Shown: piece after piece, positions 1-43,425 of the stretch
Layout: each line of letters starts with the position of its first letter
Numbering within the stretch: position 1 is the stretch's first letter
Source: Lachnospiraceae bacterium
GTDB lineage: Bacteria > Bacillota > Clostridia > Lachnospirales > Lachnospiraceae
DNA: 43,425 nt
Assembly (NCBI GenBank): GCA_017417105.1
Contig: JAFPZU010000096.1
Span: forward strand, 1 to 43,425
Direction: 5' to 3'
Position numbers and translations under genes: made by a program
Notes under the pieces: model-generated
What the model saw: the letters and a program-made list of their open reading frames with translations, nothing else
Database searches by the model: none
Told to the model about the DNA's origin: nothing

Positions 1-140
1 AGTAAGCGAAATAAATAATTTCGCTTACTATAAAGCCTCCGGCGGATGCGCCCGGATTTTGCAAGGAAATATGCCGCTTTCAGCGGCCAAAATCCGGCGC
101 AGTAAACGACAAAACGAAAAGAGTTTTGTCGTTTACTATA
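1..140. repeat. Cluster of three hairpins upstream of ispG, including repeat R1
   Basis: Three inverted repeats lie head to tail. The first is 1-12 with 18-29, a 12-bp perfect stem. The second is 52-61 with 88-97 (10 bp), enclosing a 5-bp stem at 73-77/83-87. The third is 101-115 with 123-137, a 15-bp perfect stem with a 7-nt loop. Positions 78-140 recur at 9493-9555 with two differences that together keep the third stem paired. An open frame runs through this region in phase with ispG, but it has no ribosome binding site and encodes nothing recognisable, so I treat 1-205 as non-coding. Confidence 0.75.
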
Positions 141-205
141 ACGTTAACTTTGAGAACAGGTTTTTTCAGAAACATGCTTTTTATTATCGGAAGGCAGGGA
201 AGGTT

Positions 206-1264
206 ATGTACAGAGATAATACAAGAGTCATACACATAGGGGACAGGGTGATAGGAGGGGGAAATCCCATCCTTATCCAGTCCATGACTAATACGAAGAC
301 ATCGGATATTGAGGCCTGTGTATCGCAGATTTTACGACTTGAGGAAGCAGGGTGCGATATCATAAGGTGTACGGTGCCTGATATCGATTCGGCAAAGGCG
401 CTTTCTACGATAAAGGAGAGGATACATATCCCGCTTGTTGCGGATATACATTTTGATTACCGGATGGCGATAGCCGCCATCGAAAACGGCGCTGACAAGA
501 TAAGGATCAATCCCGGCAATATCGGAGGCAGGGAAAACCTTAAAAAAGTGGTAAGCGCTGCCAAAGAAAGAAATATACCCATAAGGGTAGGAGTAAATTC
601 AGGCTCCCTTGAAAAAGAGATAGTGGATAAAAACGGCGGAGTGACTTCAGACGGCATAGTGGAGTCAGCCCTTGACAAGGTACATATGATCGAAGAGGAG
701 GGGTACGAAAATATCGTTGTATCCATCAAATCCTCGGATGTCTTAATGTCAATAAAGGCGCATGAAAAGCTGGCGCCTTTGTGCCCTTATCCGCTTCATG
801 TGGGAATAACGGAAGCAGGGTCTTTATTATCCGGAAATATAAAGTCGGGAGTTGGGATAGGCATCATCCTTTATGAGGGGATAGGAGATACGATAAGAGT
901 GTCCCTTACCGGAGATCCCGTGGAGGAAGTAAAGAGCGCAAGGCTTATCTTAAGATCCCTCGGGCTTAAAAAGGGCGGAGTGGAGATAGTATCCTGCCCG
1001 ACCTGCGGGAGGACTGATATAGATCTTATTGCGCTTGAAGCAAAGGTTTCGAGGATGCTGGAAGCTTATAAAGACCTTAATATCAAAGTAGCAGTCATGG
1101 GATGTGTCGTAAACGGACCGGGGGAAGCAAAAGAAGCCGATATAGGAGTTGCCGGAGGGCACGGCGAGGGTCTTATCATAAGACGCGGAGAAGTGATAAG
1201 GAAGGTATCAGAAGAAGAGATTGTGGGGGCATTGGAAGATGAGCTCAAAAAAAGCTTTCTTTGA
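206..1264 (+). CDS. ispG: 4-hydroxy-3-methylbut-2-enyl diphosphate synthase IspG (GcpE)
   Basis: IspG carries out the penultimate step of the non-mevalonate isoprenoid pathway, reductively opening methylerythritol cyclodiphosphate to HMBPP in the cytoplasm. The 352-residue product has the usual length for the short bacterial form. The N-terminal TIM-barrel half includes IPLVADIHFD. The C-terminal iron-sulfur half carries the cluster ligands Cys264 and Cys267 (CPTCGR), Cys300 (GCVVNGPGE) and Glu307, matching the three Cys plus one Glu set known for the family. I chose ATG 206 because a purine-rich RBS (GGAAGGCAGGGAAGG) precedes it and the protein starts as homologues do. The frame continues upstream to 59, but that part is repeat DNA. 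The gene overlaps polC by 26 nt. Dxr and RseP genes often precede this pair in Firmicutes and may lie outside the window. Confidence 0.96.
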   Translation: MYRDNTRVIHIGDRVIGGGNPILIQSMTNTKTSDIEACVSQILRLEEAGCDIIRCTVPDIDSAKALSTIKERIHIPLVADIHFDYRMAIAAIENGADKIRINPGNIGGRENLKKVVSAAKERNIPIRVGVNSGSLEKEIVDKNGGVTSDGIVESALDKVHMIEEEGYENIVVSIKSSDVLMSIKAHEKLAPLCPYPLHVGITEAGSLLSGNIKSGVGIGIILYEGIGDTIRVSLTGDPVEEVKSARLILRSLGLKKGGVEIVSCPTCGRTDIDLIALEAKVSRMLEAYKDLNIKVAVMGCVVNGPGEAKEADIGVAGGHGEGLIIRRGEVIRKVSEEEIVGALEDELKKSFL

Positions 1265-4200
1265 GGTGTTTCCCGGCTTTGATCCGGGATCGGGGGAAAT
1301 AAAGGATCTGTTTTCGGAAGTCATGGTGTCAAAGGTCACCATGACTTCTTCCAGAACAAAGATCGATGTCTATATTGAATGTCCCCATCCGATACACAAA
1401 AAAGACCTTTACCTGACTCAGAAGGCTCTTTCGGGAAGCCTTGATGAAAAGGGTCGGGTAAAGGTTATATTGCATGAGAAGTTTTTGCTGTCCGATCAGT
1501 ATAACGCTTCTATTTTTTATGACGAATACAAGGGGAGCATAGCCTATGGAATGAAAGCGGAGCAGCCCCTTATGTATTCTGTTTATCATGAGGCGCATAA
1601 GAATTTTGACTCTCCCGAGAGCATGACGGTAACCCTGCAGGATACGATAGTATCCCACACCGTTGCAGAGAAACTTATCGAGTACCTTTCTGAGATATTT
1701 AACGACAGGGCAGGGCTTTCCTGCAATATAAAGCTTCAGTACGAAAAGGCCGAAGCCTCCCCGGAAAGGCTTGAGGCAGAGCGCAGGGTGCAGCGGGAGA
1801 TCGCGGAGATATCCCAGCGCGCCCAGAATGCTAAAAAACCTGAGGTAAAGCAGAAGGGGTCTTATTCTCCGAAAAAGACGGATAATGGTAAAGCCAGGGG
1901 TCAGGGGAATAATAAGGGCGGCTCCTACAACCGGAGCGGATCCGGAAAGCTGCAAAAATCCGACGATCCGGATGTGATCTACAAATATGATGTGCCTGAA
2001 CAGTCAACTCCCATTTCGGAGCTTGAAGGCGAGATGGGAGAGGTCGTGGTCAGAGGCGAGGTCATGTCCTATGAAGATAAGGAAGTTAAGGACGGAACCC
2101 TCCTTATGATGAGATTTAATCTGACCGATTATACGGACACCATAGGAGTTCGCATCTTCCCTCCCATAGAGGAGGGAAAAAAGCTCAGGGAGCATATAGC
2201 AAACGGAAAATTCCTCAAGGTTAAGGGGGCACTGTCCATTGGCAAATATGAGCATGAGCCCTCCATAAGCATGGTGAAGGGGATAAAGCGTATCGATGAC
2301 TTCAGGGTCAAGCGTGAAGATGATGCCGTAAGGAAGAGGGTGGAGCTTCACTGCCACACGAAAATGAGCAATATGGACGGCGTAGGAGATGTGGACAAGA
2401 TCTTAAAGACGGCTGACCGCTGGGGGTGGAATGCCCTTGCGATCACGGATCACGGCTCGGTGCTCGCCTTTCCTACCGCCAATCATACAAAGCTTAAGAA
2501 TGAGGACTTCAAGATAATCTACGGCATGGAAGGCTATATGGTGGATGATATGAAGGATGCCGTGGATGTATCCGGGGATCCGGATATCACGATCCCCCAT
2601 ATGCTGTCCGATACCTACTGCGTTTTTGATATAGAGACCACCGGCTTTTCACCTGTTCACAACAGGATAATAGAGATAGGCGCCGTTATTATCCAGGACG
2701 GAAAGATCGTCGACAGCTATGACGAATTTGTAAACCCGGAGTGTCCGATACCCTACAGGATCACAAAGCTTACGACCATAACCGACAGCATGGTAAGGGA
2801 TGCGGATACCATAGACAAGGTTCTGCCGAGATTTCTGGAGTTTACGAGGGGCGCGGCGCTTGTTGGCCATAACGTCACCTTTGACGTGTCCTTTATAGCG
2901 GAGAACGCAAAAAGGCTTGGCATCCCCTTTGACCGGGTCTACGCGGACACGCTTATCTTATCAAGGATACTGCTGCCAAGGCTTGGAAGGCATACCCTTG
3001 ACAGGGTGGCAAAGGAACTGGGGGTAGTTCTTACCCAGCACCACAGGGCTGTGGATGATGCCACGGCTACAGGCGGGATCTGGGTGAAGCTTTGCGAGCT
3101 TATGGCTGACCGTGGAATTTCAGAGCTTAATGATGTAAGGGAAAAGCTTTCGATGCCGGATGAAGCGATGCAGCATCTTATGCCTTTCCATGTGACGCTG
3201 CTTGCAAAGAATGAAACCGGAAGAGTCAATCTGTACAGGCTTGTATCCATGTCACACGTTAAGTATTTCGGCGGAAACTATGAGAAGGTTCCGAGGATTC
3301 CGAAGAGCGAGCTCATTAAGCACAGGGAGGGGCTTCTTATCGGCAGTGCCTGTGAAAGAGGAGAGCTCTACAGAGCTCTTATTGACGACAGACCGGAGCA
3401 TGAGACAGCAAATATCGTAAGCTTCTATGACTACCTTGAGGTACAGCCTGCTTCAAACTACCTCTCTCTTATAGAAAGAGATAACGATATAAACTCGGTG
3501 GAGGATATAAAGGAGATAAACCGGAAGATCACGGAGCTTGGGGATCAGTGGGACAAGCCTGTTGTTGCAACGGGAGATGTGCATTTTATTGATCCTGAGG
3601 ATGAAGTATACAGGAGAGTCATAAAGTATGGGACGGATGATAAGGGGGCGGACAGCCAGCCGCCTTTATTCCTCCGGACCACGGACGAGATGCTTGAAGA
3701 ATTCCAGTATCTTGGGTCCGATAAGGCAAGGGAGATAGTAATTGATAATACAAACCTTATCGCGGATATGATCGATCGTATCTTCCCGGTGCGTCCCGAT
3801 AAATGTCCTCCGGTCATAGAACACTCCGAGGATACCTTAAGGGATATCTGCGTAAAGAGGGCGCATGAGCTGTATGGGGATACGCTTCCTGAAGAAGTGC
3901 AGGAAAGGATGGATAAGGAGCTGAACTCCATAATAGGAAACGGGTATGCGGTCATGTATATCATCGCCCAGAAGCTTGTGTGGAAGAGCAATGAGGACGG
4001 GTACCTTGTGGGAAGCCGTGGTTCCGTGGGCTCTTCATTTGCTGCATACCTTGCGGGGATCACCGAGGTCAATTCCTTAAGGCCTCATTATCTTTGTCCC
4101 AAATGCAGGTATTCGGATTTTGATTCCGATATCGTAAAGAAGTATCACGAGGAAAATACCTGCGGGATAGACCTTCCGGATGCAGTGTGTCCTAAGTGCG

Positions 4201-5732
4201 GGGAAAAGCTTATGAAGCTTGGCTTTGATATCCCCTTTGAGACTTTCCTTGGATTCAAGGGAGATAAGGAGCCGGATATAGACCTTAATTTTTCTTCGGA
4301 TTATCAGTCAAAATCCCATAAGTATACAGAGGTTATCTTCGGCGCGGGACATGCTTTCAGAGCAGGGACCATGGGTACCTTGCAGGATAAGACAGCCTAC
4401 GGATTTGCAAAGAAATATTATGAAGACCATAACGTCAATCAAAGATCCGCCGAGGTCGACAGGATAGCTGGGGGCTGTACGGGTGTGCTCCGTACAACGG
4501 GTCAGCACCCCGGAGGAGTAATAGTCCTGCCTCACGGAGAAGAGATTGATACCTTTACCCCGGTGCAGCATCCTGCGGACAAGATGGATGATCCTACGAT
4601 CACAACCCATTTTGACTTCCATTCGATAGACCATAACCTTTTGAAGCTTGATAATCTGGGACATCAGGATCCGGAGATGATAAAGTTTCTGCAGGATATA
4701 ACGGGAGTGGAGCCAAGGGAAATACCTCTTGATGACAAAAAGGTCATGAGCCTTTTTAAGGATACTTCGGCTTTAGGAATAACCAGCGCCGACATAGGGG
4801 GGACGTTAAACGGCTCCATGGGGCTTCCGGAGTTTGGAACGGATAACGCGATAAAGATGGTAATGGAGGCGGGGCCTGAAAACTTCACCGACCTTGTCCG
4901 TATCTCGGGTCTTGCCCATGGCACCGATGTATGGGCAGGAAATGCGGAGGAGCTCATAAAGAGCGGCACGGCGACGCTTTCAACCTGCATCTGCTGCAGG
5001 GATGATATCATGCTTTACCTTATAGGACGGGGTATGGACAGCCAGGAGTCCTTTAAGATAATGGAGAATGTCCGTAAGGGAAAGGTTGCGGGAGGCAAGT
5101 GCGATAAGTGGGATGAATGGAAATCCCATATGCTTGAGCATGATGTGCCCGAATGGTACGTGAAGTCCTGCGAGACCATAAAGTATATGTTCCCCAAGGC
5201 CCATGCCGCGGCCTATGTCATGATGGCTTACAGGATAGCCTGGTTCAAGGTATATATGCCCCTTGCTTATTACTGCGGCTATTTCTCCGTAAGAGCCAAC
5301 GGTTTTTCTTATGAAAAATGCTGTCAGGGACCGGCCATGCTCTCTGAACTCATAACTGATTACAGGAAGAGGGAGAATCAGTTAAAGGAGAACGAGAAGA
5401 AGGAGCTTCGTGACATGAGGATAGTGCAGGAGATGTATGCCAGAGGGTATGAATTCTGCCCCATAGACCTGAACCGGGTGTCCGCAAGGAAATTCCAGAT
5501 AATAGACGGTAAGATAATGCCTGCGCTGTCATCCATAACTGCCGTCGGAGCCAAAGCTGCGGATGACATGATATCAAAGATAAGCGCTTCCGCCGATAAG
5601 GGACCTTTCCTTTCAAAGGATGATTTCTGCGCAAGAAGCGGTGCCAGCGCCGCCATGGCAGACAGACTCATAGAGCTCGGTATCCTTGACGAAATGCCTG
5701 AATCCAACCAGCTGTCGCTCTTTGATCTTTAG
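1239..5732 (+). CDS. polC: DNA polymerase III alpha subunit, Gram-positive PolC type
   Basis: PolC is the replicative polymerase of low-GC Gram-positives and carries its own proofreading exonuclease. Taking ATG 1239, the product has 1497 residues. In order there are a PolC N-terminal domain, an OB fold (about 260-350), the first part of the PHP domain (His371/His373 in ELHCHTK), a DEDDh exonuclease (Asp464 and Glu466 in FDIETTG, GHNVTFD, HRAVDD), the rest of PHP, a zinc-binding CPKC...CPKCG segment near 950-1000, the polymerase active site PDIDLNF (Asp1013, Asp1015), and a C-terminal QLSLFDL that fits a beta-clamp-binding peptide. An in-frame TTG lies at 1221. ATG 1239 is preferred because a G-rich RBS (about 1223-1228) precedes it. 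It starts inside ispG, so the two are probably translationally coupled. Confidence 0.96.
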   Translation: MSSKKAFFEVFPGFDPGSGEIKDLFSEVMVSKVTMTSSRTKIDVYIECPHPIHKKDLYLTQKALSGSLDEKGRVKVILHEKFLLSDQYNASIFYDEYKGSIAYGMKAEQPLMYSVYHEAHKNFDSPESMTVTLQDTIVSHTVAEKLIEYLSEIFNDRAGLSCNIKLQYEKAEASPERLEAERRVQREIAEISQRAQNAKKPEVKQKGSYSPKKTDNGKARGQGNNKGGSYNRSGSGKLQKSDDPDVIYKYDVPEQSTPISELEGEMGEVVVRGEVMSYEDKEVKDGTLLMMRFNLTDYTDTIGVRIFPPIEEGKKLREHIANGKFLKVKGALSIGKYEHEPSISMVKGIKRIDDFRVKREDDAVRKRVELHCHTKMSNMDGVGDVDKILKTADRWGWNALAITDHGSVLAFPTANHTKLKNEDFKIIYGMEGYMVDDMKDAVDVSGDPDITIPHMLSDTYCVFDIETTGFSPVHNRIIEIGAVIIQDGKIVDSYDEFVNPECPIPYRITKLTTITDSMVRDADTIDKVLPRFLEFTRGAALVGHNVTFDVSFIAENAKRLGIPFDRVYADTLILSRILLPRLGRHTLDRVAKELGVVLTQHHRAVDDATATGGIWVKLCELMADRGISELNDVREKLSMPDEAMQHLMPFHVTLLAKNETGRVNLYRLVSMSHVKYFGGNYEKVPRIPKSELIKHREGLLIGSACERGELYRALIDDRPEHETANIVSFYDYLEVQPASNYLSLIERDNDINSVEDIKEINRKITELGDQWDKPVVATGDVHFIDPEDEVYRRVIKYGTDDKGADSQPPLFLRTTDEMLEEFQYLGSDKAREIVIDNTNLIADMIDRIFPVRPDKCPPVIEHSEDTLRDICVKRAHELYGDTLPEEVQERMDKELNSIIGNGYAVMYIIAQKLVWKSNEDGYLVGSRGSVGSSFAAYLAGITEVNSLRPHYLCPKCRYSDFDSDIVKKYHEENTCGIDLPDAVCPKCGEKLMKLGFDIPFETFLGFKGDKEPDIDLNFSSDYQSKSHKYTEVIFGAGHAFRAGTMGTLQDKTAYGFAKKYYEDHNVNQRSAEVDRIAGGCTGVLRTTGQHPGGVIVLPHGEEIDTFTPVQHPADKMDDPTITTHFDFHSIDHNLLKLDNLGHQDPEMIKFLQDITGVEPREIPLDDKKVMSLFKDTSALGITSADIGGTLNGSMGLPEFGTDNAIKMVMEAGPENFTDLVRISGLAHGTDVWAGNAEELIKSGTATLSTCICCRDDIMLYLIGRGMDSQESFKIMENVRKGKVAGGKCDKWDEWKSHMLEHDVPEWYVKSCETIKYMFPKAHAAAYVMMAYRIAWFKVYMPLAYYCGYFSVRANGFSYEKCCQGPAMLSELITDYRKRENQLKENEKKELRDMRIVQEMYARGYEFCPIDLNRVSARKFQIIDGKIMPALSSITAVGAKAADDMISKISASADKGPFLSKDDFCARSGASAAMADRLIELGILDEMPESNQLSLFDL

Positions 5733-5975
5733 CGTGTTGGCTGAGCCAAGACAGATATGTTGTCTGTTCGGTCAGAGCCAACGCTCAGACAAACTAACTT
5801 CCTCGACGCACTAAGATTCAGCTAAAATGCTCGATAAATCTCGCATTTTTTAACGCTGAACCTAAGTGCTTACGGGAAGTGGATTTCGTCTTCGCTAAAA
5901 GCGGCTCCAAATTCCCTCACATACAACATATCTGTCTTGGCACATACTCTGTGCCCTGCCAAGACAGATATGGGG
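5733..5975. repeat. Composite inverted-repeat element R3, copy 1
   Basis: This non-coding region follows polC. The 15-mer GCCAAGACAGATATG occurs at 5745 and 5958 in direct orientation and once inverted. The perfect 19-bp arms 5745-5763 and 5923-5941 bound the core. Positions 5927-5942 also pair with 5957-5972 (16-bp stem). Positions 5802-5951 recur at 27407-27471 plus 27629-27713 with 4 mismatches in 150 nt. Inside it, a 46-nt palindromic segment (5816-5861) is flanked on both sides by CTAAG. No gene is seen. The hairpins lack a U-tract, so I do not call them a polC terminator. Confidence 0.8.
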
Positions 5976-6004
5976 TTGAGGAATAGGAGTATCAAAGATA
6001 TAAT
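5976..6004 (+). promoter_or_regulatory. Sigma-A-type promoter upstream of the permease remnant and hybrid kinase
   Basis: TTGAGG at 5976-5981 is followed after 17 nt by a perfect TATAAT at 5999-6004. It begins immediately outside the R3 hairpins and would transcribe the permease remnant and the kinase gene. Confidence 0.6.
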
Positions 6005-6063
6005 TGAACAGTGTGACTTTAATTCACTTTTGATGGAATTGCTTCGTATTGGGGGACAGTCGA

Positions 6064-6366
6064 ATGGGGGATAAGGACAACGGAACCGGAGGCTTAAAGA
6101 GAGTTTTCACGCCCCTCGGGATGTGGTCGTTTTCTATCGGAACCAGCATAGGCTGGGGATCCTTTATTATTACCTGTAATACATATCTTTTGAAGTCAGG
6201 ACTTCTGGGAACCATATTTGGCCTGCTGGTCGGCATGGCGGTGGTTCTTGTGGTGACCTGGAATCTGCAGTATATGATATGCAGCCTGCCGGATCCGGGA
6301 GGAGTCACCGTCCTTATGCTGGGACTTTTCGGCGTTATAAGAATAAGACGAGCCTTAAGGGGATAA
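6064..6366 (+). pseudogene. Remnant of an APC-family amino-acid permease
   Basis: The 100-residue frame starts at ATG 6064 behind GGGGGA (6051-6056). Residues 11-75 resemble the N terminus of APC-superfamily permeases: a glycine-rich first helix (FSIGTSIGWGSFI), a second membrane helix (LLVGMAVVLVVTWNL) and a following PDPGG turn. After that only one more hydrophobic stretch ending in RIRRALRG is present before the stop. A working permease has about 12 helices. In clostridia some such permeases are fused to, or neighbour, sensor kinases, and a kinase gene starts 43 nt downstream. I infer an internal deletion that left the first two helices and perhaps the last one. A genuine small membrane protein is the alternative. 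Confidence 0.55.
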
Positions 6367-6409
6367 AGGCGTAGTTTCGAAGTTCTTTGGTTGCAGGCGG
6401 AGGTTTTAT

Positions 6410-9400
6410 ATGAATAAGCTGAACAGCAAAAATTCCATGATGATAGTGATCGCCGGATGTCTTCTGGTGGCGGTCATCCTGATAGCGGGAACCTATTGGA
6501 CCGGTAAGGAAGCCAGCAGGGATACGGAGACAGCGGTAAGGAATGTAAGCCTTCTCTATCTTGATGAGCTTGCGGGAAGACGTGAACAGGTTGTAGCCTC
6601 CACCCTTAAGGATTATATCAATGATCTTGATGTTGCTCTGGGGCTTATGAAGGATGAGGATCTTAGCAGCATAGAGAGTCTCCAGGATTACCAGCTTCGC
6701 ATGAAGCAGCTCTACGGCCTTGAAAAATTCGCATTTGTAGATGAAGACGGGCTTATCTATACTTCCAGGGGAACAAGGACTGATATCGATCTTTATGATT
6801 TTGATTATCAGACACTTTCTGAGCCTGATGTCTCCATAAAAAATTCCATAGGAAACCATAAGAAAGTAATAATAGCTGTTCCCACCGACCGTCTTCCTTT
6901 GGAGGGCAAGGTGCTTGTTGTTTGCTTTATGGAGATCGACATGGACAATATGCTGGAGAGTATCTCACTTCAGTCCGGCTCTAATAATACCACTTTCTGT
7001 AACATCTACACCTCGGACGGCAAATCACTTATGAACATGATCCTCGGAGGACTTGCGAGCGAGAACAACCTGCTTACTGCTCTTTCCAGGGCTGAGTTTG
7101 AGGACGGGTACAGTGTTGAAAGCATGACAGCGGATTTTGCCGAGGGAAGGAGCGGGGTGGCTTCCTTTACCTACAACGGGATAAGGGAGACCATGTATTA
7201 CGTTCCCATCCATCAGACGGACTGGATGCTGACCTATCTTATAAGGGAGAGCATAATAGGCGAGCAGATCGATGCCATATCCGAGGGGATAGTCAGACGT
7301 AATCTTGCGATGTCGGTTGTAAGCGCCCTTATTCTCGCAGGAGTTTTCTTTTTCATGATAATCCAGACCAGACGGAACGCGAAACTGATGCTTGAAAAGG
7401 AAACCTCCGAAGTCATGCAGCAGGAGATGGAGGAGAGGCTTGCGCTCCAGGATGAGCTTTTGGAGCAGGAGAAGAAGAGGGCTCAGCAGGACAGCATGAT
7501 AACGGCTCTGGCTTCTGATTACCGCAGTGTTTATTACGTGGATCTTGATACGGGGGATGCGGTCTGCTACAGGAATGACAAGGACGATGATCCCGTAAAG
7601 GAAGGGGATCGCTTCGGATTTAACAGAGCATTTACAGATTATGCCAATAACTATATTGCTGAAGAATACAGGGAAGCATTTCTTGAATTTATTAAGCCTG
7701 AGAATATAAGGGAGGGGCTTTCAAAGGAGCCTATCATAGCCTGCCGCTATCTTCTCATAAAGGATGGCAGGGAAAGCTATGAGATGCTTCGAATGGCAAG
7801 CGTAAGCGGATCGGATGAAAACGAGGACGGAAGGATCCACGCCGTAGGAGTCGGCTTTACTGACATTGACTCCGAGATGAGGGATTCCCTTGCAAAGAAT
7901 CAGGCTTTAAGCGATGCGCTTGATGCCGCGGAGGAAGCAAGCAAGGCAAAGACTGCCTTTTTATCAAATATGAGCCATGAGATAAGGACTCCCATGAATG
8001 CCATCATTGGTCTTGATTCCCTGGCCCTCAATGAACCGGGACTTCCGGATAATGCCAAAGGTTATCTTGAAAAGATCGGAAGCAGTGCGCAGCACCTCTT
8101 AAGCCTCATAAACGACATACTCGATATGTCCCGTATAGAGTCAGGCCGGATGACCCTTAAGAATGAGGAGTTTGCTTTCTCCAAGCTGATAGAGCAGATC
8201 AATATAATCTTCAGCGGACAGTGTCAGGAAAAGGGTCTTCTGTATGACTGCAGGATCATAGGAAGCCTCAGCGATTATTACATAGGAGACAGCACGAAGC
8301 TCAGACAGGTTCTTATCAATATCCTGGGAAATGCAGTCAAATTCACTCCAAAGGACGGAAGGGTGGAATTCAGCGTTGAAAAAACGGGAGGCTTTGATAA
8401 AAGGTCAACGCTCCGCTTTGTTATAAAGGATACCGGCATAGGTATGAGCCCCGAGTATCTGCCCAGATTATTTGACGCTTTCAGCCAGGAGGATTCGGGG
8501 GCCACTAATAAATACGGAAGCTCAGGCCTTGGCATGGCAATAACAAAGAACATCGTGGAGATGATGAACGGAAATATCGAAGTCCAGAGCGAAAAGGGTG
8601 TCGGGACAACGTTTACCGTTACCGTTACGCTGATGGACTCGGATAAAAAGCTGTCTGATGAGTCAGAGGATATCGAGATAAGACCTCAGGATATGAAGGT
8701 TCTTGTTGTTGACGACGATCCTGTTGCCTGTGATCAGGCAAAGCTTGTGCTCTCTCAGGCAGGGATACCGGCGGAAGTGGCATGCTCTGGAAAGGATGCA
8801 ATAGAGCTTGTAAAATTAAGTCATGCCAGAATGGAGAACTATAACCTGATAATCATTGACTGGAAAATGCCGGATATGGACGGAGTGGAGACCGCAAGGC
8901 AGATACGCTCCATCATAGGGGATGAGACAGCCATAATAATACTTACGGCATATAACTGGGATGATATATTTGAGGAGGCTATAGAGGCGGGAGTTGACAG
9001 CTTTATAGCAAAGCCTTTATTCTCCGGGAACCTTATCGATGAATTCAGGAATGCGTTAAGGAAAAAGATATCTTCAGGAAAGGGCGGGGAGAAAAAGGTT
9101 AATATCGAGGGAAGAAGGGTGCTTCTTGCCGAGGATATGGAGATAAATGCCCAGATCATGATGAAGGTTCTGGAGATGAAGGGGATAGAGACCGATCACG
9201 CGGAGAACGGTGAGATCGCAGTGGAGCTTTTCACATCGCATCCCGAAGGATATTATGATGCGATACTTATGGATATGAGGATGCCGGAGATGGACGGACT
9301 TACCGCAACCTCGAAAATAAGGAAGATGGACAGGGCGGATGCTAAAGATATTCCCATCATAGCGCTTACTGCAAATGCTTTTGATGAGGATGTGCAGCGA

Positions 9401-9487
9401 AGCCTTCAGGCAGGACTTGATGCGCATTTAAGCAAGCCGGTGCAGCCGGAGGTTCTCTTTGAGACTCTGGAGAATCTCCTGAAATAA
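6410..9487 (+). CDS. Membrane-bound hybrid sensor histidine kinase with two receiver domains
   Basis: The 1025-residue protein starts at ATG 6410 behind GGAGG. It has a membrane helix at about 13-30, an extracytoplasmic sensor region to about 290, a second helix (about 296-316), a coiled coil (about 320-360) and a PAS-like region to about 490. HisKA follows with phospho-acceptor His523 in SHEIRTPMN. The HATPase domain shows an N box (NILGNAVKFTP), DTGIGM and GSSGLGMA. Two receiver domains complete it, with Asp817 (IIDWKMPDMDG) and Asp955 (LMDMRMPEMDG) and conserved Lys residues in AKPLF and SKPVQ. No HPt or DNA-binding output domain is present, so the phosphate must pass to a separate protein or the output is by protein contact. 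The upstream permease remnant suggests nutrient sensing, but the ligand is unknown. Confidence 0.93.
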   Translation: MNKLNSKNSMMIVIAGCLLVAVILIAGTYWTGKEASRDTETAVRNVSLLYLDELAGRREQVVASTLKDYINDLDVALGLMKDEDLSSIESLQDYQLRMKQLYGLEKFAFVDEDGLIYTSRGTRTDIDLYDFDYQTLSEPDVSIKNSIGNHKKVIIAVPTDRLPLEGKVLVVCFMEIDMDNMLESISLQSGSNNTTFCNIYTSDGKSLMNMILGGLASENNLLTALSRAEFEDGYSVESMTADFAEGRSGVASFTYNGIRETMYYVPIHQTDWMLTYLIRESIIGEQIDAISEGIVRRNLAMSVVSALILAGVFFFMIIQTRRNAKLMLEKETSEVMQQEMEERLALQDELLEQEKKRAQQDSMITALASDYRSVYYVDLDTGDAVCYRNDKDDDPVKEGDRFGFNRAFTDYANNYIAEEYREAFLEFIKPENIREGLSKEPIIACRYLLIKDGRESYEMLRMASVSGSDENEDGRIHAVGVGFTDIDSEMRDSLAKNQALSDALDAAEEASKAKTAFLSNMSHEIRTPMNAIIGLDSLALNEPGLPDNAKGYLEKIGSSAQHLLSLINDILDMSRIESGRMTLKNEEFAFSKLIEQINIIFSGQCQEKGLLYDCRIIGSLSDYYIGDSTKLRQVLINILGNAVKFTPKDGRVEFSVEKTGGFDKRSTLRFVIKDTGIGMSPEYLPRLFDAFSQEDSGATNKYGSSGLGMAITKNIVEMMNGNIEVQSEKGVGTTFTVTVTLMDSDKKLSDESEDIEIRPQDMKVLVVDDDPVACDQAKLVLSQAGIPAEVACSGKDAIELVKLSHARMENYNLIIIDWKMPDMDGVETARQIRSIIGDETAIIILTAYNWDDIFEEAIEAGVDSFIAKPLFSGNLIDEFRNALRKKISSGKGGEKKVNIEGRRVLLAEDMEINAQIMMKVLEMKGIETDHAENGEIAVELFTSHPEGYYDAILMDMRMPEMDGLTATSKIRKMDRADAKDIPIIALTANAFDEDVQRSLQAGLDAHLSKPVQPEVLFETLENLLK

Positions 9488-9492
9488 ACCGA

Positions 9493-9586
9493 TTTCAGCG
9501 GCCAAAATCCGGCGCGGTAAACGACAAAACGAAAAGAGTTTTGTCGTTTACCATAAAACTGCAGTTAATTTCGTTCGCGAGTATAA
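9493..9586. repeat. Repeat R1 copy 2 joined to the end of repeat R2
   Basis: Positions 9493-9555 match 78-140 at 61 of 63 bases. The hairpin 9516-9530/9538-9552 keeps its 15-bp stem: A101-T137 of the first copy is G9516-C9552 here. Directly after, 9561-9586 match the last 26 nt of the 106-bp repeat R2 found at 21747-21852. Two repeat families therefore meet here. Confidence 0.8.
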
Positions 9587-9615
9587 TGACAATAAGACCC
9601 TGCATGTGATATAGT
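9586..9615 (+). promoter_or_regulatory. Candidate promoter for the basic-protein gene
   Basis: ATGACA at 9586-9591 and TATAGT at 9610-9615 are separated by 18 nt. The -35 box overlaps the end of the R2 fragment, so the repeat may have supplied part of this promoter. Confidence 0.45.
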
Positions 9616-9649
9616 ATTCTTTCGATTTTACCAGATATGGAAGAGGAAC

Positions 9650-10390
9650 ATGATGGAAGAGAATAACGAAAAGAAGAAGAATCCCCGGAGGAGACACTAC
9701 CGCGGAAGGAATAATGACAGGCAGCGGGAGGGGAAGCCGGGGGAAGAAATAAGGAAGGACAGACCTGATAAAGCTGAAAAAGCAGAGAAGACCGAAAAGC
9801 CTGAAAAGCCGGAGAGAAGAACCGGCAGGGGAAGAGCAGGTAATCAGGACAGATCCGAATCAGGAAGCCGAAGAGATAAGGGTGAAAGACCTGATAAGGG
9901 GGAAAGACAGGAAAAGGGCAGGAAAAGAGAAGACAGGAGACCTCCTAAAAAAGAGATCACCGTTGATGCAGCTCCTGAAGAGAAGATCGAGAGGACAAAG
10001 CGGGAGCCCGAGGAGACCATATTCGACTTTACCTGGGCTGATGCCTGGGGACTCTACGGAGTGGGCTATCATATAGTAATAAAGGATAATCAGGAGAGGA
10101 TGTATCTTTCCTGGTCCGTGGATTTAAGCTACGGGGAGATGAAGATAGGGCAGCGGCTTAAGGAATTCCTTGAGGATATGAAGCGTGTCGGCCTTAATTC
10201 CTGGGACGGGAGGAGGTATACAAAGTCCGGCATTTTTGACGGGGATACCTGGTCATTGAAGATAAACAGTCTGTCCTTAAAGTGCGAGGCGCAGGGTACC
10301 AATGAATATCCCGGGGAGTGGAAGGATTTTCTGAAGTGCCTGCACGAAAAATGGGGCATACCGGTCTCAAGAAGAGAGCAGTGGGAATAA
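9650..10390 (+). CDS. Protein of unknown function with a charged, basic N-terminal tail
   Basis: I do not recognise this 246-residue protein. Residues 1-115 are low complexity and highly charged, with RRRHYRGRNN near the start and repeated DK/EK/KPEK and ERR motifs. This suggests a disordered, possibly nucleic-acid-binding tail. Residues about 123-246 form a compact, tryptophan-rich domain (FDFTWADAWGLYG, YLSWSVDLSYGEMKIG, NSWDGRRY, FLKCLHEKWGIP). No signal peptide or membrane helix is seen. ATG 9650 follows GAAGAGGA; a second ATG at 9653 is equally possible. It stands alone between two promoter candidates, so its context gives no clear functional hint. Confidence 0.75.
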   Translation: MMEENNEKKKNPRRRHYRGRNNDRQREGKPGEEIRKDRPDKAEKAEKTEKPEKPERRTGRGRAGNQDRSESGSRRDKGERPDKGERQEKGRKREDRRPPKKEITVDAAPEEKIERTKREPEETIFDFTWADAWGLYGVGYHIVIKDNQERMYLSWSVDLSYGEMKIGQRLKEFLEDMKRVGLNSWDGRRYTKSGIFDGDTWSLKINSLSLKCEAQGTNEYPGEWKDFLKCLHEKWGIPVSRREQWE

Positions 10391-10411
10391 GGATATTAAC
10401 ACACCTTTTTG

Positions 10412-10441
10412 TTTTCAGACAGAGGGGCTTTGTGATATAAT
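10412..10441 (+). promoter_or_regulatory. Candidate promoter for the EAL/HDOD gene
   Basis: A perfect TATAAT at 10436-10441 lies 18 nt after TTTTCA at 10412-10417 (4 of 6 matches to TTGACA). It is 45 nt upstream of the start codon. Confidence 0.45.
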
Positions 10442-10486
10442 ATCATTTGGATTAGTATAGAATATCATTTAAGAGAGGGATATGAT

Positions 10487-11713
10487 ATGTTAGCTACTTT
10501 GATACCACTTTTTGACAAGAACATGAAGACCTGCGCTTATTCCATATTCGCGCAGAAGGAAAATCTTCTGATAACACCGTCGGCAGCGGGTTCTGCAAGA
10601 TTTGACGGAGCCGGATTCGTTACCGGACTTGATATAGTGGATTCCACCGGCATAGACACTCTTTCGGGAAGCAGAGAGGTCTTTATCGAGGTGAATGACA
10701 TATCGATCTTTGCCGATCTTGATTCCCAGTGCAGCGCTCCCCATGACAAGCTGGTTCTCTTGATGGGACCTGAGGTTACGCCCCAGGAGAATTATGTAAG
10801 ACGGCTTGCGGCACTGAAAAATGACGGCTATAAGCTGGCGATCAGGAACCTTGCCATTGATAAGTTCGAGGAGTACAGGGTCATACTTAAGCTTATGGAT
10901 TATATCTTCCTGGATCACAAGAAGATCAAGATCCAGGTTGCAAGGGTTTATTTCCAGACTCAGTTCCCTAATTTAAAGCTTGTGGGAGTAAACGTTGACT
11001 CTCAGGATGATTATGAAAAGCTTACTGCTGACGGCGGCTACAGCTTATACGAGGGCGACTTCTTCAGACTGCCCAAGACTTCGGGAGAGAGGGAGCTGGC
11101 TCCTTTGAAGATGAACTACCTGGAGCTTTTAAATATCGTAAACGACATAGACTTTGATCTTACAAAGGCTGCGGATATCATACAGAACGATGCGGCACTG
11201 GTTGTATCACTCCTTGAGATAGTTAATCATATGGCCGTGAACTCTGAGATCACTTCCGTAAGACATGCGGCTGCTATGCTCGGACAGAAAGAGCTGAAGA
11301 AGTGGATCAATACCGCAGTCACGAAGGAACTCTGCGCGGACAAGCCTTCGGAGACCACGCGTATCTCCATGCTCCGTGCGAAGTTTGCCGAGAATCTGGC
11401 GGAGATCTTCGGTATAGGCGGTATGTCCCAGGAACTTTTCCTTACGGGAATGTTCTCGGTTCTGGATCTCATGCTTGACAAGCCCATGGAGGAAGCTCTC
11501 TCAATGGTCAAGATCTCGAAGGCAATCGACGAGGCTCTGCTTTTAAGAAAGGGCGATCTCGGAGAGGTGCTTTCCTTTGTTGAGGAATATGAAACTGCTT
11601 CCTGGCAGGAGGTATCAAGACAGATGGTACTTCGCAGCATAGATATGGATTCGGTCTATACCGCATATCTTGATTCCTTAAGGTGGTTTAAGGATCTGCT
11701 TTCGGTAGGCTGA
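10487..11713 (+). CDS. Degenerate EAL plus HDOD signalling protein
   Basis: The 408-residue protein follows the layout of COG3434-type proteins: an N-terminal EAL-like domain (about 1-195) joined to a C-terminal HDOD domain (about 200-400). The EAL half keeps the overall pattern (VFIEVNDI, LMDYIFLDHKKIKI, LVGVNV, YSLYEGDFF) but lacks an EAL catalytic motif and most of the metal ligands. It is therefore probably a c-di-GMP sensor or structural module rather than a phosphodiesterase. The HDOD half (DFDLTKAADIIQNDAALV, then SVRHAAAMLGQKELKKWI) resembles HD domains without the metal-binding HD pair. ATG 10487 follows an AGAGAGGGA RBS. The protein appears cytosolic. Its targets cannot be inferred from neighbours. 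Confidence 0.88.
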   Translation: MLATLIPLFDKNMKTCAYSIFAQKENLLITPSAAGSARFDGAGFVTGLDIVDSTGIDTLSGSREVFIEVNDISIFADLDSQCSAPHDKLVLLMGPEVTPQENYVRRLAALKNDGYKLAIRNLAIDKFEEYRVILKLMDYIFLDHKKIKIQVARVYFQTQFPNLKLVGVNVDSQDDYEKLTADGGYSLYEGDFFRLPKTSGERELAPLKMNYLELLNIVNDIDFDLTKAADIIQNDAALVVSLLEIVNHMAVNSEITSVRHAAAMLGQKELKKWINTAVTKELCADKPSETTRISMLRAKFAENLAEIFGIGGMSQELFLTGMFSVLDLMLDKPMEEALSMVKISKAIDEALLLRKGDLGEVLSFVEEYETASWQEVSRQMVLRSIDMDSVYTAYLDSLRWFKDLLSVG

Positions 11714-11734
11714 AAAATCAGATAAAAATAATTC

Positions 11735-11763
11735 TTGCAAAAGGTATAAAGGGATGTTAATAT
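11735..11763 (+). promoter_or_regulatory. Promoter of tRNA-Glu, overlapped by a dyad
   Basis: TTGCAA (11735-11740) and TAATAT (11758-11763) are spaced 17 nt and end 11 nt before the tRNA. A perfect 10-bp inverted repeat (11739-11748 with 11761-11770) spans the promoter. It could be an operator or a weak terminator for the upstream gene. Confidence 0.6.
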
Positions 11764-11774
11764 ACCTTTTGTGC

Positions 11775-11846
11775 GGCTCGTTGGTCAAGCGGTTAAGACG
11801 CCGCCCTCTCACGGCGGAAACAGCGGTTCGATTCCGCTACGAGCTA
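11775..11846 (+). tRNA. tRNA-Glu (anticodon CTC)
   Basis: A 72-nt cloverleaf folds with a 7-bp acceptor stem (11775-11781 with 11839-11845, the first pair being G-U) and discriminator A11846. The D arm contains GGTCAAGCGGTTAAGAC. The anticodon stem CCGCC/GGCGG encloses the 7-nt loop CTCTCAC with anticodon CTC, reading GAG. The T arm carries GGTTCGATTCC. The 3' CCA is not encoded. Confidence 0.95.
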
Positions 11847-11848
11847 TT

Positions 11849-11880
11849 AAAGCCCCGAGGATGAGCTTCCTCGGGGCTTT
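11849..11880 (+). terminator. Rho-independent terminator after tRNA-Glu
   Basis: A 13-bp perfect stem (11849-11861 with 11868-11880) with a 6-nt loop and GC-rich core ends in TTT. It begins 3 nt after the tRNA. Confidence 0.85.
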
Positions 11881-11951
11881 GCATTGTTACGATACGGCGC
11901 ATAAGCTGCGTTGAGTGGTACTCTAATCTTACAAAACAAGGAGGACAGATA

Positions 11952-13460
11952 ATGTACGGTACGTTTTGGGCTTTGGTCCCGGCGCTTGTGGCTATTTTGC
12001 TGGCGCTTATTACCAAAGAGGTTTACAGCTCGCTTTTCATAGGTATCCTGGTTGGAAGCTTCTTCTTTTCAAGCTTCAACTTTGAGGGAGCCATGAACCA
12101 CGTTTTCACTGACGGGCTTGTCGCCCAGCTTGCGGATTCCTATAACGTTGGTATTCTGATATTCCTGGTATTCCTGGGGATAATCGTTGCCCTTATGAAT
12201 AAGGCGGGAGGTTCAAGAGCCTTTGGTGAATGGGCTTCGACCCGTATTAAGACTAGGGTGGGCGCCCAGCTTGCAACGATACTTTTGGGATGCCTTATAT
12301 TTATTGACGACTATTTCAACTGTCTTACGGTAGGCTCTGTAATGAGACCCGTAACCGACAGGCAGAAGGTTTCAAGAGCAAAGCTTGCCTACCTTATAGA
12401 TGCCACGGCTGCGCCGATCTGTATCATAGCTCCCATATCTTCCTGGGCAGCTGCGGTTTCCGGCTTTGCGCCTGAAGGTACAAACGGTATTGTTCTTTTT
12501 GTCAGCGCCATACCCTACAACTACTACGCGATACTTACCATACTTATGATGGTAGTCATTACGATACTGAAGATAGACTATGGTCCCATGAAAAAGCATG
12601 AGGATAACGCCCTTGCCGGGGATATCTTTACCGTTAAGGCCGAAAGCGTCAGCGCAGAGGATGCTCCCATAGGCAAAGGAAAGGTGATAGATCTTGTTAT
12701 TCCCGCGCTTGTGCTTGTAGCTGCCTGTGTCGTGGGAATGATCTATTCCGGCGGTTTCTTTGATGGTGAGAGCTTTATTGATGCCTTTGCCAATTCCGAT
12801 GCTTCGGTGGGCCTGGTATTGGGCTCCTTCTGCGGGCTTGCGATCACCATGATCTGGTATATAGTAAGGCGGGTGCTTCCCTTCGGCGAGTGCATGAAGT
12901 GCATAACCGTGGGATTTAAGTCAATGGTTCCGGCTATCTGCATCCTGTCCCTTGCCTGGACCTTAAAGGGTACCACGGATTCTCTTGGCGCAAAGGAGTT
13001 TGTGGCAGGACTTGTTGAGAACTCTGCCGGATCCCTGTTTCATTTCCTTCCGGCTATAGTGTTCCTTATTGCCTGCTTCCTGGCTTTTGCATCAGGAACT
13101 TCCTGGGGAACCTTCGGCATACTTATCCCTATCTGTCTGGAAGCGTTTCCGCTTGATGGCAGCAATCCCATCGCAATTGTCTGCGTATCGGCCTGCATGG
13201 CAGGAGCTGTTTGCGGAGATCACTGCTCACCTATTTCGGATACAACGATCATGTCCAGCGCGGGCGCCCAGTGCGATCATCTGGCCCATGTTTCGACACA
13301 GCTTCCTTATGCGATAACTGCCGCGGCGGTATCCTTTGTTACTTATCTCGTGGCGGGATTTGCCGGGAATGCCATAGTTCCGCTTATAGTCGGCGTTATC
13401 CTTATGGTAGGAACCCTTGTGGTCATTGGTAAGTTAAAGGGAGCAAATTCTAAAATTTGA
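11952..13460 (+). CDS. nhaC: NhaC-family Na+/H+ antiporter
   Basis: This 502-residue polytopic inner-membrane protein belongs to the NhaC branch of Na+/H+ antiporters (Pfam Na_H_antiporter). It would exchange cytoplasmic Na+ for protons, although some members move organic substrates. Family-like features are the N-terminal WALVPALVAILLALITKEVYSSLFIGILVG helices (11952-12050), the FIDDYFNCLTVGSVMRPVTD segment around residue 118, and the C-terminal GTSWGTFGILIPI and GDHCSPISDTTIMSSAGAQC segments. About 11-12 hydrophobic segments are visible. ATG 11952 follows AAGGAGGACAGATA. It forms its own unit, since a terminator lies on each side. Its substrate is not settled by sequence alone. Confidence 0.9.
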   Translation: MYGTFWALVPALVAILLALITKEVYSSLFIGILVGSFFFSSFNFEGAMNHVFTDGLVAQLADSYNVGILIFLVFLGIIVALMNKAGGSRAFGEWASTRIKTRVGAQLATILLGCLIFIDDYFNCLTVGSVMRPVTDRQKVSRAKLAYLIDATAAPICIIAPISSWAAAVSGFAPEGTNGIVLFVSAIPYNYYAILTILMMVVITILKIDYGPMKKHEDNALAGDIFTVKAESVSAEDAPIGKGKVIDLVIPALVLVAACVVGMIYSGGFFDGESFIDAFANSDASVGLVLGSFCGLAITMIWYIVRRVLPFGECMKCITVGFKSMVPAICILSLAWTLKGTTDSLGAKEFVAGLVENSAGSLFHFLPAIVFLIACFLAFASGTSWGTFGILIPICLEAFPLDGSNPIAIVCVSACMAGAVCGDHCSPISDTTIMSSAGAQCDHLAHVSTQLPYAITAAAVSFVTYLVAGFAGNAIVPLIVGVILMVGTLVVIGKLKGANSKI

Positions 13461-13485
13461 CAGATGTTGTTTCGTGTGTTATTTT
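13457..13485 (+). promoter_or_regulatory. Near-consensus promoter for the rimP-nusA-infB operon
   Basis: A perfect TTGACA (13457-13462) is followed after 17 nt by TATTTT (13480-13485). The -35 box overlaps the nhaC stop codon (TGA 13458-13460). Transcription would start near 13492, directly upstream of a terminator-like hairpin. Confidence 0.7.
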
Positions 13486-13498
13486 ATCACAGTAGCTT

Positions 13499-13530
13499 GA
13501 AAGTGGCCTTTTGCGAGGCCACTTTTATTA
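13499..13530 (+). terminator. Terminator-like hairpin after nhaC, inside the rimP leader
   Basis: AAGTGGCC and GGCCACTT form a stem over about 13500-13525 followed by TTATTATT. It can end nhaC transcription. The operon promoter lies upstream of it, so transcripts of rimP-nusA must also read through it, which suggests attenuation. Confidence 0.65.
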
Positions 13531-13547
13531 TTGGACACGGAGGGAAT

Positions 13548-13865
13548 ATGAACGGCAAACAGGAGGCAGACAGGATAGCGGATAGGTTTGAAAAGCTTAT
13601 ACTTCCGGTTCTTGAAAAAAATGAGTTTGGTCTTATTAAGACCGAATATGTCTTAGAATCAGGTTTCTGGTATTTAAGAGCCTATATTACAAGAAATGAT
13701 GAGGAGAGCGTCTCCATAGGGGACTGCACCTTGGTTTCAAGGATCGTCAGCAAGATGCTTGATAAGGAGGACTTCATAGATGATGAATATACTCTTGAAG
13801 TCTGCTCCAAAGGATTTCTGGATGCTCCGCAGAATAAGGCGGACGAAGAAAATACAGAAGAATAA
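13548..13865 (+). CDS. rimP: Short RimP-like ribosome maturation factor (N-terminal domain only)
   Basis: RimP assists maturation of the 30S subunit. The 105-residue product matches the N-terminal alpha/beta domain (EKLILPVLEKNEFGLIKTEYV, then WYLRAYITRNDEESVSIGDC, then YTLEVCSKGF; these span 13590-13818). Normal RimP is about 150 residues and continues from LEVSSPGLDRPL into an SH3-like C-terminal domain. Here the chain ends in an acidic tail, 59 nt before nusA, so the second domain is missing rather than frameshifted. The SPG motif has become SKG. ATG 13548 follows GGAGGG. The position directly ahead of nusA supports the call. Confidence 0.8.
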   Translation: MNGKQEADRIADRFEKLILPVLEKNEFGLIKTEYVLESGFWYLRAYITRNDEESVSIGDCTLVSRIVSKMLDKEDFIDDEYTLEVCSKGFLDAPQNKADEENTEE

Positions 13866-13924
13866 GACAACCGTTTTACGGGTGTCTGAAATAAACTTTA
13901 TTAATCTCAGGAGGTTACGGGAAA

Positions 13925-15190
13925 ATGAACACTGAATTGGTCGAGGCTTTGGATCTGCTTGAAAGGGAGAAGGAGATCAGCCGGGAAACATTATTTGAGG
14001 CTATAGAAAGCTCTCTTCTTATCGCCTGCAGGAATAATTTCGGGAAATCCGATAATGTCCATATCGAAATGGATCATGAAACCTGCGAGTATACTGTCTA
14101 TGCGGAAAAGACCGTGGTAGAGGAGGTTGAGGATAAGAGCCTTGAGATAACCCTTGAGGAAGCAAAGAAGATAGATCCTGCAGCAGAGCTTGGCGGGACA
14201 GTAAGGGTTGACATCAATTCAAAGGAGTTCGGACGTATCGCGACCCAGAACGCAAAGAATGCCATCCTCCAGAAGATAAGGGAGGAAGAGAGGAACTCCG
14301 TTTATGACAGATTCTCAAGCCTTACAAGGGATGTGGTAACGGGTATCGTCCAGAGAGTAAACGGAAGGAATATAAGCATAAACCTTGGAAAGGCCGATGC
14401 GATACTTACCGAAAGCGAGCAGGTAAGAGGCGAGATATTAAGACCTACCGACAGGGTGAAGGTCTATATCCTCGATGTAAGGAATACGCCGAAGGGACCC
14501 AGGATCACCGTCAGCCGTACCCACCCCGAACTCGTAAAGAAGCTTTTTGAGGCAGAGGTTGCCGAGGTAAGAGACGGTACTGTTGAGATAAAGAGCATTT
14601 CAAGAGAAGCAGGCAGCAGGACAAAGATCGCAGTAACAAGCTATGATCCCGATGTGGATGCCGTGGGCGCCTGCGTAGGTATGAACGGAAACCGTGTGAA
14701 TGCGGTTGTGTCAGAGCTTGGCGGAGAGAAGATAGATATAGTTAACTGGGATGAGAACCCGGCTATCTTCATAGAGAATGCGCTTTCTCCTTCACAGGTG
14801 GTATCCGTTATAGTGGATCCTGATGAGACGACGGCAAAGGTTGTGGTTCCCGACTTCCAGCTTTCCCTTGCAATAGGTAAGGAAGGACAGAACGCAAGAC
14901 TTGCAGCGCGCCTTACCGGATACAAGATAGATATCAAGTCCGAGACCCAGGCAAAGGATGCGCCCGGCTTCAGGATGGAAGACTATCTGACAGACGAGTA
15001 TGAAGACGGTGAATATGAGGAAGGTTATGAAGAAGGATACGAAGGAGAGTATGCCGGAGAAGGCATGTATGAAGAGTATCCTGAAGGCGAGGCTGTGACT
15101 GAAGCAGAGGAAGCTTATGAAGAAGCGGCGCCTGCAGAGGATGCTGAGGCAGCGCCTTCAGAAGAAGCTTCTGAGGAAACAGAAGGCTGA
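13925..15190 (+). CDS. nusA: Transcription termination/antitermination protein NusA
   Basis: NusA binds RNA polymerase and modulates pausing, termination and antitermination. The 421-residue protein has the N-terminal polymerase-binding domain (1-125), an S1 domain (about 132-200, TRDVVTGIVQRVNGRNISIN), and KH1 and KH2 (about 205-345, with GACVGMNGNRVNAV and LAIGKEGQNARLAARLTG). After about 355 comes an acidic tail rich in Glu, Tyr, Gly and Ala. This replaces the acidic repeats found in proteobacterial NusA and is longer than in Bacillus. ATG 13925 sits behind AGGAGGTTACGGGAAA. The stop overlaps the next start by one base (TGATG). Confidence 0.95.
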   Translation: MNTELVEALDLLEREKEISRETLFEAIESSLLIACRNNFGKSDNVHIEMDHETCEYTVYAEKTVVEEVEDKSLEITLEEAKKIDPAAELGGTVRVDINSKEFGRIATQNAKNAILQKIREEERNSVYDRFSSLTRDVVTGIVQRVNGRNISINLGKADAILTESEQVRGEILRPTDRVKVYILDVRNTPKGPRITVSRTHPELVKKLFEAEVAEVRDGTVEIKSISREAGSRTKIAVTSYDPDVDAVGACVGMNGNRVNAVVSELGGEKIDIVNWDENPAIFIENALSPSQVVSVIVDPDETTAKVVVPDFQLSLAIGKEGQNARLAARLTGYKIDIKSETQAKDAPGFRMEDYLTDEYEDGEYEEGYEEGYEGEYAGEGMYEEYPEGEAVTEAEEAYEEAAPAEDAEAAPSEEASEETEG

Positions 15191-15519
15191 TGACTGACAG
15201 AATTCTGTCGACGCTTTCCATAGCGATGAAGGCCGGAAAGGTTTCATCCGGGGAGACGGCAGTGCTTTCGGATATCAGGAGCTTTAATTCCTTTCTGGTA
15301 CTGATAGCAGGTGACGCCTCGGATGGCACAAAAAAGAAGTTTAATGACAAGAGCGCTTTTTATGAGGTGCCGTGCTATACATACGGGACGAAGGATGAGC
15401 TGGCTCATGCCATAGGAAAAGAAGAAAGATCCGTGATCTCCGTTAATGACGGAGGTTTTGCGGATAAGATAATAGAGAGACTGGAGGAAGCAGATATAAA
15501 TGGCAAACAGAAGGATTAA
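15190..15519 (+). CDS. L7Ae/L30e-family RNA-binding protein (YlxQ-like)
   Basis: The 109-residue protein matches the ribosomal L7Ae/L30e/Gadd45 fold family. It has an N-terminal helix (ILSTLSIAMKAGKVSSGE), a conserved hydrophobic strand followed by GDASDGTKKKF, and a CYTYGTKDELAHAIGKE segment. Members located between nusA and infB are known as YlxQ and are thought to bind structured RNA such as K-turns. It starts within the nusA stop codon and overlaps the 5' end of infB by 20 nt, so it is translationally coupled on both sides. The YlxR gene that usually separates nusA and ylxQ is absent. Confidence 0.88.
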   Translation: MTDRILSTLSIAMKAGKVSSGETAVLSDIRSFNSFLVLIAGDASDGTKKKFNDKSAFYEVPCYTYGTKDELAHAIGKEERSVISVNDGGFADKIIERLEEADINGKQKD

Positions 15520-15652
15520 TGAGATCACAAAGGAGCTTGTGGCGGACGGCCATAAGATCACAAATAAGGATGTGATAGCTTTCCTCGATGCCCAGGGTAT
15601 AGAGGGAAGATGCACAGCTCCATGGTGGATGAGGGCATCGAAAAAAAGATAA
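15500..15652 (+). other. infB: 5' part of infB in a shifted frame
   Basis: ATG 15500 has a strong RBS (GGAGGAAG at 15484-15490) and encodes MANRRINEITKELVADGHK and onward, a good match to the first helix pair of the clostridial IF2 N-terminal domain. The frame closes at TAA 15650-15652 after 50 codons. Adding one base at about 15602-15607 (GAGGGAAG) would join it to the frame beginning [14 protein letters not shown] at 15610 and give an uninterrupted IF2 N terminus. The gene is thus frameshifted here, by mutation or by sequencing error. Confidence 0.75.
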
Positions 15653-18375
15653 AGGATCATTTTGCCGGGAATGCAGCAAAGCCCGCGGTAGAAGGTAATA
15701 ATGCAAAAAAACAGGAGAGCGCTCCTGCAGAAAAGAAGCCGGCAGCAGGGTCTGCTCCTTCAAAGCCTGCATCACAGGGGGCTGCAGCGCCGCAGGGGGC
15801 TAAGCCTTCACAGGGAGCAAAGCCCGCCCAGGGCACCAAACCTCCCCAGGGAGCTGGAAATCCCGGAGAGCCTCCTAAGAAGAAAAAGATGATAATCTAT
15901 ACCGTAAACAATAATAATACGGACAGATACGGTGGAAACAGACAGTCGGGTAATATAACGTCAGGCCGCGTGCAGGGATCCGGAGGCTACAGAAATAATG
16001 TGATAAGGCCCAATGTAAAGCCTTCACCTACACCGACCGTTAATATCATAAGGCCGGGTGATCAGCAGAATAAAAAGAAATTCGTGCACAAGGAAGAAGC
16101 TCCGGCTCCGGCAAAGCCTGCCTTAAAACCGGAAGCTTCGGAAGCAGCAGCTTCGAAAGCACCGCAGCAGCCGGTAAAGGAAAACGTTCAAAATGTACCG
16201 GCAAAGCCTGTCACAAGACAGGAGATGCCACAGAGCGCTCCGGTAAGACCGGTGCCTGCATCAAATGACCAGACTGAAAGAAGGACGGGAAGCGGATATG
16301 AGAAAGGCAGTGCAGTTCGTCAAAACAGCAGGCCGGGCGGTTACAATAATAGCAGGCCTGATAGGAATAATACAGGTGATCAGGGAAGGAATCAGGGCGG
16401 CAGAGGGCCGGGTGCTAAAGCCCCAGCTTTTGGAAGGGATAAACGCTTTGAAGCAGCACCTGCGCCGGAAAAGAATGGCGGCGGAAGAAGAAAGCAGAAT
16501 GATGTAAAGAGGAAGAAAGAGGAGGCCTACCGCAAGGATGAGGAAAGGGAGAACCGGAAGTTCAATCCTCATGGCTTCAAAAAGCCTGCTCCCGTTCAGA
16601 AGCCTGAAGAAGAGGAGATCAAGGTCATAACGATCCCCGATACCCTCACCATAAAGGAACTTGCGGATCACATGAAGATGCAGCCTTCCGCGATCATCAA
16701 GAAGCTTTTCCTTTCGGGACAGATCGTTACGGTCAATTCAGAGCTTTCCTACGAGGAGGCCGAGAATATAGCGGCGGATTACGAGATCCTCTGTGAGAAG
16801 GAAAAGACCGTGGACGTTATTGCGGAGCTTTTGAAAGAAGATCCTGATGATGAGTCCAGGATGGAGAAGAGACCGCCTGTTGTCTGCGTAATGGGACACG
16901 TAGATCATGGTAAGACCTCACTCCTTGATTACATAAGAAAGGCTCACGTTACCGATAAGGAGGCCGGAGGCATAACCCAGGCAATAGGAGCCTATACGGT
17001 AAACATCGACGGAAGCACCATAACCTTCCTCGATACCCCCGGACACGAGGCTTTCACGGCGATGCGTATGAGAGGCGCAAATGCCACGGATATAGTAATC
17101 CTTGTGGTTGCGGCGGATGACGGCGTCATGCCACAGACCGTTGAGGCTATAAACCATGCAAAAGCTGCGGGGGTTGAGATAATAGTTGCGGTCAATAAGA
17201 TCGATAAGCCCAGCGCAAATCTTGACAGGGTTAAGCAGGAGCTTTCCGAATACGAGCTCATCTCCGAGGACTGGGGAGGTTCCACGACCTTCGTTCCGGT
17301 TTCCGCAAAGACAGGACAGGGTATAGATGAGCTGCTTGAAATGATCTTATTGCAGGCAGATGTGATGGAGCTTAAGGCCAACGCCAGAAGACAGGCGAGA
17401 GGCATGGTCATAGAGGCGGAGCTTGATAAAGGAAGAGGAGCGGTAGCAACTGTCCTCGTCCAGAAGGGAACCCTTCATGTCGGAGATTTCGTAGCCTGCG
17501 GCATGAGCCACGGAAGAGTAAGAGCCATGATAGACGACAAGGGCAAGAGGGTCAAGGAAGCAGGGCCTTCCATGCCGGTTGAGATCTTAGGTCTTGACGA
17601 GGTTCCGGAGGCAGGAGAGATCTTTGTATCTCCCGAGAGCGAGAAGGAAGCTCAGGAGTTTGCAAATACCTACAACGAGCAGCATAAGAAGGAGCTTCTG
17701 TCCGAGACCAGGAAGAAGTCCGTAAGCCTTGATGATATCTACGATCAGATAAAAGAGGGCGACCTTAAGGAATTCAATATCATAATAAAGGCTGATGTAC
17801 AGGGTTCGGTTGAGGCATTGAAGACTTCACTCTTAAAGCTTTCAAATGAGGAGATCGCGGTAAAAGTGATCCACGGCGGCGTGGGTGCCATAAACGAATC
17901 GGATGTGGTGCTCGCTTCAGCTTCGAATGCGATCATAATTGGCTTCAATGTGCGTCCGGATAATACGGCGAAGCAGATAGCGGAATCAGAGAATGTGGAT
18001 ATTCACCTCTATAAGGTCATCTACCAGGCTCTCGAGGATGTGGAAGCTGCCATGAAGGGAATGTTAGGTCCCGTATACGAGGAGAAGATAATCGGACACG
18101 GCGAGATCAGGCAGGTGTTCAAGGCTTCCGGCATAGGAAAGATCGCAGGCTCTTATGTGACGGACGGTATAGTAGAAAAGGGCTGCAGCGTAAAGATCAC
18201 AAGAGGAAGCGATACGCTCTTTGACGGGCCTTTGGCATCCCTTAAGCGTTTCAAGGATGATGTTAAAGAGGTCAAGGAAGGCTTTGAGTGCGGCCTTGTA
18301 TTTGAAGGATATGATGATGTGGAGGAGGGCGATATTCTTGAATTCCATAAGCAGGTGGAAGTGGAGAGGGAATAA
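15610..18375 (+). CDS. infB: Translation initiation factor IF-2
   Basis: IF-2 is a GTPase that delivers initiator tRNA to the 30S subunit and promotes subunit joining. The frame encodes up to 921 residues: a long Pro/Ala/Lys/Gln/Asn-rich linker (about 20-330), a second IF2_N-like segment (about 340-400), then the GTPase domain with G1 (GHVDHGKT, about 429-436), DTPGHE, NKID and SAKTGQG, and the C-terminal IF2 domains. The GTPase and later domains look intact. The natural start is probably ATG 15500, in a different frame (see the separate entry). ATG 15610 or 15622 could serve as an internal start, as in E. coli where shorter IF2 forms are made, but the RBS spacing is poor (GAGGGA only 3-4 nt ahead of 15610). 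Confidence 0.93.
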
Positions 18376-18386
18376 GCCCTAAGGAT

Positions 18387-18767
18387 ATGAGAAAGAACAG
18401 TACAAAGAACAACAGGATAAATTCTGAAGTGCAAAAGGCGCTTTCTTCAATACTGCGCACCGTCAAGGATCCGAGGGTGGATCCTTTGGTGTCGGTAACG
18501 GAGGTCATAGTGGCTCCGGATCTTAAGACCTGTAAGGTCTATGTATCGGTGCTGTCCGATGAGGGGGCGGAGACCATAAAGGGACTTGAGAGCGCCGAGG
18601 GATACATAAGGCATGAGCTTGCAAGGGAAGTGAACCTAAGGAACACTCCCGAGCTTACTTTCGTGCTTGATACTTCCATAAGCTATGGCGCCCACATGTC
18701 AAAGCGCATAGAGGAAGTAATGGCAGAGGACGATCTAAGCCGTGCCGGAAGGGATGAAAATGATTGA
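18387..18767 (+). CDS. rbfA: 30S ribosome-binding factor RbfA
   Basis: RbfA is a small KH-fold protein needed for late 16S rRNA maturation. The 126-residue product has the usual length. It shows NRINSEVQKALSSIL near the start, then DPRV, VTEVIVAPDLKTCKVYVSVL, and the C-terminal LRNTPELTFVLDTSISYGAHMSKRIEE segment (18634-18717), all typical. It begins 11 nt after infB and overlaps nrnA by 8 nt, consistent with one polycistronic unit. Confidence 0.94.
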   Translation: MRKNSTKNNRINSEVQKALSSILRTVKDPRVDPLVSVTEVIVAPDLKTCKVYVSVLSDEGAETIKGLESAEGYIRHELAREVNLRNTPELTFVLDTSISYGAHMSKRIEEVMAEDDLSRAGRDEND

Positions 18768-19743
18768 TTTAAGAAGCATATGTGAAGACAAGCAGAGTAT
18801 AGCCATAAGCTCACATATACGGCCCGACGGAGATGCTTTCGGCTCGACTTTGGGACTGTACAGTTTCCTTAAAAAGAAATACCCGGATAAGAGGATAGAG
18901 CTGTATCTTATAGATCCGAACCCGCTCTTTTCGTTCCTGCCGGGATATGAGGAGATAAAAAGCGATCCTTCGGATGAAGCTTTTGATCTTTTTATCGCCC
19001 TTGACCTGGGAGACAGAGAGAGGCTCGGAAAGAATAAAGGTCTGCTTGATAATGCAGGGGAGAGGGTCTGCATTGACCATCATCTTGATTATACGGGGAT
19101 AGCAACCGAGAATAACTCATATGTGGTTCCCGAGGCTTCTTCGACTGCTGAACTCGTATACAATGTAATAGGGGCTGATGAGATAGATGATAACTCTGCC
19201 ATCTGCCTCTATACCGGGATAATCTCCGATACCGGAGTGTTCCAGTATTCATGCACTTCAAGCAGGACGATGGAGATAGCTGGACATCTTATGACCTTTA
19301 ACTTTGACCATTCAAAGGTTGTGAGCGAATCATTCTTTGAGAAGACCTACAGACAGAACCTGCTTCTTGGAAGATCGCTTCTTGAGAGTATCCTGCTTAT
19401 GGATAAGAAGGTGATAGTTTCTGTCATCACCCAAAGGACTTTACGATTCTACAATGCAACAACAAAGGATCTGGAAGGGATAGTAAGCCAGCTTAGGAAT
19501 ACCAAAGGCGTTGATGTTGCGATCTTTATGTATGAAACTGCAACGGGGGAGTTCAAGGTGTCCCTCCGCTCAAATGAGAATATTAATGTTGCACGTATCG
19601 CAGCGAAGCTTGGAGGAGGCGGACATGAGAGAGCTGCAGGGCTTAATATGTCCGGAAGCTTCTATGATGTGGTGAATAACGTAACTGCCGAGATAGAAAA
19701 GCAGTACCAGGAAAAAGAAGCAGAGAGTGGGCAGCAGGGATAA
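18760..19743 (+). CDS. nrnA: DHH-family phosphoesterase, NrnA-like oligoribonuclease/pAp phosphatase
   Basis: NrnA degrades short RNA oligonucleotides and dephosphorylates 3'-phosphoadenosine 5'-phosphate in organisms lacking Orn. The 327-residue protein shows the DHH signatures SHIRPDGDAFGS, FIALDLGDRERLG, CIDHHLDYTG and TGIISDTGVFQY, and the C-terminal DHHA1 motif GGGGHERAAG. I chose ATG 18760 because GGAAGGG (18747-18753) lies at a good distance. GTG 18742 and ATG 18754 are alternatives. It overlaps rbfA by 8 nt and truB by 17 nt. Its place between rbfA and truB is normal for Firmicutes. Confidence 0.9.
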   Translation: MIDLRSICEDKQSIAISSHIRPDGDAFGSTLGLYSFLKKKYPDKRIELYLIDPNPLFSFLPGYEEIKSDPSDEAFDLFIALDLGDRERLGKNKGLLDNAGERVCIDHHLDYTGIATENNSYVVPEASSTAELVYNVIGADEIDDNSAICLYTGIISDTGVFQYSCTSSRTMEIAGHLMTFNFDHSKVVSESFFEKTYRQNLLLGRSLLESILLMDKKVIVSVITQRTLRFYNATTKDLEGIVSQLRNTKGVDVAIFMYETATGEFKVSLRSNENINVARIAAKLGGGGHERAAGLNMSGSFYDVVNNVTAEIEKQYQEKEAESGQQG

Positions 19744-20638
19744 GGACGCATATAACGGGGTTCTGCCCGTAAAGAAGGAGAGAGGCTTTACATCAAATGA
19801 CGTGGTGGCAAAGCTTCGGGGGATCCTTAAGATGAAGAGGATCGGGCATACGGGAACCCTTGATCCGGAAGCGACAGGAGTGCTTCCCATATGCCTTGGG
19901 AAGGCAACGAAGCTTTCCGGATATCTTACAGATACGGATAAGACCTACAGCTGTGTGGCAAGGCTTGGAGTTGAAACTGACACGGAAGATCTTACGGGCA
20001 AGGTTCTTAAAACCTCAGACTGCAGCGGGATAGAGGATTCAGAGGTGAGTCGGGCGCTGCTTGACTTTATCGGAGATTATGATCAGATACCGCCCATGTA
20101 CTCCGCAAAGAAGGTTGGCGGGAAAAAGCTCTATGAGCTTGCAAGAGGGGGCATAGAGATAGAGAGAAAGCCCTGTCCAGTAAAGATTTATGACATACGG
20201 GATATTGAAGCGGCGCTCGATCAGGATGAAAAGAAGGTGTCCTTTACAGTGGACTGTTCCAAGGGAACCTATATAAGATCCTTATGCAGGGATCTTGGGA
20301 TAAAGCTTGGCATCGGGGCTTCAATGGAAAGCCTTGTAAGGACAAGAGCCTGCGGCATCGGGATAGATGAGTGCCTTACCCTTAAGGAGATCGAAGACAG
20401 GGTGGCATCGTATGAGGGGATAGAAGGGATACTTCTTCCTCCGGATCATTTTTTCATCGATCTTGAAAGCTTTACGGTTTCCGGTCAGACGGAAAAAATG
20501 GTTCGAAACGGGAATATATTCAAAGTATCCGGCATGTCGGACGGAAGATACAGGGTATATCTTTCTGACGGATCGTTTGCGGGAATATACGGGGTAACAG
20601 GAAGCGAGGCAAGGCTTTGCAGATCGTTTCAGGGATAG
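19727..20638 (+). CDS. truB: tRNA pseudouridine-55 synthase TruB
   Basis: TruB makes the universal pseudouridine 55 in the tRNA T loop. The 303-residue product has the catalytic motif GHTGTLDPEATGVLP with nucleophile Asp46, the KTYSC strand, PPMYSAKKVGGKKLYELAR, and CSKGTYIRSLCRDLG, in family order, followed by a short C-terminal PUA-like region. It starts at GTG 19727 within nrnA, preceded by GGAAAAAGAAG. No in-frame ATG lies ahead of the conserved part, so GTG is well supported. It overlaps ribF by 22 nt. Confidence 0.94.
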   Translation: MGSRDKDAYNGVLPVKKERGFTSNDVVAKLRGILKMKRIGHTGTLDPEATGVLPICLGKATKLSGYLTDTDKTYSCVARLGVETDTEDLTGKVLKTSDCSGIEDSEVSRALLDFIGDYDQIPPMYSAKKVGGKKLYELARGGIEIERKPCPVKIYDIRDIEAALDQDEKKVSFTVDCSKGTYIRSLCRDLGIKLGIGASMESLVRTRACGIGIDECLTLKEIEDRVASYEGIEGILLPPDHFFIDLESFTVSGQTEKMVRNGNIFKVSGMSDGRYRVYLSDGSFAGIYGVTGSEARLCRSFQG

Positions 20639-21525
20639 ATAAAAATGTGCGTACCGCCATTGCCATAGGCAAGTTTGACGGGGTTCATAAGGGACACATG
20701 AAGCTCCTTCATGAGATAATATCTCACAGGGATGAGGGGCTTCTTCCCCTGGTCTTTACCTTTAAGGGCTCGGTTTCCGACTTTTATTCGGGGAATAAAA
20801 GCATGGTTCTGACTACCGATGAGGAAAAGCTTAAGCTTCTTGAGGACGCGGGGATAGGAAGCGTTTATATGATGTCCATCAATAAGGACACTGTTTCCTA
20901 TGATCCCGAGGCTTTTGTAAGGGAGATACTTGTGGAGAAGCTTCACGCGGGGCTTATAGCCGCGGGAGGCGATCTTTCTTTCGGATATAAGGGAAGAGGG
21001 AATATGTCTCTTCTTGAGAGGCTTTCTGAGGGCGGAGCGCTTTACAGGACTGCTGCCATTGAAAAGGTTAAGCATGAGGATCAGGTTATAAGCTCAACGC
21101 TTATAAGAAACGAGGTTTCTTCAGGAAACATGGAAAGGGCAGGCGCCATGCTGGGGCGGGCTTATTCCCTTGAAGGAATGGTGGTACACGGAAAGAAGCT
21201 TGGGCGTACCATAGGGATACCTACGGCAAACGTGATACCTGATGATGAGAAGCTCATGCCGCCCTTCGGGGTTTATTCCTCAGTAGTTGAGCTTGGGGAC
21301 AGACAGTTTAAGGGAATAACAAATATCGGGGTGAAGCCCACGGTATCGGATGAGCCTTGCGTTACGGCGGAGACTCATATTTTTGACTTTGATGAGGATA
21401 TTTACGGAGCCGGGATAAGGGTATCACTTGTCCGCTTTGTAAGACCTGAAAAGAAGTTCGGGGATATTGATTCCCTGAAAGAACAGATGCTGACTGATAT
21501 AACGGGAATAAGAAACTCAGCCTGA
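20617..21525 (+). CDS. ribF: Bifunctional riboflavin kinase/FAD synthetase RibF
   Basis: RibF phosphorylates riboflavin to FMN and adenylates FMN to FAD. The 302-residue protein has the nucleotidyltransferase half (AIGKFDGVHKGHMKLL, then AAGGDLSFGYKGRGN, SSTLIR) and the flavokinase half (GKKLGRTIGIPTANV, GVYSS, NIGVKPT, and a C-terminal RPEKKFGDIDSLKEQM). The start is TTG 20617 behind GCGAGG, inside truB. An ATG start would remove conserved residues, so TTG fits best. No FMN riboswitch is seen upstream, as expected for a gene inside this operon. It is the last gene of the operon here. Confidence 0.93.
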   Translation: MQIVSGIDKNVRTAIAIGKFDGVHKGHMKLLHEIISHRDEGLLPLVFTFKGSVSDFYSGNKSMVLTTDEEKLKLLEDAGIGSVYMMSINKDTVSYDPEAFVREILVEKLHAGLIAAGGDLSFGYKGRGNMSLLERLSEGGALYRTAAIEKVKHEDQVISSTLIRNEVSSGNMERAGAMLGRAYSLEGMVVHGKKLGRTIGIPTANVIPDDEKLMPPFGVYSSVVELGDRQFKGITNIGVKPTVSDEPCVTAETHIFDFDEDIYGAGIRVSLVRFVRPEKKFGDIDSLKEQMLTDITGIRNSA

Positions 21526-21567
21526 ATTCTTTGCAGACGAAACGTATTTGACAGGCACAGCATTAAG

Positions 21568-21721
21568 GATCTGTGCAACAATTAATTTACATATTACTTG
21601 TCTTTCTTGCCGATAGCACCTGGGTAAAATTGCTTACATAGCCCGCTATGCGCACAATTTTACCCAGGCACTCTCGACAAGAAATTCGGCGTAATATTGT
21701 AAATTAATTTCTGCACAGCTC
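21568..21721. mobile_element. 154-bp MITE-like element, type M (copy A)
   Basis: The ends GATCTGTGCAAC and GTTC-like inverse form terminal inverted repeats matching 20 of 23 bases (21568-21590 with the complement of 21699-21721). The element is flanked by TTAAG (21563-21567) and CTAAG (21722-21726), a likely target duplication. The centre folds into CCTGGGTAAAATTG/CAATTTTACCCAGG (14 bp) around CATAG-CCCG-CTATG. It encodes no protein. Its length, end sequence, central TAGCCCGCTA and TAAG flanks are shared with the element at 27472-27623, although most of the stem sequence differs. Confidence 0.65.
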
Positions 21722-21746
21722 CTAAGATGGGATTTACGGGCTGGAC

Positions 21747-21852
21747 ATATACTGGTTAACGTTAATGAGTGCCGAAGGCACGAATTTAGGTTAACCGCAT
21801 ATACCGCGGAACAGATTTTTAAATCGGCAGTTAATTTTGTTCGCGAGTATAA
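21747..21852 (+). repeat. 106-bp interspersed repeat R2, copy A
   Basis: This block matches 29959-30064 on the opposite strand with about three mismatches in 106 nt. It contains an outer palindrome pair (GGTTAAC/GTTAACC), a tight hairpin (GTGCC-GAA-GGCAC at 21770-21782) and an end, TCGCGAGTATAA, that is -10-like. No coding potential is seen. Together with the MITE-like element it fills the gap between ribF and the phosphate transporter gene. Confidence 0.8.
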
Positions 21853-21892
21853 AACCGGCTGATTTGGAATCGACTGACCTTGGAGGTTTAAT

Positions 21893-23566
21893 ATGAATTT
21901 AGCGATCACGCTTCAGATGATGGGAGGCTTGGGACTTTTCCTTTACGGGATGAAGGTCATGAGCGACAGCATTGAAAACGCGGCGGGAGCACAGCTTCGT
22001 GGCATCCTGGAGAGGATTACGACAAACCGCTTTATGGGTATGATAGTCGGTGTGCTCTTCACGGCGGCGATCCAGTCATCAAGTGCCTGTACGGTCATGG
22101 TCGTATCCTTTGTAAACTCCGGACTAATGAATCTGTACCAGGCGGCGGGAGTCATCTTCGGAGCAAACATCGGTACCACGGTGACTTCACAGCTTGTTTC
22201 CTTCAATCTCTCCGAGTATGCTCCGGTTTTTCTTCTTATCGGCATACTGATCGTAATGTTTTCCAAGAATACAAAGATAAAGAAGTGGGCGATGGTGCTC
22301 GTTGGATTTGGTGTTCTTTTCCTGGGACTTTCCACGATGTCTGATTCCATGTCGGGAATAAAGGATAATCCCAAGGTCATGGAGATCCTGGGATCCCTGC
22401 AGAATCCCCTGCTGGCGATAGTAGTGGGCGCGTTGCTTACAGCGATAATAGAGAGTTCTTCCGTTACCGTATCCATAATCCTCCTTTTATGCAAGGGCGG
22501 ACTCATGGATATCCACATCTGTCTTTTCATGATTCTTGGCTGTAATATCGGAGCCTGCGCCCCGGCGCTTCTTACAGGATCACAGGGTAAGAAGGATGCG
22601 AAGAGGGCCGCGCTTATACATCTGTATTTCAATATAATAGGTACTATCATAATGTATGTAATCCTGATGTTTGCGGAAGATCAGGTGATAACGATGTTAA
22701 AGGCCATAAGCGGTGGGGATCTCGGGCGTGAGATAGCCAATGCCCATACGATATTCAAGATCTTCCAGGTGGCGATCCTGCTGCCTTTCAGCACTCCTAT
22801 AGTTAAGCTTACCTACCTTACGGTTCCCGGAGAGGACGAGGATGCGGGCTACAGGGCGCAGTACACGCTCCAGTACATCGGGGAGAAAGTGGTGTTTTCG
22901 CCTGCTACCGCGGTAGTCGATGCCATACGGGAGCTTGAGCGTATGGGAAGCCTTGCTTCAGAGAATATAAACCGGGCCATGAATGCCCTTATTACTTTGG
23001 ATCATGAGGACATTGAAGAGGTTTACGAGGTTGAGAAGAATATCAATTTCTTAAACCGTTCCATTGTTAATTATCTCGTTAAGGTCGGGCAGATGAACCT
23101 GCCGGTGGATGACAGACGTCAGATCGGCGCGCTTTTCCATGTGGCCAATGATATAGAGCGCATCGGAGATCATGCGGAGAATGTGGCGGATGCCGCAAGG
23201 CAGAGAGAGGAGAAGGGGATAAACTTTTCCAAGGATGCCCAGCGCGAGATGGGTGAGCTTTTGGGGCTTGTGAATGAGGCCGTGCAGTATGCCATGGACA
23301 GTTTTGCCGGCAATGGGAATGTGGATGAGAAGATTGCTCTTGTGCAGGAGCTTGAGGAGAAGATAGATGTGAAGGAGCGGGAGCTTCAGAACAGGCATGT
23401 GAAGAGGCTTGAGAAGAATGAGTGCTCCGCTGAGGCCGGGATGCTGTTTTCGGATATCATCTCCGGGCTTGAGAGGGTGGCGGATCATGCCACGAATATT
23501 GCTTATGCGATAAGGGATTCCGAGCAGGAGGATATGACGGTTAAGCAGGCGGCGGTCAGGGCTTGA
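21893..23566 (+). CDS. Na+/phosphate cotransporter family protein with C-terminal PhoU-like domain
   Basis: The 557-residue protein belongs to the Na/Pi cotransporter (NptA/PF02690) family. It has two inverted membrane repeats, each with the QSSS/ESSS substrate motif (AAIQSSSACTVMVVSF near residue 60, IIESSSVTVSIILL near 190). GANIGTT and GCNIGAC follow these as usual. Residues about 355-545 are helical and PhoU-like (IERIGDHAENVAD, LERVADHATNIAYAIRD). Such fusions are thought to mediate Na+-driven phosphate movement and its control. Its ATG follows CTTGGAGG. It sits between ribF and rpsO, flanked upstream by two repeat elements. Confidence 0.9.
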   Translation: MNLAITLQMMGGLGLFLYGMKVMSDSIENAAGAQLRGILERITTNRFMGMIVGVLFTAAIQSSSACTVMVVSFVNSGLMNLYQAAGVIFGANIGTTVTSQLVSFNLSEYAPVFLLIGILIVMFSKNTKIKKWAMVLVGFGVLFLGLSTMSDSMSGIKDNPKVMEILGSLQNPLLAIVVGALLTAIIESSSVTVSIILLLCKGGLMDIHICLFMILGCNIGACAPALLTGSQGKKDAKRAALIHLYFNIIGTIIMYVILMFAEDQVITMLKAISGGDLGREIANAHTIFKIFQVAILLPFSTPIVKLTYLTVPGEDEDAGYRAQYTLQYIGEKVVFSPATAVVDAIRELERMGSLASENINRAMNALITLDHEDIEEVYEVEKNINFLNRSIVNYLVKVGQMNLPVDDRRQIGALFHVANDIERIGDHAENVADAARQREEKGINFSKDAQREMGELLGLVNEAVQYAMDSFAGNGNVDEKIALVQELEEKIDVKERELQNRHVKRLEKNECSAEAGMLFSDIISGLERVADHATNIAYAIRDSEQEDMTVKQAAVRA

Positions 23567-23637
23567 TTGGGGCTGAAGAATTGTGGCTAAGGCTTGCAGG
23601 GCGTTTGGGTGCTTGAGTGAGATTGGTGCTTTTCGGT

Positions 23638-24723
23638 ATGAGAGATTGCATTAATAAAATCGTATATTGCGGTGTGCTTTGTCTTCTGGGGCTTGTATTT
23701 TGGACCCAGGGGGTTTTTGCGTCTACTTCAGGGGAGTTGTATACGGCGGGGGCTACAAGGGTCATGGAGACCGGGAAGATGGAGACCGTGTCGGCGGAGA
23801 AGATACTTACAAGTACCGCGGGATCCGGGGACGTGGAGTCTGCTTATAAGGCTGCGCTTAATGTGCAGAAGGAAGAGGTTATAGCGGGATATACGAATCT
23901 TGGCATCGCTAATGTGACGGATCATTTAAATGTCAGGAAGGAAGCGAATGAGGAGTCGGAGCTTATCGGTAAGATGACCAAGAATGCGGCCTGTGAGATT
24001 CAGGAGATTGATGGAGCCTGGGCTCATATCAAGTCGGGGAAGGTTGACGGGTATGTCAGCACGGAGTTTCTGCTTACGGGGGAGGAAGCAAAGACCAGAG
24101 CCATGCAGGTTATGCGGCTTGTGGCTACTGTTACGACGACTACCCTTTTCGTGAGAGAGAATCCGAATACTAATTCCACCATTCTTACCATGGTTCCCAT
24201 TGAGGAGAAGCTGGATATCGTTGAGGGCAAGGAAGATGATGCCTGGGTCAGGATACAGATCGATGAGGATGAGGGGTATGTGAGCACTGATTATGTTGAG
24301 ATATCCCAGGAGCTTGACAAGGCAATGACCCTTAAGGAGCTTAAGTACGGGAGCGGGATGTCGGATACCCGTGTGTCTTTGGTCAACTATGCCATGCAGT
24401 TTATCGGAAATCCTTATGTCTGGGGCGGTACGAGCCTTACGAAGGGTGCGGACTGTTCAGGTTATGTGCAGTCGATATTCAGGAAGTATGGATATTCGCT
24501 TCCAAGGACATCAAGAGAGCAGGCAAGAGTAGGTACCAAGATAAGTCTTTCTGAGGCGAAGCCCGGGGATCTTGTATTCTACGGCAAGGGCGGAACCGTA
24601 AACCATGTGGGTATTTATATTGGAAACGGACAGATAGTCAATGCTTCCAACAGGAGAACGGGTATCAAGGTCAGCAATGCGACCTACCGTACGCCTTATG
24701 CGGTAAGAAGAATTTTGCCGTAA
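23638..24723 (+). CDS. Secreted SH3-domain NlpC/P60 cell-wall hydrolase
   Basis: The 361-residue protein begins with a signal peptide (hydrophobic IVYCGVLCLLGLVFW, cleavage likely near GVFAS). Two bacterial SH3 domains follow (about 85-140 and 155-220; NVRKEANEESELIGKM-like and LFVRENPNTNSTILTMV). A C-terminal NlpC/P60 peptidase domain comes last, with catalytic Cys273 (GADCSGYVQSIF) and His323 (VNHVGIYIGNG). It would cut peptide stems of peptidoglycan outside the cell. Start choice is uncertain: ATG 23638 has no clear RBS, and GTG 23617 in the same frame adds seven residues. It lies 71 nt after the phosphate transporter gene. Confidence 0.9.
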   Translation: MRDCINKIVYCGVLCLLGLVFWTQGVFASTSGELYTAGATRVMETGKMETVSAEKILTSTAGSGDVESAYKAALNVQKEEVIAGYTNLGIANVTDHLNVRKEANEESELIGKMTKNAACEIQEIDGAWAHIKSGKVDGYVSTEFLLTGEEAKTRAMQVMRLVATVTTTTLFVRENPNTNSTILTMVPIEEKLDIVEGKEDDAWVRIQIDEDEGYVSTDYVEISQELDKAMTLKELKYGSGMSDTRVSLVNYAMQFIGNPYVWGGTSLTKGADCSGYVQSIFRKYGYSLPRTSREQARVGTKISLSEAKPGDLVFYGKGGTVNHVGIYIGNGQIVNASNRRTGIKVSNATYRTPYAVRRILP

Positions 24724-24731
24724 AAGAGTGA

Positions 24732-24760
24732 TTGCTTTAATTACTTTTATATGTTAGTAT
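24732..24760 (+). promoter_or_regulatory. Candidate promoter for rpsO
   Basis: TTGCTT (24732-24737) and TAGTAT (24755-24760) are spaced 17 nt, shortly after the NlpC/P60 stop. Transcription from it gives a leader of about 115 nt. Confidence 0.55.
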
Positions 24761-24766
24761 AAGCGG

Positions 24767-24880
24767 GTTGTTTAGGAAAAAGCCTTTGCTTAGTGGATCG
24801 TGGTGTCTCGAATATATAACGGTCTGCCCGGTGAACGGCTCATCAGGGATGATTATCCCGTAAAGGAAAAGGAGACGAAG
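24767..24880 (+). promoter_or_regulatory. rpsO 5' leader, possible S15 autoregulatory RNA
   Basis: The leader has a GGGAT-GATT-ATCCC hairpin (24846-24859) close to the RBS and a CCG-GTGAA-CGG stem just upstream. S15 represses its own mRNA through leader structures in several bacteria. I see no conserved motif that proves it here. Confidence 0.3.
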
Positions 24881-25147
24881 ATGATAACGAAGGAAAAGAA
24901 AGCAGAGATTATCGAAAAGTATGCTGCAAAGCCCGGGGATACCGGTTCTCCCGAGGTTCAGATCGCTATCCTCACGGAGCGTATCAGGGAGCTTACAGAG
25001 CACTTGAAGAGTAATAACCATGACCACCATTCAAGACGCGGACTTTTGAAGATGGTCGGTAAGAGAAGGGGTCTTCTTGACTACCTCAAGAAGAAGGACA
25101 TCGAAAGGTACAGGGCTATCATAGAGAAGCTTGGTATCCGTAAGTAA
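24881..25147 (+). CDS. rpsO: 30S ribosomal protein S15
   Basis: S15 binds the central domain of 16S rRNA early in 30S assembly. The 88-residue product has the usual length and signatures: [54 protein letters not shown]. The start ATG 24881 follows AAGGAGACGAAG. The frame is open upstream to 24800, but that part is leader RNA. A terminator separates it from pnp, the usual downstream neighbour. Confidence 0.97.
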
Positions 25148-25155
25148 GGTATTAT

Positions 25156-25178
25156 GGGGCAGGATTTTTTCCTGCCCC
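25156..25178 (+). terminator. Terminator between rpsO and pnp
   Basis: GGGGCAGG (25156-25163) pairs with CCTGCCCC (25171-25178) across a T-rich loop. The tail is TATATATATG rather than a clean U-run, so termination may be partial and allow readthrough into pnp. Confidence 0.65.
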
Positions 25179-25298
25179 TATATATATGTCGCGATTACCT
25201 GATAATCAGGACGCGGAGCATCGATGGTGATGCAAGAAGGAGAAAACGGTCGGAGAATATGACCAGACAGCCACTTCCGTGGCAGAAGGAGAAATGAA

Positions 25299-27389
25299 AT
25301 GGCAGATTACAGAACTTACACAATGGAGCTTGCAGGCAAAACCCTTTCCATCGACATAGGCAGGGTCGGCAAGCAGGCGAACGGCTGTGCTTTCATGCAC
25401 TACGGAGATACTACGGTGCTCTGTACGGCTACGGCTTCCAAGGCACCCAGGGACGGGATTGATTTCTTCCCGCTTTCCGTGGAGTATGAGGAGAAGTTTT
25501 ATTCGGTAGGCAAGATGCCCGGAGGCTTCAATAAGAGAGAAGGAAAGGCTTCGGAAAATGCCGTTCTTACCTCACGTGTAATTGACAGGCCCATGAGACC
25601 TTTATTCCCGAAGGACTACAGAAATGACGTGACGCTTGACTGCATGGTCATGGCTGTGGATCCCGAGTGCAGACCCGAGCTTGTAGGCATGCTTGGAGCA
25701 TCACTTGCTACTACGATCTCCGACATACCTTTTGACGGTCCCTGCGCCATGACGCAGATCGGAATGAAGGATGGAGAGTTTATCGTAAATCCTTCACAGA
25801 AGGACTGGGACGAGGGAGATCTTGAGCTTACGGTGGCTTCAGTCGGACAGAAGGTCATCATGATCGAGGCAGGAGCCAATGAGATACCGGATGACAAGAT
25901 GCTTGAAGCTATTTATATGGCTCATGACGTTAACCTTAAGGTCATAGAGTTTTTCAAGGAGATCGCAGCCAAAGAGGGAAGGGAGAAGCATGAGTATGTT
26001 TCCTGCGCTATCCCTGAGGAGCTCTTTGAGGAGATAAAGAAGATCGTTCCTCCCGAAGAGATGGAGAAGGCGGTCTTTAATGATGACAAGCAGGCGAGAG
26101 AGGCGGCTGTTGCCGAGGTTCAGGAGAAGATCCAGCAGGCTCTTGCCGATAACGAAGAGTGGTCAGCTCTTGTACCGGATGCTGTATATCAGTATCAGAA
26201 GAAGACGGTAAGAAAGATGATCCTTAAGGATCACAAGAGACCTGACGGCAGGGAGATCAAGCAGATAAGGCCTCTTGCCGCAGAGGTTGATATCATTCCC
26301 AGAACCCACGGCTCAGCCATGTTTACAAGAGGACAGACCCAGATCTGCGATATCATAACTCTGGCTCCCCTTTCCGAGAAGCAGAAGGTTGACGGACTTG
26401 ATGTTAATATAACCGAGAAGAGATATATCCATCAGTACAATTTCCCTTCTTATTCCGTAGGTGAGACCAAGGTCTCGAGAGGTCCCGGACGTCGTGAGAT
26501 CGGTCACGGAGCTCTTGCGGAGAAGGCGCTTATTCCCATGCTTCCTTCAGAGGAGGAGTTCCCTTACGCTATCCGTGCGGTATCCGAGACTTTTGAGTCA
26601 AACGGATCAACCTCCCAGGCTTCCGTATGCGCATCCTGTATGGCGCTCATGGCTGCCGGCGTACCGCTTAAAAAGCAGGTGGCAGGTATTTCCTGCGGTC
26701 TGGTTACCGGGGATACGGATGATGATTTCATTGTCCTTACCGATATACAGGGACTTGAGGATTTCTTCGGAGACATGGACTTCAAGGTAGCAGGTACTCA
26801 TGAGGGAATAACCGCTATTCAGATGGATATCAAGATCCACGGTCTTACAAGGCCCATCGTTGAGCAGGCTATAAGGCAGTGTCATGAGGCCAGGGATTAT
26901 ATCATGAACGAGGTCATGACTCCCGCTATAGCCGAGCCCAGGAAGCAGGTTTCCAAGTATGCTCCGAAGATCATTCAGATCACCATCGATCCCGAGAAGA
27001 TCGGCGATGTTGTCGGACAGAGGGGCAAGACCATCAATGAGATCATTGCCCGCACCGGCGTTAAGATCGATATCACCGATGACGGCGCAGTTTCTGTCTG
27101 CGGTACCGATCAGGAGAATATGGACAAGGCCATCGAGATGGTTCAGATGATCGCTTCTGATTATGAGGAAGGTCAGTTCTATGAGGGAACTGTCGTATCC
27201 ATCAAAGAATTCGGTGCTTTCGTTGAGTTTGCTCCCGGCAAGGAGGGAATGGTTCACATTTCAAAGATTGCCGATCGCAGGATCAACCGCGTCGAGGATG
27301 TCTTAACCCTCGGCGACCATGTAAAAGTAAAATGCCTCGGCAAAGACCGCATGGGGCGCATGAGCTTCTCTATCAAGGATGCAAAATAA
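25299..27389 (+). CDS. pnp: Polyribonucleotide nucleotidyltransferase (PNPase)
   Basis: PNPase degrades RNA 3' to 5' by phosphorolysis. The 696-residue protein has two RNase PH-like cores (about 10-220 and 310-545), the second with GDTDDDFIVLTDIQGLEDFFGDMDFK containing the catalytic acidic residues near 490-495 (25299-based frame, 26710-26790). A KH domain (about 555-615, GDVVGQRGKTINEI) and an S1 domain (about 622-692, GTVVSIKEFGAFVEF) follow. ATG 25299 is preceded by AGAAGGAGAAATGAA. The 120-nt leader after the rpsO terminator holds small hairpins (for example GCCAC-TTCC-GTGGC) that could be control or processing sites. Confidence 0.97.
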   Translation: MADYRTYTMELAGKTLSIDIGRVGKQANGCAFMHYGDTTVLCTATASKAPRDGIDFFPLSVEYEEKFYSVGKMPGGFNKREGKASENAVLTSRVIDRPMRPLFPKDYRNDVTLDCMVMAVDPECRPELVGMLGASLATTISDIPFDGPCAMTQIGMKDGEFIVNPSQKDWDEGDLELTVASVGQKVIMIEAGANEIPDDKMLEAIYMAHDVNLKVIEFFKEIAAKEGREKHEYVSCAIPEELFEEIKKIVPPEEMEKAVFNDDKQAREAAVAEVQEKIQQALADNEEWSALVPDAVYQYQKKTVRKMILKDHKRPDGREIKQIRPLAAEVDIIPRTHGSAMFTRGQTQICDIITLAPLSEKQKVDGLDVNITEKRYIHQYNFPSYSVGETKVSRGPGRREIGHGALAEKALIPMLPSEEEFPYAIRAVSETFESNGSTSQASVCASCMALMAAGVPLKKQVAGISCGLVTGDTDDDFIVLTDIQGLEDFFGDMDFKVAGTHEGITAIQMDIKIHGLTRPIVEQAIRQCHEARDYIMNEVMTPAIAEPRKQVSKYAPKIIQITIDPEKIGDVVGQRGKTINEIIARTGVKIDITDDGAVSVCGTDQENMDKAIEMVQMIASDYEEGQFYEGTVVSIKEFGAFVEFAPGKEGMVHISKIADRRINRVEDVLTLGDHVKVKCLGKDRMGRMSFSIKDAK

Positions 27390-27406
27390 GCCACTGGCTC
27401 ATTTTG

Positions 27407-27713
27407 CTCGACGCACTAAGGTTCAGCTAAAATGCTCGATAAATCTCGCATTTCTTAACGCTGAACCTAAGGAACTGTTGCAAAATAACTTGATCATTTG
27501 TCTCGTTCAAACGTCCATCTGCTTCTTCAGAAAGCCTCGGCGTAGCCCGCTACGCCTACGTTTTCTTCATCGCATATGAACGCTTGACCTTCGCCAACTG
27601 TTCAAGTTATTTATGAACAGTTCCTAAGTGCTTACGGGAAGTGGATTTTGTCTTCGCTAAAAGCGGCGCCAAATTCCCTCACATACAACATATCTGTCTT
27701 GGCACATACTCTG
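27407..27713. repeat. Composite element R3, copy 2, split by a MITE-like insertion
   Basis: Positions 27407-27471 and 27629-27713 together match 5802-5951 with 4 mismatches in 150. Between them lies an extra 157 nt (the 152-nt element plus one CTAAG). The left 19-bp arm present in copy 1 is absent here. The 46-nt palindromic segment (27421-27466) again has CTAAG on both sides. No gene is seen in the 27390-27762 gap. Confidence 0.85.
27472..27623. mobile_element. 152-bp MITE-like element, type M (copy B), inserted in R3
   Basis: The ends GAACTGTT and AACAGTTC are perfect inverses, and the match extends to 20 of 23 bases. The element is flanked by direct CTAAG copies (27467-27471, 27624-27628). 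The uninterrupted R3 copy near 5862-5866 has a single CTAAG at this point, so the empty site is visible in the same window. The centre is a 7-bp hairpin GGCGTAG-CCCG-CTACGCC. It encodes no transposase. Confidence 0.8.
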
Positions 27714-27750
27714 CGCTGAATTGCAAGTGTGAAAAAGCGGCGGGAGATGC

Positions 27751-27756
27751 TATAAT
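27751..27756 (+). promoter_or_regulatory. TATAAT -10 box directly ahead of the flippase/kinase gene
   Basis: A perfect TATAAT ends 6 nt before ATG 27763. At the 17-nt distance the -35 region is poor (TGTGAA); TTGCAA at 27721 is 24 nt away. If it is used, transcription starts at or next to the ATG. Confidence 0.4.
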
Positions 27757-27762
27757 CCTCAC

Positions 27763-29655
27763 ATGAGCGTTTTTTTGTTTATCATTTCCATAATACTGAT
27801 CATTGCGGGACATATGGTGAAGTCCTTGAGGCAGAAGCAGTTTGCGGATTTCTATGAGGACGTTAAGCTTCCCGTTTTCAACGAGGCGCTGGCGGCGGGG
27901 TATATCTTAAACCTTGCCGTGCCTTTCAGACTGGGGGATCTTCTAAGGGCAGTTATTCTCGGACGGAGGATGAAGAACGGATTCTCCTTTGCCTTTGCAA
28001 CGGTTGTGGTGGACAGGATACTGGATGTCATAGTCGTGGGGTTTATTTATCTGATCCTTTATTTTTTAAGCCCTGCGGTATCTTTGGATGCCGGGCAGTC
28101 GGCTTTATTCTATGTGCTTCTTTCGGCTGTATCGATCGCTCTTATTGCAATAGTAACATGCGCAAGAGTTAAGGTTAAGAAGATAATCCGGCTCTTTACC
28201 GGGATATTCAACGAAAAGATAGAGCTTACGCTTATGTTCTTTTTCTGGTCGGTTATCACCGCTTTCAGGGATATCGCCATAAGGAGCAATAAGAAAAAGC
28301 TGATCCTTCTTACGACTTTGATGTGGGGGCTTTACACCGCCTCTTATTATGTGATCGCCCTTTCCATCACGATGATGGGAGGAGAGGCGACACTTATGGG
28401 AGTCTTTTCGTATTTATTCTCAAGCTCCAGCATAGATAAGGGGAATCTCTCGGGCGGATATACGGATAAGGTTATGATAGTATATCTGGCGCTGTCCGCT
28501 ACGCTGTTATTTGTTATCGGAGTCATATCATCCGTTAAGAACAGGGGCGGAGAGCAGGATATAGCTTCAGAGAAGACCATGATGCTCCTGCCTCAGGTCC
28601 ACGAGTCGGACAGGAGAAGCTTTCTTGAAAACTATTTCGAAGGAGACAGACATGCCTATGTCAGAGGCTATCTTGAGGCGAATAATGACATTCAGATAAT
28701 AAGTGATTATTCCGCGGGATCCAACGCGACGACGCTCCTTGCGATAAAGGATGACAGGACCATATTCAGGAAGTATGTGGTTGGAGCGGATGCGGGGAAG
28801 CTTCATGACCAGGTGGAATGGATACAGGGCTTTTGCAGCGTGCTTCCGCTGCCTGAGATCATTTTTGAAAAAAGGGATGAGGGAATGACGCTCTACGACA
28901 TGCCTGCCGTTACCGGAGCGTCGGGTTTTTTTGAATTCATACATACCAATCCTGTTGAGAAGTCTTTTAAGATAATAAGGCATGTCTTTGATGATCTTGA
29001 TAATAACCTCTACAGCAGGGAAGAGGGAACCGCCGATCCTGATATCATAGAAAAATACATAGAAAAAAAGATACTTAAGAATATAAAGCTTATTGAAGAA
29101 AATCACAGATTCGCTGATCTGATAAGATATGAAGAAGTTGTAGTAAACGGAAAAACGGTGAAAGGCTTTCCGTCTCTTAAAAAAGCCATGTCGAAAGAGA
29201 AGCTTAAGGAGATCTTTTCTTCCGACAGGGTGTCCCCGATACACGGGGATGTCACGGTTGAGAATATAATCGTAACTCCGGGAGCGGACAAAGGGCGCGG
29301 ATATTACCTTATCGATCCTAATACCGGGAATATTCTTGACAGCAGGTTCATTGACTACGCAAAGCTGCTTCAGTCGCTGCACGGGGGATATGAGTTCCTG
29401 ATGAGAACCGAAAGATGCAGCATTTCAGGAAACGAGATAAAGTTCATGGCGGGGGCATCAAGGTCCTACAGAGACCTTTACAAGGAATACAGCAGCATGC
29501 TGAAGGAAAGATTTTCCGAGAGTGAGCTTAAGAGTATTTATTATCATGAGATCGCAAACTGGCTTAGACTCATGCCCTACAAGCTGGAGCATGACGAGGC
29601 AAAAGCACCGGTCTTTCTGGCGGGGATGCTGCTTGTTGCTGACGGGATTATATAA
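27763..29655 (+). CDS. Flippase-like (LPG_synthase_TM/UPF0104) membrane protein fused to an APH/LicA-type kinase-like domain
   Basis: The 630-residue protein has an N-terminal membrane half (1-260) resembling the AglD/MprF-type flippase domain, with the typical NLAVPFRLGDLLRAVILG signature near residue 50, VVVDRILDVIVVG, and a helix with TLMWGLYTASYYVIAL. The cytosolic C-terminal half (about 280-630) looks like an aminoglycoside/choline kinase fold: HGD at 494-496 (SPIHGDVTVENI), Asn501, and Asp518 in YLIDPNTGN, the expected catalytic base, metal-binding Asn and DFG-like Asp. An N-lobe-like segment precedes it (TLLAIKDDRTIFRKYV). It lacks the MprF aminoacyl-transferase domain. I infer phosphorylation of a small or lipid-linked substrate beside a membrane translocator; the substrate is unknown. 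No Shine-Dalgarno is seen at ATG 27763. Confidence 0.72.
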   Translation: MSVFLFIISIILIIAGHMVKSLRQKQFADFYEDVKLPVFNEALAAGYILNLAVPFRLGDLLRAVILGRRMKNGFSFAFATVVVDRILDVIVVGFIYLILYFLSPAVSLDAGQSALFYVLLSAVSIALIAIVTCARVKVKKIIRLFTGIFNEKIELTLMFFFWSVITAFRDIAIRSNKKKLILLTTLMWGLYTASYYVIALSITMMGGEATLMGVFSYLFSSSSIDKGNLSGGYTDKVMIVYLALSATLLFVIGVISSVKNRGGEQDIASEKTMMLLPQVHESDRRSFLENYFEGDRHAYVRGYLEANNDIQIISDYSAGSNATTLLAIKDDRTIFRKYVVGADAGKLHDQVEWIQGFCSVLPLPEIIFEKRDEGMTLYDMPAVTGASGFFEFIHTNPVEKSFKIIRHVFDDLDNNLYSREEGTADPDIIEKYIEKKILKNIKLIEENHRFADLIRYEEVVVNGKTVKGFPSLKKAMSKEKLKEIFSSDRVSPIHGDVTVENIIVTPGADKGRGYYLIDPNTGNILDSRFIDYAKLLQSLHGGYEFLMRTERCSISGNEIKFMAGASRSYRDLYKEYSSMLKERFSESELKSIYYHEIANWLRLMPYKLEHDEAKAPVFLAGMLLVADGII

Positions 29656-29661
29656 TATAAT
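29633..29661 (+). promoter_or_regulatory. Promoter of the 52-residue small gene
   Basis: TTGTTG (29633-29638) and TATAAT (29656-29661) are spaced 17 nt. A second overlapping TATAAT lies at 29651. The -10 region covers the stop codon of the upstream gene. Confidence 0.6.
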
Positions 29662-29708
29662 GTTTACGCATGATTTGTTTCGGGGGCAAATTTGTCGGAG
29701 GTGATGAT

Positions 29709-29867
29709 ATGATCAGAACAGTGGAGGATATAGAAGAAATGAACAGCAGTGAATTAATAGAGAAGCTGGCTAAAGAAACCAGAACCTGGGAGATAAGAAA
29801 AATACTTGAGGAATGCAAGGATCTTGAAGAGGCGAAAAAGAGAGTAGATGAACTTATAGAAGATTAA
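29709..29867 (+). CDS. Small acidic helical protein of unknown function (52 residues)
   Basis: ATG 29709 sits behind a very strong RBS (CGGAGGTGATGAT). The product is predicted wholly helical and charged, with Glu/Lys/Leu-rich stretches (MNSSELIEKLAKE, EIRKILEECKDLEEAKKR), one Cys and no signal peptide or membrane helix. It has its own promoter and a strong terminator, which argues for a real single-gene transcript. I do not recognise the family. An earlier in-frame ATG at 29670 lacks an RBS. Confidence 0.75.
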   Translation: MIRTVEDIEEMNSSELIEKLAKETRTWEIRKILEECKDLEEAKKRVDELIED

Positions 29868-29908
29868 AGAAATAGCCGGATTATCCGTTAAATAAATAAA
29901 ACCGTGTA

Positions 29909-29951
29909 AAACAGGTCAAAATCAGTGTGATTTTGATCTGTTTGTTTTTTT
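29909..29951 (+). terminator. Strong rho-independent terminator of the small gene
   Basis: A 16-bp stem with one G-T pair (29909-29924 with 29928-29943), a 3-nt loop GTG and the tail GTTTTTTT. Confidence 0.9.
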
Positions 29952-29958
29952 GGGGTTA

Positions 29959-30064
29959 TTATACTCGCGAACGAAATTAACTGCCGATTTAAAAAGCTGT
30001 TCCGCGGTATATGCGGTTAACCTGAATTCGTGCCTTCGGCACTCATTAACGTTAACCAGTATAT
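29959..30064 (-). repeat. 106-bp interspersed repeat R2, copy B (inverted)
   Basis: This is the reverse complement of 21747-21852 with about three mismatches. It lies between the small-gene terminator and the RND operon promoter. The rest of the 29868-30202 gap holds only the terminator and promoter. Confidence 0.82.
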
Positions 30065-30110
30065 ACATACGCGGGACGCAGGAAGACGGATACAACCAAA
30101 GATCCTTGTA

Positions 30111-30139
30111 TTGACTTGAAATCAGCGGTTTAGTATACT
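30111..30139 (+). promoter_or_regulatory. Promoter of the RND efflux operon
   Basis: TTGACT (30111-30116) and TATACT (30134-30139) are spaced 17 nt, five of six matches in each box. Transcription would start near 30146, about 57 nt ahead of the first start codon. Confidence 0.7.
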
Positions 30140-30202
30140 CGTGAGTTGGTATTTTTTTTGCTGGCATTTTGTGATTTAGTTGAAGATAAAGGAGCCGGAA
30201 AG

Positions 30203-31918
30203 TTGAAGAGAAAAGCTTTATTTAAGATAAGAACGGCTGCAGCCTGCCTGGCATTGTCAGCTGTCTTTCTGAGCGGATGCACATTTCCATTCGGGCAGCA
30301 GACCGAGATTGAAGAGGAAGAGGATAACAGCATAAACGTTGAAGTTTCAAACCCTGTGATAAAGGATGTTTCCAACCGGTCAAATTTTTCCGCAACAGTC
30401 GTTGCAGAGAGTGAGGTAAGGGTCATTCCGCTTGTGACAGGCGAGGTGATCGAAAAAAACTATGAGGTTGGCGATCACGTAAATGAAGGAGATCTGCTTT
30501 TTAAGATAGATGATGAACCATACCAGATCGCGGTGAAGCGTGCAGAGGCTTCGGTTACCTCGGCGCAGGCGGGGCTGACCTCGGCTCAGGCAAGTCTCAA
30601 TAAATCTGAAGCGGATGCCAATACCACAAGAGCTCAGGCTATACAGAATGTAGGAGAGATACCCTATAACGAGCAGAGGAAGGATTACAACGTAGACAGC
30701 GCATACGTCGCGAAGAGGCAGGCAAATAACGCGCTTAAGAATGCAGGGGATGATGTGGATCTCGCGAAGCATTCCCTGGATGACCTGAGGGATGCAAGGG
30801 ATGCGGCGGAATCAGCGATGAACAGCGCAAAGGCTGCTTACGAGGCCGCTGATGAGGAGACCAGATCAGCGAAATATGATCTGTACCAGTCGGCAAAGAA
30901 GGCCTATGAGACGGCCGACAGCAACGTCGAAACGGCAAAGACAAATCTGGATAAGCTGAGAAGACAGGAAGACAACGCGGAGATGAACTATGTGCTGAAC
31001 GGGGAGTCCTATAGTCTGGCAGAGGTTGACAGGTATAATTATAACACCTATGGAAAAGCAACTACCATTTATGGCTCCTATGCGTCGGCTGTGGGAGCTG
31101 ATTCCAGCGTGACATCCTCAAAGGCGAACGTAACGAGCAGCGCGGCAAATGTAAAATCCGCACAGGCAGGGCTTGAGGACGCCCAGCTTAATCTTGAGCA
31201 TACGAGTGTTAAAGCACCTGTTTCCGGGATCATTACTGCCATCAATGTGACCGAGCATAATATGGCGACACAGCAGGAGGCGTCATATGTTATCCAGAGC
31301 GACGAGCCCTGCAAGGTCGTTTTTTACGTAGCGGAGGAGACGGCGAAGAGCATAAGGCCTGGTACAGAGTCCGTCGTTACAAAGAACGGGACAGAATATA
31401 CTGCAAAGATAATCACAGTGTATGATACGATAGACAGCAGCACCGGACTCTTTAAGGTAGAGGCGAGCGTAGTCGGACAGGGGGCGGAAAACCTGATAGC
31501 AGGTTCAAGTGTTTCGATAGAGACCATAACGAGAAGATCTGACCGGACGCTTACGGTGCCTATTGATTCTGTTTATTATGACGGAGACAAGGCTTATCTC
31601 TATGTAGCTGAAGGGGGCAGGGCAAAGAAGGTATATGTGACTACCGGTCTTTCCGACGATCTTTCGCTTGAAATAACGGAGGGGATAGGACCTGAGGATA
31701 AGGTCATTGTCACCTGGAACGGAAGCATGCGGGACGGCTCAGAGCTTAATATAAAGGATGCATCCGGGAGCAGTGGGGAATCCGGAGAGCCCTCGGGCGG
31801 TGCCACGCCATCTGACGAGAGCCGGAAGGGAAATGATGCGGAGGCGGACAGCAAGGTAATGGAGCCGGTGACAGAAGGCAGCAGTGACTATTCTGCAGGC
31901 GCAGGAGATATAGAATGA
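30203..31918 (+). CDS. RND efflux periplasmic-adaptor-type lipoprotein (HlyD/AcrA family)
   Basis: This is the adaptor subunit of an RND exporter. From TTG 30203 (RBS AAAGGAGCCGGAAAG) the protein has 571 residues. It starts with a lipoprotein signal peptide whose lipobox is LSGC with Cys26, so it should be anchored outside the membrane. A split biotinyl-lipoyl-like domain (VIPLVTGEVIEKNYEVGDHV, then HTSVKAPVSGIITAINV) encloses a long Ala/Ser-rich coiled-coil hairpin (about 110-330). Beta-barrel and membrane-proximal domains follow, then a Ser/Gly/Glu-rich tail. Gram-positives have no outer-membrane channel, so it probably works only with the permease. It overlaps the permease gene by 4 nt (ATGA), indicating coupled translation. 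Confidence 0.9.
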   Translation: MKRKALFKIRTAAACLALSAVFLSGCTFPFGQQTEIEEEEDNSINVEVSNPVIKDVSNRSNFSATVVAESEVRVIPLVTGEVIEKNYEVGDHVNEGDLLFKIDDEPYQIAVKRAEASVTSAQAGLTSAQASLNKSEADANTTRAQAIQNVGEIPYNEQRKDYNVDSAYVAKRQANNALKNAGDDVDLAKHSLDDLRDARDAAESAMNSAKAAYEAADEETRSAKYDLYQSAKKAYETADSNVETAKTNLDKLRRQEDNAEMNYVLNGESYSLAEVDRYNYNTYGKATTIYGSYASAVGADSSVTSSKANVTSSAANVKSAQAGLEDAQLNLEHTSVKAPVSGIITAINVTEHNMATQQEASYVIQSDEPCKVVFYVAEETAKSIRPGTESVVTKNGTEYTAKIITVYDTIDSSTGLFKVEASVVGQGAENLIAGSSVSIETITRRSDRTLTVPIDSVYYDGDKAYLYVAEGGRAKKVYVTTGLSDDLSLEITEGIGPEDKVIVTWNGSMRDGSELNIKDASGSSGESGEPSGGATPSDESRKGNDAEADSKVMEPVTEGSSDYSAGAGDIE

Positions 31919-34900
31919 AGGGATTTGTAAAAGCGTCCATAAGCAGACCTGTCACCGTACTGATGTGCGTCATTGCCCTGGCGGTGTTCTTTGTGACGGC
32001 AATAACAAAGATCACGCTTCAGCTGGAGCCTGATATGTCGCTGCCCATGATGGTGATCATAACTCCCTATCCGGGAGCCGCTCCTGAAGAAGTGGATAAA
32101 CTGGTTTCAGACAAGATCTGCAATGCCTGTGAAGCCCTGAGCGGAATAAAGACAATTTCCAGTGAGGCAAGCGAGGGGATGTCCCAGGTGATGCTCCAGT
32201 ATAACTATGGCATCAATATGGACAACGCCTACAATGACCTCAGGGAAAAGATAGACCAGGAGAAGTCGGAACTTCCGAGTGATGCCAGGAATTCAACCAT
32301 CTATGAGATGGAGACCAGTTATTATGATGACATAACGCTGTCTATCACCGGTGCAACGGATAATGTGGATGTCGGAAACGAGGTCAATGACAATGTGGTG
32401 CCGGAGCTGAAGAAGGTCAGCTCTGTGGCACAGATAACCGTGACCGGTGCGGAGGATAAGTATATCAGGATCAGGGTAATACCGGAGTATATGAGCCAGT
32501 ATGGACTGAGTCTCCAGGGATTGGCCTCGGCTATAGCAGCTGCAAACTATTCAACCCCTGCAGGTACGGCAACCTATGGAGATCAGGCCGTGAACCTGTC
32601 TTCGGAGGTTAAATACGATACCGTTCCCGAGCTTGAAAAGGTGCCTGTTACTACATCAAAAGGTCAGACGATATACCTGAATGATGTGGCAAGTGTAAGC
32701 TATGCCCTGTCCGATAAGACCCAGCTTTCCAGATATAAGGGAAGTGAGAATGTAAGCGTCGGGATCAAAAGGAAGCAATCTGTCTCCCCCGTAACTCTTT
32801 CAAACGATGTTAAGCCTGAGCTTGAAAGGATAATGAGGAATAACCCGAACCTTATGATAGAGGTGGAAGATGATTCCGCCGATGAAATAATCGATTCGCT
32901 GAAGGGGGTTGCAAAGACCATGCTGCAGGCGGTAATGCTCGCCATGCTCATTATATTTATCTTCTTTGGTGACATCAAGGGCTCTCTCATCGTAGGAAGC
33001 ACCATGCCCATATCAATAATGGCGGCGATCGTTTGCATGCAGGCGGCGGGGATATCTCTTAATATCATCACCATGGCTGCTCTTATCATAGCGATAGGAA
33101 TGATGACCGACAATGCGGTCGTGGTAATAGAGATGTGCTTCAGAAGGCACCAGGCGGGACTTTCCTTTAAGGATGCCGCCTATGAGGGGACGGCCATAGT
33201 CATAAACTCTGTGGTGGGCTCGACCATAACGACTCTTGTTGTGTATTTCCCGCTTGCCATGATGCAGGGACTTATGGCACAGATGTTCAAGCCGCTGGCG
33301 TCTACCATAATCTTCTCGCTGACAGCGTCACTCATATCAGCGCTGCTTCTCATACCCATATGCTTTGCTACCTATAAGCCGGTGGAGCATAAAGAAATAC
33401 TTACCAACCGCGTGCTGAAGTGGCTTTCGAAAAGATACAGGAGGGTTTTAAGGTTTGCTCTTAAGTGGAAGAAGAGTGTCTTTTTTGCGGCTATAGCCAT
33501 GCTGATATTTACGCTGTTCCTTGCCACCTTCATAAAGACAGACCTTTACAGCGGAACCGATGAAGGAAATATAAGCATATCCATGACCTTCAGACCTAAC
33601 CTTGATCTTGAGACAATGGATGTTGCCGTAAGACAGGTTGAGGATTTCGTTGCAGGAAGCGAATACATTGAGAACTATAACAGCAGTGTATCAAGAACGG
33701 GCTCCAGTGCATCCGTAACGGCGCATAAGAAGAAGGATGTCGATATCCCAACCCAGGATATAATAGATGACTGGAATGTAAAGCTGAAGGATATTTCTCC
33801 TATATGCCAGGTACAGGTATCCACCCCGTCGTATGGCATAGCATCCAGCAAAGACAGTACTGAATATGATATTACCGCTAATGATCTGGATAAGCTGAGA
33901 GAAGCCTCAAATGAGCTTGTAGAGAAGATCGAGGCAACCCCCGGGGTTTTGTACGCCACATCAACCTTCAAGGACTCCGGTGCAAAGGCAAAGGTGGTTA
34001 TAGATCCGGTGCTTGCTTCGGCAAAGGGCTTCACGGCGCAGCAGCTCTCAAACCTTGTATATATCAACATGTCGGGAACCAAGGCCACGGATGTGACCAT
34101 AGACAATATCAAGTATGAGGTAAGGGTTGAGTATCCTGACGGGTATTATGAAACGATCCCCGATGTGGAGAGCATGAGCTTTGTTAATTCAAGTGGTGTC
34201 AGCGTCCCTCTTACCGAAATGGCAAGGATATCCTTCGAATCAGCTCCAATGACGGTAAGCAGGCAGGACGGAAGATATATAGACAAGATAACGGCTACGA
34301 TGGGATCGGCGAGACACGATGAGGTCACCGGGGTTCTTGATAAGCTGGTGAATGATTTTATCGAGGAGAATGATGATCTGACTTATCAGGAGAACATGAT
34401 GGAGCGTATGATGAACGTAGAGTTCGCAGGGATCCTGGAAGCAATACTTATAGCTGTTTTCCTTGTGTTCTTCGTGCTGGCTGTCCAGTTTGAGTCAGTG
34501 GTTGTAGGTATGCTGATAATGCTCTGCGTTCCTTTTGCCGGAATAGGATCCATACTGTTTCTTCTTGGGCTTGGGATCAAGCTTGACATGCCCTCTGCCT
34601 TTGGGGTGCTTATGCTTGCGGGAATCGTGGTCAATAACGGAATCATCCTCATAGACATGACAATGCAGAATCAGAAGGCCGGAATGGATACGGTTGAGGC
34701 TTTGGTTGACGCAGGAAGCGGAAGACTGCGGCCCATACTTATGACAACACTGACCACGGTAATAGCCATGGTACCTGTGGCTCTTGGATGGTCGGAGGAT
34801 GCCATGGCCATGCAGGGAATGGCTGCTGTTATTGTTGGAGGGCTTACGGCATCTACTGTACTGACACTTGTCCTGCTGCCTACCTTCTACCTGCTGCTTG

Positions 34901-35979
34901 ACAGGGTGAGAGTCAGATCGGCCAGCTGGAGTGAAAAGAGAAGGAGCAGGCTTGAGAAGAAAGTGGCCGAGCAGGAGAACATGCTTAAGGCAAGACAGAA
35001 GACCGAGGCGAGAGTTAATCTTGTATTCCCGATGGGGGGAGCGGGGTCGAGGTTTGCAGATGTGGGCTATGATATACCAAAGCCTCTTATCGAGCTTTGC
35101 GGAGAACCTTTCTTTAAAAGGGCTGCGGACTCCATCGTACAGTATGTGAAATACGAAAGAATAGTGTTTGTGGTGCTTAAAGAGCATGTAGACAAGTATG
35201 GGATCGATAAGAAGATAAAAACGTATTATCCTGACGCAAAGATCGTTATAATACCGGAGGTTCTTCCCGGAGCCCTTATGACTGCCATGGAAGGAGCAAG
35301 GGCGATACACAACGAGTATCCGGTAATATTTATGGATTGTGATCTGCTGTTTACCTCCAAGGCTCTGTATGATTACTACGGATCTGATGACTATGATTCG
35401 GCGGGTACGCTCATAACCTTCAAGTCGGATCTTGACAGGTACAGCTATGTTGAGCTTAAGGATTATGAGATAGCGGAAGGAAATGTTGTGAAGATCGCTG
35501 CGGCAACTGCCGAGAAGAAGGTAATAAGCGATCACGCCATAGCAGGCGCTTACGGCTTTATCAATACTGCGGTATTCTTAAAGGCTGCGGAGAAGTATCT
35601 GAACAACTGCCCGTATGATGAGTATTACATGAGCGGACTCTATGAACAGATGATAGCCGGAGGCCGCAGGATAAGGGTATTTGATACGGATACCTATATG
35701 TCCTTCGGCACACCTGAGGAATTCAGGGAAACCGAGAAGAAGCTTAAGGAAGAAGAGGAGAAGAGGCTTAAAGAAGAGGAAGAGAAGGCCGGGGATCAGG
35801 AAGCCGAAGAGAGTAAGGAAAACGATGACGGCTCGCCCGATAAGCCGGTAAGCCTTCCGGACGAAGAGGCCAAAGAGGAAGAAACCAAAGAGGAAGAGGC
35901 TAAAGAAGAGTCTGAAGAATCCGAAGAGGATGATAAAGAAAAGGAAACGGATAACAAAGAAGATAAGGAAGACGAGTAA
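31915..35979 (+). CDS. RND efflux permease fused to a C-terminal nucleotidyltransferase domain
   Basis: Residues 1 to about 1000 are a complete RND (HAE-type) permease: TM1 (VTVLMCVIALAVFFVTAI), two large external loops, and two sets of helices. TM4 carries TDNAVVVIEM, keeping one of the two proton-relay acidic positions. The chain then continues without a stop through a basic coiled-coil linker (about 1003-1032) into residues 1034-1270. These match sugar-nucleotide/phosphocholine-type NTP_transferase enzymes: FPMGGAGSRF (glycine-rich NTP loop), PKPLIELCGEPFF, IFMDCDLLF (Asp1141, Asp1143), and DEYYMSGLYEQMI with FGTPEEF at the end. A Glu/Lys-rich acidic tail (1271-1354) completes it. The RND C terminus is cytosolic, so the enzyme would face cytosolic NTP. 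I know of no standard family with this fusion. The substrate is unknown. Confidence 0.88.
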   Translation: MKGFVKASISRPVTVLMCVIALAVFFVTAITKITLQLEPDMSLPMMVIITPYPGAAPEEVDKLVSDKICNACEALSGIKTISSEASEGMSQVMLQYNYGINMDNAYNDLREKIDQEKSELPSDARNSTIYEMETSYYDDITLSITGATDNVDVGNEVNDNVVPELKKVSSVAQITVTGAEDKYIRIRVIPEYMSQYGLSLQGLASAIAAANYSTPAGTATYGDQAVNLSSEVKYDTVPELEKVPVTTSKGQTIYLNDVASVSYALSDKTQLSRYKGSENVSVGIKRKQSVSPVTLSNDVKPELERIMRNNPNLMIEVEDDSADEIIDSLKGVAKTMLQAVMLAMLIIFIFFGDIKGSLIVGSTMPISIMAAIVCMQAAGISLNIITMAALIIAIGMMTDNAVVVIEMCFRRHQAGLSFKDAAYEGTAIVINSVVGSTITTLVVYFPLAMMQGLMAQMFKPLASTIIFSLTASLISALLLIPICFATYKPVEHKEILTNRVLKWLSKRYRRVLRFALKWKKSVFFAAIAMLIFTLFLATFIKTDLYSGTDEGNISISMTFRPNLDLETMDVAVRQVEDFVAGSEYIENYNSSVSRTGSSASVTAHKKKDVDIPTQDIIDDWNVKLKDISPICQVQVSTPSYGIASSKDSTEYDITANDLDKLREASNELVEKIEATPGVLYATSTFKDSGAKAKVVIDPVLASAKGFTAQQLSNLVYINMSGTKATDVTIDNIKYEVRVEYPDGYYETIPDVESMSFVNSSGVSVPLTEMARISFESAPMTVSRQDGRYIDKITATMGSARHDEVTGVLDKLVNDFIEENDDLTYQENMMERMMNVEFAGILEAILIAVFLVFFVLAVQFESVVVGMLIMLCVPFAGIGSILFLLGLGIKLDMPSAFGVLMLAGIVVNNGIILIDMTMQNQKAGMDTVEALVDAGSGRLRPILMTTLTTVIAMVPVALGWSEDAMAMQGMAAVIVGGLTASTVLTLVLLPTFYLLLDRVRVRSASWSEKRRSRLEKKVAEQENMLKARQKTEARVNLVFPMGGAGSRFADVGYDIPKPLIELCGEPFFKRAADSIVQYVKYERIVFVVLKEHVDKYGIDKKIKTYYPDAKIVIIPEVLPGALMTAMEGARAIHNEYPVIFMDCDLLFTSKALYDYYGSDDYDSAGTLITFKSDLDRYSYVELKDYEIAEGNVVKIAAATAEKKVISDHAIAGAYGFINTAVFLKAAEKYLNNCPYDEYYMSGLYEQMIAGGRRIRVFDTDTYMSFGTPEEFRETEKKLKEEEEKRLKEEEEKAGDQEAEESKENDDGSPDKPVSLPDEEAKEEETKEEEAKEESEESEEDDKEKETDNKEDKEDE

Positions 35980-36019
35980 ACACTGAAGCTTCCCTAAAAC
36001 AAAGAAAGGCATTAAAGAG

Positions 36020-36058
36020 CTGCACCATGACAGAAGATTCTGCGTGGTGTAGTTTTTT
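36020..36058 (+). terminator. Terminator of the RND operon
   Basis: CTGCACCATG (36020-36029) pairs with CGTGGTGTAG-type bases (36043-36052) with two G-T pairs. An inner CAGAA/TTCTG stem continues the helix, and TTTTTT follows at 36053-36058. Confidence 0.8.
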
Positions 36059-36120
36059 GCTTCATGTCAGCGAAAGAATATACACAGGCTGCAAGATAAA
36101 ATGTATACGAAAACTTTTCG

Positions 36121-36149
36121 TTTACTATAGACCGCGAAACCGTTATAAT
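36121..36149 (+). promoter_or_regulatory. Promoter of the GGDEF gene
   Basis: TTTACT (36121-36126) is followed after 17 nt by a perfect TATAAT (36144-36149), 35 nt ahead of the start. Confidence 0.55.
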
Positions 36150-36186
36150 ATACACATCTTTCGTTTCATGACGGGTAGGAGATATG

Positions 36187-37793
36187 ATGAAAAGATCGGG
36201 AGGGCTGAGCTTTAAGTTCGGCATGGTATTCGGGGTATTCCTTCTGGTCGCAGTGCTGATCTGCGGTATCACCACGTACTTCAGCCAGATGACGATATAC
36301 CATTCACAATGTGAAAAGAACATCACCAATATAGCCGCTTATCTGGCGGATCTTATCAAGGCAGACGGAGAGGATTTCCTTCTGTACAAAAAGTACTATC
36401 TTGAGAATTTCACTACTACGGACATAAGAATGGATGCCGATGAGTATGTGAGTTACCAAATAGCTTATGAGGACGCACTTGCAAAGCATCATCCCGGAAA
36501 GGCTCTGGGGGTAGATTTAACCTTTGATGAGCTTGATGATGAGGTAAAGAAAGCATGGTTTGTCTACACCCATCTGTATTGGATTCTTACCTTTGAGAAG
36601 GCAAGAGCGGATTATAATCTTCCCTATACTTATTTTCTGATTCCGGATAGCAGTACGCGCAATGTTCATTATATGATCGACGCTTTCAGGGCATCCAGAG
36701 CATATCATATCAAATTTCTTGAGGAAAACCCGGAATATAAGGAGTTCGAATATCCCCAGGGAGATGAAGAGGAGTATATGTATCTGGGGGATACTTACCA
36801 TAATGATCTGGATTACAATCCCATATTGTGGAAGACCTGGGAGACGGGTGAAATCCAGGACGGCTTTATGGTGTGGCATAACCAGTGGGGGGATAACTAC
36901 TCCTGCTATGTTCCGGTTATTATTAACGGAGAGAAAGTAGGTCTTGTAGTCACGGAGATCGATATAGCCGATGTCAATTCTGAGATCATGAAGAATACTT
37001 TAACCCAGGTCGGTTTAATCGCCGGAGTATTGCTTGTCTGTCTTATGGCTGCCCTTATCTATATAAATAGGCAGTTCATATCGAAGATCGTGCGGCTGGA
37101 AGCAGGCGTGCATGATTATACATCCACAAAGAATGCGGAAATTGTAGCTTCCATCGAAAAGAACGTGAACGGTCAGGATGAGATCGTAACCCTTTCAGAT
37201 GAGATCATATCCATGATCATCGAGATAGAAAATTATATTAAATCCCTTATGCAGATAAATGAGGCACTGGCTAAGGAAAAGGGGAATTCAGCAAGGCTTT
37301 CCGACCTTGCCCATAAGGATGCGCTTACAGGGGTCAGAAACAGGTCAGCCTATGAAAAGGAGATGCAGAGACTTGAATGGGGGCTGGCGGACGGCGAGAC
37401 TGAGTTTGCGATAGCCGTGATAGACCTGAATTTCTTAAAGAGGATAAACGATACCTACGGTCACGAGCAGGGGAATTATGCAATAAAAAAGCTTTGCCAT
37501 ATAGTCTGTCATGTGTTTGAGCATTCTCCCGTGTTCCGCACAGGGGGGACGAGTTTGTTGCTGTCTTAAAAAATGATGATTTTAAGAACCGGGATAAGCT
37601 TGTAGAGGAGTTTAATTCACAGCTTGAGATGCTGAAAATGGACGAGAGCCTTGAACCCTGGGAGCAGATATCCGCAGCCATCGGGGTGGCGGTTTACGAC
37701 AAGGAGTATGATTCAAGCGTGGACAACGTTTTCAAGAGAGCTGATGAGATAATGTATGCACGAAAAAAAGACATGAAGGCTGTGAGAGTTTAG
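36187..37793 (+). pseudogene. Membrane sensor diguanylate cyclase (GGDEF), frameshifted in the GGDEF motif
   Basis: The protein has a membrane helix (about 10-32), an extracytoplasmic sensor region to about 275, a second helix (GLIAGVLLVCLMAALIYI), a coiled coil and a GGDEF domain (HKDALTGVRNRSAYEKEM, IAVIDLNFLKRINDTYGHEQGN). The frame then reads FRTGGTSLLLS and stops at 37569. Adding one G to the six-G run at 37543-37548 restores RTGGDEFVAVL and a complete domain ending FKRADEIMYARKKDMKAV, with a stop at 37791-37793. The RxxD inhibitory site is absent (FEHS at that place). It is either a true inactivating or switchable frameshift or a homopolymer sequencing error. ATG 36187 fits the GGAG RBS better than ATG 36184. 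Confidence 0.88.
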
Positions 37794-37843
37794 CTTAATA
37801 CGGATTCAGGCACACAAAAACAACGGCTAATGAGGAGGTTATA

Positions 37844-38830
37844 ATGGATAAAAGATTTGATGTGGTGGCGATGGGAGAGCTTCTGATAGACATGACCAAT
37901 AACGGCAAGTCAGAGCAGGGTAATGCGATGTATGAAGCTAATCCCGGCGGGGCTCCCTGTAATGTGCTGGCGATGCTTAAAAAGCTCGGGCATGAGGTTG
38001 CTTTCATAGGAAAGGTCGGGGATGATATCTTCGGAGCAGAGCTTAGGGGAGTGCTTCAGGATATAGGAATAGATACAAAAGGGCTTGTTACGGATAAAGA
38101 AGTCAGGACTACCCTTGCTTTTGTAAAGACCTTTGAAGATGGTGACAGGGACTTTTCGTTCTACCGCAACCCCGGGGCGGATATGATGCTTAAAAAAGAA
38201 GAGATAGATGACGATCTTCTTAAAAATACAGGAATATTCCACTTTGGAACGCTTTCAATGACTCATGAGGGAGTAAGGGAGGCGACACTTCACGCCGTAA
38301 AGACGGCAAAGGATGCCGGAGCCCTGATATCCTTTGATCCGAACCTCAGAGAGCCTTTGTGGAAGAGCCTTGATGAAGCAAAAGAGCAGGTGCTTTCGGG
38401 AATGAGTTACTGCGACATACTTAAGATATCCGATAATGAGATCCAGTGGCTTACGGGAGAAGAGGATTACACCGAAGGGGTTAAGAAGATATATGAAAAA
38501 TTCGACATCCCGCTTATCACGGTATCCCTTGGAAAGGAAGGAAGCCGGGCTTATTACAAAAAAGAAGATGAAAAGGACGGTTTTTTAATGGTGGAAGTTC
38601 CGCCTTTCCTTCAGAAAAACACGATCGAAACGACAGGCGCGGGAGACACCTTCGGCGGATGCGTGCTTCACTATATTCTGGAAAAGGGGCTTAAAGGTCT
38701 TACCGCATCTGATCTTGAAGAAATGATAAGGTTTGCCAACGGGGCAGCTTCCATTATAACCACAAGACGCGGGGCGCTGAGGGTAATGCCCGAGAAAGAG
38801 GAAGTGGAAGAATTAGTCCGACACAAATAA
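37844..38830 (+). CDS. PfkB-family sugar kinase, probable fructokinase
   Basis: The 328-residue protein matches bacterial fructokinases (ScrK-like), which phosphorylate fructose at C6 for glycolysis. It starts FDVVAMGELLIDM and has the sugar-binding GGAPCNVLAMLKKLG, KVGDDIFG, RTTLAFVKTFEDGDRDFSFYRNPGAD, SFDPNLREPLW and the PfkB signature ETTGAGDTFGG with catalytic Asp268. A C-terminal FANGAASIITTRRGA helix follows. The RBS is GAGGAGGTTATA. It stands alone, without a linked sucrose or fructan transporter in the window, so the exact sugar is an inference from similarity. Confidence 0.9.
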   Translation: MDKRFDVVAMGELLIDMTNNGKSEQGNAMYEANPGGAPCNVLAMLKKLGHEVAFIGKVGDDIFGAELRGVLQDIGIDTKGLVTDKEVRTTLAFVKTFEDGDRDFSFYRNPGADMMLKKEEIDDDLLKNTGIFHFGTLSMTHEGVREATLHAVKTAKDAGALISFDPNLREPLWKSLDEAKEQVLSGMSYCDILKISDNEIQWLTGEEDYTEGVKKIYEKFDIPLITVSLGKEGSRAYYKKEDEKDGFLMVEVPPFLQKNTIETTGAGDTFGGCVLHYILEKGLKGLTASDLEEMIRFANGAASIITTRRGALRVMPEKEEVEELVRHK

Positions 38831-38843
38831 GTTTTTGTCCTAT

Positions 38844-38899
38844 TTGGAAAATTTACGTATCTATGGTATCATCCAAGTTTGGTGCCATAGATATTTTTA
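38844..38899 (+). promoter_or_regulatory. Promoter with overlapping terminator-like dyad ahead of the activase gene
   Basis: TTGGAA (38844-38849) and TATCAT (38867-38872) are spaced 17 nt. A 9-bp perfect inverted repeat (38858-38866 with 38885-38893) followed by TTTTTA overlaps the -10. It can act as the fructokinase terminator or as an operator. Confidence 0.5.
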
Positions 38900-38915
38900 A
38901 TGTTCAGAGGTTTGT

Positions 38916-41900
38916 ATGGACGAGTTATACTTGCTTGGTATAGATATAGGATCGACAACAGTAAAGGTGGCGCTCATGGATCAACGCATGAACGTCCTTT
39001 TTTGTGATTACAGGCGGCATTTTGCAAACATCAGGGAAACACTGGCAGCCCTCATTGAGGATGCCTTCAATGTGACCGGGGATGTCCTTATTGCGCCCAT
39101 GATAACGGGCTCAGGGGGACTGACCCTTGCAAATGCCATAGACGTGCCCTTTACCCAGGAGGTTGTGGCGGTGGCCACCGCCTTGGAGCGCTTTGCTCCC
39201 CTTACGGATGTAGCGATAGAGCTCGGAGGCGAGGATGCCAAGATCATCTATTTTGAGGACGGCAATGTGGAACAGCGCATGAACGGCATCTGCGCCGGAG
39301 GCACGGGCTCTTTCATAGATCAGATGGCATCGCTTCTTCAGACTGACGCAGCTGGATTAAATGAGCTTGCAAAGGATTATGAATCCCTTTATACGATAGC
39401 CGCCCGCTGCGGCGTGTTTGCAGAGTCGGACATCCAGCCACTTATAAACGAGGGGGCAAGGAAGGAAGATCTTGCAGCCTCCATCTTCCAGGCAGTCGTT
39501 AATCAGACCATATCAGGGCTTGCCTGCGGTAAACCCATAAGGGGTCACGTGGCATTCCTTGGAGGACCGCTTCACTTTCTGCCGGAGCTTCGGAATGCTT
39601 TCATCCGCACCTTAAAACTGGATTCCTTCCATACCATAGTGCCGGAGGGGTCCCATCTGTTTGCGGCGATAGGTTCGGCGCTTAATTTTAAGAGGGACAA
39701 AGTAAGAACCCTGTCATCGCTTGTTGAGGCATTGAAAAATCCTATCCATCTGGAGTTTGAGGTGGAGAGGATGGAGCCTTTATTCGCTGATCAGAAATCC
39801 TATAAGAAATTCACCGACAGACACGACAGGGCGAAGGTCAGGAAGGCTTCGCTGTCACAGTATAAGGGAAACGCCTATCTTGGCATAGATGCAGGTTCAA
39901 CTACCACGAAGTGCGCTCTTATATCCGAAAAGGGCGACCTTCTATATTCCTTTTATTCAAATAATAACGGCTCGCCCCTTATGACGGCGATCGATTCCAT
40001 TAAAGAGATATATGACAGGAAACCTGAGGGGGTTAAGATAGCGGGAGCCTGCTCCACAGGCTACGGAGAGGCTTTGATAAAATCAGCGCTGCAGCTTGAT
40101 GAGGGGGAAGTTGAGACCGTAGCGCATTACTATGCGGCGGCGCATTTCAGACCTGACGTTGACTGTATCCTTGACATCGGCGGTCAGGACATGAAGTGCA
40201 TCAGGATAAAGAACCGTACGGTTGATTCCGTCATGCTTAATGAAGCCTGCTCTTCGGGCTGCGGATCTTTCCTTGAAACCTTTGCGAAATCCCTCAATAT
40301 GTCCGTTGAAGACTTTGCGAAGGCGGCGCTTTTTGCTGAGCATCCTATAGATCTTGGAACAAGATGCACCGTGTTTATGAATTCGAAGGTGAAGCAGGCG
40401 CAGAAGGAAGGGGCGGGAGTAGACGATATCTCCGCAGGTCTTGCTTATTCCGTAATAAAAAATGCGCTGTTTAAGGTAATAAAGGTGTCTGATGCCGATG
40501 AGCTTGGAAAGGTGATCGTGGCTCAGGGAGGAACCTTCTATAACAATGCAGTACTAAGGTCACTTGAAAGGATCGCGGGAGTTGAGGTTGTCCGTCCCGA
40601 TATCGCAGGTATAATGGGCGCTTTCGGAGCGGCGCTTATTGCCAAGGAGAGGCATGCAGAGGGGACTGATTCCACCATGCTTTCAATAGAGGATATCAGG
40701 AATCTGCAGTTTACCACCTCCATGACCAAATGTCAGGGCTGTACGAATAACTGCCGCCTTACCATCAACCGCTTCACGGGAGGAAGAACCTTCATATCCG
40801 GAAACCGCTGTGAAAAGGGGCTTGGCAGGAATAAGACCAATACGGATGTGCCTAACCTCTATGACTGGAAGATGAAGAGGATATTCGGGTATAATCCACT
40901 GGAGATCTATGAGGCGCCAAGGGGAGAAGTCGGTATTCCCAGAGCCCTTAATATGTATGAGGACTATCCTTTCTGGTTCACCTTCTTTACGGTACTGGGA
41001 TACAGGGTGGTGCTTTCCCCCGTTGCAAGCCATAAGATCTATGAGCTTGGGATCGAGTCCATTCCCTCCGAATCGGAGTGCTATCCCGCAAAGCTTGCCC
41101 ACGGGCATATTCAATGGCTTATTAATAACAATATCAAATTTATATTCTATCCCTCCCTCTTTTATGAAAGGAATGAGTTCAAGGAGGCAGGGAATCACTT
41201 CAACTGCCCCATAGTCACGTCCTATTCGGAGAATATAAAAAACAATGTGGAGGATCTGAAGCTTAAAAACATTGACTTCAGGAATCCTTTCATTGCCTTT
41301 GATTCCCCGGAGGATATCTATCCAAGGCTCATTGAGGCGCTGCCGGAGATAGAGCCTGATGAGATAATACATGCTGTCTTTATTGCCTGGGATGAGCAGG
41401 CGAAGGCAAGAAGGGATGTGGAAAAGAAGGGAGAGGAGACCCTTAAGTGGATAAAGAAGAATAATGCCAGAGGCATAGTGCTGGCAGGCAGGCCTTATCA
41501 CATAGACCCCGAGATAAACCATGGCATACCGGAGCTTATTACCTCACACAGGGTGGCGGTTCTGACAGAGGATTCGGTGTCACATCTCGGTAAGGTGGAG
41601 AGGCCTTTGAGAGTCATAGATCAGTGGATGTATCACTCGAGGCTCTATGCCGCGGCGGAGTTTGTAAAGCAAAGAGATGATATCGATCTTATTCAGCTTA
41701 ACTCCTTCGGCTGCGGGCTTGATGCCGTCACGACGGATCAGGTAGCGGAGATTTTGGAGAGCGGGGATAAGATATACACCTGCCTTAAGATAGATGAAGT
41801 GAATAACCTGGGAGCGGCGCGTATAAGGGTCAGGTCTCTTCTTGCAGCTTTAAGAGTCAGGGATATGAATGAGACTGAGAGGAATATAAGACCCCTTGAT

Positions 41901-43175
41901 CAGAGAAGGGTATTATTCACCGAGGAAATGAAGAATGAGGGATATACCATAATAGCTCCCCAGATGTCACCAATCCATTTCGAGGTGCTGGAGCCTGCCA
42001 TGAAGGCTGAGGGATACAACTTTGTTTTCCTTGACAACGACGGGCGTGAGGCCGTGAATACGGGACTTAAATACGTGAATAACGATGCCTGCTATCCGTC
42101 CCTTATGGTTGTGGGACAGATAATGTCGGCGCTGCATTCGGGGAAATATGACTTAAACCGCACGGCTGTCATAATGAGCCAGACGGGAGGCGGATGCAGG
42201 GCTACAAACTACGTTGCGTTCATAAGAAGAGCCTTAAAGAAGGCCGGGATGGAACAGATACCGGTGATATCCCTTAACGCTGTCGGACTTGAACCGAATC
42301 CCGGTTTTCATATTAGCGCATCCCTTGCGATACGCATGATATACGGAGTGGAGCTTGGTGATCTTTTCATGAGGTGCCTCTACAGGATGAGACCCTATGA
42401 GCTAAAGCCCGGGGCTGCCGACAGGCTTCATAAGAAGCTTTTGTGGGAGGCGCAGACTTTCCTTGCTTCGGGAAGCTTATCCTACAGGAAGTATAAAAAG
42501 CTTTGCAGAAGGATCGTTATGAAGTTTGACACCCTTCCGATAGATGAGAATATGGTAAAGCCCAAGGTGGGTATTGTGGGAGAGATACTTGTCAAATACA
42601 TGCCTGCCGCCAATAACCATCTCGTGGAGCTTCTGGAGGAAGAAGGCGCGGAGGCTGTGGTTCCGGATCTTATGGATTTCTTTGGCTACAGCTTTTATAA
42701 CCAGGTTTATAAGGGAGATTATCTGGGACAGTCAAAGAAGGCGGAGAGGGTTAATAAGCTGCTTATCTGGGCGGTGAACCGGCTTAGGAGCTACCCGTCG
42801 AAGATACTTGCGGCTTCAGAGCATTTCTCGCCTCATACGAAGATAACGGATATAGCGGATATGGCAAGACCCATAGTTGATATAGGTAATCAGACCGGTG
42901 AAGGGTGGTTCCTTACCGGAGAGATAATGGAGCTTATTCATATGGGAGTCAGCAATGTTGTGTGCGTACAGCCCTTCGCCTGTCTTCCGAATCATGTGGT
43001 GGGTAAGGGAGTAATAAAGCGCGTAAGGGAGGAGCATCCTGAGGCCAATATCGTAGCCATAGATTATGATCCCGGAGCTTCGGAAGTCAATCAGCTGAAC
43101 CGTATCAAGCTGATGCTTGCTTCAGCCGTAAAGAAGCTTAAGGGAAACGGAAACAACCTCGGGCAGGTGTCGTAG
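38916..43175 (+). CDS. Giant fused 2-hydroxyacyl-CoA dehydratase activase/dehydratase-like protein
   Basis: The 1419-residue protein joins two BcrAD/BadFG-type ATPase domains (about 4-270 and 323-590) to a cysteine-rich DUF2229 and HgdB-like C-terminal part. The ATPases start [13 protein letters not shown] and [13 protein letters not shown]. The cluster-binding cysteines are visible in CAGGTGSF (first) and [10 protein letters not shown] (second). CQGCTNNC and GNRCEKG lie near 607-635. [12 protein letters not shown] (about 720), [13 protein letters not shown] (about 930), [12 protein letters not shown] (about 1058), GGGCRATNY and [13 protein letters not shown] (about 1350) resemble Fe-S ligands of HgdB and double-cubane proteins. 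Activases of this kind use ATP to push electrons at very low potential. Here donor and acceptor seem to be in one chain. The physiological substrate is unknown. The RBS is CAGAGG. Confidence 0.88.
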
Positions 43176-43245
43176 GATAAGTGTATATTGGTCTATCGGA
43201 TGTGTGCCGAATTACAAATACTGATTTTTGAAGGAGTAATCCGAA

Positions 43246-43425
43246 ATGAAAAAAGGAATAGTGCTTGAAGGGGGCGCCATGCGGGGATTATTCACCTCGG
43301 GAGTCCTTGATGTGATGATGGAGAATAACATAGAGTTTGACGGGGCGGCGGGAGTATCCGCCGGAGTGATCTTCGGAAGCAATCTGAAGTCAAGGCAGCC
43401 GGGACGCGCCATAAGGTATAATAAA
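43246..43425 (+). CDS. Patatin-like phospholipase, N-terminal part (runs off the window)
   Basis: Sixty codons are present from ATG 43246 (RBS AAGGAG at 43231-43236) to the window end. They show the patatin oxyanion motif LEGGAMRGLFTSGVLD and the GxSxG nucleophile elbow in GAAGVSAGVIFG, followed by SNLKSRQPGRAIRYNK. This is the usual beginning of bacterial patatin-family serine acyl hydrolases of the YjjU type. The rest, including the catalytic Asp, lies outside. It follows the activase gene by 70 nt and may share its transcript. Confidence 0.88.
   Translation, partial: MKKGIVLEGGAMRGLFTSGVLDVMMENNIEFDGAAGVSAGVIFGSNLKSRQPGRAIRYNK

Follow-up and report, generated by a model that had tools for sequence, protein, structure and literature searches.

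We found that an RND permease of a Lachnospiraceae bacterium continues, in a single open reading frame of 1354 aa, into a complete nucleotidyltransferase (NTP) domain. The reading that we favour, at a probability of roughly 0.6, is a working kinase-nucleotidyltransferase pair whose second enzyme is tethered to an MFP-RND pump through a fusion that arose once and was selectively kept. The frame lies in the window, which here means the whole stretch of 43,425 nucleotides that was analysed. The first-pass annotation had described a permease running in one frame into a nucleotidyltransferase and an acidic tail, with the GGAGSRF, PKPL and DCD motifs intact, and both the frame and the motifs were confirmed. 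The features of the locus are the following.

25299..27389, + strand: PNPase gene, left-hand neighbour by which the locus is recognised in several relatives (domain match, gene order)
27763..29655, + strand: flippase-like LPG_synthase_TM::APH/choline-kinase-fold kinase, 630 aa, with HGD..EN and DPN motifs (Pfam, motifs, fold)
29909..29943, + strand: terminator-like hairpin of 16 pairs (4 G-C) with a T-rich tail, in the gap between the kinase and adaptor genes (consensus scan)
30111..30139, + strand: promoter-like TTGACT-17-TATACT ahead of the adaptor gene (consensus scan)
30146..31918, + strand: RND periplasmic adaptor (MFP, TIGR01730), overlapping the start of the fused gene by 4 bases
31915..35979, + strand: fused gene, RND permease::nucleotidyltransferase, single ORF of 1354 aa; junction also read through in 10 further genomes
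31927..34899, + strand: RND permease domain (ACR_tran), residues 5-995 (profile match)
34900..35007, + strand: linker of 36 aa, residues 996-1031, predicted charged helix (alignment and helix prediction)
35011..35739, + strand: NTP domain of RmlA/GlmU fold, residues about 1033-1275 (motifs, fold)
35035-35055, + strand: NTP motif GGAGSRF (sequence)
35077-35088, + strand: NTP motif PKPL (sequence)
35335-35343, + strand: NTP motif DCD (sequence)
35740..35976, + strand: acidic low-complexity tail, residues 1276-1354, poorly conserved (alignment)

The ACR_tran match of the fused protein is full-length (residues 5-995) and scores 601 bits against a cut-off of 28, and the closest solved relative of the RND domain by sequence is MdtB (9LYQ, E 4.9e-85). 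The C terminus of RND proteins lies on the cytosolic side. The NTP domain shows an NTP-transferase fold with a GxGxRF loop, PKP and DxD, all of them kept in the window protein and in every other fused protein but one, G056 (9 of 10). Against PF12804 (MobA-like NTP_transf_3, LicC/PntC) it reaches 25 bits, below the curated cut-off of 27. The linker, where the helix prediction spans residues 1007-1029, is gap-free in all 10 fused relatives aligned to the window. Eight of the 10 relatives align to at least 60 of the 79 residues of the acidic tail, with 14-28% identity; the tail is short in G002 and G021.

We read the junction through in frame in 11 of 48 examined genomes of the genus (within Lachnospiraceae). 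The gene start is present in G000 (the window), G018, G041, G002, G023, G020, G021, G024 and G005, and the contig begins inside the RND part in G059 and G056. The contigs of G022, G058 and G060 stop at the junction and their fusion state is unread, while G010, G011 and G017 gave no RND match at 1e-20. The remaining 31 genomes have an RND match without the fusion, as read from the frame end for 20 and from match range and frame length for 11 (in G008, of this unfused set, the contig stops within the charged tail). By the first-pass annotation, the lack of a second fused genome, together with separate genes in close relatives, would count against the fusion. Ten further genomes carry the junction; the close relatives do have separate RND and NTP genes, which are best read as the ancestral state.

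The near relatives are Lachnospiraceae bacteria, several of them rumen MAGs, and the window genome is itself a MAG-like assembly (182 contigs, 77% complete), which would be the ground for taking the fusion as an assembly or frameshift artefact. The chance of this is negligible: recurrence of the identical junction in 11 genomes refutes an assembly artefact, and purifying selection over both the RND and NTP parts also speaks against it. Among the 11 is AC3007 (locus L058, same contig as G041), whose record bears no MAG mark; AC3007, NK4A144, MC2017, KH1P17 and AD3010, all without this mark, were taken to be isolates. The fusion has had time to become fixed in a gut Lachnospiraceae clade, which includes an apparently cultured strain.

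Across the wider samples, the matches listed for 392 genomes of the order (at most 2 candidates per genome scored) held no fusion beyond G000 and G041. The same was true of 397 genomes of the family, and 391 genomes of the class gave none beyond G000 (at most 7 candidates per genome scored in both); the class and family samples were drawn from larger groups. None of the 54 NTP loci, out of 67, that lay outside the fused set and had a called NTP ORF was fused; the other 13 comprised 9 fused loci, L104, L116 and L119 without a called NTP ORF, and L061, which starts at a contig edge. Long RND frames elsewhere in the order (L153-L155; 1258, 1196 and 1106 aa) have charged tails that are low-complexity or coiled-coil-like by eye, and L156 has no extension. 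Among the genomes sampled, the fusion was not seen outside the genus.

We built the RND tree with 33 copies from the genus and 6 from other genera, leaving out G060, G019, G015, G046, others lacking a stored locus, and second RND copies. All 11 fused rows and the junction-unread G022 and G058 formed one clade (100/100), which stood next to the unfused G048 with modest support (85/91). In the NTP tree (L118 omitted as too short; L104, L116, L119, L120 and L122 without a hit at the 1e-25 limit), the fused NTP domains likewise grouped together (100/99), and the contig-edge copy of G059 fell among them. This clade was sister (100/97) to genus NTPs adjoining kinase genes, and NTPs paired with radical SAM genes stood apart. 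Judged from the trees, the fusion arose once. At 1e-20, none of the fused genomes yielded a stand-alone NTP copy. Besides its fused copy, G059 has another, entering from a contig edge, that is probably also fused; at its locus L150 (5204-8887), next to other genes, lies a diverged version of the fused gene in which AGMGSRF, PKPL and DCD are present.

Many unfused members of the genus have a radical SAM/SPASM gene after the NTP gene, the ends often overlapping and the loci often near an IMP cyclohydrolase-like gene (L037-L043, L056, L070-L071, L075-L089, L097). This is a second, unexplained partnership of the enzyme family. A phage origin was considered and rejected; cyanophages and one fecal phage record matched at 25-43% identity with no annotated pump under the match.

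The join falls at about the NTP's own start (MKINLIMPMGG at the start of stand-alone copies, ARVNLVFPMGG in the window), as would be expected if adjacent genes had lost the RND stop, and unfused sister RNDs already bear charged tails. Both points, along with the single origin, would suit a tolerated accident, that is, a read-through relic in which the NTP works and the attachment matters to neither part. We hold this to be decidedly unlikely, because the fusion is kept in all 11 readable clade members, down to 57% RND identity to the window, with a constant linker length, and nowhere in the clade did we see the genes separate again.

We aligned the window to 10 fused relatives to compare the conservation of the two parts. 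NTP and pump are conserved to a similar degree (78% and 75%, respectively, in G018), with the exceptions of G059 (53% vs 57%) and G056 (44% vs 64%). Over five chosen pairs, dN/dS was 0.09-0.12 for the NTP part (3 of 5 pairs with estimable dS) and 0.07-0.13 for the RND part (4 of 5 pairs), the remaining estimates being saturated. By these ratios, purifying selection acts on the NTP part as it does on the pump.

A start site inside the linker would allow a separate NTP protein to be made as well, the fused form being one of two products. At residue 1023 (34981) the window has an in-frame ATG, an AGGAG ends 3 bases before it, and in-frame starts with Shine-Dalgarno-like sites are also present in G002, G023, G018 and G020. 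The sites differ in place, they make such a product possible in 5 of the 11 members only, and the other 6 (G041, G021, G024, G005, G059, G056) have none in the linker; we therefore regard internal initiation as very unlikely.

The gene order in the window is PNPase, flippase::kinase, MFP and RND::NTP, which places the kinase gene two genes upstream of the fused gene, and in G051, G047 and G013 it is PNPase, flippase, kinase and NTP. In G013 (L046, 12088-17694) a 1868-aa frame sits between the PNPase and flippase genes. The kinases and flippases of these three genomes are only remotely like the 630-aa protein of the window (kinase part blastp E 0.0008 to 0.4; profile probability 16-29%), and their kinship to it therefore rests on Pfam and motifs. 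Gene order and the NTP tree together indicate that the NTP domain derives from a surface-glycan cassette of NTP, flippase::APH-fold kinase and HAD phosphatase. The flippase::kinase gene was found in 14 of the 48 genus genomes, including 9 of the 11 fused ones and the unread clade members G022 and G058. The HAD phosphatase is not adjacent to the fused gene in the window, where the downstream neighbour is a GGDEF protein; G005, and G059 behind its contig-edge copy, are the only genomes where it comes directly next. The GGDEF gene (36184-37569; 461 aa) matches only positions 1-82 of the 161 of its model; its AC3007 orthologue (538 aa) gives a full match, and the window gene is truncated in this assembly.

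A plain sequence search of the kinase part against the PDB gave no match at E up to 1, but a fold search matched LicA. The fold also resembles aminoglycoside phosphotransferases, but nothing points to a resistance role. A small Pseudochrobactrum plasmid carries a GtrA-GT2-NTP-flippase::kinase-HAD module (L157, 6810-11214) that adjoins an IS3 transposase and an integrase, so the cassette may be mobile. The fusion points to a membrane-anchored kinase/nucleotidyltransferase cassette, seen in Clostridia, in Bacilli and on this one proteobacterial plasmid, of which we found no description in the open-access literature.

The adaptor scores 165 bits against TIGR01730 (cut-off 94.9), and its real start may differ from the listed TTG. 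The hairpin and the promoter-like site separate the kinase gene from MFP-RND::NTP, and co-transcription is thus not assured. Expression of the NTP may now follow the pump instead of the kinase. The hairpin and the promoter-like site were called in a consensus scan with many chance sites (15 terminator-like sites found in the stretch vs 7.1 expected, and 23 promoter-like sites vs 13.2). In G002 (L152, 6938-8628) the adaptor gene is split into two overlapping frames, followed by an intact fused gene. An Rfam scan matched only tRNA.

In one fused genome, G056 (L027, L148), the flippase::kinase gene is missing between the PNPase and adaptor genes, and none was found elsewhere in the genome. Its adaptor is kept, while its fused NTP has lost the motifs (GGAGSRF to IEPETVT, PKPL to PRPL, DCD to DYD), with 64% identity to the window over 779 residues of the RND part and 44% in the NTP. 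This genome is roughly 79% complete, and we linked its two contigs by inference, because their ends complement each other (residues 1-203 and from 217 on). This single case is suggestive, and not proof, that loss of the kinase goes with decay of the NTP while the pump is kept. G002 has no kinase hit and intact NTP motifs; with 61% completeness and a contig that starts inside the adaptor, this genome speaks neither for nor against the link.

Of the roles that the first-pass annotation had offered, an enzyme tethered to the pump fits best, and export coupled to activation gained no support, given that the NTP is kin to a kinase/nucleotidyltransferase/HAD cassette and that G056 keeps the pump without the motifs or the kinase. 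Functional coupling would mean that the NTP makes or senses the pump's cargo, and that activation or nucleotide binding drives, gates or feeds the export of a product that is activated or lipid-linked. It would agree with the indel-free 36-residue helical linker in 10 of 10 fused relatives, with 10 of the 11 fused genomes having no remaining stand-alone NTP copy, with a promoter-like site ahead of the adaptor gene that could control both, and with the flippase-like kinase gene nearby. We judge it unlikely: G056 retains its RND part and adaptor after the motifs are gone, close relatives of this RND exist without the NTP domain, and the cargo of RND pumps usually comes from the membrane or the outside, and is not NDP-sugar from the cytosol. 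Similarly doubtful is a trimer with three nucleotidyltransferases at its cytosolic mouth and the flippase-anchored kinase nearby, in which the NDP head group would be made at the very place where the pump exports the completed lipid or glycan, and activation and export would be physically coupled. Activation may be coupled to export, but this has no support.

For the tethered pair, we propose that an MFP-RND gene pair came to sit between the membrane-anchored flippase-like::APH-fold kinase and its partner NTP gene, and that the RND frame would then have joined the NTP at about the latter's own start. The NTP domain is most likely still an active enzyme. The kinase would make X-phosphate, X being a sugar or small alcohol, which the NTP domain would convert to NDP-X at the inner membrane face, to be used in a surface glycan or lipid modification. 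The RND part would be an exporter of the ordinary two-component (MFP-RND) kind found in monoderms; it would anchor the enzyme in the membrane and bring it under the control of the pump, probably with no tight coupling to export. Against a tether, the indel-free linker implies more constraint than a loose one needs; further points against the reading are the single case of G056, the possible separate transcription, the non-adjacent HAD and the intact NTP of G002 without a kinase. The close unfused relatives and the one natural loss make the effect of tethering a biosynthetic enzyme to a pump directly testable.

Compared with MdtB/MdtC, AcrB and Gram-positive HAE-type RNDs, the fused protein is alike in its full ACR_tran domain and adjacent MFP gene (4-base overlap), and differs from HAE-type permeases by a whole enzyme domain at the C terminus. 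The proton relay of AcrB has D-D in TM4 and K in TM10. Here TM10 reads N-N in 39 of 39 aligned rows and TM4 D-N in 37 of 39, and as the letters are the same in fused and unfused RNDs, the feature is not tied to the fusion. An outer-membrane (tripartite) route was rejected, with Omp85 found in none of the 48 genus genomes; OEP matches in 25 of the 48 (24 above cut-off) each cover, among those listed, model positions 77-187 or fewer, and were read as coiled-coil cross-hits.

On the enzyme side, NDP-sugar pyrophosphorylases of surface-glycan loci (4EVW; cyanophage and plasmid homologues) share the fold and motifs of the window NTP and have HAD neighbours, with a flippase-type kinase neighbour on one plasmid. 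In the records examined they are separate genes or joined to an HAD-like part, not to a pump. A Prochlorococcus protein (L122, 5992-8046; 684 aa) combines in one chain an NTP_transferase match over cut-off with HAD-like matches just below it. For 4EVW, the open-access literature yielded a crystallization-server paper only. LicA/LicC pairs an APH-fold kinase with a MobA-like NTP, and the window shares this logic with LicA/LicC and PntC (choline/phosphonate activation); it differs in that the fusion partner of its NTP is a transporter and its PF12804 match is below cut-off. We found no RND permease joined to a nucleotidyltransferase or metabolic enzyme in the open-access literature. Among PF12804 NTP domains, fusion to the pathway enzyme Ppm is frequent (PMC6697681). 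Finally, C39-peptidase ABC exporters are export proteins with a fused processing enzyme (PMC8277102); they resemble the present protein as exporters that carry an enzyme domain, and differ in being ABC rather than RND proteins and in that their enzyme processes the cargo.
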